Positions 1 to 61,427 of a stretch of DNA of 61,427 bases are shown piece after piece. The position numbers were made by a program, and so were the translations under genes. The notes beneath the pieces were generated by a model. That model was not told the origin of the DNA. It saw nothing but the letters and a program-made list of their open reading frames with translations, and did no database searches. Position 1 is the first letter of the stretch. Each line of letters starts with the position of its first letter. The DNA comes from Oscillospiraceae bacterium (GTDB lineage Bacteria > Bacillota > Clostridia > Oscillospirales > Oscillospiraceae): the NCBI GenBank assembly GCA_017538965.1, contig JAFYHU010000032.1:1-61427 (forward strand), written 5' to 3'.

Positions 1-55
1 GGCCGCAGATGCCAATAACGACAAGACAAAAAGTCAAGACTTCCATCGTTGTCAT
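1..55 (-). CDS. putative holin-like toxin, small membrane peptide, 3' part cut by window edge
   Basis: A minus-strand reading frame starts at 55 and runs off the left edge. The 18 visible residues are MTTMEVLTFCLVVIGICG: a short polar start followed at once by a hydrophobic segment. This resembles the small putative holin-like toxins of Bacillota, which are about 30-35 residues with a single membrane helix. A strong ribosome binding site (AAAGGAGGG on the minus strand) lies 8 nt upstream of the ATG. Such peptides are usually the toxin of type I toxin-antitoxin pairs or phage leftovers. Only half the peptide is visible, so this rests on the N-terminal pattern and the ribosome site. It could also be an unrelated small membrane peptide. 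Confidence 0.5.
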   Translation of the reverse strand, partial: MTTMEVLTFCLVVIGICG

Positions 56-63
56 AGGGCAGT

Positions 64-80
64 CCCTCCTTTCCGGAGGG
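64..80 (-). promoter_or_regulatory. hairpin that buries the ribosome binding site of the holin-like toxin
   Basis: CCCTCC and GGAGGG form a perfect 6-bp stem around a 5-nt loop. In the minus-strand transcript the GGAGGG arm is the Shine-Dalgarno sequence of the small membrane peptide. Sequestered ribosome sites are typical of type I toxin mRNAs. The structure is seen directly; its regulatory role is inferred. Confidence 0.5.
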
Positions 81-310
81 TGCGTTTGCTAAGAAGCTGC
101 CCCTCCTACTTCGCGAGGAATCAGAAGGGCTGACCGCGCCAGCATTGTGCCTTTGCTTACTGACAGAATAGCATAGTTCCCGTCAGGAGGCAAGCGCTAT
201 TTGCCTTTTCAGTTGTGCGCCTTGGGGCCTGTTGGCCCCTGTGCGTGCACAGCGCGGCCGAGGAAAGAGTATGAGGATTATTTCAGTTTCTTCTTGCGTT
301 TGCCACCAGT

Positions 311-706
311 ATGTTCTACAATAATACAAAGAAGGCAAAGAACGAAGAAAAGCTTGAGGGCATCATCGATGCGGCAATCACAAAGATGCCGGCAGACTTT
401 GTGATCAAGCCCTTCCTGGAGGCACACAGAGCGGAGGTGAAAGGAATGCTGTTAACAGAATATGATGAAGTCGCGACAATGGAACTATTCAAGGAAGAGG
501 GCCGTGCCGAGGGGCGTGCTGAGGGCCGTGCCGAGGGGCGTGCTGAGGGGCGTGCCGAGGGGCGTGCTGAGGGCCGCGCGGAAGGAGCTTTAAAGATGCT
601 TTGTAATCTGGTGAAGCAGGGGTTGCTTTCGCCTGAGAATGCCGCGAAGCAGGCCAATATGACCGTTGCCGAGTTTGAGAAACAGGCTGCTCTGCTTCCG
701 GTATGA
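311..706 (+). pseudogene. C-terminal remnant of an Rpn-type PD-(D/E)XK recombination-promoting nuclease/transposase-like protein
   Basis: The 131-residue frame matches the middle and C-terminal parts of the Rpn/YhgA-like family that is abundant in gut Clostridia. It has a helical segment ending in an LLTEYDE-type motif, a charged EGRA repeat linker (about residues 63-90), then a small C-terminal helical domain with the common pattern LVKQGLLSPENAAKQANMT. Intact members are roughly 280-320 residues, with the nuclease core at the N-terminus. Here the frame is closed by a TGA at 272-274 and no nuclease motif is visible upstream, so the catalytic domain is missing. It is best read as a decayed fragment. 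A short stand-alone C-terminal protein is possible but no convincing ribosome site precedes 311. Confidence 0.65.
497..580 (+). repeat. 12-bp coding minisatellite, seven units encoding EGRA
   Basis: Seven consecutive 12-bp units (GAGGGCCGTGCC and close variants) encode Glu-Gly-Arg-Ala seven times inside the Rpn-like remnant. Units differ mainly at the third codon positions, with two alternating versions, which suggests copy-number change by slippage. Because 12 is a multiple of three, changes keep the frame. Confidence 0.9.
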
Positions 707-834
707 TTCAAGAAGTGAAAGCCATCACATGGCCTTGAAAAACTTATAAGAACAGAATATATTGTGGACTGACGATTCCAATCATCGAAATGTTCATGGA
801 TTATTCATATATAAACGGATAATTTTCGTTTCCG

Positions 835-868
835 TGTGACACTTGTGTGACGGAAGATGTGGTAAGAT
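835..868 (+). promoter_or_regulatory. activator-type promoter: TGTGA boxes at 11/12-bp steps abutting the -10
   Basis: TGTGACA starts at 835, TGTGAC at 846 and TGTGG at 858, so the steps are 11 and 12 bp, about one helical turn each. The last box runs straight into TAAGAT (863-868), a plausible -10. No good -35 lies 17 bp upstream, which fits a promoter needing an activator bound as direct repeats, as OmpR/PhoB-type regulators do. The same layout precedes the other two LysM peptide genes. Confidence 0.6.
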
Positions 869-942
869 GAGCTCGCAAAGGCAAAGAGAGCCTTGAAAGA
901 ATAAAAGGAAACAAATTTTATTAAAAAAAGGAGAAAATAAAA

Positions 943-1194
943 ATGGCTATGACTGAAAAAGAACTCAGCGAAGTGACCGGCGGCGCCGGCAATTGGCAGC
1001 AGTATGCGAAGGGCAGCTATGTAAACTATGGCCAGTACATCGTTTACAATGTTGTGGGCGGTGACGTTCTCTCCGGTATCGCGATCCGCTTCGGCGTGAC
1101 GGTCCAGCAGATCTGCCAGTGGAACAACATCAAGAACCCCGACCTGATCTACGTCAACCAGAAGCTCACCATCTATCCGACCATCCTTCGGTAA
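943..1194 (+). CDS. double-glycine-leader LysM peptide, copy A
   Basis: The 83-residue product begins [16 protein letters not shown], a typical leader of the kind cut after Gly-Gly by C39-peptidase ABC exporters of bacteriocins and related peptides. The rest is a recognisable LysM peptidoglycan-binding fold: [19 protein letters not shown], then [20 protein letters not shown]. The likely mature product is therefore a small exported wall-binding protein of about 68 residues. The AAAGGAG ribosome site at about 929 fits the start at 943. The protein is identical to copy B at 3194-3445. No exporter gene is in the window. What the mature peptide does (bacteriocin-like, wall-anchored signal or structural) cannot be told from the sequence. 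Confidence 0.85.
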
Positions 1195-1208
1195 GAGCAT
1201 TCAAGGGT

Positions 1209-1236
1209 AATCCCCCTGCCTCCGGCAGGGGGATTT
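1209..1236 (+). terminator. hairpin terminator of LysM peptide gene copy A
   Basis: AATCCCCCTGCC pairs with GGCAGGGGGATT around a 3-4 nt loop, 14 nt after the stop codon. The T-run is short (TTT). Confidence 0.7.
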
Positions 1237-1299
1237 CTGCACAGGTAACCAGAAGCTCACCATCTATCCGACCATTCTCCGGTAAGAGCATTCAAGGGT

Positions 1300-1327
1300 A
1301 ATCCCCCTGCCTCCGGCAGGGGGATTT
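1300..1327 (+). terminator. duplicated hairpin terminator
   Basis: Exact repeat of the hairpin at 1209-1236, 91 bp downstream, following the first orphan gene end. Confidence 0.65.
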
Positions 1328-1395
1328 CTGCACAGGTAACCAGAAGCTGACCATCTATCCGACCATTCTCCGCTGATCTGCTTCAACGGAACCTT

Positions 1396-1427
1396 CCCCT
1401 CGCCTCCGGGCGGGGGGATTTCCTTTT
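1396..1427 (+). terminator. GC-rich terminator closing the copy A array
   Basis: CCCCTCGCC pairs imperfectly with GGCGGGGGG and is followed by ATTTCCTTTTT. The same structure ends copy B. Confidence 0.7.
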
Positions 1428-1551
1428 TACTGAAGAACCAGTACAGAGGGAGCAAAAGAACTGTCTCCTTGTCTTACAAGACAACAGTACAGCAGAACGA
1501 AACCGAGACGGCTGAAAACAGTTGAAGCCCGGAAACTCATATAAGCGCTCT
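1428..1551. other. intergenic stretch with one perfect palindrome, no gene seen
   Basis: No coding frame of interest. It contains TTGTCTTACAAGACAA at 1469-1484, a perfect inverted repeat of 7-bp arms with a 2-bp centre, which could be an operator or the base of a small hairpin. Confidence 0.4.
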
Positions 1552-1594
1552 TAAGTGCCAAAAAACGTGGAGTCAAAACGTTTTTAGGCACTTA
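1552..1594. repeat. 17-bp inverted repeat upstream of the ATPase promoter
   Basis: TAAGTGCCAAAAAACGT and ACGTTTTTAGGCACTTA form arms with one mismatch around a 9-nt centre. It ends 15 bp before the -35 of the ATPase promoter. It may be a rho-independent terminator for upstream transcription or a regulator site. Confidence 0.7.
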
Positions 1595-1608
1595 AAAACG
1601 TTCTCCTC

Positions 1609-1637
1609 TTTACAATTTTGCCATTTATTATTATAAT
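1609..1637 (+). promoter_or_regulatory. sigma-A-type promoter of the AAA/DUF4143 ATPase
   Basis: TTTACA (1609-1614), a 17-bp spacer and TATAAT (1632-1637). It lies about 50 bp upstream of the start codon. Confidence 0.75.
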
Positions 1638-1687
1638 AGGTCAAACCAACAGAACCCAACAGAATCCGTGGGAAGGGGAGAACGTAT

Positions 1688-2995
1688 ATGGATCGGGCCA
1701 TTACCAGGCAGCTTGTAAAGTGGATGGGAAATCCGAATCGGAAACCGCTTGTTCTGAAAGGCGTCCGTCAGTGCGGGAAAACCTATGTGCTGAAAGAATT
1801 CGGCAGAATGCATTATCAGGACACGGTATATCTGAACTTTGAAGAAACGCCTTCTCTTTCGGCCATCTTTGAAAAGGATCTGGACGTTCAGAGACTCCTG
1901 TTTGAGCTTGGCCTGTCAGCCGGAAAAACCATATCGCCTCGGACAAGCCTGCTGATTCTGGACGAAATCCAGGAGTGTCCGCGGGCGCTGACCGCACTCA
2001 AATACTTCTGCGAGAATGCACCGGAATATCATATTGCCTGTGCCGGTTCGCTCCTCGGCATTGCCATCCACGAAGACCAGTCTTTCCCCGTGGGAAAAGT
2101 GGATATTCTCACCTTATATCCCATGTCTTTTCTGGAATTCCTTGATGCATTGGAAGAGCGTCCGCTGAGTAAGTATCTGGAGGAACTTCCTCTTGGGGAC
2201 TCTCTGCCGGCACCGGTGCATACAAAACTTCAGACAGCTCTGCGGCAGTATTATGTTACAGGCGGGATGCCGGAAGCCGTATCTGCCTGGTGCCGCACAA
2301 AGGACCTTTCACAGGTGGAAGAGATCCAGCAGAACATTCTGACCAGCTATGAGCTTGATTTTGCAAAACATGCACCAGTCAAAGACTTTCCGAAGCTTTC
2401 CGCTATCTGGGCGGCCGTTCCGCAGCAGCTGGCAAAACCGAACAGCAAGTTTATCTTCAGCCAGGTGAAAAAGGGGTGGCGGGCAAAAGATCTGGAGGAT
2501 GCGCTGCAATGGCTGGAAAGGGCGGGACTGGTTCACCGGGTATGCCGTGTGGAGCAGCCGTTCATGCCGCTCTCTTCCTATGCGGATGCCAGCTTTTTCA
2601 AACTCTATCTCTGTGATATTGGACTTCTCCGCAGGCTTGCCCGGCTCCCTGCGAAAATTCTGCTGGACTCGTCAGAGCTCTATCGCGAATTCAAAGGGGC
2701 GATGGCAGAAAACTATGTGCTGCAGGAGCTGGTGTGCGAAAATCTGGAACCGCTGTACTACTGGACGTCCGGTAACAGCGCAGAAGTAGACTTTCTCGCT
2801 CAGATCGATATGCATATTGTGCCGATTGAGGTAAAATCAGAAACCAACACGAAAGCAAGATCCCTTGCTGAGTATCGGAAAAAGTATCAACCGCCGCATG
2901 CGGTCATCGCGTCCATGGAGGAAGCGTTCACCGGAGACTCCCTGATAAGAATTCCTCTTTACCTGATCTCCGAGATTTCCCGCGTCATAAGCTGA
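1688..2995 (+). CDS. AAA-family ATPase with C-terminal DUF4143 domain
   Basis: The 435-residue protein begins with an AAA_14-type ATPase domain. The Walker A region is GVRQCGKTYVLKEFG (about residues 25-39), with C in place of the more usual V/T, and Walker B is LLILDEIQECP (about 88-98). The second half is a DUF4143 domain with the usual C-terminal signature: FKGAMAENYVLQEL, then YYWTSGNSAEVDFLAQ and VPIEVKSE, the E-VDF-EVK pattern being nuclease-like. Members are common, often laterally moved proteins of gut anaerobes; their role is not established and defence or mobile-element functions have been suggested. The gene has its own promoter and lies between two copies of the LysM peptide locus, so it may be a passenger. 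Length is normal and no frame damage is seen. Confidence 0.85.
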   Translation: MDRAITRQLVKWMGNPNRKPLVLKGVRQCGKTYVLKEFGRMHYQDTVYLNFEETPSLSAIFEKDLDVQRLLFELGLSAGKTISPRTSLLILDEIQECPRALTALKYFCENAPEYHIACAGSLLGIAIHEDQSFPVGKVDILTLYPMSFLEFLDALEERPLSKYLEELPLGDSLPAPVHTKLQTALRQYYVTGGMPEAVSAWCRTKDLSQVEEIQQNILTSYELDFAKHAPVKDFPKLSAIWAAVPQQLAKPNSKFIFSQVKKGWRAKDLEDALQWLERAGLVHRVCRVEQPFMPLSSYADASFFKLYLCDIGLLRRLARLPAKILLDSSELYREFKGAMAENYVLQELVCENLEPLYYWTSGNSAEVDFLAQIDMHIVPIEVKSETNTKARSLAEYRKKYQPPHAVIASMEEAFTGDSLIRIPLYLISEISRVIS

Positions 2996-3087
2996 GACCG
3001 CTGCGACGGTTCTCGACGGCGGACGGCAGACGGTTCATCGAAATGTTCATGGATTATTCATATACAAACGGATAATTTAAGTTTCCG

Positions 3088-3121
3088 TGTGACACTTGTG
3101 TGACGGAAGATGTGGTAAGAT
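3088..3121 (+). promoter_or_regulatory. TGTGA-box promoter of LysM peptide gene copy B
   Basis: TGTGACA at 3088, TGTGAC at 3099, TGTGG at 3111 and TAAGAT at 3116-3121: same order and same 11- and 12-bp steps as in copy A. Confidence 0.6.
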
Positions 3122-3193
3122 GAGCTCGCAAAGGCAAAGAGAGCCTTGAAAGAATAAAAGGTAATAAATTTTATAAAAAAGGAGAAAACAAAA

Positions 3194-3445
3194 ATGGCTA
3201 TGACTGAAAAAGAACTCAGCGAAGTGACCGGCGGCGCCGGCAATTGGCAGCAGTATGCGAAGGGCAGCTATGTAAACTATGGCCAGTACATCGTTTACAA
3301 TGTTGTGGGCGGCGACGTTCTCTCCGGCATCGCGATCCGCTTCGGCGTGACGGTCCAGCAGATCTGCCAGTGGAACAACATCAAGAACCCCGACCTGATC
3401 TACGTCAACCAGAAGCTCACCATCTATCCGACCATTCTTCGGTAA
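3194..3445 (+). CDS. double-glycine-leader LysM peptide, copy B
   Basis: The 83-residue product is identical to copy A (943-1194), with the same double-glycine leader and LysM fold. Synonymous changes in the DNA with no protein change suggest recent duplication or gene conversion with the protein under constraint. The ribosome site AAAGGAG precedes the ATG. It is transcribed alone from its own box-array promoter and closed by its own terminator, so both copies should be expressed. Confidence 0.85.
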
Positions 3446-3459
3446 GAGCATTCAAGGGT

Positions 3460-3487
3460 AATCCCCCTGCCTCCGGCAGGGGGATTT
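3460..3487 (+). terminator. hairpin terminator of LysM peptide gene copy B
   Basis: Same AATCCCCCTGCC/GGCAGGGGGATT hairpin as in copy A. Confidence 0.7.
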
Positions 3488-3497
3488 CTGCACAGGT

Positions 3498-3536
3498 AAC
3501 CAGAAGCTGACGATCTACCCGACCATTCTCCGCTGA
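3498..3536 (+). pseudogene. orphan 3' end of a LysM peptide gene
   Basis: Encodes [12 protein letters not shown] and a TGA stop, 91 bp after the same codons in the intact gene. No start or upstream coding part exists. It is the copy B counterpart of the orphan end at 1338-1376. Confidence 0.75.
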
Positions 3537-3555
3537 TCTGCTTCAACGGAACCTT

Positions 3556-3586
3556 CCCCTCGCCTCCCGGCGGGGGGATTTCTTTG
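3556..3586 (+). terminator. GC-rich terminator closing copy B
   Basis: CCCCTCGCC pairs with GGCGGGGGG, followed by ATTTCTTTGTT. Confidence 0.65.
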
Positions 3587-3623
3587 TTCTGATCTTCCCC
3601 CCGACAGTTCTTTTTCTTTCTTC

Positions 3624-3652
3624 TTGAATTGTTCACAGGAGTTCGTTATACT
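3624..3652 (+). promoter_or_regulatory. promoter of the DUF3791 cassette
   Basis: TTGAAT (3624-3629), a 17-bp spacer and TATACT (3647-3652), 51 bp ahead of the first gene. Confidence 0.7.
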
Positions 3653-3702
3653 GTAAATACAAAGGAACGATTTGAACGCGGCGTAGATGGAGGAAGATAC
3701 CC

Positions 3703-3918
3703 ATGAATGCAGATAATTTTCCTTTTGTGGTATATTTGATCCATGCCTGTGCCAACCGTTGGGGAAGTACTCCGAAGAATGTTTACAGGAGTCTGAAAAC
3801 AACAGGCTGCATTGATCAATACCTGATTCCCCATTATGATATTCTTCATACACAGGGCACAGATTATATCGTGGATGATATTCGGGAATACCTGAATGTA
3901 AGAGGAGTAACGGTATAA
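3703..3918 (+). CDS. DUF3791 domain-containing protein
   Basis: The 71-residue product matches the DUF3791 family. It has a hydrophobic FVVYLIHACANRWG start, then VYRSLKTTGCIDQYLIPHYD and a C-terminal DIREYLNVRGV. In gut Clostridia this gene is usually the first of a compact cassette followed by a DUF3990 gene and a third small gene. The biochemical role is unknown; the cassette behaves like a small accessory, possibly toxin-antitoxin-like module. A GGAGGAAG ribosome site lies about 10 nt before the ATG. In this window the DUF3990 partner is deleted. Confidence 0.8.
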   Translation: MNADNFPFVVYLIHACANRWGSTPKNVYRSLKTTGCIDQYLIPHYDILHTQGTDYIVDDIREYLNVRGVTV

Positions 3919-3991
3919 TGACCAGTACGCTTTTATCACACAGAGGGCGATCAATCAGCTGTTGGAATTTGATTCATCATTCGAGGTATAG
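3917..3991 (+). pseudogene. C-terminal remnant of a deleted DUF3990 gene
   Basis: The frame NDQYAFITQRAINQLLEF, ending DSSFEV and TAG, fills the gap between the two small genes and overlaps the end of the first. It resembles the C-terminal tail of DUF3990 proteins (NDQ-x-x-F-x-T-x-x-A-hydrophobic), as recalled from the family. About 24 codons remain of a protein normally near 150-170 residues. The internal deletion seems to have joined the end of DUF3791 to this tail. Identification relies on context plus the short match. Confidence 0.55.
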
Positions 3992-3994
3992 CCA

Positions 3995-4216
3995 ATGAGT
4001 GAAGATGTTTTGGAGAAAGTATATCAGGAAAGACTGGAAGAACAGTTAATTGCTTTTCTTGCAAAGGAAGAGAACCTTTCTCTGGAAAAGGCGATGGATA
4101 TTTATTACAGCAGCAGACTGTCAGAAAAAATCCATGAAGGAATGGAAGGCGTGCAGTATCTCGACTACAAAGTCCTGGTACAGATTCTGAGAGAAACCGA
4201 ACCGGAACTCTTTTAG
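3995..4216 (+). CDS. small protein of the DUF3791/DUF3990 cassette
   Basis: A 73-residue acidic, helical protein beginning MSEDVLEKVYQERLEEQ. It includes LSLEKAMDIYYSSRLSEKIHEG and VQYLDYKVLVQIL, a pattern I recognise from the third gene of DUF3791/DUF3990 cassettes. It starts 3 nt after the DUF3990 remnant stop, with GAGG upstream, so it was once translationally linked to it. No catalytic motif is visible and no function is assigned; an immunity or antitoxin role would be a guess. Confidence 0.65.
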   Translation: MSEDVLEKVYQERLEEQLIAFLAKEENLSLEKAMDIYYSSRLSEKIHEGMEGVQYLDYKVLVQILRETEPELF

Positions 4217-4236
4217 CATGCTTTCACAACAGCAGA

Positions 4237-4282
4237 GCGAACCCGGGACGGCTGAAAACGGTCGTCCCGGGTTCGCTTTTCT
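4237..4282. terminator. strong terminator between convergent units
   Basis: GCGAACCCGGGACG pairs perfectly with CGTCCCGGGTTCGC around a 12-nt loop, followed by TTTT. It closes the DUF3791 cassette and may act in both directions against the gene ending at 4303. Confidence 0.85.
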
Positions 4283-4302
4283 GCAGGGTTTTATGCTGTT
4301 CT

Positions 4303-5928
4303 TTAACTGACCAGGACGGTGATGATCATCGGGGAGAGACCGGCATGCCTGATCCGGTCAAGATCGGCCTCCATTACTTCCTGGCCCGCAGTGACGGTCT
4401 GGCCCTCTCTGACCAGGGGACTGAGTCCGTCGCCGTTCAGGGCAAAGGTGTCAATGCCTACCAGAAGGAGAATCTCCGTGCCGTCAGAGGTCCGAAAGGT
4501 CAGCGAGCTGTCGGTATCGGCAATCTCGGAAACCACACCGTCGCAGGGGGCAAGGATACGGCCGTTTTCCGGCATGATCCCGATGCAGCTGCCGATGACG
4601 CCCGAGGAAAACATGATATCGGGGATGGCCTGCATGGGGACGGTCTCCCCATCCGCGGGGGCGGTGACTGTGAGCCCGGCGACGCCGCGTTTTCCGGCGC
4701 CCATCAGAGGCTCTCCGGCCTGAATTCTTCTGGCTTTCTTCCTGCCGAGACGGGCAAAGGAAGAGGCGCGCAGGGCGGCGCTCTGCCCGGCCGGAACAGC
4801 AGTTTCAAAGTTCAACTCTTCTTCCCGGAAAAGGGCGTCCGTAATCAAAAAGCCCGCGATATAACTGATGACCAGCGCGGTCAGGTAAAGGAGAACGCTC
4901 CGGGCAGGGCCGCCCTGCCCTGCAGTCATCAAAAACGCGCCCAGCAGGCCGGAAGGTCCCCAGCCGGTGGAGGCCACCTGCATCACCATGATGAAAGCGC
5001 CTCCGAAACCCGCTCCGAGTCCGGCCGTGAGAAAGGGCCTCCCAAGCGGCAGCGTGACTCCGTAGATGAGCGGTTCTCCCACCCCGAGGAGGCCCGCGGG
5101 CAACGCGCCGGCAATCACCGAACAGAGATCCGTGTTCCCGACTTTCATGGCCTTTTTCCAGAGGGCGAGCGCCGCGCCTACCTGTCCCGCGCCCGCCATG
5201 GCGAGTGCCGGGTAAAGCGTAACGTACCCGAGTTCCTGCAGCTGGACGCTGTAAAGGGCTACCAGTCCGTGGTGCATGCCTGTCGCCACCAGCGGCAGGA
5301 AGAACGCGGAGGCGAGAAAGCCGGAGACGGCCCGGACGAAAACGTTCCCGGACAGGCAGGCTCTGCCGAACAGCCAGACGATCCCGCTGGAGATATAACC
5401 GAACAGCGGCATGATGAACACGATATAGGGGATCACGCAGATGATCATGGTGAGCAGCGGCGTAAAGATTACATCGATGGACTCCGGCATGCCCCGGCGG
5501 ATGATCTTTTCCGCGTTGGCAATCAGCAGCGCCCCCATGATGACGGCCAGCACGCCGCCCTTTCCGCTGTAAAGAATCGAATCCAGCGGGACCTCGGCAT
5601 TATAAAGGCCCAGGACGGCGGAAATCGCGTTGATCCCGCCCTGGGTCGTGATCATGCCCAGCATGCCGCCCAGGATCGGCGTGCCTCCGAAACGTTCCGC
5701 CGCGCGATAGCCGGCCCACGCGGTCAGGAAGGTAACCATGGAGCTGTTGATCAGCGACAGAATATGGTAAACAAAAACCCAGCCGTCCTGCTCCGCATAG
5801 TCCGGCACCACCTGTACGATGAGCGAAGCGACCCCTCCGCAAAGTCCGGCGCAGATGATGCCGGGGAGCAGCGGAATAAAGATATCTCCGATGATTCTCA
5901 GAGCGCTTCTGATCCGGTTTCTTTTCAT
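4303..5928 (-). CDS. PTS-like EIIC permease fused to a degenerate EIIA domain
   Basis: The 541-residue protein starts directly with an EIIC domain of the glucose/sucrose superfamily (about residues 1-380). It has many membrane segments and the signature GVGEPLIYGVTLPLGRPF. After a linker comes an EIIA(Glc)-like domain (about 420-540), with LTVTAPADGETVPMQAIPD, a conserved APCDGVVSEI strand and LLVGIDTF. In active EIIA(Glc) the last motif is VHFGIDT and carries the phospho-histidine; here that position is Leu, and the second active-site His (ETNHAF in E. coli) is Ser. There is no EIIB domain, so no phospho-cysteine. The protein cannot run normal PTS phosphotransfer by itself. It starts 3 nt after the PP2C phosphatase stop, so the two share an mRNA. 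It could be a sugar sensor, a facilitator, or a transporter using separate EII parts. Confidence 0.85.
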   Translation of the reverse strand: MKRNRIRSALRIIGDIFIPLLPGIICAGLCGGVASLIVQVVPDYAEQDGWVFVYHILSLINSSMVTFLTAWAGYRAAERFGGTPILGGMLGMITTQGGINAISAVLGLYNAEVPLDSILYSGKGGVLAVIMGALLIANAEKIIRRGMPESIDVIFTPLLTMIICVIPYIVFIMPLFGYISSGIVWLFGRACLSGNVFVRAVSGFLASAFFLPLVATGMHHGLVALYSVQLQELGYVTLYPALAMAGAGQVGAALALWKKAMKVGNTDLCSVIAGALPAGLLGVGEPLIYGVTLPLGRPFLTAGLGAGFGGAFIMVMQVASTGWGPSGLLGAFLMTAGQGGPARSVLLYLTALVISYIAGFLITDALFREEELNFETAVPAGQSAALRASSFARLGRKKARRIQAGEPLMGAGKRGVAGLTVTAPADGETVPMQAIPDIMFSSGVIGSCIGIMPENGRILAPCDGVVSEIADTDSSLTFRTSDGTEILLLVGIDTFALNGDGLSPLVREGQTVTAGQEVMEADLDRIRHAGLSPMIITVLVS

Positions 5929-5931
5929 CGC

Positions 5932-7239
5932 TCAGGCCTCCTGTCCCGCGGACCGACCGTCCGCACTCACGGAAGGATCGGCCGCTCCCTGATAGCGGAA
6001 ACACAGCATGGTGATGTCGTCAAACTGCTCCGCTCCGTCTACAAAGTGATTGATATCGTCCATGACGTTCGCCAGGACCTGTTCGGCCTGCGCATCCGGG
6101 TCCCGGTTCAGCGCAGCCAGCATACGCTCGGCTCCGAACAGCTCGTTCTGACTGTTCGTCGCCTCTGCGACGCCGTCCGTATACACGAAAAGGCTGTCGC
6201 CCGGATTCATCTGAAACGCATGCTCTCTGAAGGGAATGCCGCTCATGGTTGCAATCGGCAGGGCGTGCCGGTAGACCACCAGCTCGTACTCACCGCCGGC
6301 CCTGCGCAGCACCGGGTGTTCGTGGCCGGCGTTCGCCGCGAGCCCTTTCCCCGTCGATATTTCAAGCACTGCGACCCACACCGTGACAAAAAAGCCTGCC
6401 TCGTTGTCCTCGCAGAGCTGGTTGTTCACACTCTCAAGGGTTTCCCCGGGGCTCTTGCCGTTCTGCAGGCTGGATTTGATCAGGACCCGGGCCACCATCA
6501 TCATCAGCGCGGCGGGAACGCCCTTTCCGGAGACATCCGCCATCACCAGCGCGATGTGGTCCTGGTCGACCATGAAAAAGTCGTAAAAGTCACCGCCCAC
6601 TTCCTTCGCGGGTGTCATGCTGGCGTAAAGGCTGAATTCTTTCCGGTTCGGGAAGGGCGGAAACAGTCTGGGCAGCTGGCTGGCCTGAATCCTGCTGGCC
6701 ATGTTGAGCTCGGCGACAATCCGTTCCTTCTCCGCGGTCACGCTCCTGATCTGTTCGATATACAGCATGGTCCGGGCGGACTGTTTGGCAAAGGATTCCG
6801 CCAGAACCTCAATCTCATCGCCGGTCCTGTAGATGTCTTCCATCCGAAACTCCCTGTTTCGTACGCCCTGGGACGCCACCCGCCGTGTGATGGTGTTCAG
6901 CGGGTCGATGATCCGCCCCGTGAGCGAGAAGGCTGAAATCGTCCCCAGGGTCACAATCAGGACCAGCAGGAGAATGAGAATATTTCTGGCGTGGAACATC
7001 TCGCTGCGAAACGAGGTGACAGCGCTGTCCCGGAAGGTCTCATACTGATCTTCCAGACCGTTTTCTATATAGACCTGCTTCTGCGTCTCATAGGTGTTGC
7101 TGACCAGCTGTTCCACCCTTTTGGACTGGTAATAGAAGACTGCTGTATAGGCCGAAATAATCAGAAGGACCGTGATCAGCAGCATACTGATAATCTTACG
7201 CCGGATACCGCCCGACATCATTCTGTTATTCTGTTTCAT
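5932..7239 (-). CDS. membrane PP2C (SpoIIE/RsbU-type) serine phosphatase with HAMP domain
   Basis: The 436-residue protein has a membrane helix at about 15-37, a short extracytoplasmic part of about 48 residues, a second helix at about 86-108, a HAMP segment, a coiled coil and a PP2C_SIG domain. The metal-binding motifs GGDFYD (about 215-220) and DVSGKG (about 235-240) are intact, as is the C-terminal FDDITML. Such enzymes dephosphorylate anti-sigma antagonists (STAS proteins) or other Ser/Thr phosphoproteins. I start at 7239 because GGAGAGAAG precedes it and the promoter at 7274-7302 lies inside the longer open frame, which could extend to 7347. It is first gene of an operon with the EIIC-EIIA protein, hinting at a joint signalling role. 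Confidence 0.85.
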   Translation of the reverse strand: MKQNNRMMSGGIRRKIISMLLITVLLIISAYTAVFYYQSKRVEQLVSNTYETQKQVYIENGLEDQYETFRDSAVTSFRSEMFHARNILILLLVLIVTLGTISAFSLTGRIIDPLNTITRRVASQGVRNREFRMEDIYRTGDEIEVLAESFAKQSARTMLYIEQIRSVTAEKERIVAELNMASRIQASQLPRLFPPFPNRKEFSLYASMTPAKEVGGDFYDFFMVDQDHIALVMADVSGKGVPAALMMMVARVLIKSSLQNGKSPGETLESVNNQLCEDNEAGFFVTVWVAVLEISTGKGLAANAGHEHPVLRRAGGEYELVVYRHALPIATMSGIPFREHAFQMNPGDSLFVYTDGVAEATNSQNELFGAERMLAALNRDPDAQAEQVLANVMDDINHFVDGAEQFDDITMLCFRYQGAADPSVSADGRSAGQEA

Positions 7240-7273
7240 GGACTTCTCTCCTGATGCTTTGCGCGATATCGTG

Positions 7274-7302
7274 ATTGTAACGGCTTGGGGAGTATATGTC
7301 AA
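7274..7302 (-). promoter_or_regulatory. promoter of the PP2C-EIIC operon
   Basis: On the minus strand TTGACA (7302-7297), a 17-bp spacer, then TACAAT (7279-7274). This near-consensus promoter fixes the PP2C start downstream of it. Confidence 0.8.
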
Positions 7303-7307
7303 GAAGC

Positions 7308-7340
7308 GAAAATCCCCCGCTTCATCCGACGGGGGATTTC
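7308..7340 (-). terminator. terminator of the diguanylate cyclase gene
   Basis: AAATCCCCCG pairs with CGGGGGATTT around a 10-nt loop, 4 nt past the cyclase stop codon. Confidence 0.8.
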
Positions 7341-7343
7341 TGT

Positions 7344-8516
7344 TCACTGATGGGTTCTTCGTCTGTCGTGCCCTTTCTCGAGATAATACTTTTCCTTCGC
7401 GTCGTACATCGCCTGGTCTGCCTCGAAGACCAGCTTATCTATCCCAAGGCCGGGGTGGTCGCCTGCACGCGCGTGGCCGATGGCGAGGCTGAGCTCGTTG
7501 CCGTTTTCTCCGGACCAGAGGCTGATTTTCAGATTGAGAATCTGCAGGATCCAGTCCATTTCTTCTTTCGTCATGTCCGAAAACACCACGAATTCATCAC
7601 CGCCGACGCGGTAGCATTCCCCTCTGGAACCGATCGACGACCGGATACACTCCGCCGCTCCGCAGATCAGTTCGTCCCCTGCGTCATGTCCCAGTCGGTC
7701 ATTGGTTTCCTTCAGCCCGTTGATGTCGATCATCATGACAACCAGGCTCTCGGGAAGCCTGCCGAGCGAATCGTATTCGATTTTGGCCTTTGTATATGCC
7801 TGACGGTTCAGAAGACCGGTCAGAGAATCCGTCGTGATCTGCTTATACTGCCTGTGAATCAGGTCTTCTGTCTTCATCTGAGTAAATTCGGTATACTGCA
7901 TCAGCATCAGCGCAGCGCTGACGGTCATCGCGAGATAGACCGTCCGATGTGTATCGGAGCCCAGCAGCTCCTGCATGGCAATCCCGGTCAGCATCAGCAG
8001 CATGATGCCGAAAAGAGATTTGCGGTTCTGCCTGCGAAACGACCGACCGTATTCAAAGAATTCCAGAACGATCAGGATGATTACGACCAGATAGCAGAGT
8101 ATGTAAACCCAGTAGAGAGAGCCATGGGAATACCGGTGATTCCCGTCAATAACAATCATCCAGTTCGTGTAGAGGGAGATAATCTGAAAAACAATGTTGA
8201 ACCCGAGAATACCTCTCAGCAGGACCCGGCGTTCGCGGCGCACGGGCATCATCGCAATAAAGGACCCGCCGGCAATCGGCGTGAGAATATAATCGAAACA
8301 CTTGACAAGACGCAGCATCCATACGGGCATCTCAATCAGGTTTTCCAGCATGACGCCAAGACGCTCGGCGAGAGCCGCAAGGGCAATCAGAATAAAGGTC
8401 CGGCAGAAGGCCTTTTTCGTGTCCGAATCAATCTGAGGATTCTCGTGTACAAGAATGCCCAGAATGGCGAGAGTCATCCAGCACAGGATGATGATGGACG
8501 AATAATAACTGATCAA
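7344..8516 (-). CDS. membrane-bound diguanylate cyclase (GGDEF)
   Basis: The 390-residue protein carries several hydrophobic segments in its first 210 residues, likely six to seven membrane helices forming an integral sensor. A GGDEF domain follows from about residue 225 (DSLTGLLNRQAY). The active site RVGGDEF is intact at about 303-309, so c-di-GMP synthesis is expected. No RxxD inhibitory site lies just before it. I start at a TTG at 8516 because GGAGG lies 8 nt upstream and a promoter lies at 8546-8573; the open frame runs on to 8948 but that part overlaps the divergent gene and looks non-coding. The gene is divergent from the MscS-family gene, with which it may share control. Confidence 0.8.
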   Translation of the reverse strand: MISYYSSIIILCWMTLAILGILVHENPQIDSDTKKAFCRTFILIALAALAERLGVMLENLIEMPVWMLRLVKCFDYILTPIAGGSFIAMMPVRRERRVLLRGILGFNIVFQIISLYTNWMIVIDGNHRYSHGSLYWVYILCYLVVIILIVLEFFEYGRSFRRQNRKSLFGIMLLMLTGIAMQELLGSDTHRTVYLAMTVSAALMLMQYTEFTQMKTEDLIHRQYKQITTDSLTGLLNRQAYTKAKIEYDSLGRLPESLVVMMIDINGLKETNDRLGHDAGDELICGAAECIRSSIGSRGECYRVGGDEFVVFSDMTKEEMDWILQILNLKISLWSGENGNELSLAIGHARAGDHPGLGIDKLVFEADQAMYDAKEKYYLEKGHDRRRTHQ

Positions 8517-8545
8517 ATGTAAAACCTCCGCAGCAGGGAAACGGA

Positions 8546-8573
8546 AATATAACCGTGAATAATATCGTGTAAA
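8546..8573 (-). promoter_or_regulatory. promoter of the diguanylate cyclase gene
   Basis: On the minus strand TTTACA (8573-8568), a 16-bp spacer, then TATATT (8551-8546), 30 bp ahead of the TTG start. Confidence 0.65.
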
Positions 8574-8583
8574 TCTACGATAT
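8562..8583. promoter_or_regulatory. inverted repeat over the cyclase -35, possible operator
   Basis: ATATCGT and ACGATAT form perfect 7-bp arms separated by 8 bp. The site covers the -35 hexamer of the cyclase promoter and lies about 60 bp upstream of the divergent MscS promoter, which suits a repressor site. Confidence 0.5.
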
Positions 8584-8639
8584 CCTGTCATAACTGGCAA
8601 GAGCATGTGCCAGAATGCCACATCGGACTTTTCGATCAG

Positions 8640-8668
8640 TTGTGCTTCTGTCGGTTCTGTGGTAAAAT
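8640..8668 (+). promoter_or_regulatory. promoter of the MscS-family gene
   Basis: TTGTGC (8640-8645), a 17-bp spacer and TAAAAT (8663-8668). Confidence 0.65.
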
Positions 8669-8730
8669 CAGAAAAAAAACTCTCGGAAAACGGCGGCCGC
8701 CTTACCGGCCGACTGCGAAGGAGGAACACA

Positions 8731-11670
8731 ATGAGGAAACGAAACAGGGACCTTCGGACTGCGGAAATATTGCTCGTTGCCGTATTTGTGGTCGTTTTGT
8801 TTGCTGTCGAGGGGGCGGTCGTTGCAAACCTCTTCCGCAGCAGCATGAACAGTGCCCTGAATAAAATCAACAGTTCCATCAATGAGAGCAGCGCCAGGAT
8901 ATTTGATGAATTCGAGCAGGAACTCTGGGCAGAAGAGAGAATGGTCACGCTGGCTGCCTATTATCTGCAGAATGATGCGACGGAAACGGATACGGAGGAT
9001 TCGCTCAGCAATCTTTGCCGCCTGTTCAGCGCAGACGGAGCGTATCTGATTTATCGAAACGGGAAGATGATTGTCGGATACGGCCCCTATGCGCAGGAAA
9101 AGTTTTTCCGGGACGAGCAGTATAAAGTTTTGAGATCCGTCTCAAAAGAAGCTCCGTATTTCGGTCCCGTTCTCTGTGACACGTTTACGGACGATGCTTC
9201 GGAGGCTGAGTATGATGCCGGGATACCGTTTTTTATGTCCTGCTGGCTGGACGGCGGGAAGGTTCTTGTTCTGCAGCGCGACTTGATAGCCGGTTCGTAT
9301 GATTCGGAGCCGCAGCTGACCTTGGAATGGAACGGGGTTGTATCAAACCGCGTCTTCGGCAGCAACAGTCTTTGCTTCTTCACGGCAGGGGAGGATCGCG
9401 AAATTCTTTTCCTGTCGGATGAGGAAAACAATGCGCATCCGGAACTGGCACACGCCGAAGTTCCGGACAAAGCAAGAGAAGCCGGCTTTACAGGCTTCTT
9501 CAAAGTGAATGGAATCTCTTTCTTCGGCTGTACGATGTACAGCCCCGAGAGGGAAGTCTATTTTTACTGCGTGATACCGGCCTCTTCCTTTTATCTTGCG
9601 GTTCTGTTTGTCTCTGCCAGCGTTCTGGTCGTTACGGTTTTCTTCCTCTGCCTGATGCGGATGTATACCCGGCTCCTTCTGCCGGACGCCATCCGGGAAA
9701 CGAAAAAGACGGGCTCGGGAAACAGCTTCCGGAAACGCCTGGGCATTCTTCTGCTCACAGCCGTCCTTGCCACCCTGACTGTGAATATTTTCACGACCAC
9801 GCTGTTCCTGCACACCGGGCATATCCAGACAGATTCCGAGCAGTCCGAACAGTTGGCAGATATCCTTGACGGGTTTGAAGAAAAACAGCAGGCAAGCAGC
9901 ACACGTTACAATGCCTTTGTTTCGATTATTACGCAGGCTTCGGCGGAACTCATCCCGCAGAACCCTGAGTTTATGAAGTCCCCGAAACTGCAGGAACTCG
10001 CTGACGTCATGGGCGCTGCCCGCGTTCTGGTATACGACAACAGCGGTACCGTGACGGCATCCAGCCTGAATTACAGCAATCTGTCCCTTTCAACCGATCC
10101 CGGAAGCATGTCCTATGAATTCCGCTGGGTGCTTCAGGGCGAACCGCTGCTGATTCAGGATAAACCGGATGCGAAGTATCTGAAAAATCCGTATTGCTTC
10201 AGCGGGGCGGCGATGAAGGATTCGGAGGGCAATTACACCGGTATGGTACAGATTGCCATGGACCCATCGGTCTTTGATCAGATGGAGTCGTCGATATCCA
10301 TGAATTCCGTGCTGGCTGCGTTTGAAACAGAAAAGGACGGCGTGGCCCTGACTGTCGATTCGGAAACCGGAAAGGTGTTCAGTCCGGACGAGATGTATAT
10401 GGATGAGACGGTGAAAAGTCTGGGAATCCCGGAGGAAGTCCTTCAGGATGATTTTACCGGCTTTTTCACGATCAGAAAAAACAAAATGATCGGCAGCTGC
10501 CACAGCGGCGGTGAGTATTTTGCCATTGTTGCCTCGCCGACAGAGCAGATTCCCGCTGCCGGAACCCGGTCCGGCCTGCTGACGGCGCTTCCGGGAATCC
10601 TTACGGAGGCGGTCTTTTTCCTGATTCTGATTTTCTATGTGAAAAGCTGCTCCTCCATGACGGAAGAAGAAATACGCGTCCTGGAAAAAGGCAAAAAGAA
10701 AGAGACGAGCATGGTAAGAGAACAGATGCATGCTTTTGCCTCCCGGCTGCTGTACTGCCTGTGCGCCATCGTCTCCCTTATGTATTTCTTCCGATATTCT
10801 CTGTTCCCGAAGGGATCGATCGAATACTACATCTTTGTCAATGATTGGGCCAAAGGATTTGATATCTTTTCTGTCACGCGCTGCCTGATTTATATTGCGG
10901 TTGCCGTTTTTGTGCTGGCGACAATCACGAAACTGACCAACATCATTTCATCGGCGCTGATGTCCAGACAGGTGACCTTTATTCGTATGGGGCTCAGCTT
11001 CCTCAAGTACGGGATCGGCATCGCGGCGGTGTTTGTATGCGCAAGCCAGCTTGGCGCGCCTACCGCGTCCCTTCTGGCCTCCGCCGGCGTCCTGTCTGTC
11101 GTGCTGTCCTTCGGTGCTCAAAATACTGTGGCGGATATCATTTCCGGCCTCTTCATCGTCTTCGAAGGGACTTTTAAGGTCGGTGACATGATTACCGTGG
11201 ACGACTGGCACGGGCAGGTACAGGAGATCGGCATCCGCAACACGACGATCCGTGATCTGATCTCGGAAGACACGAAGATCATGAACAACAGTACGATCCG
11301 GACGATTATCAACTATTCCGAACGTCCGTGCTACACCCCCATCAAGGTCGGAGTGGACTATGACACGGATATTCCGGCGCTGGAAGCCGCCTTTGAACGC
11401 GAAAAAACTGCCATGAAGAAGAATATCCCTCTCGGCATAGGAGAAATCCTCTATATGGGCATCGACGACCTGTCCGACTCACAGATGACGCTCAAGTTTC
11501 AGATCCTGTGCCGGAACCAGGATCAGCCGAAGGTGAAGAGAGCGCTGAACAGAGAGGTCCGTATGATGCTGGCCCGCAACGGCTTCACCATCCCGTTCCC
11601 GCAGGTTACTGTCAGCACCAGGGAAGCGCCCGAAGAGGAACGCGATCCCGCTTCCGGAGAACAGGCCTGA
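8731..11670 (+). CDS. MscS-family channel with two large extracytoplasmic sensor-like regions
   Basis: The 979-residue protein is far longer than plain MscS (about 290). A first helix (about 12-34) leads to an extracytoplasmic region of some 230 residues, then two helices, a second extracytoplasmic region of about 250 residues, and a bundle of further helices. The MscS core is C-terminal: the pore helix LLASAGVLSVVLSFGAQNTV, then GLFIVFEGTFKVGD and a beta domain ending FTIPFPQV. The two outer regions resemble Cache/PAS-like ligand-sensing folds in placement, but I see no diagnostic motif. The product is likely a channel gated by a ligand or turgor at the cytoplasmic membrane. GGAGG lies 8 nt before the ATG at 8731; the earlier in-frame start at 8605 lies upstream of the promoter. 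It stands alone, divergent from a cyclase gene. Confidence 0.8.
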   Translation: MRKRNRDLRTAEILLVAVFVVVLFAVEGAVVANLFRSSMNSALNKINSSINESSARIFDEFEQELWAEERMVTLAAYYLQNDATETDTEDSLSNLCRLFSADGAYLIYRNGKMIVGYGPYAQEKFFRDEQYKVLRSVSKEAPYFGPVLCDTFTDDASEAEYDAGIPFFMSCWLDGGKVLVLQRDLIAGSYDSEPQLTLEWNGVVSNRVFGSNSLCFFTAGEDREILFLSDEENNAHPELAHAEVPDKAREAGFTGFFKVNGISFFGCTMYSPEREVYFYCVIPASSFYLAVLFVSASVLVVTVFFLCLMRMYTRLLLPDAIRETKKTGSGNSFRKRLGILLLTAVLATLTVNIFTTTLFLHTGHIQTDSEQSEQLADILDGFEEKQQASSTRYNAFVSIITQASAELIPQNPEFMKSPKLQELADVMGAARVLVYDNSGTVTASSLNYSNLSLSTDPGSMSYEFRWVLQGEPLLIQDKPDAKYLKNPYCFSGAAMKDSEGNYTGMVQIAMDPSVFDQMESSISMNSVLAAFETEKDGVALTVDSETGKVFSPDEMYMDETVKSLGIPEEVLQDDFTGFFTIRKNKMIGSCHSGGEYFAIVASPTEQIPAAGTRSGLLTALPGILTEAVFFLILIFYVKSCSSMTEEEIRVLEKGKKKETSMVREQMHAFASRLLYCLCAIVSLMYFFRYSLFPKGSIEYYIFVNDWAKGFDIFSVTRCLIYIAVAVFVLATITKLTNIISSALMSRQVTFIRMGLSFLKYGIGIAAVFVCASQLGAPTASLLASAGVLSVVLSFGAQNTVADIISGLFIVFEGTFKVGDMITVDDWHGQVQEIGIRNTTIRDLISEDTKIMNNSTIRTIINYSERPCYTPIKVGVDYDTDIPALEAAFEREKTAMKKNIPLGIGEILYMGIDDLSDSQMTLKFQILCRNQDQPKVKRALNREVRMMLARNGFTIPFPQVTVSTREAPEEERDPASGEQA

Positions 11671-11687
11671 AGAGACGCAGGAGCACA

Positions 11688-11717
11688 GGAAGGAGCTGCA
11701 TGAACACAGCTCCTTCC
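11688..11717. terminator. hairpin between convergent MscS and lipase genes
   Basis: GGAAGGAGCTG pairs perfectly with CAGCTCCTTCC around an 8-nt loop. No clear T-run follows, but its place between two convergent stops suggests a bidirectional terminator. A short AT-rich direct repeat (GTAGTTTATATAT twice) follows. Confidence 0.6.
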
Positions 11718-11736
11718 CGTAGTTTATATATGTAGT

Positions 11737-12666
11737 TTATATATGGGCGTTGAGCCAGTTGAGGATATCCTGCTGGACGGCTTCGTAGTTGGTTTCGTTC
11801 AGCATCTCGTGGCGGCCGCCGGGGTAGAGACGCATCATGACGTCCTTCAGGCCCGCTTTGCAGAAGGCCTTGTAAGCCTTCTCCACGCCCGCGCTCCAGT
11901 CGCCGACGGGATCCTCCGCGCCGGACATGAAGTAGATCGGCGCGTCCTTGTTCATGCTGTTGATATTCTTCTGATTCGTCAGGTACTTCAGCCCCTTCAT
12001 CATGTCGCGGTACAGGCTGCATTTGCAGACAAAACCGCAGAGGGGATCGGCAATATAGCGGTCGACGGTTTCCGGGTCGCGGCTGAGCCAGTCGAAGGGC
12101 GTGCGAGGATTCTCGATCTTCTTGCAGTAAGAGCCGAAGGCCATGTCATTCAGGGCCTGCCCGCTGGCCCGCGGGCCTTTCGACATTGTCAGCAGCTCGG
12201 CGAACAGAAGACCGCCGTTGATCAGCGCGGCGGACTGATGCCCCGTGCCGCTGAGAATGGCCGCGTCGTACTGATTCGGGAAGCGGATCATATAGGTCCT
12301 GGTCAGGAAGCTCCCCATGCTGTGGCCGAAGAAAACATAGGGGATATCGGGGTACTCCTTCTTCATCCTGTCGTGCAGGAGCTTCATGTCGTCGACAACA
12401 TAGGCCCAGCCGTCCTTCTCGGAGAAGATGCCGAGCTCTTCCGGCGTGGCGGCAGATTTGCCGTGACCCAGATGATCGTTTCCGACAGCGACATAGCCGT
12501 TCTCCGCCAGAAAGAGCATGAAGCGGTCATAGCGCTCGATATATTCGGCGATGCCGTGCACAATCTGCACCACTGCTTTGGGCGTACCGTCCGGGCGGCA
12601 GATGCGGGCGCGGATCTGATTTCTGCCGGTCGATGACGGAAAACAGAAGTCTTTCATTTCGGGCAT
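11737..12666 (-). CDS. alpha/beta hydrolase, monoacylglycerol lipase / S33 type
   Basis: The 309-residue cytoplasmic protein has the alpha/beta-hydrolase layout of the lysophospholipase/monoacylglycerol lipase group. The nucleophile elbow is GHSMG (Ser at about 116). The oxyanion strand is QIVHGIAEY with HLGHGKS following, the acid is in SGAEDPVGDW, and the catalytic His is in PGGRHEMLNE. All three active-site residues are present. No signal peptide is seen. The likely role is hydrolysis of monoacylglycerols or lysophospholipids. It is single-gene and divergent from dut. Substrate cannot be told from sequence. Confidence 0.85.
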   Translation of the reverse strand: MPEMKDFCFPSSTGRNQIRARICRPDGTPKAVVQIVHGIAEYIERYDRFMLFLAENGYVAVGNDHLGHGKSAATPEELGIFSEKDGWAYVVDDMKLLHDRMKKEYPDIPYVFFGHSMGSFLTRTYMIRFPNQYDAAILSGTGHQSAALINGGLLFAELLTMSKGPRASGQALNDMAFGSYCKKIENPRTPFDWLSRDPETVDRYIADPLCGFVCKCSLYRDMMKGLKYLTNQKNINSMNKDAPIYFMSGAEDPVGDWSAGVEKAYKAFCKAGLKDVMMRLYPGGRHEMLNETNYEAVQQDILNWLNAHI

Positions 12667-12766
12667 GGTTTTTTCCCCTTTCCTGTGATAGAATACCGAT
12701 AACGGCGGATTTTTCTGTCTGCCGATATTGTACTATCAGGCTCTGTTTCCGTCAAGGAGTGTGAAC

Positions 12767-13201
12767 ATGAAAATACGAGTAAAACGGGTCAGCCCGACAG
12801 CCATTCTTCCCACCCGGGGCAGCAGCAGCGCGGCCGGGTACGATCTCTATGCTGACCTGCAGGAGGACGCGGTGATCGCGCCGCACAGCACCGCGAAAAT
12901 CGACACCGGGCTTCAGTTTGAACTGCCGGAAGGCTATTTCGCCGGCATCTTTGCCCGCAGCGGCATTGCAACGCGCGAGGGCCTGCGCCCGGCCAACTGC
13001 GTCGGCGTCTGCGATTCCGACTACCGCGGCAACTACATCGTCGCCATCCACAACGATTCGGATGCCGAGCGGCGCGTCACGCCGCACGAGAAGATTGCCC
13101 AGATGATCGTGATGCCCTATCTGCCGCTGGAGTTTGAAGAGACGGACGACCTGACGGATACCGAGCGCGGCGCCGGCGGCTTCGGCTCCACAGGGAAATA
13201 A
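12767..13201 (+). CDS. dut: dUTP diphosphatase
   Basis: The 144-residue protein is a trimeric-type dUTPase. It hydrolyses dUTP to dUMP and diphosphate, keeping uracil out of DNA and feeding thymidylate synthesis. The five family motifs are visible: AGYDLYA, the RSG motif in FARSGIATREGLR, NCVGVCDSDYRG (substrate Asp), EKIAQMIV, and the C-terminal ERGAGGFGSTGK that closes over the site. The start at 12767 gives the family length; an in-frame start 39 nt earlier would add a non-conserved extension. A weak AAGGAGTG ribosome site precedes it. It appears monocistronic. Confidence 0.95.
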   Translation: MKIRVKRVSPTAILPTRGSSSAAGYDLYADLQEDAVIAPHSTAKIDTGLQFELPEGYFAGIFARSGIATREGLRPANCVGVCDSDYRGNYIVAIHNDSDAERRVTPHEKIAQMIVMPYLPLEFEETDDLTDTERGAGGFGSTGK

Positions 13202-13271
13202 GGAAATCCTGCTCCCAATTTGCTGTCGCGAGTGATTGTTGGGGACATGTTTATTCCTGCCATTTGCATGG

Positions 13272-13291
13272 AGGCATCCCCGGATGCCTCC
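13272..13291. repeat. small perfect hairpin downstream of dut
   Basis: GAGGCATCC and GGATGCCTC pair around CC. There is no T-run, so it is probably part of the repeat-rich spacer rather than a classical terminator. Confidence 0.5.
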
Positions 13292-13300
13292 GCCGCCGAT

Positions 13301-13460
13301 TACGGAGCGATCTGGGGATCGCTCCCTACGAACTAAAATTAAAAAGCGCGGCGGAGAAACCTGAGAGCGAGGGATCGGTTTACGGAGCGATCTGGGGATC
13401 GCTCCCTACGAACTAAAATTAAAAAGCGCGGCGGAGAAACCCGGGAGCGAGGGATCGGTT
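13301..13460. repeat. 80-bp tandem repeat, two copies, each with a palindrome
   Basis: Units 13301-13380 and 13381-13460 differ at only a few bases. Each starts with TACGGAGCGATC, whose GGAGCGATC pairs with GATCGCTCC (loop TGGG), followed by an AT-rich centre. The unit could be a genome-wide intergenic (REP/MITE-like) element. It fills the 333-bp space between dut and ackA; no gene is seen there. Confidence 0.85.
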
Positions 13461-13485
13461 TCTCTTCCGCGCAATGGCAGAACGA

Positions 13486-13527
13486 AAAAACGGGGTTGCC
13501 TGACTTTGAGACAACCCCGATTGAAAA
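13486..13527 (-). terminator. terminator of ackA
   Basis: CGGGGTTG pairs with CAACCCCG around a 13-nt loop, with a run of six Ts on the minus-strand side. Confidence 0.8.
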
Positions 13528-13534
13528 AACCTGT

Positions 13535-14731
13535 TCAGGCGACGATGTCGCGGGTGTCGCGGGCGATGACCAGCTCTTCGTTCGTCGGGATGACAAAGAC
13601 CTTGACCTTGGAATCCGGGGTCGAGATCATGATGTCCTCACCGCGCTTGCTGTTGGCTGCGTCGTCAATCTTGACGCCCAGATAGCCGAAGTACTCGCTG
13701 ATGGCCGCCCGGGACGCCTTGCTGTTCTCGCCGACGCCGGCGGTGAAGATGATGGCGTCCACGCCGTTCATCGCCGCGACGTAGGAGCCGGTCACCTTCG
13801 CGACCCAGTAATGGAACATGTCGAGCGCGAGCTGGGCACGGTCGTTGCCGGCCTTCGCGGCCTCGTCGAGATCACGGAAGTCGGACGAGACGCCGGAAAC
13901 GCCCAGAACGCCGGACTTCTTGTTGAGGATGTTCAGCATCTCATCGATGCTGTAGCCGTACTTGTTCATCAGGAACTGAATGACGCCCGCGTCCAGATCG
14001 CCGCAGCGCGTGCCCATCGGCAGGCCGACCAGCGGCGTAAAGCCCATGGAGGTGTCGACGCACTTGCCGCCGTCGATGGCGCAGATGGAGGAACCGTTGC
14101 CCATGTGGCAGGAGATGAGCTTCAGCTCTTCAATCGGCCTGCCCATCAGCTCGGCGCAGCGGGAGGAGACGTAGCGGTGAGAGGTGCCGTGGAAGCCGTA
14201 GCGGCGGATGCCGTCGTTCTTGTAGTACTCATAGGGGACGGCATACATGTAGGCCTTGCCGGGCATGGTCTGGTGGAAGGCGGTGTCGAACACGGCGACC
14301 ATCGGCACATCGCCCATGACGGCGCGGCAGGCATTGATGCCGGTGATGTTGGCGGGGTTGTGAAGCGGGGCAAAGGGCGTGCACTCCTGCAGCGCGGCCA
14401 TGACTTCGTCATTGATCAGCACCGAGCAGGCAAATTTCTCGCCGCCGTGGACCACGCGGTGACCGACCGCGTCGATCTCGGCCATCGAGGAGACAACGCC
14501 GTATTCCGGGCTGGTCAGCTTGTCGATAACGGCGGCAATGGCTTCGGAATGCGTCGGGAGAGGAAGATCCTCGTCAAAGACGGGCTTTCCGCCGACCAGC
14601 GGGCTGTGCTTGAGGTGCCCGCCGATGCCGATGCGCTCGCAGAGGCCCTTGGCAAGAACCTGTTCGGTTTCCATATCGATCAGCTGGTATTTCAGGGAAG
14701 AACTGCCTGCGTTGATCACAAGAATTTTCAT
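13535..14731 (-). CDS. ackA: acetate kinase
   Basis: The 398-residue protein matches acetate kinase over its full length. It interconverts acetyl phosphate plus ADP with acetate plus ATP, the main ATP-yielding step of acetate fermentation. The phosphate-binding start [17 protein letters not shown], the catalytic-region motif [10 protein letters not shown], the substrate loop FHGTSHRYV and the C-terminal FTAGVGENS are all intact. GAAAGGAAA precedes the ATG. No pta gene is adjacent, so the usual pta-ackA pairing is absent here. It is divergent from tmcAL, whose product consumes acetate. Confidence 0.97.
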
Positions 14732-14843
14732 AATGATTTTCCTTTCTTTTCTTTCGCAGAAAGCGTCCCGGAAGACGCTTTGATTTCCTGTCTATTCTAA
14801 TCAATTTGGGAGAAAAGCGCAAGTCTTTTTTGGGGGAGCAGCG

Positions 14844-16043
14844 ATGAAAACTGTCGGAATTGCGGCCGAATACAATCCGTTTCACTGCGGACACGCTTTC
14901 CAGATTCGCGAATGCCGCCGGATGGCGGGGGAGGACGCCGCCGTCCTTGCCGTCATGAGCGGCGATTTTGTGCAGCGCGGCGAGGCGGCGGTCTTTCACA
15001 AGTTCGCCCGCGCGGAAGCCGCCTGCCGCTGCGGGGCCGATCTGGTCGTCGAGCTCCCGCTTCCGTGGTCCCTGTCGTCTGCGGAGGGCTTCGCGGCCGG
15101 CGCGGTCGGCCTGATGCACGCGCTCCGTGCGGATGCGATCTCTTTCGGAAGCGAAACGGGAAATGCGGAGGAGCTGGAGGAATTAGCGGAGCTGTTCAGC
15201 CGCCCGGCGTTTCCGGAGGCAGTCCGGGAGAGCATGAAGCGGCACCCGAACCGCAGCTTCCCCGCGGCACGGCAGGCGCTCGCGGAAGAACTGCTGGGGA
15301 AAAAGCTCCCTGTCCTGCAGCAGCCGAACAACATTCTTGCCGTGGAATACCTGAAGACGATCCGGCAGCAGCAGTGGGACATCCGCCCGCTGCCGGTGCT
15401 CCGGGCGGGAAGCGGACACGACGATCCGGAGCGCTCCGCGATGCCTTCGGCCGCGTACATCCGGGAGCAGCTGCGCTGCGGCAGCCGGCCGGAGACCGCA
15501 ATCCCCGATGAGGCGGAAGCGGTTTTTCGACGGGAGATCGAAGAGGGGAGAGCGGTTTTCAACCGTCGGACGCAGGAACTCTGCCTCCTCTCGCGGCTGC
15601 GCTTTCTGCCGGAGGAGAGCTTCCGGAACCTGCCGGATGCGCAGGACGGGGCAGGCGAGCGCCTCTATGCGGCGCTGCAGAAAACGGCATCATATGAAAG
15701 CTTCCTGCAGGCGGCGGCATCCAAACGCTTTCCGCTCTCGCGGATTCGCCGGATGGCCCTGTGCGCCGCGCTCGGTCTGCAGGTCGGCGACAACGCGGGC
15801 TTTCCGGGCTATGTGCGTATCCTCGCCTTCAACGAAAAGGGGAGACGGCTGCTGCACGAACGCGGAGAAGCGGCCGAGGTTCCGCTTCTCACCAAAGCCG
15901 CCCATATCCGGAAGCTTTCCGGAAAAGCTGTCCGCGATTTTCAGCTCGGCGCACGGGCACACGACTGTTATACGCTCTTCTATCCGGCCGAAAACGAGGG
16001 AAACTGCGGGGAAGACTGGCGAAAAGGACCGGCCGTTTGTTAA
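14844..16043 (+). CDS. tmcAL: tRNA(Met) cytidine acetate ligase
   Basis: The 399-residue protein belongs to the TmcAL (former YlbM) family. In Bacillus this enzyme makes N4-acetylcytidine at the wobble position of elongator tRNA(Met) from acetate and ATP via acetyl-adenylate. The nucleotidyl-transferase signature is GIAAEYNPFHCGHAFQI at the N-terminus, followed by MSGDFVQRGE and KFARAEAACRCGADLVVELP. Length is normal. GGGGGAG precedes the ATG. It shares a roughly 110-bp divergent promoter region with ackA, which supplies or uses the same acetate pool; this link is suggestive only. Confidence 0.92.
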   Translation: MKTVGIAAEYNPFHCGHAFQIRECRRMAGEDAAVLAVMSGDFVQRGEAAVFHKFARAEAACRCGADLVVELPLPWSLSSAEGFAAGAVGLMHALRADAISFGSETGNAEELEELAELFSRPAFPEAVRESMKRHPNRSFPAARQALAEELLGKKLPVLQQPNNILAVEYLKTIRQQQWDIRPLPVLRAGSGHDDPERSAMPSAAYIREQLRCGSRPETAIPDEAEAVFRREIEEGRAVFNRRTQELCLLSRLRFLPEESFRNLPDAQDGAGERLYAALQKTASYESFLQAAASKRFPLSRIRRMALCAALGLQVGDNAGFPGYVRILAFNEKGRRLLHERGEAAEVPLLTKAAHIRKLSGKAVRDFQLGARAHDCYTLFYPAENEGNCGEDWRKGPAVC

Positions 16044-16117
16044 TAATATCAAAATTGCCTTTATTCTTGAGCGCTATTTCGGCAGAATGACGAAGTGCAT
16101 TTTTCCCGTTCTTGTAG

Positions 16118-16123
16118 TATAAT
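16118..16123 (+). promoter_or_regulatory. possible -10 of the liv operon
   Basis: A perfect TATAAT lies 77 bp before livJ, but no good -35 is found 17 bp upstream, so the promoter may need an activator. The call rests on the hexamer alone. Confidence 0.35.
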
Positions 16124-16199
16124 TCCTGTGTTGTAACGGAAAACATCCGTCTTTTATTGACGGACAATTCCGAATCCAAAAAATATGGGAGGAAATTCT

Positions 16200-17354
16200 A
16201 TGAAAAAGATTCTCGCAGTCGCATTGGTTCTGTGCCTGGTTCTGGCCCTGGCACCGATGGCCTTTGCCGACAACCCGGTTGTCAAAATCGGCGTGTTTGA
16301 GCCCCAGTCCGGTGATAACGGCGCAGGCGGCAAGCAGGAGATCCTGGGCATGCAGTATGCCAACATGCTGACCCCGACCGTTGAAATCGACGGCACGACC
16401 TACGATGTCGAGCTCGTCTATGCCGACAACGCGTCCGCCAACGACAAGGCGCCCACCGCGGCCCAGAGCCTGATCTCCAGCGGCGTGTCCCTGGTCCTCG
16501 GCTCCTACGGCTCCGGCGTCTCCATCGCGGCCGGCGACACCTTCGCCGCGGCTGAAGTCCCCGCCATCGGCGTCACCTGCACCAACCCGCAGGTCACTTC
16601 CGAGTGCGATGTGTACTTCCGCATCTGCTTCCTGGATCCGTTCCAGGGCACTGTTCTTGCAAACTTTGCCAAGAGCGAGCTCAACGCCACCAAGGCCTAC
16701 TGCCTGGCCAAGCAGGGCGATGACTACTCCGGCGGTCTCTGCAACTACTTCATCGAAGCCTTCGGCAAGGACAACTGCGTGTATGAGCAGTTCCCCGAAG
16801 GAACCTCTGACTTCTCCACCTACATCACCAATGCCCAGAACCAGGGCTGCGATGTGTTCTTCTCCCCGGTCAGCACCGAGGCTGCCGCTCAGATCATTGC
16901 CAAGGCCAACACTCAGGCGATCGGCATGCCGATCCTGGCCGGCGATACCTGGGACTCCAACGTCATCCTGAACGCCGCGAAGGGCACCGATGTCAAGATC
17001 TGCGTCACGACCTTCTATCAGGAAGGCGCCGATCCCGAGTTTGATAAGGGCATCAAGGAGTGGATCAAGTCCGATGCCACCGCGCTTGCCAACAACGGCG
17101 GCAACGATGAGCTCGCAGCTGTCACCGTCATGGGCTACGATGCCTACTATGTCGCTCTCGAAGCCCTGAAGGCTGCCGGTTCCGTTGATCCGGCCGACGT
17201 GCTGGAAGTCATCCCGAGCGTTGAGTACACCGGCGTGACCGGCAACATTGCCTTTGACGACATCGGCGATGCTCTGCGTGACAGCGCTTTCGTCAAGTCC
17301 TGCAACACCGAGACCGGCGTTTGGGACTTCGTCACGGTTGCGACCGTCAAGTAA
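16200..17354 (+). CDS. livJ: branched-chain amino acid ABC transporter, substrate-binding protein
   Basis: The 384-residue protein is a periplasmic-binding type I protein of the Leu/Ile/Val family. It has a signal peptide (MKKILAVALVLCLVLALAP then MAFA-D), followed by VVKIGVFEPQSGDNGAGGKQ, the family's ligand-domain start. Gram-positive binding proteins are normally lipoproteins, yet no lipobox cysteine is present at the cleavage region, so retention at the membrane is unexplained. GGGAGG precedes the ATG at 16200; an in-frame start at 16185 has no ribosome site. It is the first gene of livJHMGF. Ligand could be Leu/Ile/Val or another amide/amino acid. Confidence 0.92.
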   Translation: MKKILAVALVLCLVLALAPMAFADNPVVKIGVFEPQSGDNGAGGKQEILGMQYANMLTPTVEIDGTTYDVELVYADNASANDKAPTAAQSLISSGVSLVLGSYGSGVSIAAGDTFAAAEVPAIGVTCTNPQVTSECDVYFRICFLDPFQGTVLANFAKSELNATKAYCLAKQGDDYSGGLCNYFIEAFGKDNCVYEQFPEGTSDFSTYITNAQNQGCDVFFSPVSTEAAAQIIAKANTQAIGMPILAGDTWDSNVILNAAKGTDVKICVTTFYQEGADPEFDKGIKEWIKSDATALANNGGNDELAAVTVMGYDAYYVALEALKAAGSVDPADVLEVIPSVEYTGVTGNIAFDDIGDALRDSAFVKSCNTETGVWDFVTVATVK

Positions 17355-17409
17355 TCCCGGAAGAAACTGTTTAACGGAAAAACAGAAGAATTCATCCAAG
17401 TAAACCATT

Positions 17410-17451
17410 GCGAGTGGGGTGCAGAGCCTTATGCTCTACACTCCACTTCGC
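17410..17451 (+). terminator. intercistronic hairpin between livJ and livH
   Basis: GCGAGTGGGGTGCAGAGC pairs with GCTCTACACTCCACTTCGC with a few mismatches around a short loop. No T-run follows, so it is more likely a partial terminator or an RNA-stabilising element that leaves more livJ mRNA than livHMGF mRNA. Confidence 0.6.
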
Positions 17452-17480
17452 AGTCATTCTGTTATTGAAGCGTATTTTAA

Positions 17481-17493
17481 GGAGGACTCCTCC
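17481..17493 (+). promoter_or_regulatory. self-complementary ribosome binding site of livH
   Basis: GGAGGA-C-TCCTCC lies directly in front of the livH ATG. The Shine-Dalgarno arm can pair with the TCCTCC just upstream of the start, which may limit livH translation, or the palindrome may be chance. The loop would be very tight if all six pairs formed, so the realistic stem is GGAGG/CCTCC with a 3-nt loop. Confidence 0.4.
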
Positions 17494-18414
17494 ATGGATA
17501 AAACCATATTGCCCTACATTATCTCCGGGATCTCCGTGGGCGGTCAGTATGCGCTGATTGCCATCGGGTACACCATGGTTTACGGCATTCTGCGTCTGAT
17601 TAACTTTGCGCACGGCGATGTGTTCATGGTCTCGGGCCTGCTGATGGTTTACCTTGCCGCGGCGCTTCCGCTTACCGTCGCCATTCCGCTGGTCATCATC
17701 CTGACCGTACTGCTCGGCTTTACGATCGAGCGTGTCGCGTATCGTCCGCTTCGGACGGCGCCGCGCATGTCGGTCATGATCTCGGCCATCGGCGTGAGCT
17801 ATCTTCTCCAGAACCTGGCGCTTTACATCACGGGCGGTCTGAACAAGAACTATCCGCAGATCCCCTGGATCTCGGACCGCGTTACGGTGCTGGGAATGGA
17901 GACCTCGCGCGTGACGATCATCACGCCGTTTCTCACCATCATTCTGGTGGTGCTGCTCGTTCTGCTGATCAATCATACCAAGATCGGTATGGCCATGCGG
18001 GCGGTTTCCCTGAATTTCGAAACTTCTCAGCTGATGGGCATCCGCATCAACAGCGTCATCTCGGCGACCTTCATCATCGGGACGTTTCTTGCTGCGGTTG
18101 GCTCGATGCTGTTCTTTACTAACTATCCCGGCGTTGTGCCGACCTCCGGCGCCATGCCCGGTCTGAAAGCCTTCGTCGCGGCCGTGTTCGGCGGCATCGG
18201 GTCGATTCCCGGCGCGGTGATCGGCGCGTTCATCATCGGCATCTGCGAGAGTCTGATCAAGGGTCTGGATACCATCCTGATCGTCAACGGCACCATCACC
18301 GAACAGATCGGTCTCGCGACCTTCTCGGACGCCTTTACCTTCGTCCTGCTGATCATCATTCTGGTCTTCAAGCCTACGGGTCTGTTCGGCGAGAAGACCA
18401 CGGATAAGGTCTGA
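17494..18414 (+). CDS. livH: branched-chain amino acid ABC transporter permease
   Basis: The 306-residue integral membrane protein matches LivH. It starts YIISGISVGGQYALIAIGYT, has many hydrophobic segments, and carries the permease loop GAMPGLKAFVAAVFGGIGSIPGA that contacts the ATPases. It pairs with LivM to form the channel. GGAGG sits immediately before the ATG at 17494; the longer frame from 17419 runs through the intercistronic hairpin and is rejected. Second gene of livJHMGF. Confidence 0.93.
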   Translation: MDKTILPYIISGISVGGQYALIAIGYTMVYGILRLINFAHGDVFMVSGLLMVYLAAALPLTVAIPLVIILTVLLGFTIERVAYRPLRTAPRMSVMISAIGVSYLLQNLALYITGGLNKNYPQIPWISDRVTVLGMETSRVTIITPFLTIILVVLLVLLINHTKIGMAMRAVSLNFETSQLMGIRINSVISATFIIGTFLAAVGSMLFFTNYPGVVPTSGAMPGLKAFVAAVFGGIGSIPGAVIGAFIIGICESLIKGLDTILIVNGTITEQIGLATFSDAFTFVLLIIILVFKPTGLFGEKTTDKV

Positions 18415-18427
18415 GAGGAGGCGAGCC

Positions 18428-19603
18428 ATGAAAGCGGTAAAAACCCCGGAGGAAAGCCGGCTCATCTCCTGGATTTCCTTCTTCGCGGTGCTGATTTTCC
18501 TCGGCCTTGTCCTTCTTCTGGACCAGCTGATCAAGCCTACCAGCTCCGTCTATATGCTGATGACGGTTCTGCAGAAGGGTTCGGTCTATGCCCTCGCCGC
18601 CGTCTCGATGAACCTCCTGAACGGCTACACGGGGCTGTTCTCGCTGGGGCATGCGGGCTTCATGCTGATCGGCGCCTACACCTACGCGATTTTCACGATT
18701 CCCTCGACCTCGCGCGACACCGTGTACCAGTACTTTGACGCGGTGGTGCGCTTCTCCTTCCCGGAGACCTTCTCCAATGCCATGGGCCCCGTCGGCACCG
18801 CGCTCGGCGTTCTGGTTGCCGTGATTCTCGCGGGCCTGCTGGCAGCGGTCTTCGCGTATCTGATCGGGCTTCCGGTGCTGCGCCTGAAGTCGGACTATCT
18901 GGCCATCGCGACGCTCGGCTTTGCCGAGATCATCCGCGCGATCTGCCAGTGGCAGAAGCTGGGGCCGATCACCAACGGCTCGAACCTGCTGAAGAGCTTC
19001 GCGCGCACGAGCAAGTTCAAGGTTGCGGTCGGAGGGCTCAAGCTGACGCTGTCCACCTTTGTGCCGGTGCTGATCGCGACGGTGTCCATCATCATCATCG
19101 TCAAGCTCATCAACTCCACCTACGGCCGCGCCTTCAAGGCCATCCGCGACGACGAGATCGCCGCCGAGGCCATGGGCATCAACCTGGCCCGGCACAAGAT
19201 GATCTCCTTCACGGTCAGCTCCTTCTTCGCCGGTGTGGCGGGCGCGATGATGGCGATGGTGCTCTCGATCGCCCAGGCCAGCAACTTCAAGTCCGCCATG
19301 ACCTACGAGATTCTCCTGATGGTCGTCCTCGGTGGCATCGGTTCCACCTCCGGCTCCGTGATCGGCTCCTTCCTCTTTGTCGCGGCGTCCGAGTGGTGGC
19401 TGAGAGGCCTGGATTCGGGCAGCTTCCTCGGCATCGAGGCGCCCAACATCTTCCGCAACGGATTCCGTCTGGTCGTCTTCTCGATCATCATCATGATCGT
19501 CGTGCTGTTCTTCCGGCAGGGCATCATGGGCGAGCGGGAAATCTCCGATCTGATCATCCTGCGGCGCCGCAAGCGCAAGGCAGGGAAGGAGGCGGCGAAA
19601 TGA
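18428..19603 (+). CDS. livM: branched-chain amino acid ABC transporter permease
   Basis: The 391-residue membrane protein matches LivM. Motifs include MNLLNGYTGLFSLGHAGFM, LRLKSDYLAIATLGFAEIIR and the coupling loop EILLMVVLGGIGSTSGS. It starts 13 nt after livH with GAGAGGAGG upstream, and ends in ATGA shared with livG, showing translational coupling. The C-terminus is a basic tail (RRRKRKAGKEAAK). A loop between early helices (about residues 85-115) is longer than in E. coli LivM. Confidence 0.92.
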   Translation: MKAVKTPEESRLISWISFFAVLIFLGLVLLLDQLIKPTSSVYMLMTVLQKGSVYALAAVSMNLLNGYTGLFSLGHAGFMLIGAYTYAIFTIPSTSRDTVYQYFDAVVRFSFPETFSNAMGPVGTALGVLVAVILAGLLAAVFAYLIGLPVLRLKSDYLAIATLGFAEIIRAICQWQKLGPITNGSNLLKSFARTSKFKVAVGGLKLTLSTFVPVLIATVSIIIIVKLINSTYGRAFKAIRDDEIAAEAMGINLARHKMISFTVSSFFAGVAGAMMAMVLSIAQASNFKSAMTYEILLMVVLGGIGSTSGSVIGSFLFVAASEWWLRGLDSGSFLGIEAPNIFRNGFRLVVFSIIIMIVVLFFRQGIMGEREISDLIILRRRKRKAGKEAAK

Positions 19604-20451
19604 GAAAAGACAGACCCTGCATCCTCCGGGTGGAGGATGTGACCATGCAGTTCGGCGGCGTGGTTGCCGTCAACAACTTCAGCATGGAGGAATACGAAGG
19701 GGAAATCGTCGCCATCATCGGCCCGAACGGCGCCGGCAAGACCACCGCCTTCAACGTCATCACCGGGGTCTATGCGCCGACAAACGGCCGCGTCTCCTTC
19801 AACGGCGACTGCGTCATCGAGAACTACCCGCACGGGAAGATGAAGAAGGGCTATCTGGGCGAGAACGCCGGGAAATACACCAAAGTGCTCGAACCCACGC
19901 CCGACAGACTGACGGCGCTCGGCATGGCGCGTACCTTCCAGAATATCCGTCTCTGGAAGAGCATGACGGTCTTCGACAACGTCCTGATCGCCAAGCATCT
20001 CAAGCGCACCAGCAACCTCTTCTCCGCCACCTTCGGCGCAAACAAGGCGGAGGAGAAACAGCAACGCGAAGAGGCCGACGCCCTGATCGAGACCGTCGGG
20101 CTCGCGGGTGTGCGCAACGAACTGGCCACCAGCCTTCCCTACGGCAAACAGCGCCGCCTCGAGATCGCCCGCGCCCTCGCGACCGAACCGAAGCTCCTGC
20201 TTCTGGACGAGCCCGCCGCCGGCATGAACCCGCAGGAGACCGTGGAGCTGACGAAATTCATCGGCGAGATCCGCGATGCCTTCCATGTCACCATCCTCCT
20301 GATCGAACACCACATGGACCTGGTCATGGACATCTCCGAACGGATCTACGTGCTGGACTTCGGCAGCATGATCGCCAGCGGCACGCCGGCCGAGATTCAG
20401 GCCAACGAGAAGGTCATTGACGCCTATCTGGGGGTGACGGACGATGCTTGA
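19600..20451 (+). CDS. livG: branched-chain amino acid ABC transporter ATPase
   Basis: The 283-residue cytoplasmic ATPase has Walker A GPNGAGKTTAFNVITG, Walker B LLLLDEPAAGMNP, a switch His in LIEHHMDLVM, and the LivG-typical MARTFQNIRLWKSMTVFDNV. The signature before Walker B reads SLPYGKQRRLEIARAL instead of the canonical LSGGQ; this variant is normal for LivG. The start overlaps the livM stop by 4 nt. An insert around residues 70-95 (KMKKGYLGENAGKYTKVLEP) is slightly longer than usual. Confidence 0.93.
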   Translation: MRKDRPCILRVEDVTMQFGGVVAVNNFSMEEYEGEIVAIIGPNGAGKTTAFNVITGVYAPTNGRVSFNGDCVIENYPHGKMKKGYLGENAGKYTKVLEPTPDRLTALGMARTFQNIRLWKSMTVFDNVLIAKHLKRTSNLFSATFGANKAEEKQQREEADALIETVGLAGVRNELATSLPYGKQRRLEIARALATEPKLLLLDEPAAGMNPQETVELTKFIGEIRDAFHVTILLIEHHMDLVMDISERIYVLDFGSMIASGTPAEIQANEKVIDAYLGVTDDA

Positions 20452-21148
20452 AGTAAAAGATCTGCATGTTTCCTACGGCGGCATCCGTGCCCTGCGCGGG
20501 GTGAATATCGAGGTTCCCGACGGGAAGATCGTCACCCTGATCGGTGCCAACGGCGCGGGAAAGTCCACCATGCTGCGCACGATCTCGGGCCTTGTCAAGG
20601 CGGAGAAGGGTTCCATCGTCTATAACGGCAAAGAAATCCTCGGCATGCCCATCAACAAGATCCTCGAGCTCGGCATCGCCATGGTTCCGGAAGGCCGCCG
20701 GGTCTTCACCAACCTCTCCGTGCTCGAGAACCTGAAGATCGGCGCCTATCTGCGCAAGGACAAGGCGGAGATTCAGAAGGACATCGAGTGGGTGTACGAG
20801 CTCTTCCCGCGCCTGCAGGAGCGCTCCTGGCAGATGGCCGGCACGCTCTCCGGCGGCGAACAGCAGATGCTGGCCGTGGGCCGCGCCCTGATGAGCCGCC
20901 CGAAGCTGATGATGATGGACGAGCCGTCCCTCGGCCTCGCCCCGCTGGTCGTCAAGGGCATCTTTGAGATTATCCGCGAGATCAACCGCCAGGGCGTGAC
21001 CGTCCTGCTGATCGAGCAGAACGCCAACATGGCGCTGAAGACCGCGGACCTGGCCTACGTCCTCGAAACCGGCGAGATCACCCTCCAGGGCACCGGCGCG
21101 GAACTCCTCACCAACGAAGCCGTCAAACGCGCCTACCTCGGCGAATAA
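20444..21148 (+). CDS. livF: branched-chain amino acid ABC transporter ATPase
   Basis: The 234-residue ATPase has Walker A GANGAGKSTMLRTISG, signature LSGGEQQMLAVGRAL, Walker B LMMMDEPSLGLAP and the switch motif LIEQNANMAL. It forms the heterodimeric motor with LivG. It overlaps livG by 8 nt and is the last gene of the operon, which ends in a strong terminator. Confidence 0.95.
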   Translation: MLEVKDLHVSYGGIRALRGVNIEVPDGKIVTLIGANGAGKSTMLRTISGLVKAEKGSIVYNGKEILGMPINKILELGIAMVPEGRRVFTNLSVLENLKIGAYLRKDKAEIQKDIEWVYELFPRLQERSWQMAGTLSGGEQQMLAVGRALMSRPKLMMMDEPSLGLAPLVVKGIFEIIREINRQGVTVLLIEQNANMALKTADLAYVLETGEITLQGTGAELLTNEAVKRAYLGE

Positions 21149-21154
21149 GAATTA

Positions 21155-21180
21155 CCCCCCGCCATCCGGCGGGGGGCTTT
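21155..21180 (+). terminator. terminator of the liv operon
   Basis: CCCCCCGCC pairs with GGCGGGGGG around ATCC, followed by CTTTC. It may also act for the convergent hypA-like gene. Confidence 0.8.
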
Positions 21181-21182
21181 CA

Positions 21183-21527
21183 CTAACAGGCCTCTATTTC
21201 TTTGATGTTGTATTCGTTTCCGGTGATGAGGAAGGTGCTGCCGCTGCCGCAGTAGGGACAGGTCTTGCCCTGCGGAACGGTATCATAGGTCTGTTCGCAG
21301 TTCTGACAGAAGGTGACCGCGTGCAGCGTTTCGATCTTCAGCTCGGTCTCCTTGAACAGCTCGGTCTTCTTGCGTGCATAGAGCCAAAAGTCCGTCAGAT
21401 ATTCCGGGACGATGCCGCTGACCTCGCCGACCTCCAGCGTGATGGAGCCGATCTGCGTCAGGCTGTTCTCCTGCGCCAGTTTTTCTACCGTATTCATGAC
21501 ATAATAAATGGTTCCGAGCTCGTGCAT
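21183..21527 (-). CDS. hypA: HypA-like nickel/zinc metallochaperone
   Basis: The 114-residue protein starts MHELGTIYYVM, with the His-2/Glu-3 that bind nickel in HypA, and has the zinc site CQNC...CPYC in its C-terminal part. HypA delivers nickel to [NiFe] hydrogenases; HypA-like proteins also serve other nickel enzymes. The final EYNIKEIEAC tail matches the family. No hydrogenase or hypB/C/D gene lies nearby. Its neighbour is an Fe-S/FAD oxidoreductase with a matching promoter, so it may serve an electron-transfer complex in these organisms. GGAGAG precedes the ATG. Confidence 0.85.
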   Translation of the reverse strand: MHELGTIYYVMNTVEKLAQENSLTQIGSITLEVGEVSGIVPEYLTDFWLYARKKTELFKETELKIETLHAVTFCQNCEQTYDTVPQGKTCPYCGSGSTFLITGNEYNIKEIEAC

Positions 21528-21556
21528 GTTTTTCTCTCCTGCAGATTGATGTCGTG

Positions 21557-21585
21557 ATCTTAACGCGGTTTCGCCCGTCTGTCAC
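21557..21585 (-). promoter_or_regulatory. promoter of the hypA-like gene, twin of the one at 24252-24280
   Basis: On the minus strand GTGACA, a 17-bp spacer and TAAGAT. The spacer shares a pattern (C-x-GGC-x-x-AA-x-x-G-x-GT) with the promoter of the neighbouring oxidoreductase gene. The -35 overlaps the end of that gene. Confidence 0.6.
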
Positions 21586-24209
21586 GGGGCGGCATTGTTT
21601 CCTTTTTCATTCATCTTCCGGATCCGGATTTTGTTTTCCCGTTCCGCGATAAACTCCGGCAGCACCTTCGGACGCTCGAAGTAGTCGATGCTCTCGACAT
21701 AGCTGCGCTTGCGCAGATGGATGGCGTCAAAGCGGCAGCGGGTTGTGCAGACACCGCAGCCGAGGCACTTGTTCGGATCCACAAAGGAGGCGCCGCAGCC
21801 GAGGCAGCGCGCGGTTTCCTTCTTCACCTGCTCCTCGGTAAAGGTTTTGCGGTCATCCCGGAAGCTGACGGCCTTAGCGCTGTCCTTTTCGGGAATCTGA
21901 CGGGCTGCGGGGTCGCTTTCGCGGCGGACGGTGTCAAAGTCGACGTTGTCCTTATCGAAGGCATGGTAGCTCAGACGGTCACGCCCGATGACGAGGCTCT
22001 GGCCCGGATGGACAAAGCGGTGAATGGAGATGGCGCCCTGTTTGCCCTGGGCAATGGCGTCGATGGCAAACTTCGGCCCCGTGAAGGCGTCGCCGCCGAC
22101 GAAGATGTCCTCCTGCGCCGTCTGATATGTGAATCCGTCCGCTTTTACAAGACCCTTCTGATCGGTCTGCAGCTCGCCCAGATCCAGTCCGCCCAGATCA
22201 ACACGCTGGCCGATGGCCGCGAGAACGGTGCTGCAGGCGACCTTCTTTCCGTCTTCGCAGAGCAGGGCCGTGACCTTGCCGTTCTTGCCCTCAATCTCAA
22301 CCGGTCGGTGCTCGAAGAGGAACTTCACGCCCTCCGCCTTCGCTTCGGCGACCTCTTCGGGATCGGCAGGCATATCGCTCTCTTTCCGGCGGTAGGCGAC
22401 CGTGACCGCAGCACCAAGCCGGACCGCCGTACGGGCCACATCCATCGCGACGTTGCCGCCGCCGATGACGACGACTTTCTTCCCGAGTTCGGGTCTGGCG
22501 CCGGCATTCACCTCGCGCAGGAAGTCGATCCCGCCCCGGACGCCCCTGAGCTCTTCGCCCGGAATGCCGAGCGCCGCGGATTTCTGTGCGCCGACGGCCA
22601 GATAGAAGGCGTCAAAGCCCTGCTCTCTCAGTTCCTGAATGCTGACGTCTTTGCCGACCTCCACCCCGCAGCGGAAGATGACACCCAGCTGCTTGAGGAC
22701 GTCGATTTCGGCGTCCAGAACGGGTTTTTCCAAGCGGTAATTCGGGATGCCGTAGCGCAGCATGCCGCCGGGCAGCTCGTTCTTTTCGAAAACCGTCACG
22801 CGATAGTTGTCCGCCGCAAGATAATAGGCGCAGCTCAGACCGGCAGGGCCGGCGCCGATGACGGCGATCTTCTTGTCGCTGTAGTCGTAGAGCTTTTTGG
22901 GCACGAAACGCATATCCCGATCCAGCTCTCTGTCGGCGATGAATTTCTTTACCTCGTCGATGGCCACCGCCCTGTCAAGGCTGCCGCGGGTACACTCGTC
23001 CTCGCATCTGCGGTTGCAGATCCGCCCGCAGACGGCGGGCAGCGGATTTTCCAGCTTGATCAGTTCGAGGGCTTCCCGATACTTTCCCTGTGCCGCCAGC
23101 TTGAGATAACCCTGGACGGCGATATGGGCCGGGCACGCGGTCTTGCAGGGCGCGGTGCCCTCCGGCGCGATATACTCGCGGTTGGTCCTGTGTTCCGGAT
23201 TCCAGCGATCCGGCGTCCACTCCAGATCATCGGGCAGCTCCATGTGCGGATGCTCAACGGGCGTCTTCGCGCAGAGCTTCTGGCCCATCTGAATGGCGTT
23301 GTTGGCGCAGCGGTCGGTGCACTGGCCGCAGGCGACGCATTTCTCCTGATCAATTTCCGCCACGTAGTTGCTCCGGGAGGTGCCGGGCGTGTTGTAATAC
23401 TGCGTTACGCCGAGCGCAAGGCAGCTCTCCGGCATGCAGTTGCAGATGGCGAAGGTTTCTCCCCGATGCAGGGTCGTGATCTGGTGGACGCAGCCGCGCT
23501 CGTCGCATTTCTGAACCAGGGCCTTGGCTTCGTCGACCGTGGCCGGTCTGCCCTTGCCCGTGCGGTTGAACATGTCCGCGACATGCCCCATGAAGATGCA
23601 CAACCCTTCGTCCAGATCGCCGCTGCCTTCGCCCATCATCCGGCGGACGCGGCGGCACTGGCACGGCGTGATGCTCAGATGGCCTTCGTTGTCCTCGATA
23701 TACTTGCTGACGCGCTCGTTGTCGATCTGCTCCGTTCCCTCGGGGATGGCGCTCTCCACCGAAATCACGCGCATAATGCCGGCGCCCATGGGCGTGTTGG
23801 GCGCATGCTCGATCTGGCTGGTGGTGGCGTGCTGATGAAACGCATAGGGAATCTCCGGATGCGCGAGACAGAATTTTTCATTGATGAGCAGGAACTCAAA
23901 GATTCCGGGCGTATAGGGCGGCAGCAGATAAACCTCCATCCCGAGCACCGGCGCTACGACCTGAACGACCAGACCGATGTCCGTCAGCTCATGCAGCACC
24001 TCTTTCGTCCGGCTGACGGAGAGCTTCGCCTTGTGCGCAATCAGCGGCACAAGCGCCGGCTTCATGTCGGTCAGCCCCAGCATGACGGAGATCTGTTCAT
24101 CGGTAATCCACTGCTCGAAGACCTTGTACTCCGCGCAGTCCGGCGTGATGGTATAATGCCCTCCGTTGATTTTCGTACACAGTTCGATCAGATTCTGCCT
24201 GACTTCCAA
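21582..24209 (-). CDS. Fe-S/FAD oxidoreductase with GltD-like core and ferredoxin clusters
   Basis: The 875-residue protein has an N-terminal helical, winged-helix-like part, then a Cys pair region PCQCRRVRR (about 183) and CNCMPES, a ferredoxin motif CVACGQCTDRCANNAI (about 290), and a GltD-type module. The module contains CKTACPAHI, CGRICNRRCEDECTRG, an FAD fold VIGAGPAGLSCAYYL and an NAD(P) fold VVIGGGNVAMDVA. A second iron-sulfur set (CLGCGVCTTRCRFDAI) is C-terminal. It probably passes electrons between NAD(P)H and a ferredoxin-like partner. The start codon is TTG at 24209. Upstream and downstream genes (TetR, HypA-like) suggest a regulated redox unit. The exact partner is unknown; it resembles NfnB and glutamate synthase small subunits but the N-terminal part sets it apart. 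Confidence 0.85.
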   Translation of the reverse strand: MEVRQNLIELCTKINGGHYTITPDCAEYKVFEQWITDEQISVMLGLTDMKPALVPLIAHKAKLSVSRTKEVLHELTDIGLVVQVVAPVLGMEVYLLPPYTPGIFEFLLINEKFCLAHPEIPYAFHQHATTSQIEHAPNTPMGAGIMRVISVESAIPEGTEQIDNERVSKYIEDNEGHLSITPCQCRRVRRMMGEGSGDLDEGLCIFMGHVADMFNRTGKGRPATVDEAKALVQKCDERGCVHQITTLHRGETFAICNCMPESCLALGVTQYYNTPGTSRSNYVAEIDQEKCVACGQCTDRCANNAIQMGQKLCAKTPVEHPHMELPDDLEWTPDRWNPEHRTNREYIAPEGTAPCKTACPAHIAVQGYLKLAAQGKYREALELIKLENPLPAVCGRICNRRCEDECTRGSLDRAVAIDEVKKFIADRELDRDMRFVPKKLYDYSDKKIAVIGAGPAGLSCAYYLAADNYRVTVFEKNELPGGMLRYGIPNYRLEKPVLDAEIDVLKQLGVIFRCGVEVGKDVSIQELREQGFDAFYLAVGAQKSAALGIPGEELRGVRGGIDFLREVNAGARPELGKKVVVIGGGNVAMDVARTAVRLGAAVTVAYRRKESDMPADPEEVAEAKAEGVKFLFEHRPVEIEGKNGKVTALLCEDGKKVACSTVLAAIGQRVDLGGLDLGELQTDQKGLVKADGFTYQTAQEDIFVGGDAFTGPKFAIDAIAQGKQGAISIHRFVHPGQSLVIGRDRLSYHAFDKDNVDFDTVRRESDPAARQIPEKDSAKAVSFRDDRKTFTEEQVKKETARCLGCGASFVDPNKCLGCGVCTTRCRFDAIHLRKRSYVESIDYFERPKVLPEFIAERENKIRIRKMNEKGNNAAP

Positions 24210-24251
24210 AATAAATCCCCCTTCACTATATCGGTTTTATCTGATATTGCT

Positions 24252-24280
24252 ATCTTAACACAGTTCTGCCTGCTTGTCAC
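24252..24280 (-). promoter_or_regulatory. promoter of the Fe-S/FAD oxidoreductase gene
   Basis: On the minus strand GTGACA (24280-24275), a 17-bp spacer and TAAGAT (24257-24252). The -35 is part of an imperfect dyad TGTTAC-AGC-GTGACA, a possible regulator site next to the divergent TetR gene. Confidence 0.6.
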
Positions 24281-24347
24281 GCTGTAACATCAAAAAGAGG
24301 AGAAAGTCGGTCATAAGTGACAAAACGACACATCATATAAAAATGCT

Positions 24348-24376
24348 TTGCCAACGCGGATAAAGTATGTTATGCT
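24348..24376 (+). promoter_or_regulatory. promoter of the TetR-family gene
   Basis: TTGCCA (24348-24353), a 17-bp spacer and TATGCT (24371-24376). Confidence 0.6.
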
Positions 24377-24408
24377 GTCTACATACAACGTCAGAAGGAG
24401 GGACAAGG

Positions 24409-24960
24409 ATGGCAAGCGGAACAAAAGACGCCCTGGCTTCGGCGCTGCGCCAGATGATGAAGGTAAAACCCATTGACAAGATCACGGTGAAGGATATCGT
24501 GGAAATCTGCGGCGTGAACAGGCAGACCTTCTATTATCATTTCGATGATATCGATAATCTGCTGGAATGGGTTTTTGAGGACGATGCCGAGCGCGTGCTT
24601 CCCAAGGAAGTCACATATGAACACTGGCGAGAAGATATGGTGATCTTCATAGACTATCTCGAGAACAGCAGCAGCTTCACCCTCAACGTCTACAACTCCA
24701 ACAGCAGGCTGTATATGCTGCGCTATCTGAAGTCCAAGCTGAAAGCCTGCATCGAGAGCTTTGCGATCATCGTATCGGACGGAAAGAACATCAGCCGGCA
24801 GGATTTCGAATTCATTACGGAATTTTATGCGACCCTTGCGATCGGATACATTGCCCAATGGCTGGACTCGGGCATGCACTTTCCCCGTGAGCTTACCCGC
24901 GAGCGGGTTCTCCGCGTGATGGACCAGAGCATGGAGAACATCATCGCCCGATTTATCTGA
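24409..24960 (+). CDS. TetR-family transcriptional regulator, DhaS-like
   Basis: The 183-residue protein has an N-terminal TetR DNA-binding domain. The helix-turn-helix is ITVKDIVEICGVNRQTFYYHFDD (residues about 25-47). A helical C-terminal domain of the TetR_C_8 type follows, as in DhaS-like regulators. GAAGGAGGG lies 8 nt before the ATG at 24409; an in-frame start at 24367 lies on top of the promoter -10. It is divergent from the Fe-S/FAD oxidoreductase gene, so that gene and the hypA-like gene are the natural candidate targets. The ligand is unknown. Confidence 0.85.
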   Translation: MASGTKDALASALRQMMKVKPIDKITVKDIVEICGVNRQTFYYHFDDIDNLLEWVFEDDAERVLPKEVTYEHWREDMVIFIDYLENSSSFTLNVYNSNSRLYMLRYLKSKLKACIESFAIIVSDGKNISRQDFEFITEFYATLAIGYIAQWLDSGMHFPRELTRERVLRVMDQSMENIIARFI

Positions 24961-24971
24961 ATATACTATGC

Positions 24972-25003
24972 AAAACTCCCGGCCGGCAGGCCGGGAGTTT
25001 TTG
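24972..25003. terminator. strong bidirectional terminator
   Basis: AAAACTCCCGGCC pairs with GGCCGGGAGTTTTT around GGCA. It separates the TetR gene from the convergent aminopeptidase gene. Confidence 0.9.
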
Positions 25004-25010
25004 AACAACA

Positions 25011-26078
25011 TTACAACACGATGAGGCGGTCCTTGGGGGATTTGGTGATGACTTCGCTGCCATCGGGGCGGAGGATCATCACATCCTCGATGCGCAGGCC
25101 GAAGCGGCCGGGGAGGTAAATGCCGGGTTCCGCGCTGACCACGGCGCCGTCCGGCATCAGGCGTTCTCCGCGCTGGTTCAGGACCGGCTGCTCATGGATG
25201 TCGAGACCGAGGCTGTGACCGAAACCGTGCCCGAAGAAGTCTCCGAAACCGGCATCCCGGATGACCTTCCGGGCGGCCTCGTCGATCTCCTTGCCCGAGA
25301 TCCCGGAGCGCGCGGCCCGGATGCCGGCAAGCTGGGCTTCCAGCACAAGTGCATAGAGGTTTTTCATCTCTTCTGTGGCCGAGCCGACCGCGAAGGTCCG
25401 GGTCGTATCGCTGCAGTAGCCGCCGTAAACGCAGCCGAAATCGATGGTCAGGAAGTCGCCCTCCCGCAGAAGACGATCACCGGGAACCCCGTGCGGCAGG
25501 CTGCTGTTCTGCCCGGTGACCACGATCGGGTCGAAAGAGTTTTTCTCGCTGCCATTGCGAAGCATGCGGTAGACGAGTTCCGCTGCGACCTCCTTCTCGC
25601 TCATCCCGGCGCGGATGTACGGAAGGGTCTCCTCCAGGGCCTTGTCGGCAATAGCCTGCGCCTCACGCATCAGGCGCAGTTCTTCCTCATCCTTTGAAGC
25701 ACGCAGCGCCGGCAGAAGATCTCCGGCCGGCAGCAGCGTTCTTCCCAGCTGCTGTTCCAGCATCCGAAAGGCTGCATAGCTGAGATGCCGGTCTTCCGCG
25801 GCCAGACGTTCAACCTTCTCTTCCTCCAGAATTCGCTTGAGCAGGGGAAGCTTGGGATGAGTGCTGTCAAAGCGCAGGACGGTTACATCCGGCCCGACGG
25901 ACGCCTCCGCCGCTTCCGTGTAGCGCGGGTCCGTCAGCAGCCAGGCCTTCTCCCGGGAAACGAGCACATAGCCGTCCGTGAAGGCAAAGCCGCCTGCCCA
26001 GCGCTGGTTCTTTTCTTCCGTAATCAGAAGCGCATCCGCTTCCGTCAGTTTTTCCCGAATCCGTTCCAGATGTGTCAT
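25011..26078 (-). CDS. M24 family aminopeptidase, Xaa-Pro type
   Basis: The 355-residue protein has an N-terminal creatinase-like domain and a C-terminal pita-bread metallopeptidase domain. Metal ligands are visible in order: Asp in TIDFG, Asp in YCSDTTRTFAVG, His in GHGFGHSLGLDIHE, Glu in AEPGIYL, and Glu in RIEDV. It removes N-terminal residues before proline, most likely as a cytoplasmic Xaa-Pro aminopeptidase or dipeptidase. Its ATG overlaps the stop of the histidine kinase by 4 nt, so it is the last gene of a comEA-regulator-kinase-peptidase operon. The family's split between aminopeptidase and dipeptidase cannot be resolved here. Confidence 0.9.
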   Translation of the reverse strand: MTHLERIREKLTEADALLITEEKNQRWAGGFAFTDGYVLVSREKAWLLTDPRYTEAAEASVGPDVTVLRFDSTHPKLPLLKRILEEEKVERLAAEDRHLSYAAFRMLEQQLGRTLLPAGDLLPALRASKDEEELRLMREAQAIADKALEETLPYIRAGMSEKEVAAELVYRMLRNGSEKNSFDPIVVTGQNSSLPHGVPGDRLLREGDFLTIDFGCVYGGYCSDTTRTFAVGSATEEMKNLYALVLEAQLAGIRAARSGISGKEIDEAARKVIRDAGFGDFFGHGFGHSLGLDIHEQPVLNQRGERLMPDGAVVSAEPGIYLPGRFGLRIEDVMILRPDGSEVITKSPKDRLIVL

Positions 26079-27472
26079 ATTCCTGTATCCTCCGAACTCG
26101 GCCGCGGAAAGCTCACGACAAACACGGAGCCCTGCGGCCTGTTGCTTCCGACGTCGATGCTCCCGCCGTAGGCCAGCACCGCGTCATGCACGATGCTCAG
26201 CCCCAGACCGCTGCCGCCGCTGGCACGGGAGCGTGCCTTGTCCACCCGATAGAAACGCGTAAAGATATTGAGCCGGTCTTCCTCCGGAATTCCGATGCCC
26301 GTATCCGCGACCGTAAGCCGGACGTTCTCATCATCCTTGGAGAGCGTGATGCTGACGGAGCCGCCGGGCACGTTGTACTTCACCGCGTTCTCCGCAAGGT
26401 TGAAGACCACCCGGCTCATCTCGTCCGCGCTGGCCATGATCACGCAGCCGTCGTCCAGCTGCGTGTTCACGGTGACCTTGCTCTCCCGGGCCAGAACGCA
26501 GATCCCGGGCAGCGCGTCCAGCGTGATCTGTTTCAGGTCCACCGGCTCCGGTATGAGCCGCACGCCGTCGTCCAGACGGCTGAGGTCCAGCAGCTTCTCG
26601 GTGGTCCGCTGCAGACGGTCCGCGGCGGTGCGGATGTCGGAGACAAACTCCCGCATCGTCCCCTCATCCATCTGCTCGGTGGTCAGAATGCTGTCCGAAA
26701 GCAGGCGGATCGAAGCGAGCGGGGTTTTCAGCTCGTGAGAGGCGTCCGAGACAAAGCGCCGGCGCTGGTCTTCGTTGGTCTCGAGGCGGGCGGTGAGCGC
26801 GTTGAACTCTTCGCCGAGCTCGCTGATTTCGTCGTTGCCCGTGATCTCATGCCGGTGGGTATAATCTCCGCCGGCCACCGTGTGCATGCTGCCGGCGAGC
26901 CGGGTCAGACGCCGCAGCACGATCCACGAGAAGAGGACGGCCAGAATCAGGGCGGCAGCCCCGATGAGCATGGACAGAATGGCGAAGCGGTGCTGGATCG
27001 AGAGGATGATGTCCGCCCGCTCGGTATCCGTCTCATAGAGACTGACGGCTCCGATGACGGCGTTCCGGCTTCCGACCGGCACCGCGATGCTGCTCTCGAA
27101 GGCACCGCCCGCGAAAACCGAACGGAACACGCTCTTTCCCTCCAGCGCGGTACGGACGTCCTCCAGATTGATCGGGGTCTGCCCGTCGTCAAAAACAGGC
27201 GTGCCGGCGCTGTTGACGACGATGATGCGGTCAAAGCCGCTCAGGTCAAGAAAGCGCAGCACATCGCTGACCCCTTCCTCGCTGAGCCGGTCCAGCGAGG
27301 CAAGCGCCGAGGAAACCACCGTCACCTGGGAAGCCATCGAGCTCTGCTTTTCCTGAAACACCGTGTCCCGGGACGAAACGATCGGGTAGGTATTCAGCAG
27401 CACCAGCAGCACCAGCAGGATTGCCAGAATGAAGACGATGAATTTGAATCGAATCGTATGCGTAAACATCAT
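26075..27472 (-). CDS. membrane sensor histidine kinase
   Basis: The 465-residue protein has a first helix at about 10-29, an extracytoplasmic sensor region of about 135 residues, a second helix at about 165-187, a HAMP segment, HisKA with phospho-His in SHELKTPL (His-246) and a HATPase domain with N-box VVFNLAENAVKYN, G1 ADTGIGIPEE and GGSGLGLSI. All kinase motifs are intact. It lies 4 nt after the cognate response regulator gene and overlaps the aminopeptidase start by 4 nt. Architecture resembles PhoR/WalK-like kinases of Bacillota. The stimulus is not evident. Confidence 0.92.
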   Translation of the reverse strand: MMFTHTIRFKFIVFILAILLVLLVLLNTYPIVSSRDTVFQEKQSSMASQVTVVSSALASLDRLSEEGVSDVLRFLDLSGFDRIIVVNSAGTPVFDDGQTPINLEDVRTALEGKSVFRSVFAGGAFESSIAVPVGSRNAVIGAVSLYETDTERADIILSIQHRFAILSMLIGAAALILAVLFSWIVLRRLTRLAGSMHTVAGGDYTHRHEITGNDEISELGEEFNALTARLETNEDQRRRFVSDASHELKTPLASIRLLSDSILTTEQMDEGTMREFVSDIRTAADRLQRTTEKLLDLSRLDDGVRLIPEPVDLKQITLDALPGICVLARESKVTVNTQLDDGCVIMASADEMSRVVFNLAENAVKYNVPGGSVSITLSKDDENVRLTVADTGIGIPEEDRLNIFTRFYRVDKARSRASGGSGLGLSIVHDAVLAYGGSIDVGSNRPQGSVFVVSFPRPSSEDTGI

Positions 27473-27476
27473 GGTC

Positions 27477-28160
27477 TCACAGAGTGAAGTAGTACCCGAC
27501 GCCCCACTTGGTCAGGATCATCTCCGGCGAGGCAGGATCCTTTTCCAGCTTCTCACGCAGCCTGCGGATATGCACGTCCACCGTTCTGCTGTCCCCGAGA
27601 TAATCATAGCCCCAGACCAGATCGAGCAGCGCTTCGCGGCTGTAAACCTTGCCGGGATTCTTCATCAGGAACAGCATCAGGTCGAATTCCTTCATCGTCA
27701 GTTCGACTTCCTTGCCGTCCTTGAAGGCGCTGCGCTGGGCTTCGTCCAGCGTGATATGCGCGCGGGTAAGCCGCGTTTCCTTTCCGGCGGCGGCCGTGCT
27801 GAGACCGGCCCGGCGCAGAAGCGCGCGGACTCTCGCCTTCAGCTCCAGCACGTCGAAAGGCTTCGTGATGTAATCGTCCGCGCCCGATTCAAAGCCGACC
27901 AGCATGTCATGCCGTTCGCTGCGCGCGGTCAGCATGATGATGGGCACGGTGGAGAAGCTGCGGATCTCCTGACAGGCCTGCAGGCCGTCCTTTCCGGGCA
28001 TCATCAGATCGAGAATGATCAGGTCGTAATTGGTCTTTTTGGCCATGCTGACGGCTTCCGCCCCATCATAGCAGCCATCGACCGAATAGCCTTCATTTTC
28101 CAGATTGAACTTGATGCCCTTGACCAGCGCACGTTCATCATCCACGACCAGAATCTTCAT
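27477..28160 (-). CDS. OmpR/PhoB-family response regulator
   Basis: The 227-residue protein has a receiver domain (acidic pocket VVDDE, phospho-Asp-51 in IILDLMMPG, Thr-78, Lys-100) and a C-terminal winged helix ending TKWGVGYYF. Such regulators bind pairs of direct repeats spaced one DNA turn apart. It starts inside the end of comEA (23-nt overlap), with GGAGGTT as ribosome site, and is followed by its kinase. Phosphate- or wall-stress-type roles are typical of near relatives but not proven. Confidence 0.93.
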   Translation of the reverse strand: MKILVVDDERALVKGIKFNLENEGYSVDGCYDGAEAVSMAKKTNYDLIILDLMMPGKDGLQACQEIRSFSTVPIIMLTARSERHDMLVGFESGADDYITKPFDVLELKARVRALLRRAGLSTAAAGKETRLTRAHITLDEAQRSAFKDGKEVELTMKEFDLMLFLMKNPGKVYSREALLDLVWGYDYLGDSRTVDVHIRRLREKLEKDPASPEMILTKWGVGYYFTL

Positions 28161-28491
28161 TTGAACCTCCGATTATGACGGAGCCGCGGAGCGCCGCGAC
28201 CGTCTTTTCACCGATCCCCGGGATCTGCAGCAGATCCTCCTCCCGAACAAAGGGCCCGTTCTCCTCCCGCCAGGCGACAATCGCCTCGCTGAGAACCGGC
28301 CCGATCCCCGAAATCTCCTGCAGCTCCTCCGCGCTTGCCCGGTTCAGATCAATGCGGGCGTCTTCCGCCTGCCAGACCCGGTCGGGGAGAACCGCTCCGT
28401 TTTCAGGAACCGGAAAGAGGGAAAAAACAAGAAAAACGAGAAAAGCGAGAGTGAGGAAAAGACTCAGCGACAGAGCCAGACTTTTTTTCAT
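28138..28491 (-). CDS. ComEA-like helix-hairpin-helix protein
   Basis: The 117-residue protein has one N-terminal membrane segment (about 4-26) and a C-terminal double helix-hairpin-helix DNA-binding domain: DLNRASAEELQEISGIGPVL, then LLQIPGIGEKTVAAL. ComEA binds incoming double-stranded DNA outside the membrane during natural transformation. Unlike Bacillus ComEA there is no SLBB domain between the anchor and the HhH part, giving a short form. It is the first gene of an operon with a two-component system and an aminopeptidase. No comEC is in the window, so a role in uptake is probable but unproven. Confidence 0.85.
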   Translation of the reverse strand: MKKSLALSLSLFLTLAFLVFLVFSLFPVPENGAVLPDRVWQAEDARIDLNRASAEELQEISGIGPVLSEAIVAWREENGPFVREEDLLQIPGIGEKTVAALRGSVIIGGSNEDSGRG

Positions 28492-28520
28492 GAGCAGACC
28501 CTCAAGACCTTAAAAAACCG

Positions 28521-28549
28521 TTGCAATTCCTGCTGCTAAACTTTATAAT
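28521..28549 (+). promoter_or_regulatory. promoter of the D,D-carboxypeptidase gene
   Basis: TTGCAA (28521-28526), a 17-bp spacer and TATAAT (28544-28549). Confidence 0.75.
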
Positions 28550-28612
28550 AATCTTTACTTGTGTCGTCACCCTGATACTATACCACAATCCGGACACAAA
28601 CGGGAGTACAAA

Positions 28613-30010
28613 ATGAAAAAAAAGTTCCTTCTCTCCATGTTTCTGCTTACATCGATGCTCGCTGCGGCCGGTGCTCCCGCCGCCTATGCATCTCCGGCAC
28701 CCGAACTGAACGGCAAGAACATCGTGCTTGCCGATCTGAACACGGGGCGGATCATCTATTCCAAGGATAAGGACGCCGTCGTGGCTCCGGCCAGTCTGAC
28801 CAAGATCATGACGGTGCTGCTGGCCGTGGAATCGGTCGAGAGGGGCGAACACGAGCTGGATGAGATGGTGACGGCCGGCGAGGACTGCCGGATGGGTCTG
28901 GACGAGGAGAGCAGCAGCGGCGAAATCCAGCCCGGCGAACAGCTGAGCTTCCGGGACCTGCTGTACTGTTCGATGATTCAGTCCGCCAGCGACGCCTGCA
29001 ACGTGCTGGCATCCCTGATCGGCGGCAATATCAACAGCTTCGTGGACAGGATGAATGAGCGTGCGACGGAGCTCGGCTGCGAGATCACCCATTTCGAAGA
29101 TCCGAACGGCCTGTCGAACAACAACCAGACTACCGCCTACGAGATGTTCCTGATCACAAAGGAAGCCATCTCGCATGACTATTTCATGGTCGTCTGCAAC
29201 ATCGCGGATGTAACGATCCCTGCGACCAACATGCACGAAGAGCGCGAATACCACAACTCCAACTCCCTGATCAGCCCCCAGTCGGTCTACGGCGGCAACC
29301 GCTATCTCTATACCGGCGCGGCCGGCGTCAAGACCGGCTATACCCGGGCCGCCGGCTATTGCCTGATCTCGACGGCCGAGCGGGAAGGGCTGCACTTCCT
29401 CGCGGTCGTCATGGGCTGCGACGGCTGGCTGAACGCCCATATCGAGGACTACCGGAACTTTGAAGACACGATCAAGCTCTATGACTGGGGCTTTTCCGAT
29501 TTCTCCTACCGCAATGTGGTGGACAAGGGAACGCCGGTCTATGAAATGGATGTCGAGCTCGCCCAGGACAACGCCAAAGCCGTGCTCTATCCGGAGGAGA
29601 ATATCCGCCTGCTGCTGCCGCGGGATACGACCGACGACGACATCAAGCTGGACTTCCATTTCACGGAGACCGAGCTGCGCGCGCCCGTCAAGGCAGGCGA
29701 AGTACTCGGCGAAGCGGTCGTCAGCGTCAACGGCGAGGTTTACGGCACGGTTAATCTGGTCACGAGGGACGAGGTCGATCTGGCCAGATCGGAATACATG
29801 AAGCACCAGATCCACGACTTCTTCTCCAATCGCTGGGTCATCGGCACCACAGCCGTCGTGCTTACGGTGCTGGCGCTGTATATCACGCTTCGGATCCGCT
29901 ATCGGAAGGCCAGGGAGAGATACCTCGAGGAGCGCCGCGAGGCGGAGATCCGCAGGAGAAACCGCCGCAGGCAGCAGGAAGAGCAGCGCCGCGACGGCTG
30001 GGACTTGTAA
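28613..30010 (+). CDS. D-alanyl-D-alanine carboxypeptidase, PBP5/DacF type
   Basis: The 465-residue exported serine peptidase trims the terminal D-Ala from peptidoglycan stem peptides. It has a signal peptide (about 1-24, ending AYASP), the active site SLTKIM (SxxK), SAS-DACN (SxN) and KTG in GVKTGYTRAAGYC. A beta-rich C-terminal domain follows, then a membrane anchor (about 410-428) and a highly charged cytoplasmic tail rich in Arg and Glu. The start at 28613 is the signal-peptide start; the ribosome site GGGAG is modest. It is convergent to nothing and is followed closely by the G3E GTPase gene, whose promoter overlaps its stop. Confidence 0.93.
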   Translation: MKKKFLLSMFLLTSMLAAAGAPAAYASPAPELNGKNIVLADLNTGRIIYSKDKDAVVAPASLTKIMTVLLAVESVERGEHELDEMVTAGEDCRMGLDEESSSGEIQPGEQLSFRDLLYCSMIQSASDACNVLASLIGGNINSFVDRMNERATELGCEITHFEDPNGLSNNNQTTAYEMFLITKEAISHDYFMVVCNIADVTIPATNMHEEREYHNSNSLISPQSVYGGNRYLYTGAAGVKTGYTRAAGYCLISTAEREGLHFLAVVMGCDGWLNAHIEDYRNFEDTIKLYDWGFSDFSYRNVVDKGTPVYEMDVELAQDNAKAVLYPEENIRLLLPRDTTDDDIKLDFHFTETELRAPVKAGEVLGEAVVSVNGEVYGTVNLVTRDEVDLARSEYMKHQIHDFFSNRWVIGTTAVVLTVLALYITLRIRYRKARERYLEERREAEIRRRNRRRQQEEQRRDGWDL

Positions 30011-30033
30011 GAAGCATCAAACCGTGATATAAT
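30005..30033 (+). promoter_or_regulatory. promoter of the G3E GTPase operon
   Basis: TTGTAA (30005-30010), a 17-bp spacer and TATAAT (30028-30033). The -35 overlaps the stop codon of the preceding gene. Confidence 0.7.
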
Positions 30034-30085
30034 CTACGTTTTGAAGAAGCATTCTCTTCTCCAGAAAGACACAATGGAGGCAACT

Positions 30086-31279
30086 ATGACACAGATTGAT
30101 ATTTTTTCCGGCTTTCTCGGCGCCGGGAAGACGACCCTGATCCGGAAACTGATCCAGGAAGCGTATCAGGGGGAAAAACTGGTTCTGATTGAAAACGAAT
30201 TCGGCGACATCGCCATCGACGGCGGTTTTCTGCAGGATGCCGGCATTCAGATCACCGAGATGAATTCCGGATGCATCTGCTGCACGCTGGTCGGCGATTT
30301 TACCAAGGCCCTGAAGCAGGTTATCGAGCAGTATGCGCCGGACCGCATCCTGATCGAGCCTTCCGGCGTCGGAAAGCTCTCGGATGTAGCTAAGGCGGTC
30401 GAGCGCGTTGAAGAGGCGAAGATCGGCTCGGAGGTCACCGTCGTCGATGCGGGAAAGGCCAAAATGTACGCGCGCAACTTCGGCGAGTTCTTTGACGATC
30501 AGGTGAAGAGCTGCGACCTGCTGGTCCTCAGCCGCACCGACACCGTTCCGGAGAAGAAGCTGCAGGAGGCAGTCGCGCTGCTGAAAGAAATGAATCCGGA
30601 AGCCGGCCTGATCACGACCCCCTGGGCCGAACTCAGCGGGGAACAGATCCTCGACGCCATGCGGGACAACGGCCTGCGTGCGGAGATGGAAGCGCTGAAA
30701 GAAGAGCACGAGCATGAGCACTGCCACCACCATCATCACGATCATGATGATGACGACGACCACGAGTGCTGCCACCATCACCACCATGATCATGACGATG
30801 ACGATGAGGACGACCACGAGTGCTGCCACCATCACCACGATCATGACGATGAAGACGAGGATGAGCACGAGTGCTGCCACCATCACCACCATGATCATGA
30901 CGATGACGATGAGGACGAACACGAGTGCTGCCATCACCATCACCACGAGCATGACGAGGATGACGAACACGACCATGACCACCATCATCACCACCATGCC
31001 GACGAAATCTTCGGCAGCTGGGGGATGGAGACCGCCCGCAAGTTTACCGAGGCGGAGCTGCGCGGGAAACTGCAGGCGCTCTCCGATGAGGAGAAATACG
31101 GCACCATTCTGCGCGCCAAGGGCATCGTGAATGCCTCGGACGGCGACTGGCTGTACTTTGACTATGTCCCCGAAGAGATCGATATCCGCCGCGGCAGCGC
31201 CGCCGTCACGGGCCGTTTCTGCGTGATCGGCGCGCATATCCGGGAAGACGCACTGAAGGAGCTGTTCGAAATTGCGTAA
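30086..31279 (+). CDS. G3E/CobW-family GTPase with a His/Cys/Asp-rich metal-binding insert
   Basis: The 397-residue protein has the G3E GTPase core: Walker A FSGFLGAGKTTLI, ENEFGD, the metal motif CICC (Cys-63/65/66) in NSGCICCTL and a conserved EPSG. After the core (about residue 205) comes an extreme low-complexity insert, residues about 208-304, built from HECCHHHHHDHDDDDE modules. A CobW C-terminal domain follows (about 307-397). The family moves or inserts metals (cobalt, zinc, nickel, iron). The insert would bind many metal ions. The start at 30086 has GGAGG six nt upstream. The next gene is a second G3E-like protein 10 nt downstream. The metal is not identifiable. Confidence 0.9.
   Translation: MTQIDIFSGFLGAGKTTLIRKLIQEAYQGEKLVLIENEFGDIAIDGGFLQDAGIQITEMNSGCICCTLVGDFTKALKQVIEQYAPDRILIEPSGVGKLSDVAKAVERVEEAKIGSEVTVVDAGKAKMYARNFGEFFDDQVKSCDLLVLSRTDTVPEKKLQEAVALLKEMNPEAGLITTPWAELSGEQILDAMRDNGLRAEMEALKEEHEHEHCHHHHHDHDDDDDHECCHHHHHDHDDDDEDDHECCHHHHDHDDEDEDEHECCHHHHHDHDDDDEDEHECCHHHHHEHDEDDEHDHDHHHHHHADEIFGSWGMETARKFTEAELRGKLQALSDEEKYGTILRAKGIVNASDGDWLYFDYVPEEIDIRRGSAAVTGRFCVIGAHIREDALKELFEIA
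30707..30998 (+). repeat. coding repeat of the metal-binding insert
   Basis: Four imperfect units of about 51-54 bp, each encoding HECCHHHH(H) followed by an Asp/Glu run, preceded by a degenerate EHCHHHHH unit. The near-identical codons suggest recent expansion. Confidence 0.85.
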
Positions 31280-31289
31280 GGGACAGGAC

Positions 31290-32225
31290 ATGCCGGTCTA
31301 TCTTTTTACCGGATTTCTGGAAGCGGGGAAGACCCGCTTCATTCAGGAGACGCTCGAAGACAAGCGCTTCTCCAACGGCGAGAAAACCCTCCTGCTCCTC
31401 TGCGAGGAAGGGGAGGAAGAATACGAGCCGGACGAGTTCGTCTGCAAGACCGTCACGATCCGGACGATCGAAGACCAGACCGAGCTGACAAAGGAAAACC
31501 TGCTACGGCTCGCCCGGGAATGCGATGCCGAGCGCGTCATCATCGAGTATAACGGCATGTGGATGCTGGACCCGCTCTATACGGCGTTTCCGGAGGGCTG
31601 GATGGTCTATCAGGAGTTCTTCTTTGCCGACGCCAATACCATTCTCCTATACAACGAGAATATGCGCCAGCTGGTCTACGACAAGCTGAAAAGCTGCGAG
31701 CTGGTCGTCTTTAACCGCTTCCGTCCCGGGACGGACAAAATGCCCTATCACAAGCTGGTGCGCGCCGCTTCCCGACGGGCGGATATCGCATATGAATATG
31801 CCGACGGCAAGGTGGAGTACGACGACATCGTCGACCCGCTGCCCTTCGACGTGGATGCCCCGATCATCGAGATCGGCGACGACGACTACGCAGTCTGGTA
31901 TCGGGACATCTCCGAAGAGCCGAAGAAGTACGAAGGGAAAACCGTGCGCTTCAAATGCCTCGCGCTCCTGCGTCAGAAGCTCCCGGCCGAGACCTTCGTC
32001 GTCGGCCGTCATGTCATGACCTGCTGCGTCCAGGACATCCAGTTCGCCGGGCTCGTGTGCCAGTGGAAGGACGCGGCTTCCGTGCAGGATAACAGCTGGA
32101 TGATTCTGACCGCGAAAATCAACTTCAAGTTCAACCGCGCCTACGGAAAAAGGGGCCCGGTTCTGACATGGATTTCCTCCGAGCCCGCCGAGGCGCCGGA
32201 GCAGCCGGTTGCCACCTTCTACTGA
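31290..32225 (+). CDS. G3E-like P-loop protein fused to a DUF1980/TIGR03943 domain
   Basis: The 311-residue protein starts PVYLFTGFLEAGKTRFIQET, a G3E-like P-loop. The CxCC metal motif is absent; the matching region (AERVIIEYNGMW) has no cysteine. From about residue 205 it turns into a DUF1980-like domain: RDISEEPKKYEGKTVRF, then VVGRHVMTCCVQDIQFAGL, whose MTCC motif is characteristic. DUF1980 proteins are usually separate partners of the DUF318 permease and are linked to zinc-regulated CobW genes in Bacillus. The fusion joins both parts in one chain. I prefer the ATG at 31290 (GGGACAGGA upstream) to the TTG at 31272. Likely role: metal handling together with the preceding GTPase. Confidence 0.75.
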   Translation: MPVYLFTGFLEAGKTRFIQETLEDKRFSNGEKTLLLLCEEGEEEYEPDEFVCKTVTIRTIEDQTELTKENLLRLARECDAERVIIEYNGMWMLDPLYTAFPEGWMVYQEFFFADANTILLYNENMRQLVYDKLKSCELVVFNRFRPGTDKMPYHKLVRAASRRADIAYEYADGKVEYDDIVDPLPFDVDAPIIEIGDDDYAVWYRDISEEPKKYEGKTVRFKCLALLRQKLPAETFVVGRHVMTCCVQDIQFAGLVCQWKDAASVQDNSWMILTAKINFKFNRAYGKRGPVLTWISSEPAEAPEQPVATFY

Positions 32226-32226
32226 G

Positions 32227-32895
32227 ATGAAGTATCGCTGCCTGGTCTTCGACCACGACGACACCACCGTCAACAGCACGGCAACCATCCACCATCCCTG
32301 CTTCGTCCGTTTTCTGGAGGACTTTTATCCGGAGCGGCACTGCAGCCTGGAAGAATACTTTCTGAAGAACTTTTCCCCCGGATTTATCCCAATGTGCCGG
32401 GAAGAATACGGCATGGACGACGAGATGCTGCACCGGGAAGAGCGGTATTGGAGGGAATACGTGAAATCGCGGATTCCCGTTGCCTATCCCGGAATCCGCG
32501 AAATCATGACGCGGCAGCGAGAGCAGGGAGGGCTGCTTGCCGTCATCTCCCATTCCTTTCGCGAGAACATCCTGCGGGACTACCGCGAAAACGGCCTGCC
32601 GGAACCCGACCTGATCTTCGGGTGGGAAATGCCGCCGGAGCAGCGCAAACCCTCGCCCTGGCCTCTGAAAGAGGTTCTGCGCCGGCTGAATCTACCTCCG
32701 GAGCAGGTGCTGGTGATCGACGATCTGAAACCGGGCTACGACATGGCGCAGAGCTGCGGCGTGCCCTTTGCGGCCGCAGGCTGGGCAAACGATATACCGC
32801 AGATCGAAGGCTTCATGCGCGAAAACTGCGGCCTGTATTTCAAGCGGGTTTCCGATCTCGCAGACTATCTCTTCGGAGAGGAGAACGCCCTATGA
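32227..32895 (+). CDS. HAD-family hydrolase
   Basis: The 222-residue protein shows HAD motif I in VFDHDDTTVN (nucleophile Asp and the +2 Asp), motif II Ser in AVISHSF, a Lys in QRKPSPW and motif IV VIDDLKPGYDMA. It resembles phosphoglycolate phosphatase-like enzymes with an alpha-helical cap. It starts 1 nt after the previous stop and overlaps the next gene by 4 nt, so it is translated as part of the G3E operon. The substrate is unknown. Confidence 0.85.
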   Translation: MKYRCLVFDHDDTTVNSTATIHHPCFVRFLEDFYPERHCSLEEYFLKNFSPGFIPMCREEYGMDDEMLHREERYWREYVKSRIPVAYPGIREIMTRQREQGGLLAVISHSFRENILRDYRENGLPEPDLIFGWEMPPEQRKPSPWPLKEVLRRLNLPPEQVLVIDDLKPGYDMAQSCGVPFAAAGWANDIPQIEGFMRENCGLYFKRVSDLADYLFGEENAL

Positions 32896-33854
32896 CACCG
32901 ATTCTTTACATCGTGATTCCCTGCTATAACGAGCAGGCGGTTCTGCCGATCACGGCGCCGCAGTTCCTGAAAAAGCTTCAGGATCTCACCGCGGCGGGGA
33001 AGATCAGCGACAAGAGCCGCGTCCTGTTCGTCAACGACGGAAGCCGCGATGAAACCTGGAACATCATCTGCGATCTTGCACGGCAGGACGAACACTATAT
33101 CGGCATCTCCCAGAGCCGCAACCGCGGCCACCAGAACGCCGTTCTGGCCGGCCTGATGGAGGCGAAGGACAGCTGCGACATCACCATCTCCATCGACTGT
33201 GACGGGCAGGACGATCTGAACGCCATGGACGCCATGATCGACTGCTACGCGGAGGGCTATGACGTGGTTTACGGCGTGCGCTCCAGCCGCGAGACCGATA
33301 CCTTCTTCAAGCGCTTTACCGCGCAGAGCTTCTATAAGCTGCTGTCCGCGATGGGTGCAGAAGTCGTCTACAATCACGCGGATTACCGCCTTATGAGCGC
33401 CCGCGTGCTCCGGGAATTCGCCGATTTCAGAGAAGTCAATCTCTTCCTGCGCGGTCTGGTCCCGCTGGTCGGCTTCCGCAGCACCACAGTCAGCTATTCC
33501 CGCGCCGAGCGCATCGCGGGAGAGAGCCACTATCCGCTCAAGAAAATGCTCGCCCTTGCCGTGGACGGCATTACGAGCCTCTCGGTCAAGCCTCTGCGTC
33601 TGATCACGGGCTTCGGCGCATTCGTTGCAGTCATCAGCTTTATCGGCTGCCTCTGGGCGCTGATCACGGCGATCTGCGGCAAGGCGGTGCCCGGCTGGGC
33701 CAGCACGACCTGCATCGTCTGCTTTGTCAGCGGGGTGCAGCTTCTGGGCCTCGGAATCATCGGCGAGTATATCGGGAAAATATATCTGGAGACAAAACAA
33801 CGCCCCCGTTATATCATCAGCGAACGGACAGGCGACATGCAGAAAACGGAATAA
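32892..33854 (+). CDS. family 2 glycosyltransferase, DPM1/GtrB-like, with membrane anchor
   Basis: The 320-residue protein has a GT2 domain: VIPCYNEQ, VNDGSRDET, ISQSRNRGHQNAVLAG and the DxD-type SIDCDGQDDL. Two C-terminal membrane helices follow (about 233-257 and 272-295). This is the layout of polyprenyl-phosphate sugar transferases such as GtrB/DPM1, which load undecaprenyl phosphate with a hexose. The start at 32892 overlaps the HAD stop (ATGA), and a longer upstream open frame is only the antiparallel-free extension through the HAD gene. Sugar donor not known. It is the last gene of the operon; no clear terminator is seen just after it. Confidence 0.9.
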   Translation: MTPILYIVIPCYNEQAVLPITAPQFLKKLQDLTAAGKISDKSRVLFVNDGSRDETWNIICDLARQDEHYIGISQSRNRGHQNAVLAGLMEAKDSCDITISIDCDGQDDLNAMDAMIDCYAEGYDVVYGVRSSRETDTFFKRFTAQSFYKLLSAMGAEVVYNHADYRLMSARVLREFADFREVNLFLRGLVPLVGFRSTTVSYSRAERIAGESHYPLKKMLALAVDGITSLSVKPLRLITGFGAFVAVISFIGCLWALITAICGKAVPGWASTTCIVCFVSGVQLLGLGIIGEYIGKIYLETKQRPRYIISERTGDMQKTE

Positions 33855-33963
33855 TCGGAGAATAGCGTGAGTATTTTTCGGGCGTAAATTGTAAAAAAGT
33901 TGTTAAAGTGGGGAAAAATCCCCGGATTTTACGGCAAAATCTCCGATATTTTGGGCCAAACTC

Positions 33964-33992
33964 TTGACGTTTCGGACTTTTCGTTGTAATAT
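33964..33992 (+). promoter_or_regulatory. promoter of the zinc-ribbon membrane protein gene
   Basis: TTGACG (33964-33969), a 17-bp spacer and TAATAT (33987-33992), preceded by TTG that extends the -10. Confidence 0.75.
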
Positions 33993-34046
33993 TATGCTTG
34001 TTTTACAGCGCCTATTCCATTTTCTTCTGAACGGAGGAACTATTGT

Positions 34047-34718
34047 ATGAGCGTAATTCCCCAGGTAAAATGCCGCAGATGCGGGGAAAGCTTTTCCGCG
34101 CTGCGCAGTCATTGCCCGAATTGCGGTACGCGCCGTGTTACCCAGAGCGGGCGGACACCGGCCCCGACTCCGAGCACCGTGAAGGGCACGGCCGCCTACG
34201 AGCGCGCAGAAACCAACACCAGATGGCAGCTCATCTTCGGCCTGATTCTCGTGGCCGCGGTGATCCTCGCGGTGATCGTTATGGTTTCCACCAGCCTGAA
34301 CGGGCTTGATAATCAAAGCGGCAAGGGCAGCAACAACAACATTGTCGCCACACCGGTCCCGACCGTGAACACCGCGCCGACTGTGGAGCCGCCTCCCACC
34401 CCGACCCCGACTCCGACGCCGACGGTTGAGGCAATCAACATCCAGTGCTTCGGCACCGATGTCAAGGACGAATTCACGATGAGCCTGAGCCGCGATCCGA
34501 AAATCACGCTGCAGGCGACGGTACTTCCGATGGAGGTCTTCACAACCGAGAACACGCACATCACCTGGAAGAGCAGCGACGAATCGCTCTTCACCGTGAC
34601 CCCGAGCGACGATACCAGATCCTGCACCGTCGAAATGCTGCAGACCGGCGGCCCGGGAACGCTGACGGTCAGCTGCAACGGCTTCAGCGTAGACCTGACG
34701 GTCCGTCTGGTCGGATAA
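34047..34718 (+). CDS. zinc-ribbon, single-pass membrane protein with a Thr-Pro linker and extracellular Ig-like domain
   Basis: The 223-residue protein has a cytoplasmic zinc ribbon at the very N-terminus (CRRC...CPNC), a membrane helix at about 63-84, an extracellular spacer with a PTPTPTPTPT run, and a C-terminal beta domain of the bacterial Ig-like type (ITLQATVLP, ITWKSSDESLFTV, GTLTVSCNG). This order is common in uncharacterised Clostridia proteins. It may be a surface or signalling scaffold. GGAGGAAC precedes the ATG, and it has its own promoter and terminator. No function is assigned. Confidence 0.75.
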   Translation: MSVIPQVKCRRCGESFSALRSHCPNCGTRRVTQSGRTPAPTPSTVKGTAAYERAETNTRWQLIFGLILVAAVILAVIVMVSTSLNGLDNQSGKGSNNNIVATPVPTVNTAPTVEPPPTPTPTPTPTVEAINIQCFGTDVKDEFTMSLSRDPKITLQATVLPMEVFTTENTHITWKSSDESLFTVTPSDDTRSCTVEMLQTGGPGTLTVSCNGFSVDLTVRLVG

Positions 34719-34730
34719 TCCGAAAACAAA

Positions 34731-34770
34731 GAAAACAGGGAGCCCCGAAACCGGACTCCCTGTTTTCTTC
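34731..34770 (+). terminator. terminator of the zinc-ribbon protein gene
   Basis: GAAAACAGGGAG pairs perfectly with CTCCCTGTTTTC around a 13-nt loop. Confidence 0.85.
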
Positions 34771-34793
34771 CATCTCCGAGAGGAGTTTCAGCG

Positions 34794-35741
34794 ATGAAAA
34801 AAGTAATTGTATTCGGCGGGGGAACCGGGCTTTCCTGCCTGCTGTCCGGGCTGAAGCAGTTTCCGATCGACGTGACGACGGTCATCACGGTCAGCGACAA
34901 CGGCTCCAGCACCGGCATCCTGAAAAAAGAACTCGATATCCCGGCGGTCGGCGACGTAGGCAAGGTCCTGATTTCCATGGCCAACGTGGATGAGGATTTT
35001 GTCCGCCTGCTGCGCTACCGCTTCTCCAAGGACGGGAGCCTCTACAACCATCCGGTGCGCAACATCATGCTTGCGGCCCTGATCGACCTGAAGGGCAGCC
35101 TTTCCGAGGCGACCAACTACATGTCCAAGCTGCTGAACATCAAGGGCACCGTGCTTCCTCTGACCGAGGAGAAGGTCGAGCTGGTCGGCAAAAACGGCCG
35201 TCAGGAGTATTACGGACAGGTTGAAGTCAGCCACAACGCCAAAAAAATCCGGAAGCTGGACTATGATCACAGCATCCGGATCAGCGAGACCGTGATTCAG
35301 AAAATCCGGGAAGCGGATCTGATCATCTTTTCTCCCGGCAGCCTGTATACCAGCATCCTCCCGCATCTCCTGGCGCCGGCCGTCCTGAAGGCGCTCAACG
35401 AGGCCAGGGCTCCGATCGTCTATGTCTGCAATATCGTCACCCAGCCGGGAGAGACCGACGGCCTGACGGTCGGCGACCACCTCAAGGTTCTGCACCGGTA
35501 CCTGCAGCGCCGAAAGGTCGACATCGTCATTGCCAACAACGCGGTTCCCGATCCCGAAACCGCAGAGCGATACCTGAAAACGGAAGGGAAGGAGCCGGTT
35601 GCCATCGACCGCAGCGTCCTGAAATGGATGAACGTGCGGCTGATCGAGGACAATCTCGTGAGCATCGAAAACGGGGCCATCCGACATAACGCGCTGAAAA
35701 CTTCATTTCTGATCTTCTCGCTCCTGATGGAGCAGGAATAG
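34794..35741 (+). CDS. yvcK: YvcK/CofD-like gluconeogenesis-factor protein
   Basis: The 315-residue protein matches YvcK, a UDP-sugar-binding protein that affects peptidoglycan precursor flux and cell shape on gluconeogenic carbon in Bacillus. Typical segments are VIVFGGGTGLSCLLSGLKQ, VSDNGSSTG, GDVGKVLISMAN, a PGSLYTSILPHLL loop and NIVTQPGETDG. The usual neighbours rapZ and whiA are absent; it stands between two terminators and is likely monocistronic, relying on read-through or a weak promoter in the 23-bp gap. GAGAGGAG precedes the ATG. Confidence 0.92.
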   Translation: MKKVIVFGGGTGLSCLLSGLKQFPIDVTTVITVSDNGSSTGILKKELDIPAVGDVGKVLISMANVDEDFVRLLRYRFSKDGSLYNHPVRNIMLAALIDLKGSLSEATNYMSKLLNIKGTVLPLTEEKVELVGKNGRQEYYGQVEVSHNAKKIRKLDYDHSIRISETVIQKIREADLIIFSPGSLYTSILPHLLAPAVLKALNEARAPIVYVCNIVTQPGETDGLTVGDHLKVLHRYLQRRKVDIVIANNAVPDPETAERYLKTEGKEPVAIDRSVLKWMNVRLIEDNLVSIENGAIRHNALKTSFLIFSLLMEQE

Positions 35742-35770
35742 AAAAACCACCCGAAGGTGGTTTTTTTTTC
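35742..35770 (+). terminator. terminator of yvcK
   Basis: AAAAACCACC pairs with GGTGGTTTTT around CGAA with a run of nine Ts. Confidence 0.92.
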
Positions 35771-35808
35771 ACGGAAAAAGTTGTCAGGAGAACCGTCCCC
35801 CTGACAAC

Positions 35809-37095
35809 TCAGTCGTCGTAGTCAAAATCGTCCTCATCTTTTCTTCCTGCGATGCTGCCGTGCACGGCAGCGCAGACGATATCAATGGGAAGCAGCGCGC
35901 ACAGACCCCACATCAGCGCACTCGGCGGCAGAGAGAGCGAGGATTTTTCTGCTTTGGTATCTGCCGACGGGGCAGCGGGCCTGCGAACGGTGGTATAGCC
36001 GCAGACCGAGCAGCGGCCCGATTCTTCGCCGGTCTCCTGGTTGATGACGGTCCAGGTCATGTTGTGCAGTTCTTCATCGGCACGCGCGCCGTCATCGGGG
36101 CATTCATGCCAGTGCCCGCGGGCATCATAGCTCCAGGTCTGCGAATAGACATGCACATGCGCCGCCGGTTCAGAGCCGGAAGCAGAAGCAGCATCGGCAT
36201 CGCTGAGCAGCCCGGAAGATTCCGCGGCGTCGGAGAGGGCGCTGTTCAGGAGACCTCCGCTCTGGCTGTCTTCGTTCGTGACCGTATCTGCCTGAAGCGT
36301 GCTTCCGTCTTCCGTGAGGGTGATGGCCGTCAGCTGCTGCGGCTGGGGCTGGGCGGCGGCACGCCCCGCGGCACCCCTGACCGTAATCAGCGCCGGCTGG
36401 GACGGCACCACGTTGCCGACCCCGGCACCGATGAAGTTGCAGACGACCTTCCAGCCGTTCATCTCGGCGGGGATGTGATAGATCATGATCTTGCTGCTGC
36501 CGTTGCCGGTGGTCTCCACGCCCTGGAAGAAGCCCTTGACGCTGTCAAGCTCGATGAACGAGTTGCCGGAGGGATCCTGAAGCCCCCACTGATAGTCGCG
36601 CGTATAGGCAGCCGAGACGACAAAGGAGGCCCAACCGCCTTCGTCGACGGTTTCGGCCGTCGGGTTCTTGTAGACCGTGGGCGCCCAGATGGCCGCGGTA
36701 TACTCCCGGATCAGCACGGCGGTCTTGCCGGCGTCTCTGATGGCGGAGCTGATGCTGCTGTTGTTCAGATAGCACTTGCAGTCGGAGTTGATCGTATAGC
36801 CGTCGTCCGCGGTAACCCAGATTTCCAGACGGTAGGTCTCCGTCCCGAAGGCGCCGCTCACCGGTTTCCCGGAGGCATCATACCAGTACGCGCCTTTGAT
36901 GTGGCATCCGGGCGTGCTGGTGGCGACCGTGATCTTGGACGGATCCGTCAGCGCGACGGGCGTGGCCGAAATCGTCGTCAGAATCTTGCTGATGTCCGTG
37001 GCCGCCGCGGCACGCGGCGCGTTCAGCAGGCCGAAGGAAAGCATCAGCGCGGCCGTCAGACAGAGAATGCTCAGTTTTTTGAAAAGGGAACGCAT
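35809..37095 (-). CDS. secreted surface protein with Ig-like region, His/Cys motif and C-terminal membrane helix
   Basis: The 428-residue protein has a signal peptide (about 1-33, ending RAAAA). The mature part begins with a beta-rich domain, then an Ig-like stretch (VYKNPTAETVDEGGWASFVV) that resembles one in the secreted protein at 46509-48263 (ITKNPTNENKKVGGNAVFV). A low-complexity linker follows. Next comes HVHVYSQTWSYDARGHWHEC...CSVCGYTT, a His/Trp/Cys pattern common in repeat-rich Clostridia surface proteins, and a C-terminal hydrophobic segment with an acidic tail (EDDFDYDD). It lies 38 nt after the acyltransferase-like gene and is probably co-transcribed with it. No enzyme motif is seen; an adhesin or matrix role is possible. 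Confidence 0.7.
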   Translation of the reverse strand: MRSLFKKLSILCLTAALMLSFGLLNAPRAAAATDISKILTTISATPVALTDPSKITVATSTPGCHIKGAYWYDASGKPVSGAFGTETYRLEIWVTADDGYTINSDCKCYLNNSSISSAIRDAGKTAVLIREYTAAIWAPTVYKNPTAETVDEGGWASFVVSAAYTRDYQWGLQDPSGNSFIELDSVKGFFQGVETTGNGSSKIMIYHIPAEMNGWKVVCNFIGAGVGNVVPSQPALITVRGAAGRAAAQPQPQQLTAITLTEDGSTLQADTVTNEDSQSGGLLNSALSDAAESSGLLSDADAASASGSEPAAHVHVYSQTWSYDARGHWHECPDDGARADEELHNMTWTVINQETGEESGRCSVCGYTTVRRPAAPSADTKAEKSSLSLPPSALMWGLCALLPIDIVCAAVHGSIAGRKDEDDFDYDD

Positions 37096-37133
37096 GTTTT
37101 TCCTCCCTTCCTTGTATGCAGAATGAAGAAACG

Positions 37134-38015
37134 TCAGCTGACGTCCTCAATCACTTTGCTCGGCGGTGCAACGAGAATATCCGGATGCGCGAACATGTAG
37201 CGGTAGGCCTGCAGGAACTTGGCCCAGTAGTGCCCGTCGACGATACCCTCATCCAGAACGAACTTGCAGTCGATATACTTGTGATCCTCCACCTCGCCGC
37301 GGCGGTTGACCTCGTATTTGTGATACTTGGAGCCGAAGGCGATAAAGCAGGGGAGCGTGCCGAAGTTGTAGATGTGATGGTACACCGGCCCGATCCGCAG
37401 CGAGCCGAGGTCCGTGATGATCATCGAGCCGTGGAAGGGGCTGATGTTCAGCAGAGACTGCGGAATCCATCCGAAATAGTCCAGCACGCGGAGAACCGCA
37501 ATGACGAAGCGAAGCACAAAGCGCGGCAGACGCGCGACGAAATCGGCAAAGTCCTCCGTGCCGTTGCTCTCGTCCGAGGTTTTGATCTCATCGATGGCCT
37601 CGTTCATCTTGCGGTAGACGTCGAGCACCGTGTCGGTCGGCTCAAAGACGACCTTGATGCTGGTCTCGGGGGCGTTCAGGGTCATTGCGTGCTTGACGGT
37701 CATGATGACCTCGATGTTGTTGCGGGCATAGATGCGCCGGCCGGCCACAAAGCGGTTGACGCCGGGAAGCATCGAAATGCCGCGGATATACGCGGCGATC
37801 AGAAAATGCAGAATCCCGATGCCCTTGTAGCCGTCCACGCGCAGCTTGCGCAGGCAGCGGTCCAGCTCGGTGATTTCAAAGCTTTCTTCATAATGGATCG
37901 AACGGTCGTTCCGCTGCGGCATGATAAAGGGAACGAACTTCGAGTATCCGGGAATCGAACGCAGAAGACGGCCATCCTTGCGATCACCCATCCGTCTGCG
38001 GCGGGTTGTTGCCAT
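37134..38015 (-). CDS. CAT/E2-fold acyltransferase-like protein with altered active site
   Basis: The 293-residue protein resembles the catalytic domain of 2-oxo-acid dehydrogenase E2 and chloramphenicol acetyltransferase. It has the C-terminal core SMIITDLGSLRIGPVYHHIY, then FVLDEGIVDGHYWAKFL. The active-site signature of the fold is DHRxxDG; here it reads DEGIVDG, so the catalytic His is Glu and the Arg is Gly. There is no lipoyl or E1/E3-binding domain, and no E1 or E3 gene nearby. It may be a pseudoenzyme or use a different chemistry. CAGGAGGATG precedes the ATG, and a near-consensus promoter lies upstream. It leads an operon with the secreted protein. Confidence 0.65.
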   Translation of the reverse strand: MATTRRRRMGDRKDGRLLRSIPGYSKFVPFIMPQRNDRSIHYEESFEITELDRCLRKLRVDGYKGIGILHFLIAAYIRGISMLPGVNRFVAGRRIYARNNIEVIMTVKHAMTLNAPETSIKVVFEPTDTVLDVYRKMNEAIDEIKTSDESNGTEDFADFVARLPRFVLRFVIAVLRVLDYFGWIPQSLLNISPFHGSMIITDLGSLRIGPVYHHIYNFGTLPCFIAFGSKYHKYEVNRRGEVEDHKYIDCKFVLDEGIVDGHYWAKFLQAYRYMFAHPDILVAPPSKVIEDVS

Positions 38016-38051
38016 GTTTCATCCTCCTGAAACGAGATATTCTGTCTCTCC

Positions 38052-38080
38052 ATTATAAGAGGAACGGGCGAAAAAGACAA
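38052..38080 (-). promoter_or_regulatory. promoter of the E2-like/secreted protein operon
   Basis: On the minus strand TTGTCT (38080-38075), a 17-bp spacer and TATAAT (38057-38052). Confidence 0.75.
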
Positions 38081-38191
38081 GCTCTTTTTTTCTCGCGCAA
38101 CAAGATTCTGTAGAAGAAGAATCAGAACTGGTATTTTTCATCAAGATATGGTATGATGACATCAGTCTTTCAAAAGGGGGTCTGACGCGGC

Positions 38192-39157
38192 ATGAAGAGG
38201 CTGTCCCGGTGCTTCGATCTTGGGATGCGTACCTGGCGCGTCTTTCTGGAGACGGACATGGTTGTCTGTTCCGGTTATGCCACGCTGTACATCCTGCTGG
38301 CCGGGATCCCCATGAGCGTGCTGACGATTGCGCTGGTCGGTCTGCTGCCCGAGTCGTATCTGCGCAGCTTCCTCGATGTCTTCCTTCGCCTCTTTCCCAG
38401 CGTTCCGCAGGTGCAGTCGCTGATCAACGGAATCCTTTTCAACATCAAGAGCAGAGCGGGCGCGATGCTCGTCTCCGTCTCAGCCGTTACGCTGCTCTGG
38501 TCTGCCGCGACGGGCGTGAACGCCATCCAGCTCGCGCTGAGCAGAATCCGCGGCTCCTATCAGCCGGTTGTGATCCGCCGGGCGGCATCTTTCCTGTATA
38601 CAATTCTCTTCATCGTCATGGTCCCGGTTTTCGTCGTGTTCCGGGCTCTGCGCAATTCGCTGGAAAACCTGATCATCAGCCTGGCCGACCAGCTTCAGAT
38701 GCCCGAAGCGGCGGAGACCGTCGTACGCGTCTTCGAGAAGAGCGGCCTGATCACCTTCTTCGCCATGCTGCTGATTATCCTGCTGGCCTATACCTTCCTA
38801 CCGGGAAAGGGCGGCCGAAGCTGGAAGCATCAGCTGCCGGGAGCGGTCTTTACCGCTGTGCTCTGGGGGCTCTTCTCCGCGCTCTTTGACTTTTTCATCG
38901 GGCGCTTCTGGACGACATCCTTTCTCTACGGGTCCCTGGCATCCATCTTTCTGCTGGCGCTGTGGCTGAAAACCATCGTGACCATTCTGTTTCTCGGCGC
39001 TTCGCTGAACCAGGCGCTGTACGAGCTGGGGTACTGGAAGAAAATGCCCGTCGTCGATCCGGCGGAGGAAATCGACCGCAGCGGCCGGATTGTCCTGTGC
39101 CTGTATCTGATGATCGCCATGATCATCCTGGCCTGCGTGCTGAAGACGATGACTTAG
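38192..39157 (+). CDS. YihY/BrkB-family membrane protein
   Basis: The 321-residue protein has six or so hydrophobic segments and the YihY signature: an N-terminal helix before LYILLAGIPMSVLTIALVG, ATGVNAIQLALSRIRG, FLPGKGGRSWKHQLPGAVF and a last segment TTSFLYGSLASIFLLALWL. The family is widespread and its function is not settled; transport or envelope roles have been proposed. AAAGGGGG lies 11 nt before the ATG. It is followed 64 nt later by the aquaporin gene, so the two could share an mRNA. Confidence 0.88.
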   Translation: MKRLSRCFDLGMRTWRVFLETDMVVCSGYATLYILLAGIPMSVLTIALVGLLPESYLRSFLDVFLRLFPSVPQVQSLINGILFNIKSRAGAMLVSVSAVTLLWSAATGVNAIQLALSRIRGSYQPVVIRRAASFLYTILFIVMVPVFVVFRALRNSLENLIISLADQLQMPEAAETVVRVFEKSGLITFFAMLLIILLAYTFLPGKGGRSWKHQLPGAVFTAVLWGLFSALFDFFIGRFWTTSFLYGSLASIFLLALWLKTIVTILFLGASLNQALYELGYWKKMPVVDPAEEIDRSGRIVLCLYLMIAMIILACVLKTMT

Positions 39158-39220
39158 CATGCCAGTGCCCTGATTCCCTGTTCGGTCTGCAATAAAATAT
39201 AGATATGAGGAGGCAGAAAC

Positions 39221-39907
39221 ATGAAAAAGTATCTCGCGGAATGCATCGGAACCTGTACCCTGGTTGTGCTGGGCTGCGGAACGGCCATGCTGGTCGGTTG
39301 TGACGCGGCGGCAGGCGGCGGCTATATTCTGACCGCGCTTGCCTTCGGCCTGTCCATCGTGGCCATGGCCTACTGTGTCGGCAACATCTCCGGCTGCCAC
39401 ATCAATCCCGCCGTTTCCCTGGGCGTGCTGCTCTCGGGCGGCATGGAGAAGAAGGACTTTGCGGGCTATGTGATTGCCCAGTGCATCGGCGCGCTTCTCG
39501 GCGCCGGAATCCTGGCCCTGATCTTCAGCCTCGGCGGCGTCACGGACATGACCGGCGGATTTGGGAGCAACGGTCTTGCGGGCGTAGGCGGAAATGCCTT
39601 TGCCGGCTTGCTGGTTGAGATCGTCCTGACCTTCATCTTCGTGATGTGCATTCTCGGCGTTACCTCTTCCAAAGCCGGACACGGCTCCTTCGGCGGTCTG
39701 GTGATCGGCCTTACCCTGACCGGCGTCCACATTCTCGGCATCGGCCTGACCGGCACCTCGGTGAACCCCGCGCGCAGCATCGGCCCCGCCATCGTGGCGG
39801 CCATTGCCGGCAACGTCGCGCCGCTGGCCTGCCTCTGGGTCTTCATCGTCGGCCCGCTGGCCGGCGCCGCCCTCGCCGCCGTCGTCTACAAAGCCCTCGA
39901 AAACTGA
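39221..39907 (+). CDS. aquaporin/MIP-family channel
   Basis: The 228-residue channel has six membrane segments and both NPA boxes: GCHINPAVSLG (about 67) and SVNPARSIGP (about 185). The residue after the second box is Arg, completing the selectivity filter, and the surrounding residues resemble water-selective AqpZ rather than the larger glycerol facilitators. GAGGAGG precedes the ATG. No glycerol-kinase gene is adjacent, which supports a water or small-solute role. Confidence 0.92.
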   Translation: MKKYLAECIGTCTLVVLGCGTAMLVGCDAAAGGGYILTALAFGLSIVAMAYCVGNISGCHINPAVSLGVLLSGGMEKKDFAGYVIAQCIGALLGAGILALIFSLGGVTDMTGGFGSNGLAGVGGNAFAGLLVEIVLTFIFVMCILGVTSSKAGHGSFGGLVIGLTLTGVHILGIGLTGTSVNPARSIGPAIVAAIAGNVAPLACLWVFIVGPLAGAALAAVVYKALEN

Positions 39908-39928
39908 TCGCCTGCGAGGAAAGCCGCA

Positions 39929-40861
39929 ATGAAATACAGACTGATTGCCCTTGTGCTTCTGCTTTGTCTGCCGTGGGGCGTATGCGCCTATGCGGATCAG
40001 CCGCGGCAAAACGCCATTCTTGAGCTTACCAGTATCGACGGTTTTTATGTAGACGACGTGGGAAACAGGGAAAGCTATTCCTATCATGTTCCGCAGATCA
40101 ACGCGGATACGCCGGCGGCAAAGGAGATCAACGTGGAGATCGCGGAAAGCTTCGGCAAGCGGGTTGAAACGCAGCTCGGGTACATGGAAGGCGGCTATTC
40201 GCTGTGGTCCTGGCACACAAACTGGGAAGCGTACTGGAACGGGTCGCAGGTTTTTCTCCTGATCACGGCAGACGATAACAGCGACCGTACGGAATACGGC
40301 GCATTCGGATACGACTTCGAAACAGGGAAAAGAATGACCAACGCTATGATCCTGGATCAGAAGGGGATCAGCGAAGAGCAGTATCTGGAGAAGCTGAGAG
40401 AAGCGACGACCGTCCTGTTTGACGAGCTGTACATACCGATTCCGGAGGGCGTAAAGACGGAACTCACGCACGACAGTCTGCTGGAGGACACGCTGGGCTG
40501 GCTCAGTGCGGACCGGCCTATCTACCTCAACCGCTTCGGAGAGATTGAAACCTGGGTAGCGATTGCGACTCCCGCCGGCGCCGGAAGGTATGACCATCTG
40601 CTCGCGCCGTTTTCCGTTTCCGCTGACAAGACCTATGCCATCAGCCTGGTCGGCGATACGGATCTGGTCGAATCCTGTCCGGAATCCGCGAAAGCCGGAG
40701 AGACGGTTACGGTGCTGACGTATGATGTCACGGACGGAGACAAGAAAATCAGCGTAAGCGGAGCCGACGGAACAAGCGTCGACTGGTTTGAATATCAATT
40801 TGTCATGCCGGATCATGATGTGGAAGTCCGCGTGGAATTCATCGGCAACGGCCTGGCATGA
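39929..40861 (+). CDS. secreted protein with a DUF3298/RsiV-like fold
   Basis: The 310-residue protein has a signal peptide (about 1-22, ending AYA). The mature part has the order seen in DUF4163/DUF3298 proteins: YSYHVPQINADTPAAKEINVEI, then VFLLITADDNSD, YGAFGYDFETGKRMTNAMIL and GISEEQYLEKLREAT. Such domains occur in anti-sigma factors and PdaC-like deacetylases as extracytoplasmic modules. The last 75 residues form a beta domain ending FVMPDHDVEVRVEF. It starts 21 nt after the aquaporin stop with GCGAGGAAAG upstream. No catalytic motif. Confidence 0.65.
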   Translation: MKYRLIALVLLLCLPWGVCAYADQPRQNAILELTSIDGFYVDDVGNRESYSYHVPQINADTPAAKEINVEIAESFGKRVETQLGYMEGGYSLWSWHTNWEAYWNGSQVFLLITADDNSDRTEYGAFGYDFETGKRMTNAMILDQKGISEEQYLEKLREATTVLFDELYIPIPEGVKTELTHDSLLEDTLGWLSADRPIYLNRFGEIETWVAIATPAGAGRYDHLLAPFSVSADKTYAISLVGDTDLVESCPESAKAGETVTVLTYDVTDGDKKISVSGADGTSVDWFEYQFVMPDHDVEVRVEFIGNGLA

Positions 40862-40903
40862 GCGCATAAACAGAACCCCTGACGTACAAGAGAATACTGT
40901 CAC

Positions 40904-40945
40904 GGCAAACTGCCCCGGTTCGTTTGTGAGCCGGGGCTGTTTGCC
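40904..40945 (+). terminator. terminator after the secreted DUF3298-like gene
   Basis: GGCAAAC-T-GCCCCGG pairs with CCGGGGC-T-GTTTGCC around a 12-nt loop. Confidence 0.8.
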
Positions 40946-40956
40946 GTAATGACTGC

Positions 40957-40985
40957 TTGATAAATTGCGATAAATATGCTATAAA
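40957..40985 (+). promoter_or_regulatory. promoter of mtnN
   Basis: TTGATA (40957-40962), a 17-bp spacer and TATAAA (40980-40985). Confidence 0.7.
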
Positions 40986-41051
40986 AAACGAAAAGAACTT
41001 GCTGAGAGAACGAAGAAATGCAGACAGCGCGGGAACGGAGGAAGCAGAGGT

Positions 41052-41774
41052 ATGGAGAATATTCTGTCTGACGCTTATGAAACGATCGGCATCATCGGTG
41101 CGATGGATGTTGAGGTTGATTTTCTGAAGGAAGCGGCCGCAATCCGGAAAACAACGAGCATCGCCGCGATGGAATACTGCGAAGGTACGCTGGGCGGAAG
41201 GAACGTCGTCATCGTCAAATGCGGCATGGGCAAGGTGAACGCCGGAATCTGCGCAAGTACGCTGATCCATGTTTTTCACTGCAAAAAGATCATCAACACG
41301 GGTGTCGCGGGTTCTCTTGACAACCGGCTCGATATCGGCGATATCGTGATTTCGGTCGATGCCGTTCAGCATGACTTTGATGTCGAAGCCATCGGCTTCG
41401 CGAAAGGCGAGATCCCGTATACGGGCCTTTATGCCTTCCCGGCGGATGAAGCGCTGCGGGTCGCGGCGGTAAAGGCTGTGAGGGAGAGCGCCCCCGAAAT
41501 CCGGGCCTGTGAAGGAAGAATCAACTCCGGGGACCAGTTTATCAGCACGAAAGAGCAAAAGAAGAGGATCATCTCCGAATTCGGCGGCCTGTGCTGCGAG
41601 ATGGAAGGCGCCGCCATTGCCCAGGTCTGTTATCTGAGCAGCATTCCCTTTGTGATCATCCGTGCCATTTCGGACAAACTGGACGGAAGCAACACCGTTG
41701 AATTCCAGACCTTCGCGGCTGAGGCAGCGCACAGGTGCGCAGCAAGCGTCAGGCATATGATGGAATTGGTGTAA
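41052..41774 (+). CDS. mtnN: 5'-methylthioadenosine/S-adenosylhomocysteine nucleosidase
   Basis: The 240-residue protein matches MTA/SAH nucleosidase. It removes adenine from methylthioadenosine and S-adenosylhomocysteine, recycling SAM by-products and feeding AI-2 precursor formation. Family motifs are IGIIGAMDVEVDFLK, GMGKVNAGICASTLI, NTGVAGSLDNRLDIGDIVIS, EMEGAAIAQVCY (ribose-binding Met-Glu) and the catalytic Asp in AISDKLDGS. GGAGGAAGCAGAGG precedes the ATG. It is the first gene of a likely unit with the hydrolase/L,D-transpeptidase fusion and VanX genes. Confidence 0.95.
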   Translation: MENILSDAYETIGIIGAMDVEVDFLKEAAAIRKTTSIAAMEYCEGTLGGRNVVIVKCGMGKVNAGICASTLIHVFHCKKIINTGVAGSLDNRLDIGDIVISVDAVQHDFDVEAIGFAKGEIPYTGLYAFPADEALRVAAVKAVRESAPEIRACEGRINSGDQFISTKEQKKRIISEFGGLCCEMEGAAIAQVCYLSSIPFVIIRAISDKLDGSNTVEFQTFAAEAAHRCAASVRHMMELV

Positions 41775-41820
41775 AACGATGTGTTATCAGAATCCGCTGA
41801 AACAAAAGGAGCTGAGGAAT

Positions 41821-43500
41821 ATGAAAAAGGCGTTTACCTTGATTCTGGTTGTTCTGTTCGCATTTCTCGCGGTCGAGCCTGCTTTTGCCGCCGTGCCGGC
41901 AAGCCCCTCCGTCCCCGCAATTACGGAGCCGAATCCGTTTGCAGCGTACAATGGTTCCGCAGCGAAGACCGGCATCCCTGTCGAAACGGCAGAAACGGAT
42001 TCCTTTTCGATGGATTATATCCGATTCGGAAACGGGGAAAAAACGCTGGTGATTTTGCCGGGACTCAGTGTTCAAAGCGTTATGGGTTCCGCGGATGCCG
42101 TTGCGGAAGCGTTTCAGACGTATACGGATGAATTTACGGTCTATCTGTTTGATCAGAGAAAAGAATTGCCTCCCGCATACTCCATCCATGAAATGGCAAG
42201 GGATACCGCAGAGGCCGTCCGGACCCTGGGGCTGGATCATGTTGTTCTGGCAGGCTTTTCGATGGGAGGCATGACGGCGATGGACATGGCAATTCACAAT
42301 CCGGGGCTTGCGGATAAACTGGTTCTCGGCTCCACCTCCGCACGCATAACGGAGGATCAGTACGAGACGATCAACAAATGGGTTCAGCTTGCGAAGGCCG
42401 GAAACACGGAGGAGCTGTATCTGGCGTTCGGAGAGGCACTCTATCCGGAGGAGATCTTCCGGCAGTCAAGGGAGTTTCTGATCGAGGCCGCAAAAACAGT
42501 GACAAACGAGGAACTGGACCACTTTATCATCCTTGCGGAAGGAATCAGAGCTTTCGATGATCTGGACGCGCTGGATGAAATCTCCTGCCCGGTTCTGGTA
42601 ATCGGCGACGAGGACGATCATGTGCTCGGCGCAGAGGCAAGCAGGCAGATTGCGGCGCATCTGGGCGGACGGCCGGATGTTGAGCTTTACATGTATGACG
42701 GTTACGGACACGCGGTGTATGACACTGCCCCGGACTACAGGGAGCGCGTGCTGAACTTCCTCGTTTCGGAGGAAGGCGGGGAGCCCGCGGCGGAAGCGTC
42801 TGAAAACCGGCCGAAACCGACCTGGGACCGTATCCCCACCGAGAATTCTCCCGAATGGGTAGAGAAGCTGGATGCTGCCCGGGATGCGGATCAGCTTTTC
42901 GTCGTTGCCGGTGTCGGAGAGACGACGGCTTATGTCTCCATGCACGAAAAGGACGCCTCAGGCACATGGAAGCAGATCATGACAACGCCCGGCTTCATGA
43001 ATGAGCTGGGCAAGACAAAGGAAGGGGACAGCAAGACGCCTGTCGGGGTCTTCCGCTTCAACGCCGCCTTCGGTATTAAAGAAGATCCCGGATGCGCGAT
43101 TCCGTATCTTCAGGTTACGGAAGACAATTACTGGTCCGGCGATGCGCGCGAAGGGTATCATTACAATCAGATGGTCAGCATCAAAGACTATCCGGATCTT
43201 GACCTCAAGGACAGCGAGTGGATTGTGGATTATCCGATCCATTACCAGTACTGCCTGAATATCAGCTATAACGAGGAGGGCATCCCCGGCCTGGGTTCCG
43301 CGATCTTTCTGCATTGCCTTGGACCGTGCAAACCGTATACCGGCGGCTGCGTTGCGATTCCGAGGGATCAGATGATCACCGTCATGCAGCATGTTTCACC
43401 GGACTGCGTGGTCGTTATCGATACGTTGGAAAACCTCAGTCCCGAAACCTGGGCGGACTGGGGCTTTGCGCCTGCCGAGGATGGGAAAATTCTTGACTGA
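41821..43500 (+). CDS. secreted alpha/beta hydrolase fused to an L,D-transpeptidase-like (YkuD) domain
   Basis: The 559-residue protein has a signal peptide (about 1-22). An alpha/beta-hydrolase domain (about 40-315) shows the nucleophile elbow GFSMGGM, the acid in GDEDDHVLG and the His in YGHAVYD. From about 350 to 555 it has an YkuD-like domain with KTPVGVFRFN and IFLHCLGPCKPYTGGCVAIP. In L,D-transpeptidases the motif is HxnSHGC; here it is TGGC, with the catalytic Cys kept but the usual Ser-His replaced by Thr-Gly. Some families close to YkuD show this variant. The product would act at the cell surface on peptidoglycan, with a second hydrolase of unknown substrate. AAGGAGCTGAGG precedes the ATG at 41821. 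Followed by VanX. Confidence 0.8.
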   Translation: MKKAFTLILVVLFAFLAVEPAFAAVPASPSVPAITEPNPFAAYNGSAAKTGIPVETAETDSFSMDYIRFGNGEKTLVILPGLSVQSVMGSADAVAEAFQTYTDEFTVYLFDQRKELPPAYSIHEMARDTAEAVRTLGLDHVVLAGFSMGGMTAMDMAIHNPGLADKLVLGSTSARITEDQYETINKWVQLAKAGNTEELYLAFGEALYPEEIFRQSREFLIEAAKTVTNEELDHFIILAEGIRAFDDLDALDEISCPVLVIGDEDDHVLGAEASRQIAAHLGGRPDVELYMYDGYGHAVYDTAPDYRERVLNFLVSEEGGEPAAEASENRPKPTWDRIPTENSPEWVEKLDAARDADQLFVVAGVGETTAYVSMHEKDASGTWKQIMTTPGFMNELGKTKEGDSKTPVGVFRFNAAFGIKEDPGCAIPYLQVTEDNYWSGDAREGYHYNQMVSIKDYPDLDLKDSEWIVDYPIHYQYCLNISYNEEGIPGLGSAIFLHCLGPCKPYTGGCVAIPRDQMITVMQHVSPDCVVVIDTLENLSPETWADWGFAPAEDGKILD

Positions 43501-43548
43501 ACATGTGATGCTGCCATCAGAGTTTTGTCAGAAAAGGGGAGAGAAAGC

Positions 43549-44208
43549 ATGAGGACGCACTACAGAAACGATCCCGCCATGGATCCTTCGGGCTTTGTGC
43601 TGCTTGCCGACTATGTGCCGCATATCATACAGGAGATCCGCTACTATTCCACCTATAATTTCATCGGGGAGCGGATCGACGGTTACGAAGAGCCCTGTGC
43701 GCTGCTGACGGCCGAAGCTGCCCGTGCGCTGAAAAGCGTCAGCAACGAGATGTTCGTTCAGGGCTATCGCCTGAAGATCTTCGATGCGTACCGCCCCGCC
43801 TGCGCGGTGAAGCAGTTTGTGCTCTGGGGCATCGAGGATCAGGATATCCGCATGAAGCCGTATTTCTATCCGAGCCTCGAGAAGCAGGAGCTTTTTGCAC
43901 GGGGCTATATTGCCAGCCAGTCCAGCCACTCCCGCGGCAGCACGGTGGATCTGACGCTTCTGGATATGCAGACCGGAAAAGAATTGGATATGGGCAGCCC
44001 CTTTGACCTTTTCAGCCCGATTTCCCATCCCGACTGCCGGGAAATCACGGAGGAGCAGTTTGAAAACCGCATGACGCTGCGGCACGCCATGGAGCGAAGC
44101 GGCTTTGAGCCGATCAACTGCGAATGGTGGCATTTCACGCTGAAAAACGAACCCTATCCGGACACTTATTTCAACTTTCCGGTCTCTTCGGAATATCTGA
44201 AACGGTAA
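43549..44208 (+). CDS. D-Ala-D-Ala dipeptidase, VanX type
   Basis: The 219-residue zinc enzyme splits D-alanyl-D-alanine. The zinc ligands are visible: SSHSRGSTVDLT (His and Asp) and the catalytic/ligand pair in CEWWHFTL (Glu and His). The substrate-clamping Arg lies in FDAYRPACAV. No signal peptide is seen, so it is cytoplasmic like VanX and DdpX. AAGGGGAGAGA precedes the ATG at 43549. It is not next to VanH/VanA-like genes, so it is more likely a D-Ala-D-Ala recycling enzyme (as DdpX) than part of a vancomycin resistance set. It directly follows the hydrolase/transpeptidase fusion. Confidence 0.9.
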   Translation: MRTHYRNDPAMDPSGFVLLADYVPHIIQEIRYYSTYNFIGERIDGYEEPCALLTAEAARALKSVSNEMFVQGYRLKIFDAYRPACAVKQFVLWGIEDQDIRMKPYFYPSLEKQELFARGYIASQSSHSRGSTVDLTLLDMQTGKELDMGSPFDLFSPISHPDCREITEEQFENRMTLRHAMERSGFEPINCEWWHFTLKNEPYPDTYFNFPVSSEYLKR

Positions 44209-44243
44209 GACAATGATTCATGGTGTCATTCTGTCACAACCTC

Positions 44244-44272
44244 TTGATTTTCACCCGTTTTTCCTGTATATA
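44244..44272 (+). promoter_or_regulatory. promoter of the secreted protein gene at 44308
   Basis: TTGATT (44244-44249), a 17-bp spacer and TATATA (44267-44272) with an extended TG. Confidence 0.7.
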
Positions 44273-44307
44273 AAGACTGAAACCTTGTCATCGGGAAAGG
44301 AAGCAAT

Positions 44308-46029
44308 ATGAAGAAGACAGTTTTTGCGTTTCTGATTGCGTTTGTTCTGCTGCTCGGCGCGGGGACCGCATTTGCGTCCGCCGAGGAGCCGGCCGTTTTT
44401 TCACCGGACGGAAGCGTCATTTTTGAAAAGGACGGCGTAAAGGTCACCACGGCCGGGCTTGACGACGACCCCACCGTGGAAGGCAAATATCCCATTATCT
44501 GGCTGAACATCGAAAACACGGGCAGCAGAGACGTCTGCCTCGGTGTGACGAACGGTTCGGTCAATGGTTTCATGACGGATGTGCTCCTCATCCGATATAC
44601 TGTGGATGAAGGCGGATACTCCGGAGCGGACTACTGCTTCAGTCTCATGATCCCGGCGGGCAGCAGCAATCGATATGCCCTCGGCTATTATAAAATCAAT
44701 GCCCCCGGCGTCAAAGATGACGTTCTCGGAGAGATGAGCTTCTGCTTTACCGAGGCAAAAGATGAAGAGTCCTGGCCGGATTATTATTCCGATCCCGTGA
44801 CCATCGCAACCGGGGAAGAGGTCGAGAATGCGGATATCGCCTCGCTCGGCACCGTCGTGCTCGATGACGAAAAGCTGAGGCTTGTGTTCGGCGAACAGGA
44901 CTATGACGACTGGTTTGGTCCGGAAGTCTGTGTGTATGCCGAGAACAAGACGGAGAGCTTCATCGGCATCGGGGCAGACAGCGCCGAAGCGGACGGTGTC
45001 GCCTGTGATTATATTTACTACGGCACTACACTCGCCCCCGGAAAGATGAGCGCCAATTTCATGGCTTTTGACGGCGAAATCCAGAGGCTGAAGGGCTTCG
45101 AGAACCTGAGCGTCTGCTTCAGCATCCGCGAGGCTGCGACGAGGGACGAGGCCGAGGCAATGCAGAATGACGTAAAGATCGACCCGGTCTCCGTACAGTA
45201 TCCTCCCCAGATCTGGGGCGAATATGAGAACGGCGGCCTGAAACTGGAAATCCAGCCCAAATACAACGATCTGCTCAGCGTTCAGACGCCTGTTGACGAC
45301 CCGGACGGCATTCTCTTCACCGTATCCGAAACTGCGTCTCTGATGGCCGGCAGCTATGAGGGTGCGGGATGGCTCTTCTCCGTCGGAACAGTCAGCGCCG
45401 ATCAACTCCATGAGATGCTGTGCCGTGACATGTCCGGCGTGGAAGTCATCGCCAAATCCGAAGACGGCGGCTACTATATGTATTATCACCCGACGGATGT
45501 GCGTTATGTCCGCGCCACCACGGAAGAGATGTTCCGGGATCAGGATCAGTGGTCCATGCTCTGCGAATGGGCCGCAGACGTACGGGACAGCTTCGCCGAG
45601 AAGAACGGCCTGGAACAGGCAGGCTTCGGAAACTCAGAGCTTGACATGCTTGTTGCCCGCGCCGCCTGGTCGGACGATGCCAACGCCACCCTCAGCACCA
45701 CGGAATTCGGCCCGGCATCGGTCAAGGGTACGGACGGTACGCGCTATGCCGAGTTTGTCCTGCAGGGCGGATTCTTCGAAAACGATGATGACAAGGCGCC
45801 GGACGGGGAATATGTGGTCCTGAACCTCCCGGAGGAGGATATGCGCGTTGACTTCTTCTTTGCACCGGATGCCTATGCCCGTATCGTGTCCGGCGACCAT
45901 GAGACGCTGTATCAGGCGATGATGGTCGACGACAGCGTCAGTTATGCCGAGGCAATGCAGAGCTGGTATTATGATGCCTGCAGACTTGCCGGCATCGATG
46001 CCCCTGATCAGAAACTCACGCTCCCCTGA
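44308..46029 (+). CDS. large secreted protein of unknown function
   Basis: The 573-residue protein has a clear signal peptide (about 1-25, ending AFASAEE). The mature part contains two similar beta-rich segments. Each has a strand ending NIENT-type or YAENKT-type motif followed by a CFT or CFSIRE strand: about 45-150 (IWLNIENTGSRDVCLGV) and 185-300 (CVYAENKTESFIGIGADS). The second half (about 320-573) is mixed alpha/beta and acidic. I recognise no catalytic motif and no lipobox or anchor, so it is probably released or held by other means. GGGAAAGGAAG precedes the ATG, and it has its own promoter. It ends just before the third LysM-peptide promoter. Confidence 0.7.
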   Translation: MKKTVFAFLIAFVLLLGAGTAFASAEEPAVFSPDGSVIFEKDGVKVTTAGLDDDPTVEGKYPIIWLNIENTGSRDVCLGVTNGSVNGFMTDVLLIRYTVDEGGYSGADYCFSLMIPAGSSNRYALGYYKINAPGVKDDVLGEMSFCFTEAKDEESWPDYYSDPVTIATGEEVENADIASLGTVVLDDEKLRLVFGEQDYDDWFGPEVCVYAENKTESFIGIGADSAEADGVACDYIYYGTTLAPGKMSANFMAFDGEIQRLKGFENLSVCFSIREAATRDEAEAMQNDVKIDPVSVQYPPQIWGEYENGGLKLEIQPKYNDLLSVQTPVDDPDGILFTVSETASLMAGSYEGAGWLFSVGTVSADQLHEMLCRDMSGVEVIAKSEDGGYYMYYHPTDVRYVRATTEEMFRDQDQWSMLCEWAADVRDSFAEKNGLEQAGFGNSELDMLVARAAWSDDANATLSTTEFGPASVKGTDGTRYAEFVLQGGFFENDDDKAPDGEYVVLNLPEEDMRVDFFFAPDAYARIVSGDHETLYQAMMVDDSVSYAEAMQSWYYDACRLAGIDAPDQKLTLP

Positions 46030-46058
46030 CTCCTGCGGGAGAAAGAACAATCCGATCC

Positions 46059-46092
46059 TGTGACAGTTTTGTGACAGATCTTGTGATAAATT
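46059..46092 (+). promoter_or_regulatory. TGTGA-box promoter of the third LysM peptide gene
   Basis: TGTGACA at 46059, TGTGAC at 46070, TGTGA at 46082 and TAAATT at 46087-46092. The 11- and 12-bp steps and the junction with the -10 match the promoters at 835 and 3088 exactly, although the surrounding sequence differs. Confidence 0.6.
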
Positions 46093-46131
46093 ATCCATGC
46101 AAGAATCATTATGAAAATGGAGGAATAGAAT

Positions 46132-46368
46132 ATGTCTATGAAAAAACAGGCGCTGAGCGACGAACTGCTCGACAATGTGACCGGCGGTACCGTGATTCCG
46201 AGGCCTTCCGAAAACGGGGAAACGCTGAAAAGCTTTGCCGACAGGATCAACGCGTCGGCCAGCCGGAACGTCACCCCGCAGAACCTGATCCTGTGGAACA
46301 ATCTGCCCGCAACGACCGACCCCAATGCGCCCCTGCCTGCCGGCACGGTCCTGAAGGTCTTCTTCTGA
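46132..46368 (+). CDS. double-glycine-leader LysM-like peptide, third member
   Basis: The 78-residue product starts MSMKKQALSDELLDNVTGG, a double-glycine leader of the same type as [14 protein letters not shown] in the two copies near the left end. The mature part (about 59 residues) is LysM-like: ENGETLKSFADRIN, VTPQNLILWNNLP and PAGTVLKVFF. The sequence is otherwise diverged, so this is an old paralog. GGAGG lies 8 nt before the ATG at 46132; a second ATG at 46138 is possible. It is flanked by two secreted-protein genes and closed by a terminator. Export would need a C39-type ABC transporter encoded elsewhere. Confidence 0.8.
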   Translation: MSMKKQALSDELLDNVTGGTVIPRPSENGETLKSFADRINASASRNVTPQNLILWNNLPATTDPNAPLPAGTVLKVFF

Positions 46369-46396
46369 TCTTCGGGTCCGGCAGCCGCAGACAGCA

Positions 46397-46446
46397 GAAA
46401 ACGGCCCTTCCGTGTCCTTGAAGGGAAAACGGAAGGACCGGGTTTC
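46397..46446 (+). terminator. terminator of the third LysM peptide gene
   Basis: AAACGG-CCTTCCGT pairs with ACGGAAGG-CCG (one bulge each side) around a purine-rich loop, followed by GGGTTTCC. Confidence 0.65.
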
Positions 46447-46508
46447 CTGTTGCCCCGATTCTGTCAACAAAACGGAAATATAACAACATAACGAGGAGGA
46501 CAACAAAA

Positions 46509-48263
46509 ATGAAGACAAAACGTTATTTTGCGCTTCTGCTGGCGCTGGCTCTGCTGGTTTCGCTGGCGGTTTGCGGCAGCGGTACGGCTTTTGCCGACGA
46601 TGCCCCCGTAAGCGCAGCGCAGCAGCTGAAGCTGATCTCGTCCCAGATGAGCAGTCTGATCCAGACCAACACCGAGCTTCCCTGGTATTACTGTGTCGCG
46701 GATCTGGACCACAACGGATGCCTGGAGATCATCGCGGCTTCCCAGCATCCGGGGGACCGTTCCACCAACCTGAAAATCTGGACGGTCAGCAAGGACGGCA
46801 CCTCTCTGAGCGAATGCAATCTGAACAAAGCCGAGGAAGAATCCTTCCCCGACATCATGACCGATACCGTGGACACCTATCATGACAAGGACAAAGACAC
46901 CTGGTATTACATGGTCTATGACAACGTGGTGATCTCGGATACGGAGGTCTATACCGTCAAGACGGCCGTCAACCTGAAGAACGGCACCATGGGCTATGAT
47001 GCCTACGCGGTTGAGCATACGGTAGTCCAGAACGGACAGAAGAATGTCTCGCATACGGATATGAACGGCATTGCCATTTCGGCCGATCAGTACAACGCTT
47101 CGGGCGTAGACGCCTTTGCCGGTACCGAAAGAAGCAACACGGCCTTTGAGTGGCTGACCCCGGACAAGGCGACTGACCAGAACAGACTGACCGAGAGCTA
47201 CGAGGTTTTCCTCGGTACCAGAGAGCCGACCGAGGTCTTCCCGGTCCCGAAGCCTGTGGCTCTGGGCGGGACGGGAACCGCACCGGCGACACCGACTCCG
47301 GTCCCGACCGTTGTGCCTCAGCCCCAGCCCCAGCCGGTCCAGCCGACGTATCTCAGCATCACGAAGAACCCCACCAACGAGAACAAAAAAGTCGGCGGTA
47401 ATGCTGTCTTTGTTGCCTGCGCCAACGCCTATGAGTCTCTGAACTGGACCTTTGTCTCTCCCAACGGCGGCGAATACTCTCCCGCAAACTTCGTTTCCGG
47501 TTCCGGGGCCTATGTATCCGGTGAATACAGCACGACCATCACGGTCAGCAATCTGGAAGACTGGATGAACGGCTGGGGTGCCTACTGCACCTTCTATTTC
47601 CAGGGCCAGTCCGCCCGCACCAGCACAGCCTACATCTATCTCAGCAGCACTCCGCCCACTCCGCCGACTCCGCCGACGCCTTACTACGGAACCATGAGCG
47701 GCACGGCCTATGAAGGCGGCGCCGGATATGCCATCTATCTGCAGAACGGCACCCAGGTGTTCGTAGACAGCTGGAACTGCAATGTGGAAGGTCAGTTCTA
47801 TGACGGCTGCTCCGCCATCGTCTATTACACCGATTATCCCAGCGACGCGAATATCTACCGGGCCGATATCTACGGCAACCAGGGCCTTCTTCCTGATCCC
47901 GAGCCATATTACGGAAGCATGAGCGGCAATGCCTACAACGGCGGCGGCGGATACGCCATCAACCTGTCAAACGGTGATCAGGTATATGTCGATGCCTGGA
48001 AGTGCAATGTAGAAGGTCAGTTCTATGACGGCGCCTCGGCAATGGTATACTACAGGGACTATCCCAGCAGCGACAACATTTACAGCGTTGATATCTGGGG
48101 CAACCAGGGCCTGATCGTTCCTGATGATTATGATTACGACTATGATGACGATGACCAGGGCGGCTGGGCCGGCTCCTCGACGGTAGTCTGCCCGGGCTGC
48201 GGACGGGATGTCGCCGCGGCTTACGATAACTGCCCGTATTGCGGAACCTATCTCTGGGGCTGA
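46509..48263 (+). CDS. secreted protein with Ig-like domain, two 75-residue repeats and a C-terminal zinc ribbon
   Basis: The 584-residue protein has a signal peptide (about 1-30). An N-terminal domain has an FG-GAP-like turn VADLDHNGCLEIIA, then a TPTPVPTVVPQPQPQP linker. An Ig-like domain (about 285-378) is similar to that in the protein at 35809-37095. A PPTPPTPPT linker leads to two tandem repeats (YYGTMSG... and YYGSMSG...) rich in Tyr, Gly and Asp. The C-terminus, after an acidic DYDYDDDDQGG run, is a zinc ribbon (CPGCGRDV...CPYCGTYLWG), unusual on an exported protein. GAGGAGGAC precedes the ATG. It may be a surface matrix or adhesin protein. Function unknown. Confidence 0.75.
   Translation: MKTKRYFALLLALALLVSLAVCGSGTAFADDAPVSAAQQLKLISSQMSSLIQTNTELPWYYCVADLDHNGCLEIIAASQHPGDRSTNLKIWTVSKDGTSLSECNLNKAEEESFPDIMTDTVDTYHDKDKDTWYYMVYDNVVISDTEVYTVKTAVNLKNGTMGYDAYAVEHTVVQNGQKNVSHTDMNGIAISADQYNASGVDAFAGTERSNTAFEWLTPDKATDQNRLTESYEVFLGTREPTEVFPVPKPVALGGTGTAPATPTPVPTVVPQPQPQPVQPTYLSITKNPTNENKKVGGNAVFVACANAYESLNWTFVSPNGGEYSPANFVSGSGAYVSGEYSTTITVSNLEDWMNGWGAYCTFYFQGQSARTSTAYIYLSSTPPTPPTPPTPYYGTMSGTAYEGGAGYAIYLQNGTQVFVDSWNCNVEGQFYDGCSAIVYYTDYPSDANIYRADIYGNQGLLPDPEPYYGSMSGNAYNGGGGYAINLSNGDQVYVDAWKCNVEGQFYDGASAMVYYRDYPSSDNIYSVDIWGNQGLIVPDDYDYDYDDDDQGGWAGSSTVVCPGCGRDVAAAYDNCPYCGTYLWG
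47682..48131 (+). repeat. two tandem 225-bp coding repeats
   Basis: Units begin at 47682 and 47907 and encode 75-residue repeats: YYG-MSG-AY-GG-GYAI, then V-GQFYDG-SA-VYY-DYPS and IYGNQGLL or IWGNQGLI. About 70% of residues match between the two by eye. Confidence 0.8.
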
Positions 48264-48302
48264 TTCCGGCGATCGTTTCTGAAAACCCAAAGCGGAAACA
48301 AT

Positions 48303-48340
48303 AAATCAGAACCACCAGTTCACTGGCGGTTCTGATTTTA
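48303..48340 (+). terminator. terminator of the secreted zinc-ribbon protein gene
   Basis: AAATCAGAACCACCAG pairs with CTGGCGGTTCTGATTTT (one mismatch) around TTCA. Confidence 0.9.
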
Positions 48341-48422
48341 CCACGCTTCTGGAAGGGATCGCATGATAGTAAAAAAACAGCACGAACTGCGAAACATCAG
48401 ACAAGGAATTGAATAAGCTGAT

Positions 48423-49112
48423 ATGAAGAGAGAATCGATTTACAAAAGAATTGGGGCTTTCTTGCTGGCATTCCTGATGATCCCGGTGCTTATCGGCTGC
48501 AAGAACCAAAGCAGCGCGGCAAAGACGGCCGAGCCCGCATTGACCGTCACCCCCGCCAGTCAGGCCGAATCAGCCGTATCGTCTGTCCCCGAATCGGAAC
48601 CCGGACGGCAAAACGGAGAGCGCTTTGATGAAATCATCATCCTGGAGGGCATGGAGGAGACGGTTCACTACGAGCACGTCCGAAGCGAGACCGTCGGTAT
48701 CGAGATGGACTATGATTACGAGTCCTTCGCGCGGCACAGCGAAGCGGGTCTGGAACGTTTTATTTCAATCTGGGACAACACAGAAAACCCCGAAAACTAT
48801 CTGGATGTGATGTTCAGCGCGGAGGACGCCGAGTCCGTCGCCGCGAATGTCAGAGAGAGCCTTTCGCAGATGTATGATCTCCTGGAGGGAACGCGGGAGC
48901 TTGACCGTGCGGGCAGCTGCCTGTACATCGAAGCCTCCGTGCTGAAGGATACCAATACCATGGCGGATCAGCTGCAGATGGTGTATATCATCCCGGCGTC
49001 CGACGGCTGTCGAATTGCAACGATGCACGTCGCCGCAGAGGCCGCAGAAGGCTTTGGCCGTCGCTTCCGCTATATGCTGGATACTCTGGCCGTAATTGAA
49101 CAGAGAGCTTAA
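48423..49112 (+). CDS. lipoprotein of unknown function
   Basis: The 229-residue protein has a lipoprotein signal peptide with lipobox LIGC (Cys at about 26), a Ser/Ala/Pro-rich spacer of about 40 residues and a compact C-terminal domain (about 65-229). The domain has DYDYESFARHSEAGLERF and AEGFGRRFRYMLDTL and looks like uncharacterised Clostridia lipoproteins that follow secreted-protein genes. No metal or catalytic motif is visible. The ribosome site is weak (GAATAAG). It lies upstream of the FtsX-like permease gene, separated by 147 bp with repeat elements. Confidence 0.7.
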   Translation: MKRESIYKRIGAFLLAFLMIPVLIGCKNQSSAAKTAEPALTVTPASQAESAVSSVPESEPGRQNGERFDEIIILEGMEETVHYEHVRSETVGIEMDYDYESFARHSEAGLERFISIWDNTENPENYLDVMFSAEDAESVAANVRESLSQMYDLLEGTRELDRAGSCLYIEASVLKDTNTMADQLQMVYIIPASDGCRIATMHVAAEAAEGFGRRFRYMLDTLAVIEQRA

Positions 49113-49167
49113 ATCATTTCGAACCCGAGCCTCAGATTTCATTGAGCGTTCCTCAGACGGCAATCCG

Positions 49168-49220
49168 ATTATTCACGCGAAAAAATGACTGATCAAACAA
49201 TTATTCGCGTGAAAAAATGA
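49168..49220. repeat. paired 21-bp elements, 32 bp apart, before the permease gene
   Basis: ATTATTCACGCGAAAAAATGA (49168-49188) and ATTATTCGCGTGAAAAAATGA (49200-49220) differ at two bases. Their cores TTCACGCGAA and TTCGCGTGAA are exact reverse complements, so the pair is both a direct and an inverted repeat. This is the layout expected for a dimeric regulator with two sites, about three helical turns apart. No standard -35/-10 pair was found nearby. Confidence 0.6.
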
Positions 49221-49259
49221 TACTTATAGAGAAAACGGGAAAAGAGATCAATCTGCAAG

Positions 49260-52200
49260 ATGAAGCGGACTCAGAGACTGGACGCGCTGCGCAATATACG
49301 AAAAGAGTTCATCGCCTTTGCCTCGATCGTGGTGATCGGGATGCTGGCGGCGGTGGCTTATCTCAGCATTGCCTACAGCGCGAACACACTGAGAAAGGAC
49401 GCAAACAGTTTTTTCAACGAGAACAGCCTCTGGGATCTTGAAGTCACCTCAACGCTGCTGATGGACGAAGAGGATCTGAAGGCGATTCGGGCCCTGCCGG
49501 GAGTCGAAGCGGCGGAAGCTGTCCTCCAGACCTCTTCCCAGCTGCGCATCGGCGGAAACAGGACGGATGTCTCGGTCCTGAATGTGCCGGAAACCATCTC
49601 CCGGCCGGTACTGACGGAAGGCCGCCTGCCGGAGACGGCAGGGGAGTGCGCCGTCGAAAAAAAGCTCGCGGATGAAGGCGGGCTTTCGATCGGTCAGGAG
49701 ATCAGCCTGACGAACAAGGCCGTCATGGACATCGAGCCTCTCGCGGAGACGAACTTTGTGATTACGGGCATCTTTTACACGCCGGAACATATCAGCTATA
49801 TGATCTCGGTGACGCCGTATGTTTTCGTATCCAGGGAGAGCTTTAACAACGAGGGCCTTGAGGGCTCCTTCATGAAAACCCTCATCCGCGTTGCCTCGAC
49901 GCCCGAAGACCGGTATACGGATGCCTACTGGGACACGGTCCGGCCTGTAGAAGAAGCACTGCAGGCGCTGGCGGAAGAGAGGGCTCCCGCAAGGAGAGAG
50001 ACAATCCTGAGTCACTATGAAGATCAGATTCAGGACGGGCAGCAGAAGATCGACGAAGCGAAGGTCCAGCTGCAGGAAGGAAGGAAAAAACTGGAGGAAG
50101 GCCGGGATCAGCTTGCTGATGCCATGGCGCAGCTGGCACCGGTGCCGGATCTGCTGGAACAGGGAGACGCAAAGCTGCAGCTGGGACAGGCCGCGCTGGA
50201 AAGAGCAATTCAGATGCTGGAGACGATGGGAATCCACGTCAAAGGCGATAATCTCCTCAAACAGCTGGACGATGTGCGCAAAATCCTGGACAGCGCAGAC
50301 CTCTTCTGGGAGAGAGTTCGATCCACAATCGACCTGCCGGAGGAGATCATCGAAAGCTTTGACGAGATCGTGAAGGAATCCAAAGGCCTGAGCGTAGACG
50401 AAGTTCTTCGCAGAATAGAAAAAGAAAGCGGCGGAGAAATCAATCTCAGCAAGGTTCGGGAAGAGTTGAACCGGCTCCGGAGCGGCGCGGACGAATATGA
50501 GCGCGGCCGCAACGATTACTATTATTCCGGCGAGCAGTATCTTGATGCCCTGACCGCGATCGAGAAGGGAACAAAGAAGCTGGAGGAAGGGGAGCGCCAG
50601 CTTGCCGAAGGGGAGGCGAAGATAGAAAGCGCCGAAAACAGTATCCGCGACGGCAGAGAAAAGCTCGATCTGATCGGTCCGTGCAAATGGATCGTGCTCA
50701 ACGACAAGGGCAATGCGGGCTATTCCTACGCAAAGGCCAATGCCGACAAACTGATGTCCATGAGCACCTCGTTTTCTTCCATCTTTCTGGTTGTCGGCGC
50801 GCTGGTCATCTATGCTACGATTACCCGCATGGTCGAACAGCAGCGCACGCTCGTCGGCGCGGGCAAGGCGCTGGGCCTGTATAACCGTGAAATTTTCGCG
50901 AAATATCTTTTCTTTGCGGCAGGCGCGGTCATGCTGGGGGTCGGCCTGGGCATCCTGCTGGCCTGGCGCCCGGTACAGAGCGTTATTCTGCGATCGTATG
51001 AGTCGCATCTGAACTACGGACGCGGGACAAGCAGCTTTCTGAAGCTTCATACCGGCGTGGTTGCAGCAGGTTCCTTCCTGATTTCGCTGATCGCGGTCTG
51101 GCTCGGATGCAGGCAGCTGCTCCGCCTGACGGCCATCCAGCTCATGTCCGGAAAGACGCCGGGCGGCGGAAAGAAAAAGGCCCGCTCTTCCGCCGGAAAG
51201 AGTCTCTACTCCCGCCTGATCCTTCGGAACATGCGGACGGACTGGGTCCGCGTGATGGTCACGATTGTCAGCATCGCGGGCGGCTGCGTGCTCCTGACGG
51301 TAGGATTTACGCTGTATTACGGCATCAGCGGGGTCACCGACCGGCAGTTCGGCGGCATCCAGACCTACGAGGCGGAGGTTTTCTATAAAACCGACGAGAA
51401 CGAAAACGCGGAGGCAGACATTGAAACCGTTCTTGAGCAGAACGACCTGAGATATGTCAGAGTTCAGAAAGAAAGCGGCGTTTTCGAGGTAAACGGGACG
51501 CTCGATGCCCTGACCCTGATCGTCGCAGAGAAAGGCTCCATGGAAGGTTATTTTTCTCGCTGCAGCATTGACGGCGGCGAGGTGCTCGAGCTGTCAGATG
51601 AAGGCGTGCTGGTACCCAGACGCTTCTGGGAGGTCTACGGAGAAAAGCTCAACGGGATGGTTCCGGTTTACAACAGCGATATGGAAAGCATTCAAATCCC
51701 GATCGTCGGCGTCTTCGAGAACTATTACGGTCAGGTCTTCTTTATAACGCCCGAGGGCTATGAACGCTTCTTCGGTTCCGCTTCGAAGGGAAACTGCTTC
51801 TTCGTCAAGACGGACGAAATGTCTCTTGACGAACTGCAGCAGAAGCTGGAAGAGGTCAAAGGGCTGGAGCGTGTCCGCGACGCCGCAGCCGACCGGGTCA
51901 CGATTGAACAGTTCTCCGAATCGCTCAACTTTGTCATTGTGTTCATGCTCTTCCTCGCGGGCATGATGGCCTGCTTCATTGTGGCGAACTTCACCGTGAC
52001 CTATATCCAGCGGAAGACCCGCGAGCTCTCGATCATGCGCGTCAACGGCTTTTCATCCGGCGAATGCATCCGCTATGCGGCGGCAGACCTGATTCTCACG
52101 ACTCTGCTCGGGACGCTTCTGGGGCTCGCGGTCGGCGGATGGCTGGGCGAGCGCATTCTCGGCACCACCGAGACGCCGTATATTCAGATGATCCGCGAAC

Positions 52201-52316
52201 CGGCCGTGAAGACCTTCCTCTATTCCGGCCTGATCACCGTCGGCTTCTCGACCATCACCAACAGCATTGTCCTGCAGCGCATCCGCCGCCTGAAGATTAC
52301 GGATGTCAACAACTGA
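49260..52316 (+). CDS. FtsX-like ABC transporter permease with large coiled-coil domain
   Basis: The 1018-residue protein has two MacB/FtsX-type permease halves. The first membrane helix (about 18-40) is followed by a large extracytoplasmic domain with a long coiled coil (about 250-300, KIDEAKVQLQEGRKKLEEG, and 430-470, KKLEEGERQLAEGEAKIE). A bundle of three helices comes at about 500-640, then a second half with a helix at about 685, another outer domain and three last helices (about 900-1010). This is the large YhgE/LolC-like form seen in Clostridia, normally paired with an ATPase. No ATPase gene is beside it here. It may export lipoproteins or peptides or act as a mechanotransmission device. 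The ribosome site is weak (AATCTGCAAG). Confidence 0.85.
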   Translation: MKRTQRLDALRNIRKEFIAFASIVVIGMLAAVAYLSIAYSANTLRKDANSFFNENSLWDLEVTSTLLMDEEDLKAIRALPGVEAAEAVLQTSSQLRIGGNRTDVSVLNVPETISRPVLTEGRLPETAGECAVEKKLADEGGLSIGQEISLTNKAVMDIEPLAETNFVITGIFYTPEHISYMISVTPYVFVSRESFNNEGLEGSFMKTLIRVASTPEDRYTDAYWDTVRPVEEALQALAEERAPARRETILSHYEDQIQDGQQKIDEAKVQLQEGRKKLEEGRDQLADAMAQLAPVPDLLEQGDAKLQLGQAALERAIQMLETMGIHVKGDNLLKQLDDVRKILDSADLFWERVRSTIDLPEEIIESFDEIVKESKGLSVDEVLRRIEKESGGEINLSKVREELNRLRSGADEYERGRNDYYYSGEQYLDALTAIEKGTKKLEEGERQLAEGEAKIESAENSIRDGREKLDLIGPCKWIVLNDKGNAGYSYAKANADKLMSMSTSFSSIFLVVGALVIYATITRMVEQQRTLVGAGKALGLYNREIFAKYLFFAAGAVMLGVGLGILLAWRPVQSVILRSYESHLNYGRGTSSFLKLHTGVVAAGSFLISLIAVWLGCRQLLRLTAIQLMSGKTPGGGKKKARSSAGKSLYSRLILRNMRTDWVRVMVTIVSIAGGCVLLTVGFTLYYGISGVTDRQFGGIQTYEAEVFYKTDENENAEADIETVLEQNDLRYVRVQKESGVFEVNGTLDALTLIVAEKGSMEGYFSRCSIDGGEVLELSDEGVLVPRRFWEVYGEKLNGMVPVYNSDMESIQIPIVGVFENYYGQVFFITPEGYERFFGSASKGNCFFVKTDEMSLDELQQKLEEVKGLERVRDAAADRVTIEQFSESLNFVIVFMLFLAGMMACFIVANFTVTYIQRKTRELSIMRVNGFSSGECIRYAAADLILTTLLGTLLGLAVGGWLGERILGTTETPYIQMIREPAVKTFLYSGLITVGFSTITNSIVLQRIRRLKITDVNN

Positions 52317-52362
52317 TTCTTTTCAGATAAACAGCCTATTCAAGTAGAAGGAGAAAGAAACC

Positions 52363-54741
52363 ATGAAGAAACTGCTGGCGTACTTACTGTCCTTTATGAT
52401 GATTGTCAGCCTGGCCTGCGTGCCGGTCTCGGCGGAAGCGGCGCAGCCCATGCTGCCGGAATCAGGAGGAGTGTTCACTCCGGCCGATGAGGCGCAATCC
52501 GATTTCGTTGAAGAAGAGATCTTTGCCGACCGGAACCCGGACGCCTATACGCTGGAACAGGTCGTTGTGCTGAGCCGTCACAACCTTCGTGCCCCCTTGT
52601 CCAGCAACGGATCCGTCCCGCAGGAGCTGACACCGCATTCGTGGATCAACTGGACCGCAAATTCCAGCGAGCTGACCATGAAGGGCGGCGTCGAGGAGAC
52701 CGGCATGGGCGAGTACTTCCGGAAATGGCTGGATCAGGAAGGCCTGATGGAGGAGAACAGCATTCCCGAGGAGGGAGAGGTGCGCTTCTGCGCCAGGGAT
52801 AAACAGCGCTGCCGGGCCACGGCACGCTATTTTGCTGCGGGCCTGTTCCCGCTGGCGGACATCGAGGTGGAGTACCCGGGCGACAGCAACAACACGGAAG
52901 ATTTCATGAAGCCTGCTGTGAACTTCTATTCGGATGCCTATGCTGCCGATGCGACCGCTCAGGTCGCGGCCATGGGCGGCGACGCCGGCTTCCGGGGCCT
53001 CGCCGATCAGACGAGGGATGCCATCCGTCTGATTATGGATACCGTCGACATGCAGGACAGCGAAGCGTACAAAAGCGGGAAGTACGGGGATCTGCTCACC
53101 GACGGTTCCGGATATAAGACAGAGGCGGATAAGGAACCCGACATTACCGGCGCAATCAAAACAGCCAACCAGGTGGCGGATGCACTGGTCCTGCAGTACT
53201 ATGAAGAGCCGGACGCCCTCCAAGCTGCTTTTGGCCATGAACTGACGGAAGAGGACTGGGCCGTCATCGGGGAATTTCTGACCGAGTCGCTTGTCATGAG
53301 ACACGGCGCGCGTCTGCCGGCGATCAACATCACGCATCCGCTCCTTCAGGAACTGGAGAGCGAGCTGAAAAATGAAAACCGGAAATTCACTTTCTTCTGT
53401 GCCCACGACTGCACCGTTCTCGGCGCGCTCAGCGCCCTGGGTGCAGAGCCCTACACGCTGCCGGACAGCATTGAGACCCGGACGCCCATCGGCGTGAAGC
53501 TGCTGTTTGAACGCTGGCGCGATGCCGACGGCGAGGCCTGGTACCGGGTGAGTCTGGTTTACCGCAGCACCGAACAGATTCGCTCCGGCGAAATTCTGAC
53601 GCCCGACAACCCGCCCATGCGGTACGACCTGCGCTTCGAGGGCGTGGAAACCAATGAGGACGGGCTGATCTTCGAATCGGACCTGCTTGGCCTGTTCGAT
53701 CGGGTTTCTGACACCTATGACGAGCTGAAAGCGAAATATGAATCCGGGCAGGAGACAGAGAGCATTGAGAACTGGGCTGCGGATTCCCCGGCGATGCGGT
53801 CCATCGTGGACTTTGTCACGGCTTCGGTGGATGAGAACTCGGACAGCTTCATCCCGAAAGCGGACAGAATCGCGGTGTTCGATAATGACGGCACCCTGTA
53901 TGGGGAACGCTTCCCGACCTATTTTAACGACTGGCTGTTCATTCAGCGGGCGCTGTATGACGACAGCTATGACGCGCCGGCCTATCTGAAGGCCTTCGCA
54001 AAGTCCTGGGAAGACAAGGTGCTGAAAGGTATCCCCATCGAAAACTTCGATGCGCTGGAGCGTGAACTGGGGCCCAAGCTGTATGAAGGCCTGACGCCGG
54101 AAGCTTACGCCGATGTCGTTCGCCGCTTTAAAGAGCTGCCCGTCTGGGGCTTTGAAGGGATGACATACGGAGAGGCATTTTTCCAGCCGATGGTCTCGCT
54201 GGTGAAGTACCTTTACGAGAATGATTACACCATCTATATCGTCAGCGCCACCTACCGGGATGCCGTGCGCGTGCTGACCGAGGGCGTGCTGGACGAGTGG
54301 ATTCCCGCCGGCCATGTGATCGGCACGGACCTGCTGTATGCGGCCTCCGGGGATGAGGATGAAAACAGCATGTTCTATGAGCTGAAACCCGACGACGAGC
54401 TGGTGATCACCGGCCGCCTTGCCCTCAAAAACCAGAAAACCAACAAGGCGGTCATGATCCAGCGTGAGATCGGCAAGGTTCCGGTGCTCGCGTTTGGCAA
54501 CTCCACCGGCGATTTCTCGATGGCGACCTACACCCTGCAGAATGAAAAATACGGCGGCAGGGCCTATATGCTGCTCTGCGACGACACCGACAGGGACTAC
54601 GGCGATCCCGCGGCCGCGGCTGCCTTCAAGGCCAAGTGCGACGCAAACGGTTTTTATACCGTTTCCATGAAGGACGAGTTTGAAACCCTGTATCCGGCCG
54701 GCGCACACATGATTGAAGAAACCCCCGCTCAGGCGGCATAA
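52363..54741 (+). CDS. secreted histidine-type acid phosphatase fused to a HAD phosphatase
   Basis: The 792-residue exported protein has a signal peptide (about 1-26). The first half (about 50-430) is a histidine acid phosphatase: nucleophile motif SRHNLRAPLS (RHGxRxP with Asn and Leu variants) and the distal HD motif in FCAHDCTVLGALS. The second half (about 480-785) is a HAD phosphatase: VFDNDGTLYGERF (motif I), IVSATYRD (motif II) and GNSTGDFSMA (motif IV). Two unrelated phosphatase types are thus joined in one surface protein. Likely substrates are sugar phosphates, phytate-like or nucleotide phosphates outside the cell. GAAGGAG precedes the ATG. It stands alone. Confidence 0.85.
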   Translation: MKKLLAYLLSFMMIVSLACVPVSAEAAQPMLPESGGVFTPADEAQSDFVEEEIFADRNPDAYTLEQVVVLSRHNLRAPLSSNGSVPQELTPHSWINWTANSSELTMKGGVEETGMGEYFRKWLDQEGLMEENSIPEEGEVRFCARDKQRCRATARYFAAGLFPLADIEVEYPGDSNNTEDFMKPAVNFYSDAYAADATAQVAAMGGDAGFRGLADQTRDAIRLIMDTVDMQDSEAYKSGKYGDLLTDGSGYKTEADKEPDITGAIKTANQVADALVLQYYEEPDALQAAFGHELTEEDWAVIGEFLTESLVMRHGARLPAINITHPLLQELESELKNENRKFTFFCAHDCTVLGALSALGAEPYTLPDSIETRTPIGVKLLFERWRDADGEAWYRVSLVYRSTEQIRSGEILTPDNPPMRYDLRFEGVETNEDGLIFESDLLGLFDRVSDTYDELKAKYESGQETESIENWAADSPAMRSIVDFVTASVDENSDSFIPKADRIAVFDNDGTLYGERFPTYFNDWLFIQRALYDDSYDAPAYLKAFAKSWEDKVLKGIPIENFDALERELGPKLYEGLTPEAYADVVRRFKELPVWGFEGMTYGEAFFQPMVSLVKYLYENDYTIYIVSATYRDAVRVLTEGVLDEWIPAGHVIGTDLLYAASGDEDENSMFYELKPDDELVITGRLALKNQKTNKAVMIQREIGKVPVLAFGNSTGDFSMATYTLQNEKYGGRAYMLLCDDTDRDYGDPAAAAAFKAKCDANGFYTVSMKDEFETLYPAGAHMIEETPAQAA

Positions 54742-54929
54742 ACGAGAAACTGACGGAAACAAAAAACAGAATACTTGAGCGCCCTCTTCCGAAGACGCTT
54801 AAAGGTATTTCTTGAGGGTCGGGTTCTGTGATGATTGCAGGGGTATACTGAAAAAATGGAATGATATTCAATGCTGAATAATCATTGACAGAACAAAGAA
54901 TGCAGATGACCTGAAAATGGAGGTGGAAT

Positions 54930-56342
54930 GTGGGAAAGGAAGAAAAACTTGTGAAAGAAGAGATTCGTGCTCTGCGGCAGGAGAATGAGCGCCTGAAGGA
55001 AGCCTGTGAAAAGGCGCAGAGCAACAGCCTCATCTATACCCACATCGCCCAGGCGCTGGCCCGGGGCTACACGGATCTTTACTATGTGAATATGGATACC
55101 GATGAACTCATCGAATACCATACCGACGATGAACTGGGGGTTCTCAACGAGGCACGGCGGAGTTCGGATTTCTTTGAGGGCTGCAGACGGGACGTGAAAC
55201 TGTTTGTGCATCCGGATGATCAGGCGGCGTTTGTGAACGCAATGAACCGGGAATTCCTCACCGAGACGCTGGATCAGACAAAAGTGTTCGAGATGACCTA
55301 CCGCAGGATCAAGGATGGAAGAACCTTCTATGTCAGAATGCGGGTTTCCCGGGTGGAAGAAGACAAACGCTTCATCGTTATTGCGGTCTCGGATATCGAT
55401 GAACTCATGAGGCGGCGCCGTCTGGAAGAACGCATCCGGGAAGAGCGTATCGTTTATGCCCGACTCCATGCTCTCACAGGCAACTTTATCGTTGTCTACG
55501 TTGTGGATCCGGAGACGGACAGCTATCGTGAATTCAGCGCAACCGATGAGTATACGGAGAATATCGCGCAGGAGAAAGAGGGAGAGGACTTCTTTGCCAA
55601 AGTCCGGGAAGTGGCCCGTACCTGCAACCATCCGAAAGACAGAAAGCTTTTTCTCTCAGCCTTCACCAAGGAAAACGTGATGGAAGAGATTGAGCGCAGC
55701 GGGATCTTTACACTGGCTTACCGACTTATGATGGATGGCAAGGCGGTTCATGTCCAGATGAAAGCCGCGATGGTGGAAGAGGAGGAAGGCTCACGTCTGA
55801 TCGTTGGTCTCAATGATATAGACGCCCAGGTTCGGCAGGAGAAGGCATATGAAAGGCGTCTGGCGCAGGCGCAGTCCAGGGCCAATGTTGACGGACTCAC
55901 AGGAGTTCGAAATAAGCATGCCTATCTGGAGACGGAGACGAATATGGATCGCCGGATTGCGGAAAAGACGCAGGAACCGTTTGCCATCGTGATGTTGGAT
56001 CTGAACGATCTGAAAAAAGTCAACGATACGGCAGGCCATCAGGCCGGAGATCAGTATCTCCGGGATGCCTGCAGGATCATCTGTGATATTTTCAAGCATA
56101 GTCCCGTTTTCCGTGTTGGCGGAGACGAGTTTGCTGTGATTTTGCAGGGAACGGATTATGCGCATATGGAAGAACGGCTCACGGAAATGAGCGAACACAA
56201 CAGGGAAGCGCTGCAGTCCGGCGGTGTTGTCATTGCCTGCGGGATGGCGATATTTGACAATGACACCTGCGTGGCCTCGGTTTTTGAACGTGCAGACCAT
56301 AATATGTATGAAAATAAGAACCGCCTGAAAGAAGGAAAATAA
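54930..56342 (+). CDS. diguanylate cyclase with coiled coil and two PAS-like domains
   Basis: The 470-residue cytoplasmic protein starts at a GTG (GGAGGTGG just before it). A short coiled coil (about 5-30) leads to two similar PAS-like repeats: about 45-155 (YTDLYYVNMDTDELIEY ... VEEDKRFIVIAVSDID) and about 180-295 (ALTGNFIVVYVVDPETDSYREF ... EEEEGSRLIVGLNDID). The GGDEF domain (about 310-470) has VDGLTGVRNKHAYLE and an intact FRVGGDEFAV. No I-site is evident. It makes c-di-GMP in response to an unknown signal. It is followed at 26 nt by the methyltransferase-STAS gene, so they may be co-transcribed. Confidence 0.87.
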   Translation: MGKEEKLVKEEIRALRQENERLKEACEKAQSNSLIYTHIAQALARGYTDLYYVNMDTDELIEYHTDDELGVLNEARRSSDFFEGCRRDVKLFVHPDDQAAFVNAMNREFLTETLDQTKVFEMTYRRIKDGRTFYVRMRVSRVEEDKRFIVIAVSDIDELMRRRRLEERIREERIVYARLHALTGNFIVVYVVDPETDSYREFSATDEYTENIAQEKEGEDFFAKVREVARTCNHPKDRKLFLSAFTKENVMEEIERSGIFTLAYRLMMDGKAVHVQMKAAMVEEEEGSRLIVGLNDIDAQVRQEKAYERRLAQAQSRANVDGLTGVRNKHAYLETETNMDRRIAEKTQEPFAIVMLDLNDLKKVNDTAGHQAGDQYLRDACRIICDIFKHSPVFRVGGDEFAVILQGTDYAHMEERLTEMSEHNREALQSGGVVIACGMAIFDNDTCVASVFERADHNMYENKNRLKEGK

Positions 56343-56367
56343 AACTGATTGAGAGCGAGGAAACCAC

Positions 56368-57627
56368 ATGGATATCAACGAACTGACAATCGACCAGAAT
56401 CTGCTTGAACGCATCAACCCTGTTTTCAACACTGCAAAAATGACCCTTTACCAGCTCTCCGCTGCCGGTGATCAGGATGCGGCCCGGATCTCGGAGAAGC
56501 TTGGGCTGACCCTGGAGAGCACAAACAGGGTGTCGACTCCGGAAGAAATGATTCATAATATCATTGTGATGGAAACCCGTTTCCGCACCATGGGCGCATT
56601 GGCGGAGGAAACCGGCTTTACGGAGGTTGACCTGCCCTGCGGCTATACGCCCCGGGCCATTGAGCTTGCACGGAAGGGAAAAAGGTTCGTCGGACTGGAT
56701 CTGCCCGCGGCGATTGCGGAGGCAGAGCCTGCCATCACATCCTTGATTGATGATGATAAGCGGTATCTGGTTCGCTTTGAAGGCTGTGACGCGACGAACT
56801 ATGAATCCCTGAAAAAAGCGTTTGACAGCATCCCCGGGGAGGTCTGCATCACCACGGAAGGGCTGCTGATGTACTTTACGGACTCCGAAGCAGGGCAGCT
56901 GTGTGACAACATCCGGCGCATCCTTCAGCAGCACGGCGGATGCTGGATCACAGCGGATCCGGAAACCGCAATCCAGTTTATCCTGACCACCCGGGCAATC
57001 TATGGCGACCGGTTTATGGAAGTCCTGCTCAAAGACCAGAAACAGGTACAGGATAAATCGGATGTGCCGGTGACGTCCAAAACGCTGGTTGTAAACCCTG
57101 CAAATGCGGAGGAGAACATCCGAAACGCGATGATGTTCCTCGCAAAGCATGGACTGAAAGCAGAGCGGATGATCGTCGGCGAACATGCCCCGGAACTGGC
57201 AAGCCTGAAAATGGCCACGCCGGAACAGACGGAAGCGATCCGGCAGACGATGCGCCAGTATGCTTACTGGAAGATTACGCCGATCGCGGGAAAACAACTG
57301 GATACCACCGGGAGCAAAAGCGAGCACTTTGATGTGAAAGCGGAGCTTGACGGAGAGAAGCTGAACCTTCAGCTGTTCGGACGGCTGGATACGCTGACCG
57401 CGCCGGCGCTGATCGCCTTCTTTGAGAAAACGACCGGTGAAAACACGGTCAGAGAAGTGGACGTCGACTGCGTTGCGCTGGATTATCTTTCATCCGCAGG
57501 TTTGCGCGCGCTGCTGATGATGCATAAGAAGAGCGAAAAGGGAGTTACGCTACGGAATATAAACGAAGTTGTGAGAGAGATCCTGCAGCAGACAGCATTC
57601 GATTCCATCCTGAATATCGCAGAATGA
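56368..57627 (+). CDS. LCMT-like methyltransferase fused to a STAS domain
   Basis: The 419-residue protein has an N-terminal SAM-dependent methyltransferase of the Ppm1/Tcmp (leucine carboxyl methyltransferase-like) type. Typical elements are EVDLPCGYTPRAIELA (SAM loop), VGLDLPAAIAEAEP, FEGCDATNYESLKKAF and ITTEGLLMYFTDSEAGQL. From about 320 it carries a STAS domain: LDGEKLNLQLFGRLDTLTAPAL and VALDYLSSAGLRALL, where the Ser pair is at the site phosphorylated in anti-sigma antagonists. It would methylate an unknown small molecule or protein under control of, or signalling through, the STAS part. GAGCGAGG precedes the ATG. Lies between a GGDEF gene and a lipoprotein gene in the same direction. 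Confidence 0.82.
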   Translation: MDINELTIDQNLLERINPVFNTAKMTLYQLSAAGDQDAARISEKLGLTLESTNRVSTPEEMIHNIIVMETRFRTMGALAEETGFTEVDLPCGYTPRAIELARKGKRFVGLDLPAAIAEAEPAITSLIDDDKRYLVRFEGCDATNYESLKKAFDSIPGEVCITTEGLLMYFTDSEAGQLCDNIRRILQQHGGCWITADPETAIQFILTTRAIYGDRFMEVLLKDQKQVQDKSDVPVTSKTLVVNPANAEENIRNAMMFLAKHGLKAERMIVGEHAPELASLKMATPEQTEAIRQTMRQYAYWKITPIAGKQLDTTGSKSEHFDVKAELDGEKLNLQLFGRLDTLTAPALIAFFEKTTGENTVREVDVDCVALDYLSSAGLRALLMMHKKSEKGVTLRNINEVVREILQQTAFDSILNIAE

Positions 57628-57630
57628 TGA

Positions 57631-58560
57631 ATGAAAAGAGAAAAGCAGAGATTAATGAGAAGTATAGCTTTTTATGCGTTGATACTGATTGCCATTCTGT
57701 GCATGGTTTTTCTTTCCGGATGCGGAGCACAGACTGACAACAAAAGTGAAACACAGAATCCTGAACCTGCGGCAGAGCGCGGCAGCCAGGATATCATAGA
57801 AGAGATGGCGGTATATTACGGCACCTACGGCGATGAAGCCTCTCCGAAAGTTGAAGAGTTGCTTTCCAAACTCCGGGAAAAGGATCCGAAGACCGCCGAT
57901 CAGTGGGAGAAGATCATGGCGCTCTGGAAAGGCGTTAATTCGGACCTGACGCTGAATTACGATGTTCTGCCGGACGGACTGGAAGAATCCGATGCGCTCT
58001 GCCTTGTCACCCTCGGGTTTCAGCTGAATCCGGACGGAACCATGAGGGACGAGCTGATCGAGCGGCTGAAGGTCGCTTTAAGAAGCGCGGAAAAGTATCC
58101 CAACGCTCTGATCATCTGCACCGGAGGCGGCACGGCAAGCGGAAACCCGGACGCGACAGAAGCCGGAAAAATGGCGGAGTGGCTGATCGAAAACGGCATT
58201 GCGCCTGAGCGCGTTATCGTGGAGGACAAGTCTCTCACGACGGCGCAGAACGCAATGGATACCCTGCATATCCTCGCGGAGCGATACCCGCAGGTGAACC
58301 AGATTGCCATTATTTCCAGCGACTATCACATCGCAACCGGCACGCTTCTGTTCGGAGCCGAATCCATTCTGCTCTCTGACGACTCCGGAAGCGAACCCTA
58401 TGCGATCGTATCAAACGCGGCTTGGAAAGCGCCTTCCGGTACGCTGTCCGGCATGTTTCAGGCCGGCGCCCTGATCGAACTCTCCGGCGATACGAAGACA
58501 GCCTTTGAAATCTATTACAACACCTATGACATCCATGAGCTCCCCGCGCTTTCAAAGTAA
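57631..58560 (+). CDS. YdcF/DUF218 lipoprotein
   Basis: The 309-residue protein has a lipoprotein signal with lipobox LSGC (Cys at about 31) and a DUF218 (YdcF/SanA-like) domain: LCLVTLGFQLNPDGTM, ALIICTGGGTASGN, ERVIVEDKSLTTAQNA and IISSDYHIATG. DUF218 proteins act in envelope biogenesis, for example ElyC and SanA, but the reaction is unknown. It starts 3 nt after the STAS protein stop, so the two are an operon. An N-terminal spacer (about 35-100) is helical. Confidence 0.8.
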   Translation: MKREKQRLMRSIAFYALILIAILCMVFLSGCGAQTDNKSETQNPEPAAERGSQDIIEEMAVYYGTYGDEASPKVEELLSKLREKDPKTADQWEKIMALWKGVNSDLTLNYDVLPDGLEESDALCLVTLGFQLNPDGTMRDELIERLKVALRSAEKYPNALIICTGGGTASGNPDATEAGKMAEWLIENGIAPERVIVEDKSLTTAQNAMDTLHILAERYPQVNQIAIISSDYHIATGTLLFGAESILLSDDSGSEPYAIVSNAAWKAPSGTLSGMFQAGALIELSGDTKTAFEIYYNTYDIHELPALSK

Positions 58561-58803
58561 GAAAGGCAAAAAAGAAGTTTGCCGCCAAGAACAGCACCTT
58601 CCGGAGCGACCCCCGCGACAACTTCACCATCAGCTATGTCGGGCAGACCGACTGGGACGGGATGTCCTCGCATATCAAGGGCTTTTACACCATTACCGAC
58701 GGCGACCTGATGCTGGAGGGGGAGCATGGATGAGCTTTCCCAAAACTTTCAGATTCTGATGAACGGCCTGCTGGATACGCTCGTACAGAATCCAGGCGCA
58801 TGA
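58560..58803 (+). pseudogene. decayed 3' fragment of an unrecognised gene
   Basis: A frame from about 58560 to 58733 reads KFAAKNSTFRSDPRDNFTIS, then YVGQTDWDGMSSHIKGFYTI and DGDLMLEGEHG and stops. It has no start codon of its own and no ribosome site. A second piece, 58726-58803, reads MDELSQNFQILMNGLL and ends PGA. The two together resemble the C-terminal end of a larger protein broken by a frameshift, possibly of the acetyltransferase/condensation fold. Identity is not established. Confidence 0.45.
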
Positions 58804-58861
58804 AAAGAGAAAGATCTTGATGGATTCTCTGGCATTTTGAAGATTGGGACGTTTGTTGAAA

Positions 58862-60223
58862 TTGGAGAAAAAGGAATTATTTGAAAATACGGTGCCGGGG
58901 AAGGCGCTGGCGACCATGGCGCTGCCGACGATCGCGAGCCAGATCATCATCCTGATCTACAATCTGGCGGATACCTGGTTCATCGGGCGGACAAACAACC
59001 CCTATATGGTTGCGGCCTCCTCCCTGGGCCTGACGATCTATCTGGCCGCGGTTGCGCTTGCCAATGTGTTCGGCACCGGCGGCGGGGCCCTGATGGTGCG
59101 CCTGATCGGGGAAAAGAGAACGGAGGAGGCGCGAAGCGTTGCTTCCTACAGCGTAGCGGCAGCCGCCATTGGGGCAGCAATCTTCTCGCTGCTTGTGCTC
59201 AGCTTTCTCGAACCGCTGTTAAAGATGCTGGGCGCCAGCAGCAACACGCTGAACTATGCAAAGCAATATGTCTTCGCGACCTCCGTGCTCGGCGGAATCC
59301 CAACTGTGCTGTCCATGACCGTGCCGACAATTCTCCGTGACGCGGGCTTTCCGAAGGAAGCAGGGATCGGCGTGGGGATCGGAAGCCTTCTGAACGTGGC
59401 GCTGGATCCGATCTTCATGTTCCTGCTGCTTCCCAGAGGGCAGGAAGTGCTCGGCGCGGGGATCGCGACCATGCTGTCCAACTGCTGCTCACTGGCCTAC
59501 TTCATCGTCATCTATCGAAAACTGCGCGATACCACGGTGCTGGTCATCCCGCGCCGGATGGAAAAGATCGGCAGGGAAGCGAAGCGATCGCTGTATTCCG
59601 TCGGCATCCCGGCTGCGTTTGCGATTTTTCTGTTTGACCTCGTCACCATCGTGATCAACCGGCTGACGGCATCCTACGGAGATATCCCGCTGGCGGCGAT
59701 GGGCATAGTCCTGAAGCTTGAACGGATTCCGATCAATATCGGACTGGGTATCTGCCTCGGAATGGTGCCTCTGGTTGCCTACAATTACGGCGCGGGCAAC
59801 TACGGGCGAATGCATCAGGTCTCGTCTCTCGCGCGCACGGTGATCCTGGTGTTCTCCTGTGCCTGCGTGCTGCTGTTCTGGGTTTTCGCGCGGCCTGTCA
59901 TTGCCGCGTTTATCTCGAATGAAGAGACAGTCACCCGGGGCGCGGCTTTTCTGAGAGGGCGCTGCCTGGCGCTTCCGTTTATGATGATCGGCTATCATAG
60001 CGTGAATTATATGAATGCCGTAAACCGGGGGAAGGTTTCCTTCCTGCTGGCAATTGTCCGGCATCTTGTGCTGATCATCCCCGTCATGCTGCTGATGAAC
60101 CGAATCTGGGGGCTGGTGGGCCTCACCTGGTCCCAGCTTGCGGCGGACTTCCTGAATGCGATTGTCGCCGTTCTGATCTTCCGGCATGTTGACCGCGAGA
60201 TCAGGGACGATATACCGGTATAA
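58862..60223 (+). CDS. MATE-family multidrug/metabolite exporter
   Basis: The 453-residue protein has twelve hydrophobic segments and MATE features: ALPTIASQIIILIYNLADTWF near the N-terminus, the DP motif NVALDPIFMF, and in the second half GLGICLGMVPLVAYNYGAGN. It exports cationic drugs or metabolites using Na+ or H+. The start is uncertain: I chose the TTG at 58862, which gives the family-like start EKKELFENTVPGKAL. TTG codons 18 nt or less upstream are also open, and no good ribosome site is visible. It follows a decayed gene. Confidence 0.85.
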   Translation: MEKKELFENTVPGKALATMALPTIASQIIILIYNLADTWFIGRTNNPYMVAASSLGLTIYLAAVALANVFGTGGGALMVRLIGEKRTEEARSVASYSVAAAAIGAAIFSLLVLSFLEPLLKMLGASSNTLNYAKQYVFATSVLGGIPTVLSMTVPTILRDAGFPKEAGIGVGIGSLLNVALDPIFMFLLLPRGQEVLGAGIATMLSNCCSLAYFIVIYRKLRDTTVLVIPRRMEKIGREAKRSLYSVGIPAAFAIFLFDLVTIVINRLTASYGDIPLAAMGIVLKLERIPINIGLGICLGMVPLVAYNYGAGNYGRMHQVSSLARTVILVFSCACVLLFWVFARPVIAAFISNEETVTRGAAFLRGRCLALPFMMIGYHSVNYMNAVNRGKVSFLLAIVRHLVLIIPVMLLMNRIWGLVGLTWSQLAADFLNAIVAVLIFRHVDREIRDDIPV

Positions 60224-60280
60224 AGCAATAATAAGAAGCAGGCTGCTTTGTTTCCGATATAATCACAGAAATCAAAATCG

Positions 60281-60332
60281 CCGCCGGGCACATCATCACT
60301 GAAAACCAGTGACCAGTGCCCGGCGGTTTTCC
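60281..60332 (+). terminator. terminator of the MATE gene
   Basis: CCGCCGGGCAC pairs with GTGCCCGGCGG, with an inner CACTG/CAGTG stem, followed by TTTTCC. Confidence 0.9.
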
Positions 60333-60371
60333 TATATTCAGTTTTCTGTCTGCAGAATCAGACCGTACTGT

Positions 60372-60470
60372 TTACTTGATTTCCTGCTCCAGCGCGTCAA
60401 ACTCGGGGGAAGAGAAGAAATCCAGGAGCGATCGCTGTACCGAAATGCATGCTGTAAAGTATGGTTGAAA
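60372..60470 (-). pseudogene. possible C-terminal remnant of another gene
   Basis: On the minus strand a short frame reads LLDFFSSPEFDALEQEIK and a stop. It looks like the amphipathic end of a real protein but no start is present, and the frame upstream becomes unconvincing. The rest of 60333-60531 holds nothing recognisable. Confidence 0.3.
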
Positions 60471-60531
60471 CCAGAAATTTAAGCAAGATACTGGTAGCGT
60501 TGTCGGGAATCCATCTCACAAAGAAGCAATA

Positions 60532-61094
60532 TCATGGAATCGTCAGCTTGACCATGGTACCGCCTCCTTCGCGGGACTTGATCGTCATTTCTCCGCTGCA
60601 CATCATTTCCAAGCGATGCCGTATGTTGGTAAGCGTGGCATGGGGCTTGCTCTCATCAGAGGGATCAAAGCCCGGGCCGGTATCCTCCACAATGATCTCA
60701 GCACCAGCATCCGTGTATCGCGTCCGGATGGAGATATGCAGTGGCTCGCCATCGGGGTCCAACCCGTGCTTGACGGCGTTTTCCACGATGGGCTGGAGGG
60801 TCAGCGGCGGCAGTCGAAAATGGGTGAAGGTCGTGTCCCAATCCACGACAAGCATATCGTCATGCCGCGCCTGTTCCACGGCCAGGTAGGCGCGGGTGTG
60901 CTCCAGTTCTTCGGAGAAGAGAATGGCAGTGTCGCTGGCGACGGCGTTGAAATTCTTGCGCAGATAGTTTGTGAAATCCAGCGTGATCTGCCGGGCCTTC
61001 AGGGGGTCGAGTTTGCAAAGGCTGTAGATGCTCATCAGGGTATTATAGATGAAATGCGGCCGCATTTGGAGCACCATGACGTTGGCACGTTGAT
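60532..61094 (-). pseudogene. LytS/YesM-type sensor histidine kinase, 5' part cut off by an IS
   Basis: The remaining 181+ residues are the cytoplasmic kinase core of the LytS/YesM group. They include the phospho-acceptor region QMRPHFIYNTLMSIY (His in RPHF), the N-box PIVENAVKHGL, G1 VEDTGPGFDPS and a final GGGTMVKLTIP. The membrane sensor part expected in front is missing; the frame stays open through NQRANVMVLQ but then enters sequence typical of an insertion element end. The gene is therefore truncated and probably inactive. No response-regulator gene is present downstream; a cognate YesN/LytR may lie elsewhere. Confidence 0.8.
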
Positions 61095-61427
61095 TAGGGA
61101 ATCGCTGAACAAAAGGTGTCAGTACTAATTTCTTTGTCCCAAACGTATTTTTTTCGCAGATTACGCGAAATATACTATGGAATAGTGGATATTGGGGCGA
61201 TATTTAGCCCGAGGTTCATTTGTTTTCCGAGTGTTTTCCCGGAAAAGGGCGCAATACACCCTTGTTCATGCATTACAGAACTGTTCGGTACGTCCTCCGC
61301 GAATCAGCATGAGCAAATTTGCGCAGGCAAAGAGCATATGGAACCGATTCAGATTTTTCTTGAGCCCTTTGTAAGCAACCTTCCTGTAACCGAAGTCACG
61401 TTTCACAATAAGAAAAGCGTGCTCAAC
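61095..61427 (-). mobile_element. IS5-like insertion sequence, one end and 3' part of its transposase
   Basis: The left end appears near 61095-61115 (AGGGAATCGCTGAAC), where homology to the kinase gene stops. About 165 bp of non-coding end sequence precede the transposase stop codon. The element runs past the right edge. The exact terminal repeat and target duplication cannot be defined without the other end; a TTA or TTAG at 61093-61097 could be part of the duplication. Confidence 0.65.
61266..61427 (-). CDS. IS5-family transposase, C-terminal part, cut by window edge
   Basis: On the minus strand the 53 visible residues include [19 protein letters not shown] and [20 protein letters not shown]. 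This matches the C-terminal end of IS5-type DDE transposases (family pattern VEH-F--IKR-FGY-K--Y-GL-KN), which contains the final catalytic Glu in VEH. The N-terminal part lies outside the window. The stop is TGA at 61266-61268. Confidence 0.85.

Follow-up and report, generated by a model that had tools for sequence, protein, structure and literature searches.

What is served by joining a double-glycine (GG) leader of the bacteriocin type to a LysM domain, and by carrying the resulting gene twice? The question arises from a 61,427-nt stretch of DNA, hereafter the window, of Oscillospiraceae bacterium (assembly GCA_017538965.1, contig JAFYHU010000032.1, forward-strand positions 1 to 61,427). 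Most of the known cargo of C39 exporters consists of bacteriocins, pheromones and RiPPs. The original prediction for these genes was instead a small peptide that is exported, trimmed and kept on the cell wall. The host has been described as a rumen-type bacterium of a gut genus.

Two copies of one protein and a diverged third

The window encodes two 83-residue LysM proteins that are identical to each other, as had been predicted, and the DNA of the two copies differs at only three synonymous positions, all within the mature part (Table 1). A third, diverged member (D type) was also correctly foreseen, with a LysM domain that scores right at the Pfam cut-off (PF01476; 21.0 versus 20.9). Further copies of the 83-residue protein are found elsewhere in the same genome on contigs C76 (93% identity) and C58 (92% identity), together with a second diverged member (C26) and a C-type member close to an exporter (C34). 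Over eight copies, pN/pS was 0.11 in the mature part and 0.36 in the leader, indicating purifying selection. The 3' ends of both window copies are associated with repeated stem-loops, and an Rfam scan of the window returned nothing at gathering scores.

Table 1. Positions of the LysM microprotein genes and associated features in the window.
Feature	Coordinates	Strand	Details
Promoter of copy 1	835..870	+	Direct repeat TGTGACA-N4-TGTGAC then TGTGGTAAGATGA; zero mismatches; PWM 48.9 (site in PWM training set)
GG-leader LysM microprotein, copy 1	943..1194	+	83 aa, ATG start; leader 1-14, mature 15-83
Copy 1 gene 3' end and stem-loop, reiterated downstream	1156..1428	+	91-base period; two extra non-coding tails; repeat family D1
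Promoter of copy 2	3088..3123	+	Same site; pattern and PWM match
GG-leader LysM microprotein, copy 2	3194..3445	+	83 aa, ATG start; protein identical to copy 1
Copy 2 3' end and stem-loops	3407..3588	+	One extra tail
Promoter upstream of third member	46059..46094	+	Same promoter; zero mismatches; PWM 32.9 (site outside PWM training set)
Diverged GG-leader LysM microprotein, D type	46132..46368	+	78 aa; leader ...LLDNVTGG
Likely partner, secreted or surface-type cl5 protein	46509..48263	+	584 aa, C-terminal zinc-ribbon-like end; 140 bp behind D-type gene

The double-glycine leader is conserved

A leader pattern ([DEN][DEAKQ]x?[LMIV]xx[VIA]xGG early in ORFs no shorter than 25 aa) matched exactly three ORFs on the two strands of the 61 kb window, namely the three LysM microprotein genes. 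The original prediction had been staked on conservation of the GG motif among homologs, and it stands: G13 and G14 are invariant across 41 aligned relatives, an alignment whose rows were picked from similarity matches with truncated or redundant ones left out. Near C39 places, a leader motif whose last two residues are GG, GA or GS fits 58 of 59 small LysM ORFs, where three C39 places present in two stretches were counted once and overlap ORFs may count twice, both among the 59 and among the set of 37 ORFs. The start of the single exception resembles, in our reading, a Sec-exported two-LysM protein. No Sec signal was recognisable by eye on the GG-LysM proteins.

The claim that a bacteriocin-type leader precedes a complete LysM domain holds for the domain and for the presence of a GG leader, but the leader of the 83-residue protein falls below the cut-offs of the curated leader models (TIGR03949, 17.0 versus 21.5; TIGR01847, 13.7 versus 15.7; PF10439, 14.4 versus 27.1). 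In an NCBIfam search of the three window proteins reaching to E 10, in which HMMER filters drop most weak matches, neither a nitrile-hydratase-like (TIGR03793) nor a Nif11-like (TIGR03798) leader was among the matches.

The LysM domain keeps most residues of a glycan cleft

Both 83-residue copies match Pfam LysM well above the cut-off (53.3 bits versus 20.9, E 2.7e-14, residues 35-77). In the AlphaFold model of copy 1 (mean pLDDT 81), the strands and helices of LysM span residues 33-77, and the leader is poorly ordered, with pLDDT below 50 at residues 12-14. The best-scoring solved sequences were LytE (8i2e) and 'Extracellular protein 6' (4b8v), the latter presumably Ecp6. In the LysM of AtlA, replacing any one of five residues by alanine brings a loss of about 12-fold or more (PMC4083421). 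Four of these five cleft residues are kept in the window protein when matched via alignment (L43, D67, L68 and I69), and the fifth, a threonine, is V42. The position of this key cleft threonine is valine in 21 of the 41 aligned relatives, and the ligand may therefore not be ordinary peptidoglycan. With its GlcNAc-glycan cleft mostly kept, the window LysM is a predicted binder.

The fold and most of the cleft residues are thus of the kind found in LysM proteins such as the AtlA autolysin and the fungal effector Ecp6. Unlike LysM autolysins such as AtlA, the proteins described here have no catalytic domain and a putative C39 ABC export route. Fungal LysM effectors are enzyme-free too, but are exported via the eukaryotic secretory route.

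These properties bear on whether the protein could be a class II-type bacteriocin, a C39-exported peptide that kills or inhibits neighbours via its LysM. The short GG leader is similar in style to those of class II bacteriocins, leader type and exporter are bacteriocin ones, and TIGR03949 and PF10439 do match, if weakly. An immunity gene could be supplied by cl4, which is conserved in the clusters, encodes about 170 aa and has no Pfam or NCBIfam match up to E 0.1. However, the mature part is in the model a folded LysM module of a carbohydrate-binding type rather than a short amphipathic peptide, and its low pN/pS marks it as conserved rather than hypervariable. Furthermore, the copies at mapped loci are dispersed without a common neighbour able to give immunity. 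We therefore regard a bacteriocin as unlikely.

GG-LysM genes are linked to NHLM exporters

No C39 gene turned up on the contig that carries the window. Contig C34 of this genome encodes an NHLM pair whose two ABC subunits exceed their cut-offs (ABC1, TIGR03796, 933.8 bits versus 853.3; ABC2, TIGR03797, 741.8 versus 709.4), and the C-type GG-LysM gene lies one gene away from it. The C39 domain of this exporter has the Cys and His/Asp regions in its sequence, which we take to be catalytic. The accompanying mini-HlyD is a 138-aa stub below the TIGR03794 cut-off (33.3 versus 156.2) that covers positions 2-84 of 421 only.

It had been suggested that linked C39 exporters be sought in related genomes, and such linkage was found. 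A GG-LysM gene is nearby in 32/63 NHLM-like C39 places of the genus, or 40/63 when GG-CW_7 is counted, versus 2/25 other C39 places with GG-LysM or CW_7 (Fisher p about 1e-6 for 40/63 versus 2/25), with NHLM-like defined as at least 850 (ABC1) and 700 (ABC2) blastp bits to the own-genome pair, a cut set after the scores were seen. Fragmentary or weak C39 rows were left out (G038:C24, G053:C61, G068:C162, G060:C81, G065:C168 and G061:C17). Eight of the 63 places originally entered the set on account of LysM, although the C39 match list has them too, and their stretches extend beyond 10 kb on the far side of the C39 gene or before it; leaving them out gives 32/55. Neither LysM nor CW_7 occurs in the stretch examined at 23 of the 63 NHLM places, where some contigs end early and some carry different GG peptides. 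At the level of genomes, a C39 domain is present in 56/58 with a LysM match versus 10/43 without, and, among the matches listed, in 35/37 with a full-length match versus 31/64; G059 and G094 have full-length GG-LysM but no C39 domain.

The CW_7 module sits in relatives behind the same kind of leader and scores 97.5 bits versus a cut-off of 25. Relative to the NHLM/NHLP system (TIGR03796, TIGR03797, TIGR03794; PMC2887384), the arrangement is alike in its two ABC subunits and in its GG precursors, which in relatives cluster with the exporter. It is unlike that system in having no nitrile-hydratase-like or Nif11 leader match, mature parts that are conserved folded wall binders (as predicted from their domains) rather than hypervariable cores, and HlyD reduced to a stub.

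A shared promoter marks a set of GG-leader genes

All three window genes are preceded by a common promoter, TGTGAYA-N4-TGTGAC followed by TGTGnTA. Scanning the whole genome gave 28 sites (reversed control, 0), of which 21 precede GG-leader ORFs, as do 15/16 perfect sites, although the IUPAC pattern is partly circular because it was written from this genome's own sites, a handful of which came from loci identified by leader similarity. The background rate of a GG-leader ORF behind random positions is 1.3% (265/20,000; 160 kb of the same genome). Behind the sites are LysM ORFs, one SH3-like ORF and many Cys-rich peptides. The other seven sites have no GG ORF behind them. By PWM, several sites that are not before GG genes precede a lipoprotein gene of the clusters. 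Five regulon peptides had no NCBIfam match over cut-off. In other genomes, upstream regions reached the 99th percentile of 1006 control genes for 40/72 LysM, 12/37 CW_7 and 12/15 SH3 genes, in a PWM test on genomes outside the training pair in which double counting is possible for near-identical species and overlapping stretches. The box is not universal, and 32/72 LysM and 25/37 CW_7 upstream regions in those genomes fall below that percentile. The shared promoter is an independent line of evidence, at the level of sequence, that ties the window copies to the genome-wide GG-leader gene set. The common promoter of the three window genes and the set of GG-leader ORFs behind it are new here.

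Could the whole regulon be a set of RiPP precursors, with LysM only one of its cores? In their published description, NHLM exporters go together with modified-peptide precursors of the NHLP and Nif11 kinds (PMC2887384). The regulon includes many short members that contain 3-7 Cys, and on contig C63 a radical SAM protein adjoins a second, truncated NHLM-like ABC1. Yet among the conserved genes near LysM-bearing exporters that were scanned or inspected (a portion of those genes, with cl4 among the unmatched), no modifying enzyme was recognised, and the mature LysM region is conserved in fold and contains a single Cys. As an account of the regulon it is distinctly unlikely; for its Cys-rich members, a RiPP reading may apply.

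A further alternative is that the proteins are not exported at all, being small cytoplasmic or spore-coat LysM proteins in which GG occurs by chance. LysM is also present in spore proteins, and a SafA-type match was obtained at 29.8 bits (cut-off 67.85), but GG is the most conserved feature and the same kind of leader is found on unrelated mature types (LysM, CW_7 and SH3-like). We consider this alternative extremely unlikely, because the exporter linkage and the shared promoter would go unexplained.

Distribution beyond the genus

In a family-wide profile search, full-length GG-LysM outside the genus was found, among the matches listed, in 1 of 147 genomes. This genome, G183, belongs to a second genus and carries LysM, CW_7 and NHLM within 20 kb. 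The other matches listed seemed to be LysM portions of larger or different proteins. NHLM ABC1 exceeded its cut-off in 13/150 family genomes: three of the genus, G183 and nine others. Neither LysM nor CW_7 was found in the stretches from those nine, so this cargo is not general to NHLM.

The SH3-like assignment of a regulon peptide on contig C48 comes from two relatives that match SH3_3 (PF08239) below its cut-off (22.2 and 21.3 versus 27; E 1.7e-4 and 3.1e-4), since a solved-structure search with the SH3-like alignment gave no SH3 chain and only a doubtful chloroplast protein match. There was no sign of a phage gene family: 17 LysM matches were found in viral contigs, none over the whole query, one of them spanning query residues 7-77 at 38% identity.

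Neighbouring genes in the clusters

Across the loci examined, 25/29 cl5 ORFs have a GG-LysM gene no more than 500 bp away, a count in which 10 of the 29 come from LysM-chosen stretches or the window; in stretches chosen for C39 alone, the figure is 15/19. Pfam gave no domain over cut-off in the window cl5 protein or in five cl5 family members. Other conserved cluster genes are response-regulator-like, STAS and cNMP-binding, with one PAS-cyclase-like by eye. These genes raise the alternative that the peptides act as signals, which the clusters' own two-component and cyclic-nucleotide genes would sense. Several near-identical copies per genome would, however, give no specific signal, and folded carbohydrate-binding modules are, to our knowledge, unlike known pheromones. 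We judge such signalling very unlikely.

Discussion

Taken together, GG-LysM proteins are most likely exported, leader-trimmed, non-catalytic wall binders, many of them in one regulon. The original prediction of an exported, trimmed and wall-kept peptide is thereby supported by comparison (GG conservation, exporter linkage and the common promoter), from which we infer export, trimming and wall binding. The fuller account, a GG-leader regulon of promoter-driven, NHLM-exported, leader-trimmed and enzyme-free LysM wall binders, is in our view probable. Each window gene would be transcribed from its own copy of the promoter, whose direct repeat, with an 11-bp period, is probably bound by a response regulator. 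The leader (...EL-x-x-V-x-GG) would take the precursor to the NHLM exporter encoded elsewhere in the genome (ABC1, with its C39 peptidase domain, and ABC2), and a cut after GG would release a 69-residue LysM microprotein. This enzyme-free protein would bind GlcNAc-containing peptidoglycan glycan and stay on the wall of the producer and nearby cells, where it may form a coat or serve as adaptor to the surface-type protein often encoded beside it.

LysM, CW_7 and SH3-like modules are wall-binding parts of phage endolysins and of rivals' peptidoglycan hydrolases. The same types of CW_7 and SH3_3 lysin module stand behind the same kind of leader here, CW_7 in relatives and the SH3-like module in this genome, but free of any lytic domain. 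It is conceivable, if rather doubtful, that free modules serve as decoys, occupying wall sites on the producer and its kin and blunting lysis by lysins. In broader terms, a system for peptide export would have been repurposed to coat the wall with enzyme-free modules.

GG-leader LysM or CW_7 peptides were not mentioned among the matches listed in a search of literature titles and abstract openings, a coverage that leaves preprints and most subscription papers outside. The main text of a Hungate1000 bacteriocin paper (PMC13289728) contains neither LysM nor NHLM. A polymorphic-toxin paper (PMC3482391) was considered as a prior description and set aside, as the LysM mentions in the part available are adhesion domains of toxins.

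If C39 exporters also deliver enzyme-free wall binders, some ORFs mined as bacteriocin-like would be something else. This gut genus would then have a wall-decorating route that bypasses Sec and sortase, and the shared promoter would be an easy means of cataloguing the exported proteins of these uncultured bacteria.

Identical LysM microproteins and their family

The window is contig C20 of an assembly of 3.39 Mb in 91 contigs. The original prediction held that it encodes two identical 83-residue LysM proteins with only silent DNA differences, together with a third, diverged member, and this observation is confirmed. A profile scan assigns residues 35–77 of the 83-residue protein to a LysM domain at 53.3 bits (cut-off 20.9), the two genes differ by three silent changes, every one in the mature part, and a double-glycine (GG) leader pattern matches these two ORFs and that of the diverged member, and no others in the whole window. 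Residues 1–14 resemble a GG leader and fit the pattern, but score below the curated cut-offs of all leader models matching them.

Roughly 160 bp upstream are common to both window copies, and the flanks diverge further upstream. The tail repeats listed in the table also occur behind a copy on contig C76 and at least one RUG282-like copy (contig C136); blastn found none behind a copy on contig C58.

Features of the window and of related loci
Feature	Position	Description
GG-leader LysM microprotein, copy 1	943-1194	83 aa
GG-leader LysM microprotein, copy 2	3194-3445	83 aa, same protein as copy 1
Diverged GG-leader LysM member	46132-46368	D type
ORF with GRAE repeat	311-706	131 aa; weak Rpn-type nuclease match (16.3 bits, cut-off 52.1), perhaps a fragment
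Recurring LysM gene 3' end and stem-loop	1156-1428	downstream of copy 1; 91-base period, two extra tails
Recurring 3' end and stem-loop	3407-3588	behind copy 2; one extra tail
AAA_14/DUF4143 ATPase gene	1688-2995	separates the two identical LysM copies
DUF3791 protein	3703-3918	directly downstream of copy 2; 77 bits, cut-off 25
cl5 family member	46509-48263	
Radical SAM/SPASM protein	L050:1-3897 (contig C63)	no listed model over cut-off
SGSFxSxTGTxLNL-type members	L066:7852-8289, L057:4566-5018, L145:411-1422, L092:3844-4767	
Promoter loci of Cys-rich peptides	L295, L296, L297, L299, L300, L301, L304, L305, L306, L308, L311, L313	

Elsewhere in the genome are near-identical copies on C76 and C58, a second D-type member on C26 and a C-type member on C34. 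Over the 69 mature residues both window copies equal the C58 copy, and the C76 copy carries two changes; the leaders of near-identical copies lie up to about seven non-synonymous changes apart. Across eight copies, drawn from this genome and from G097, its nearest relative, pN/pS is 0.11 in the mature part against 0.36 in the leader, which argues that selection holds the mature part.

Of 101 genomes sampled from the genus, 58 have LysM matches, some of which are to LysM parts of larger proteins. Among the matches listed for 150 genomes of the family, full-length ones come from three genomes of the genus and one other genus (G183). In an alignment of 41 peptides chosen from the hits and spanning four types (A to D, the identical window copies being A), no columns but G13, G14 and N61 are invariant. 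The leader pattern fits 58 of 59 small LysM ORFs in stretches around C39 peptidase genes; VTVG replaces GG in a relative on a short contig named Eubacterium sp. (L194). Named records covering the leader (L156–L207) are MAGs, many labelled ruminant gut, and are mostly called Oscillospiraceae, Ruminococcaceae or Clostridiales. Near-identical GG-LysM peptides are also filed under Lachnospiraceae (L188), Eubacterium (L194) and RUG282 (L249); the L188 and L194 contigs are short, which suggests mis-binning or recent transfer of their peptides.

Linkage to NHLM exporters

C39 domains, found in 66 of the 101 genomes, are present in 56 of 58 genomes with a LysM match versus 10 of 43 without, and, among the matches listed, in 35 of 37 genomes with a full-length GG-LysM peptide versus 31 of 64 others. 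Exporter clusters of relatives also encode a second wall-binding microprotein, a GG leader joined to two CW_7 repeats (97.5 bits, cut-off 25). We compared 88 distinct C39 places, of which 63 hold NHLM-like ABC1 and ABC2 pairs by our own cut and 25 are other. The NHLM-like places carry a GG-LysM gene in 32 cases, GG-CW_7 in 28, both in 20 and either in 40; the others carry either in two cases (L121, L132), both below the full-pair cut. LysM, CW_7 and an NHLM pair also occur together in G183, and neither module was found in the stretches examined near NHLM ABC1 in nine further genomes of other genera.

The pair of the present genome lies on C34 (ABC1 933.8 bits, TIGR03796 cut-off 853.3; ABC2 741.8 bits, TIGR03797 cut-off 709.4), in line with an HlyD stub, a STAS protein, a DUF218 protein and the C-type GG-LysM gene. 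The window copies are therefore solitary genes that would rely on an exporter encoded elsewhere. A second NHLM-like ABC1, apparently cut by a contig end, adjoins the radical SAM/SPASM protein on C63.

A shared promoter and further GG-leader cargo

Upstream of the LysM copies lies a direct repeat, TGTGACA-N4-TGTGAC, followed by CTGTGcTAnnATGA; it resembles the boxes of PhoB/OmpR-type regulators. Allowing up to three mismatches, the whole genome contains 28 sites, and none for the reversed pattern. A GG-leader ORF lies within 420 bp of 21 of the 28; random positions are followed by one in 1.3% of cases. Fifteen of the 16 sites with zero mismatches precede a GG-leader ORF, and the sixteenth stands before a gene from the exporter region that is predicted to encode a lipoprotein; a relative of this protein has a weak solute-binding match. 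The pattern misses the site of the C58 LysM copy, which is weaker (PWM 25.9). A PWM built from six promoters of two training genomes and applied to others placed the upstream regions of 40/72 LysM, 12/37 CW_7 and 12/15 SH3 genes at or above the 99th percentile of 1006 control genes, so that the box appears absent from most CW_7 and many LysM genes. Of the 69 sites that score at least PWM 14 at exporter loci in other genomes, 56 precede GG-leader ORFs.

Members behind the box comprise LysM genes (the three of the window, C76 and C26), many short Cys-containing peptides and a third wall-binding type found through this promoter, a GG leader with an SH3-like domain on C48 (SH3_3 22.2 bits, under the cut-off of 27), matched in 15 of the 101 genomes. 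The short peptides, 16 in this genome, have 3–7 Cys in the mature part, often as CxxC pairs and often after ...LNDELLDKVSGG; zinc ribbons, disulfide peptides and RiPP precursors are candidates. NCBIfam returned nothing over cut-off for five regulon peptides, four of them Cys-rich. A further GG-leader family of about 140–150 residues near C39 exporters has an SGSFxSxTGTxLNL-type mature part, beta-rich in appearance; Pfam gave no match for the L066 member.

The cl5 family comprises large proteins of secreted or surface type. Of its 29 members in the loci examined, 25 have a GG-LysM gene no more than 500 bp away, as do 15 of the 19 in stretches chosen for C39 alone. The two kinds of gene also adjoin at dispersed loci, for example in the window and on C58, and we infer that they form a functional pair.

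Predicted wall binding and proposed role

Among solved sequences, Extracellular protein 6 (4b8v) and LytE (8i2e) score best. We matched residues to the AtlA LysM (2mkx) ourselves, with numbering shifted by one relative to the chain: the equivalents of L14, D37, L38 and I39 are retained in the window protein, and V stands in place of T13. This column holds V in 21, T in 8 and S in 7 of the 41 sequences. In AtlA, T13A is reported to cost 60-fold in GlcNAc5 affinity, and a single LysM module to be enough to bind peptidoglycan (PMC4083421). The A-type peptides may therefore bind weakly or favour a different ligand. In the AlphaFold model (mean pLDDT 81), residues 33–77 form the LysM strand-helix-helix-strand, with an extra strand at 26–28; the leader is poorly ordered, and its pLDDT falls below 50 at residues 12–14.

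Good though indirect evidence from the sequences points to a pathway in which GG-leader genes would be transcribed, under regulation, from the shared promoter, and an NHLM exporter would send the peptides out and trim them after GG. Because the mature part is a LysM domain, the enzyme-free module is predicted to bind the wall non-covalently. That the peptides are instead bacteriocins is possible but fits less well, as the module is folded and conserved and the dispersed copies have no common neighbour able to give immunity. The boldest alternative, in which the exported wall-binding modules would form a decoy shield against lysins, seems improbable. The exporter is of a known kind, and the literature searched, at the level of titles and abstract openings, makes no mention of GG-leader wall-binding cargo.
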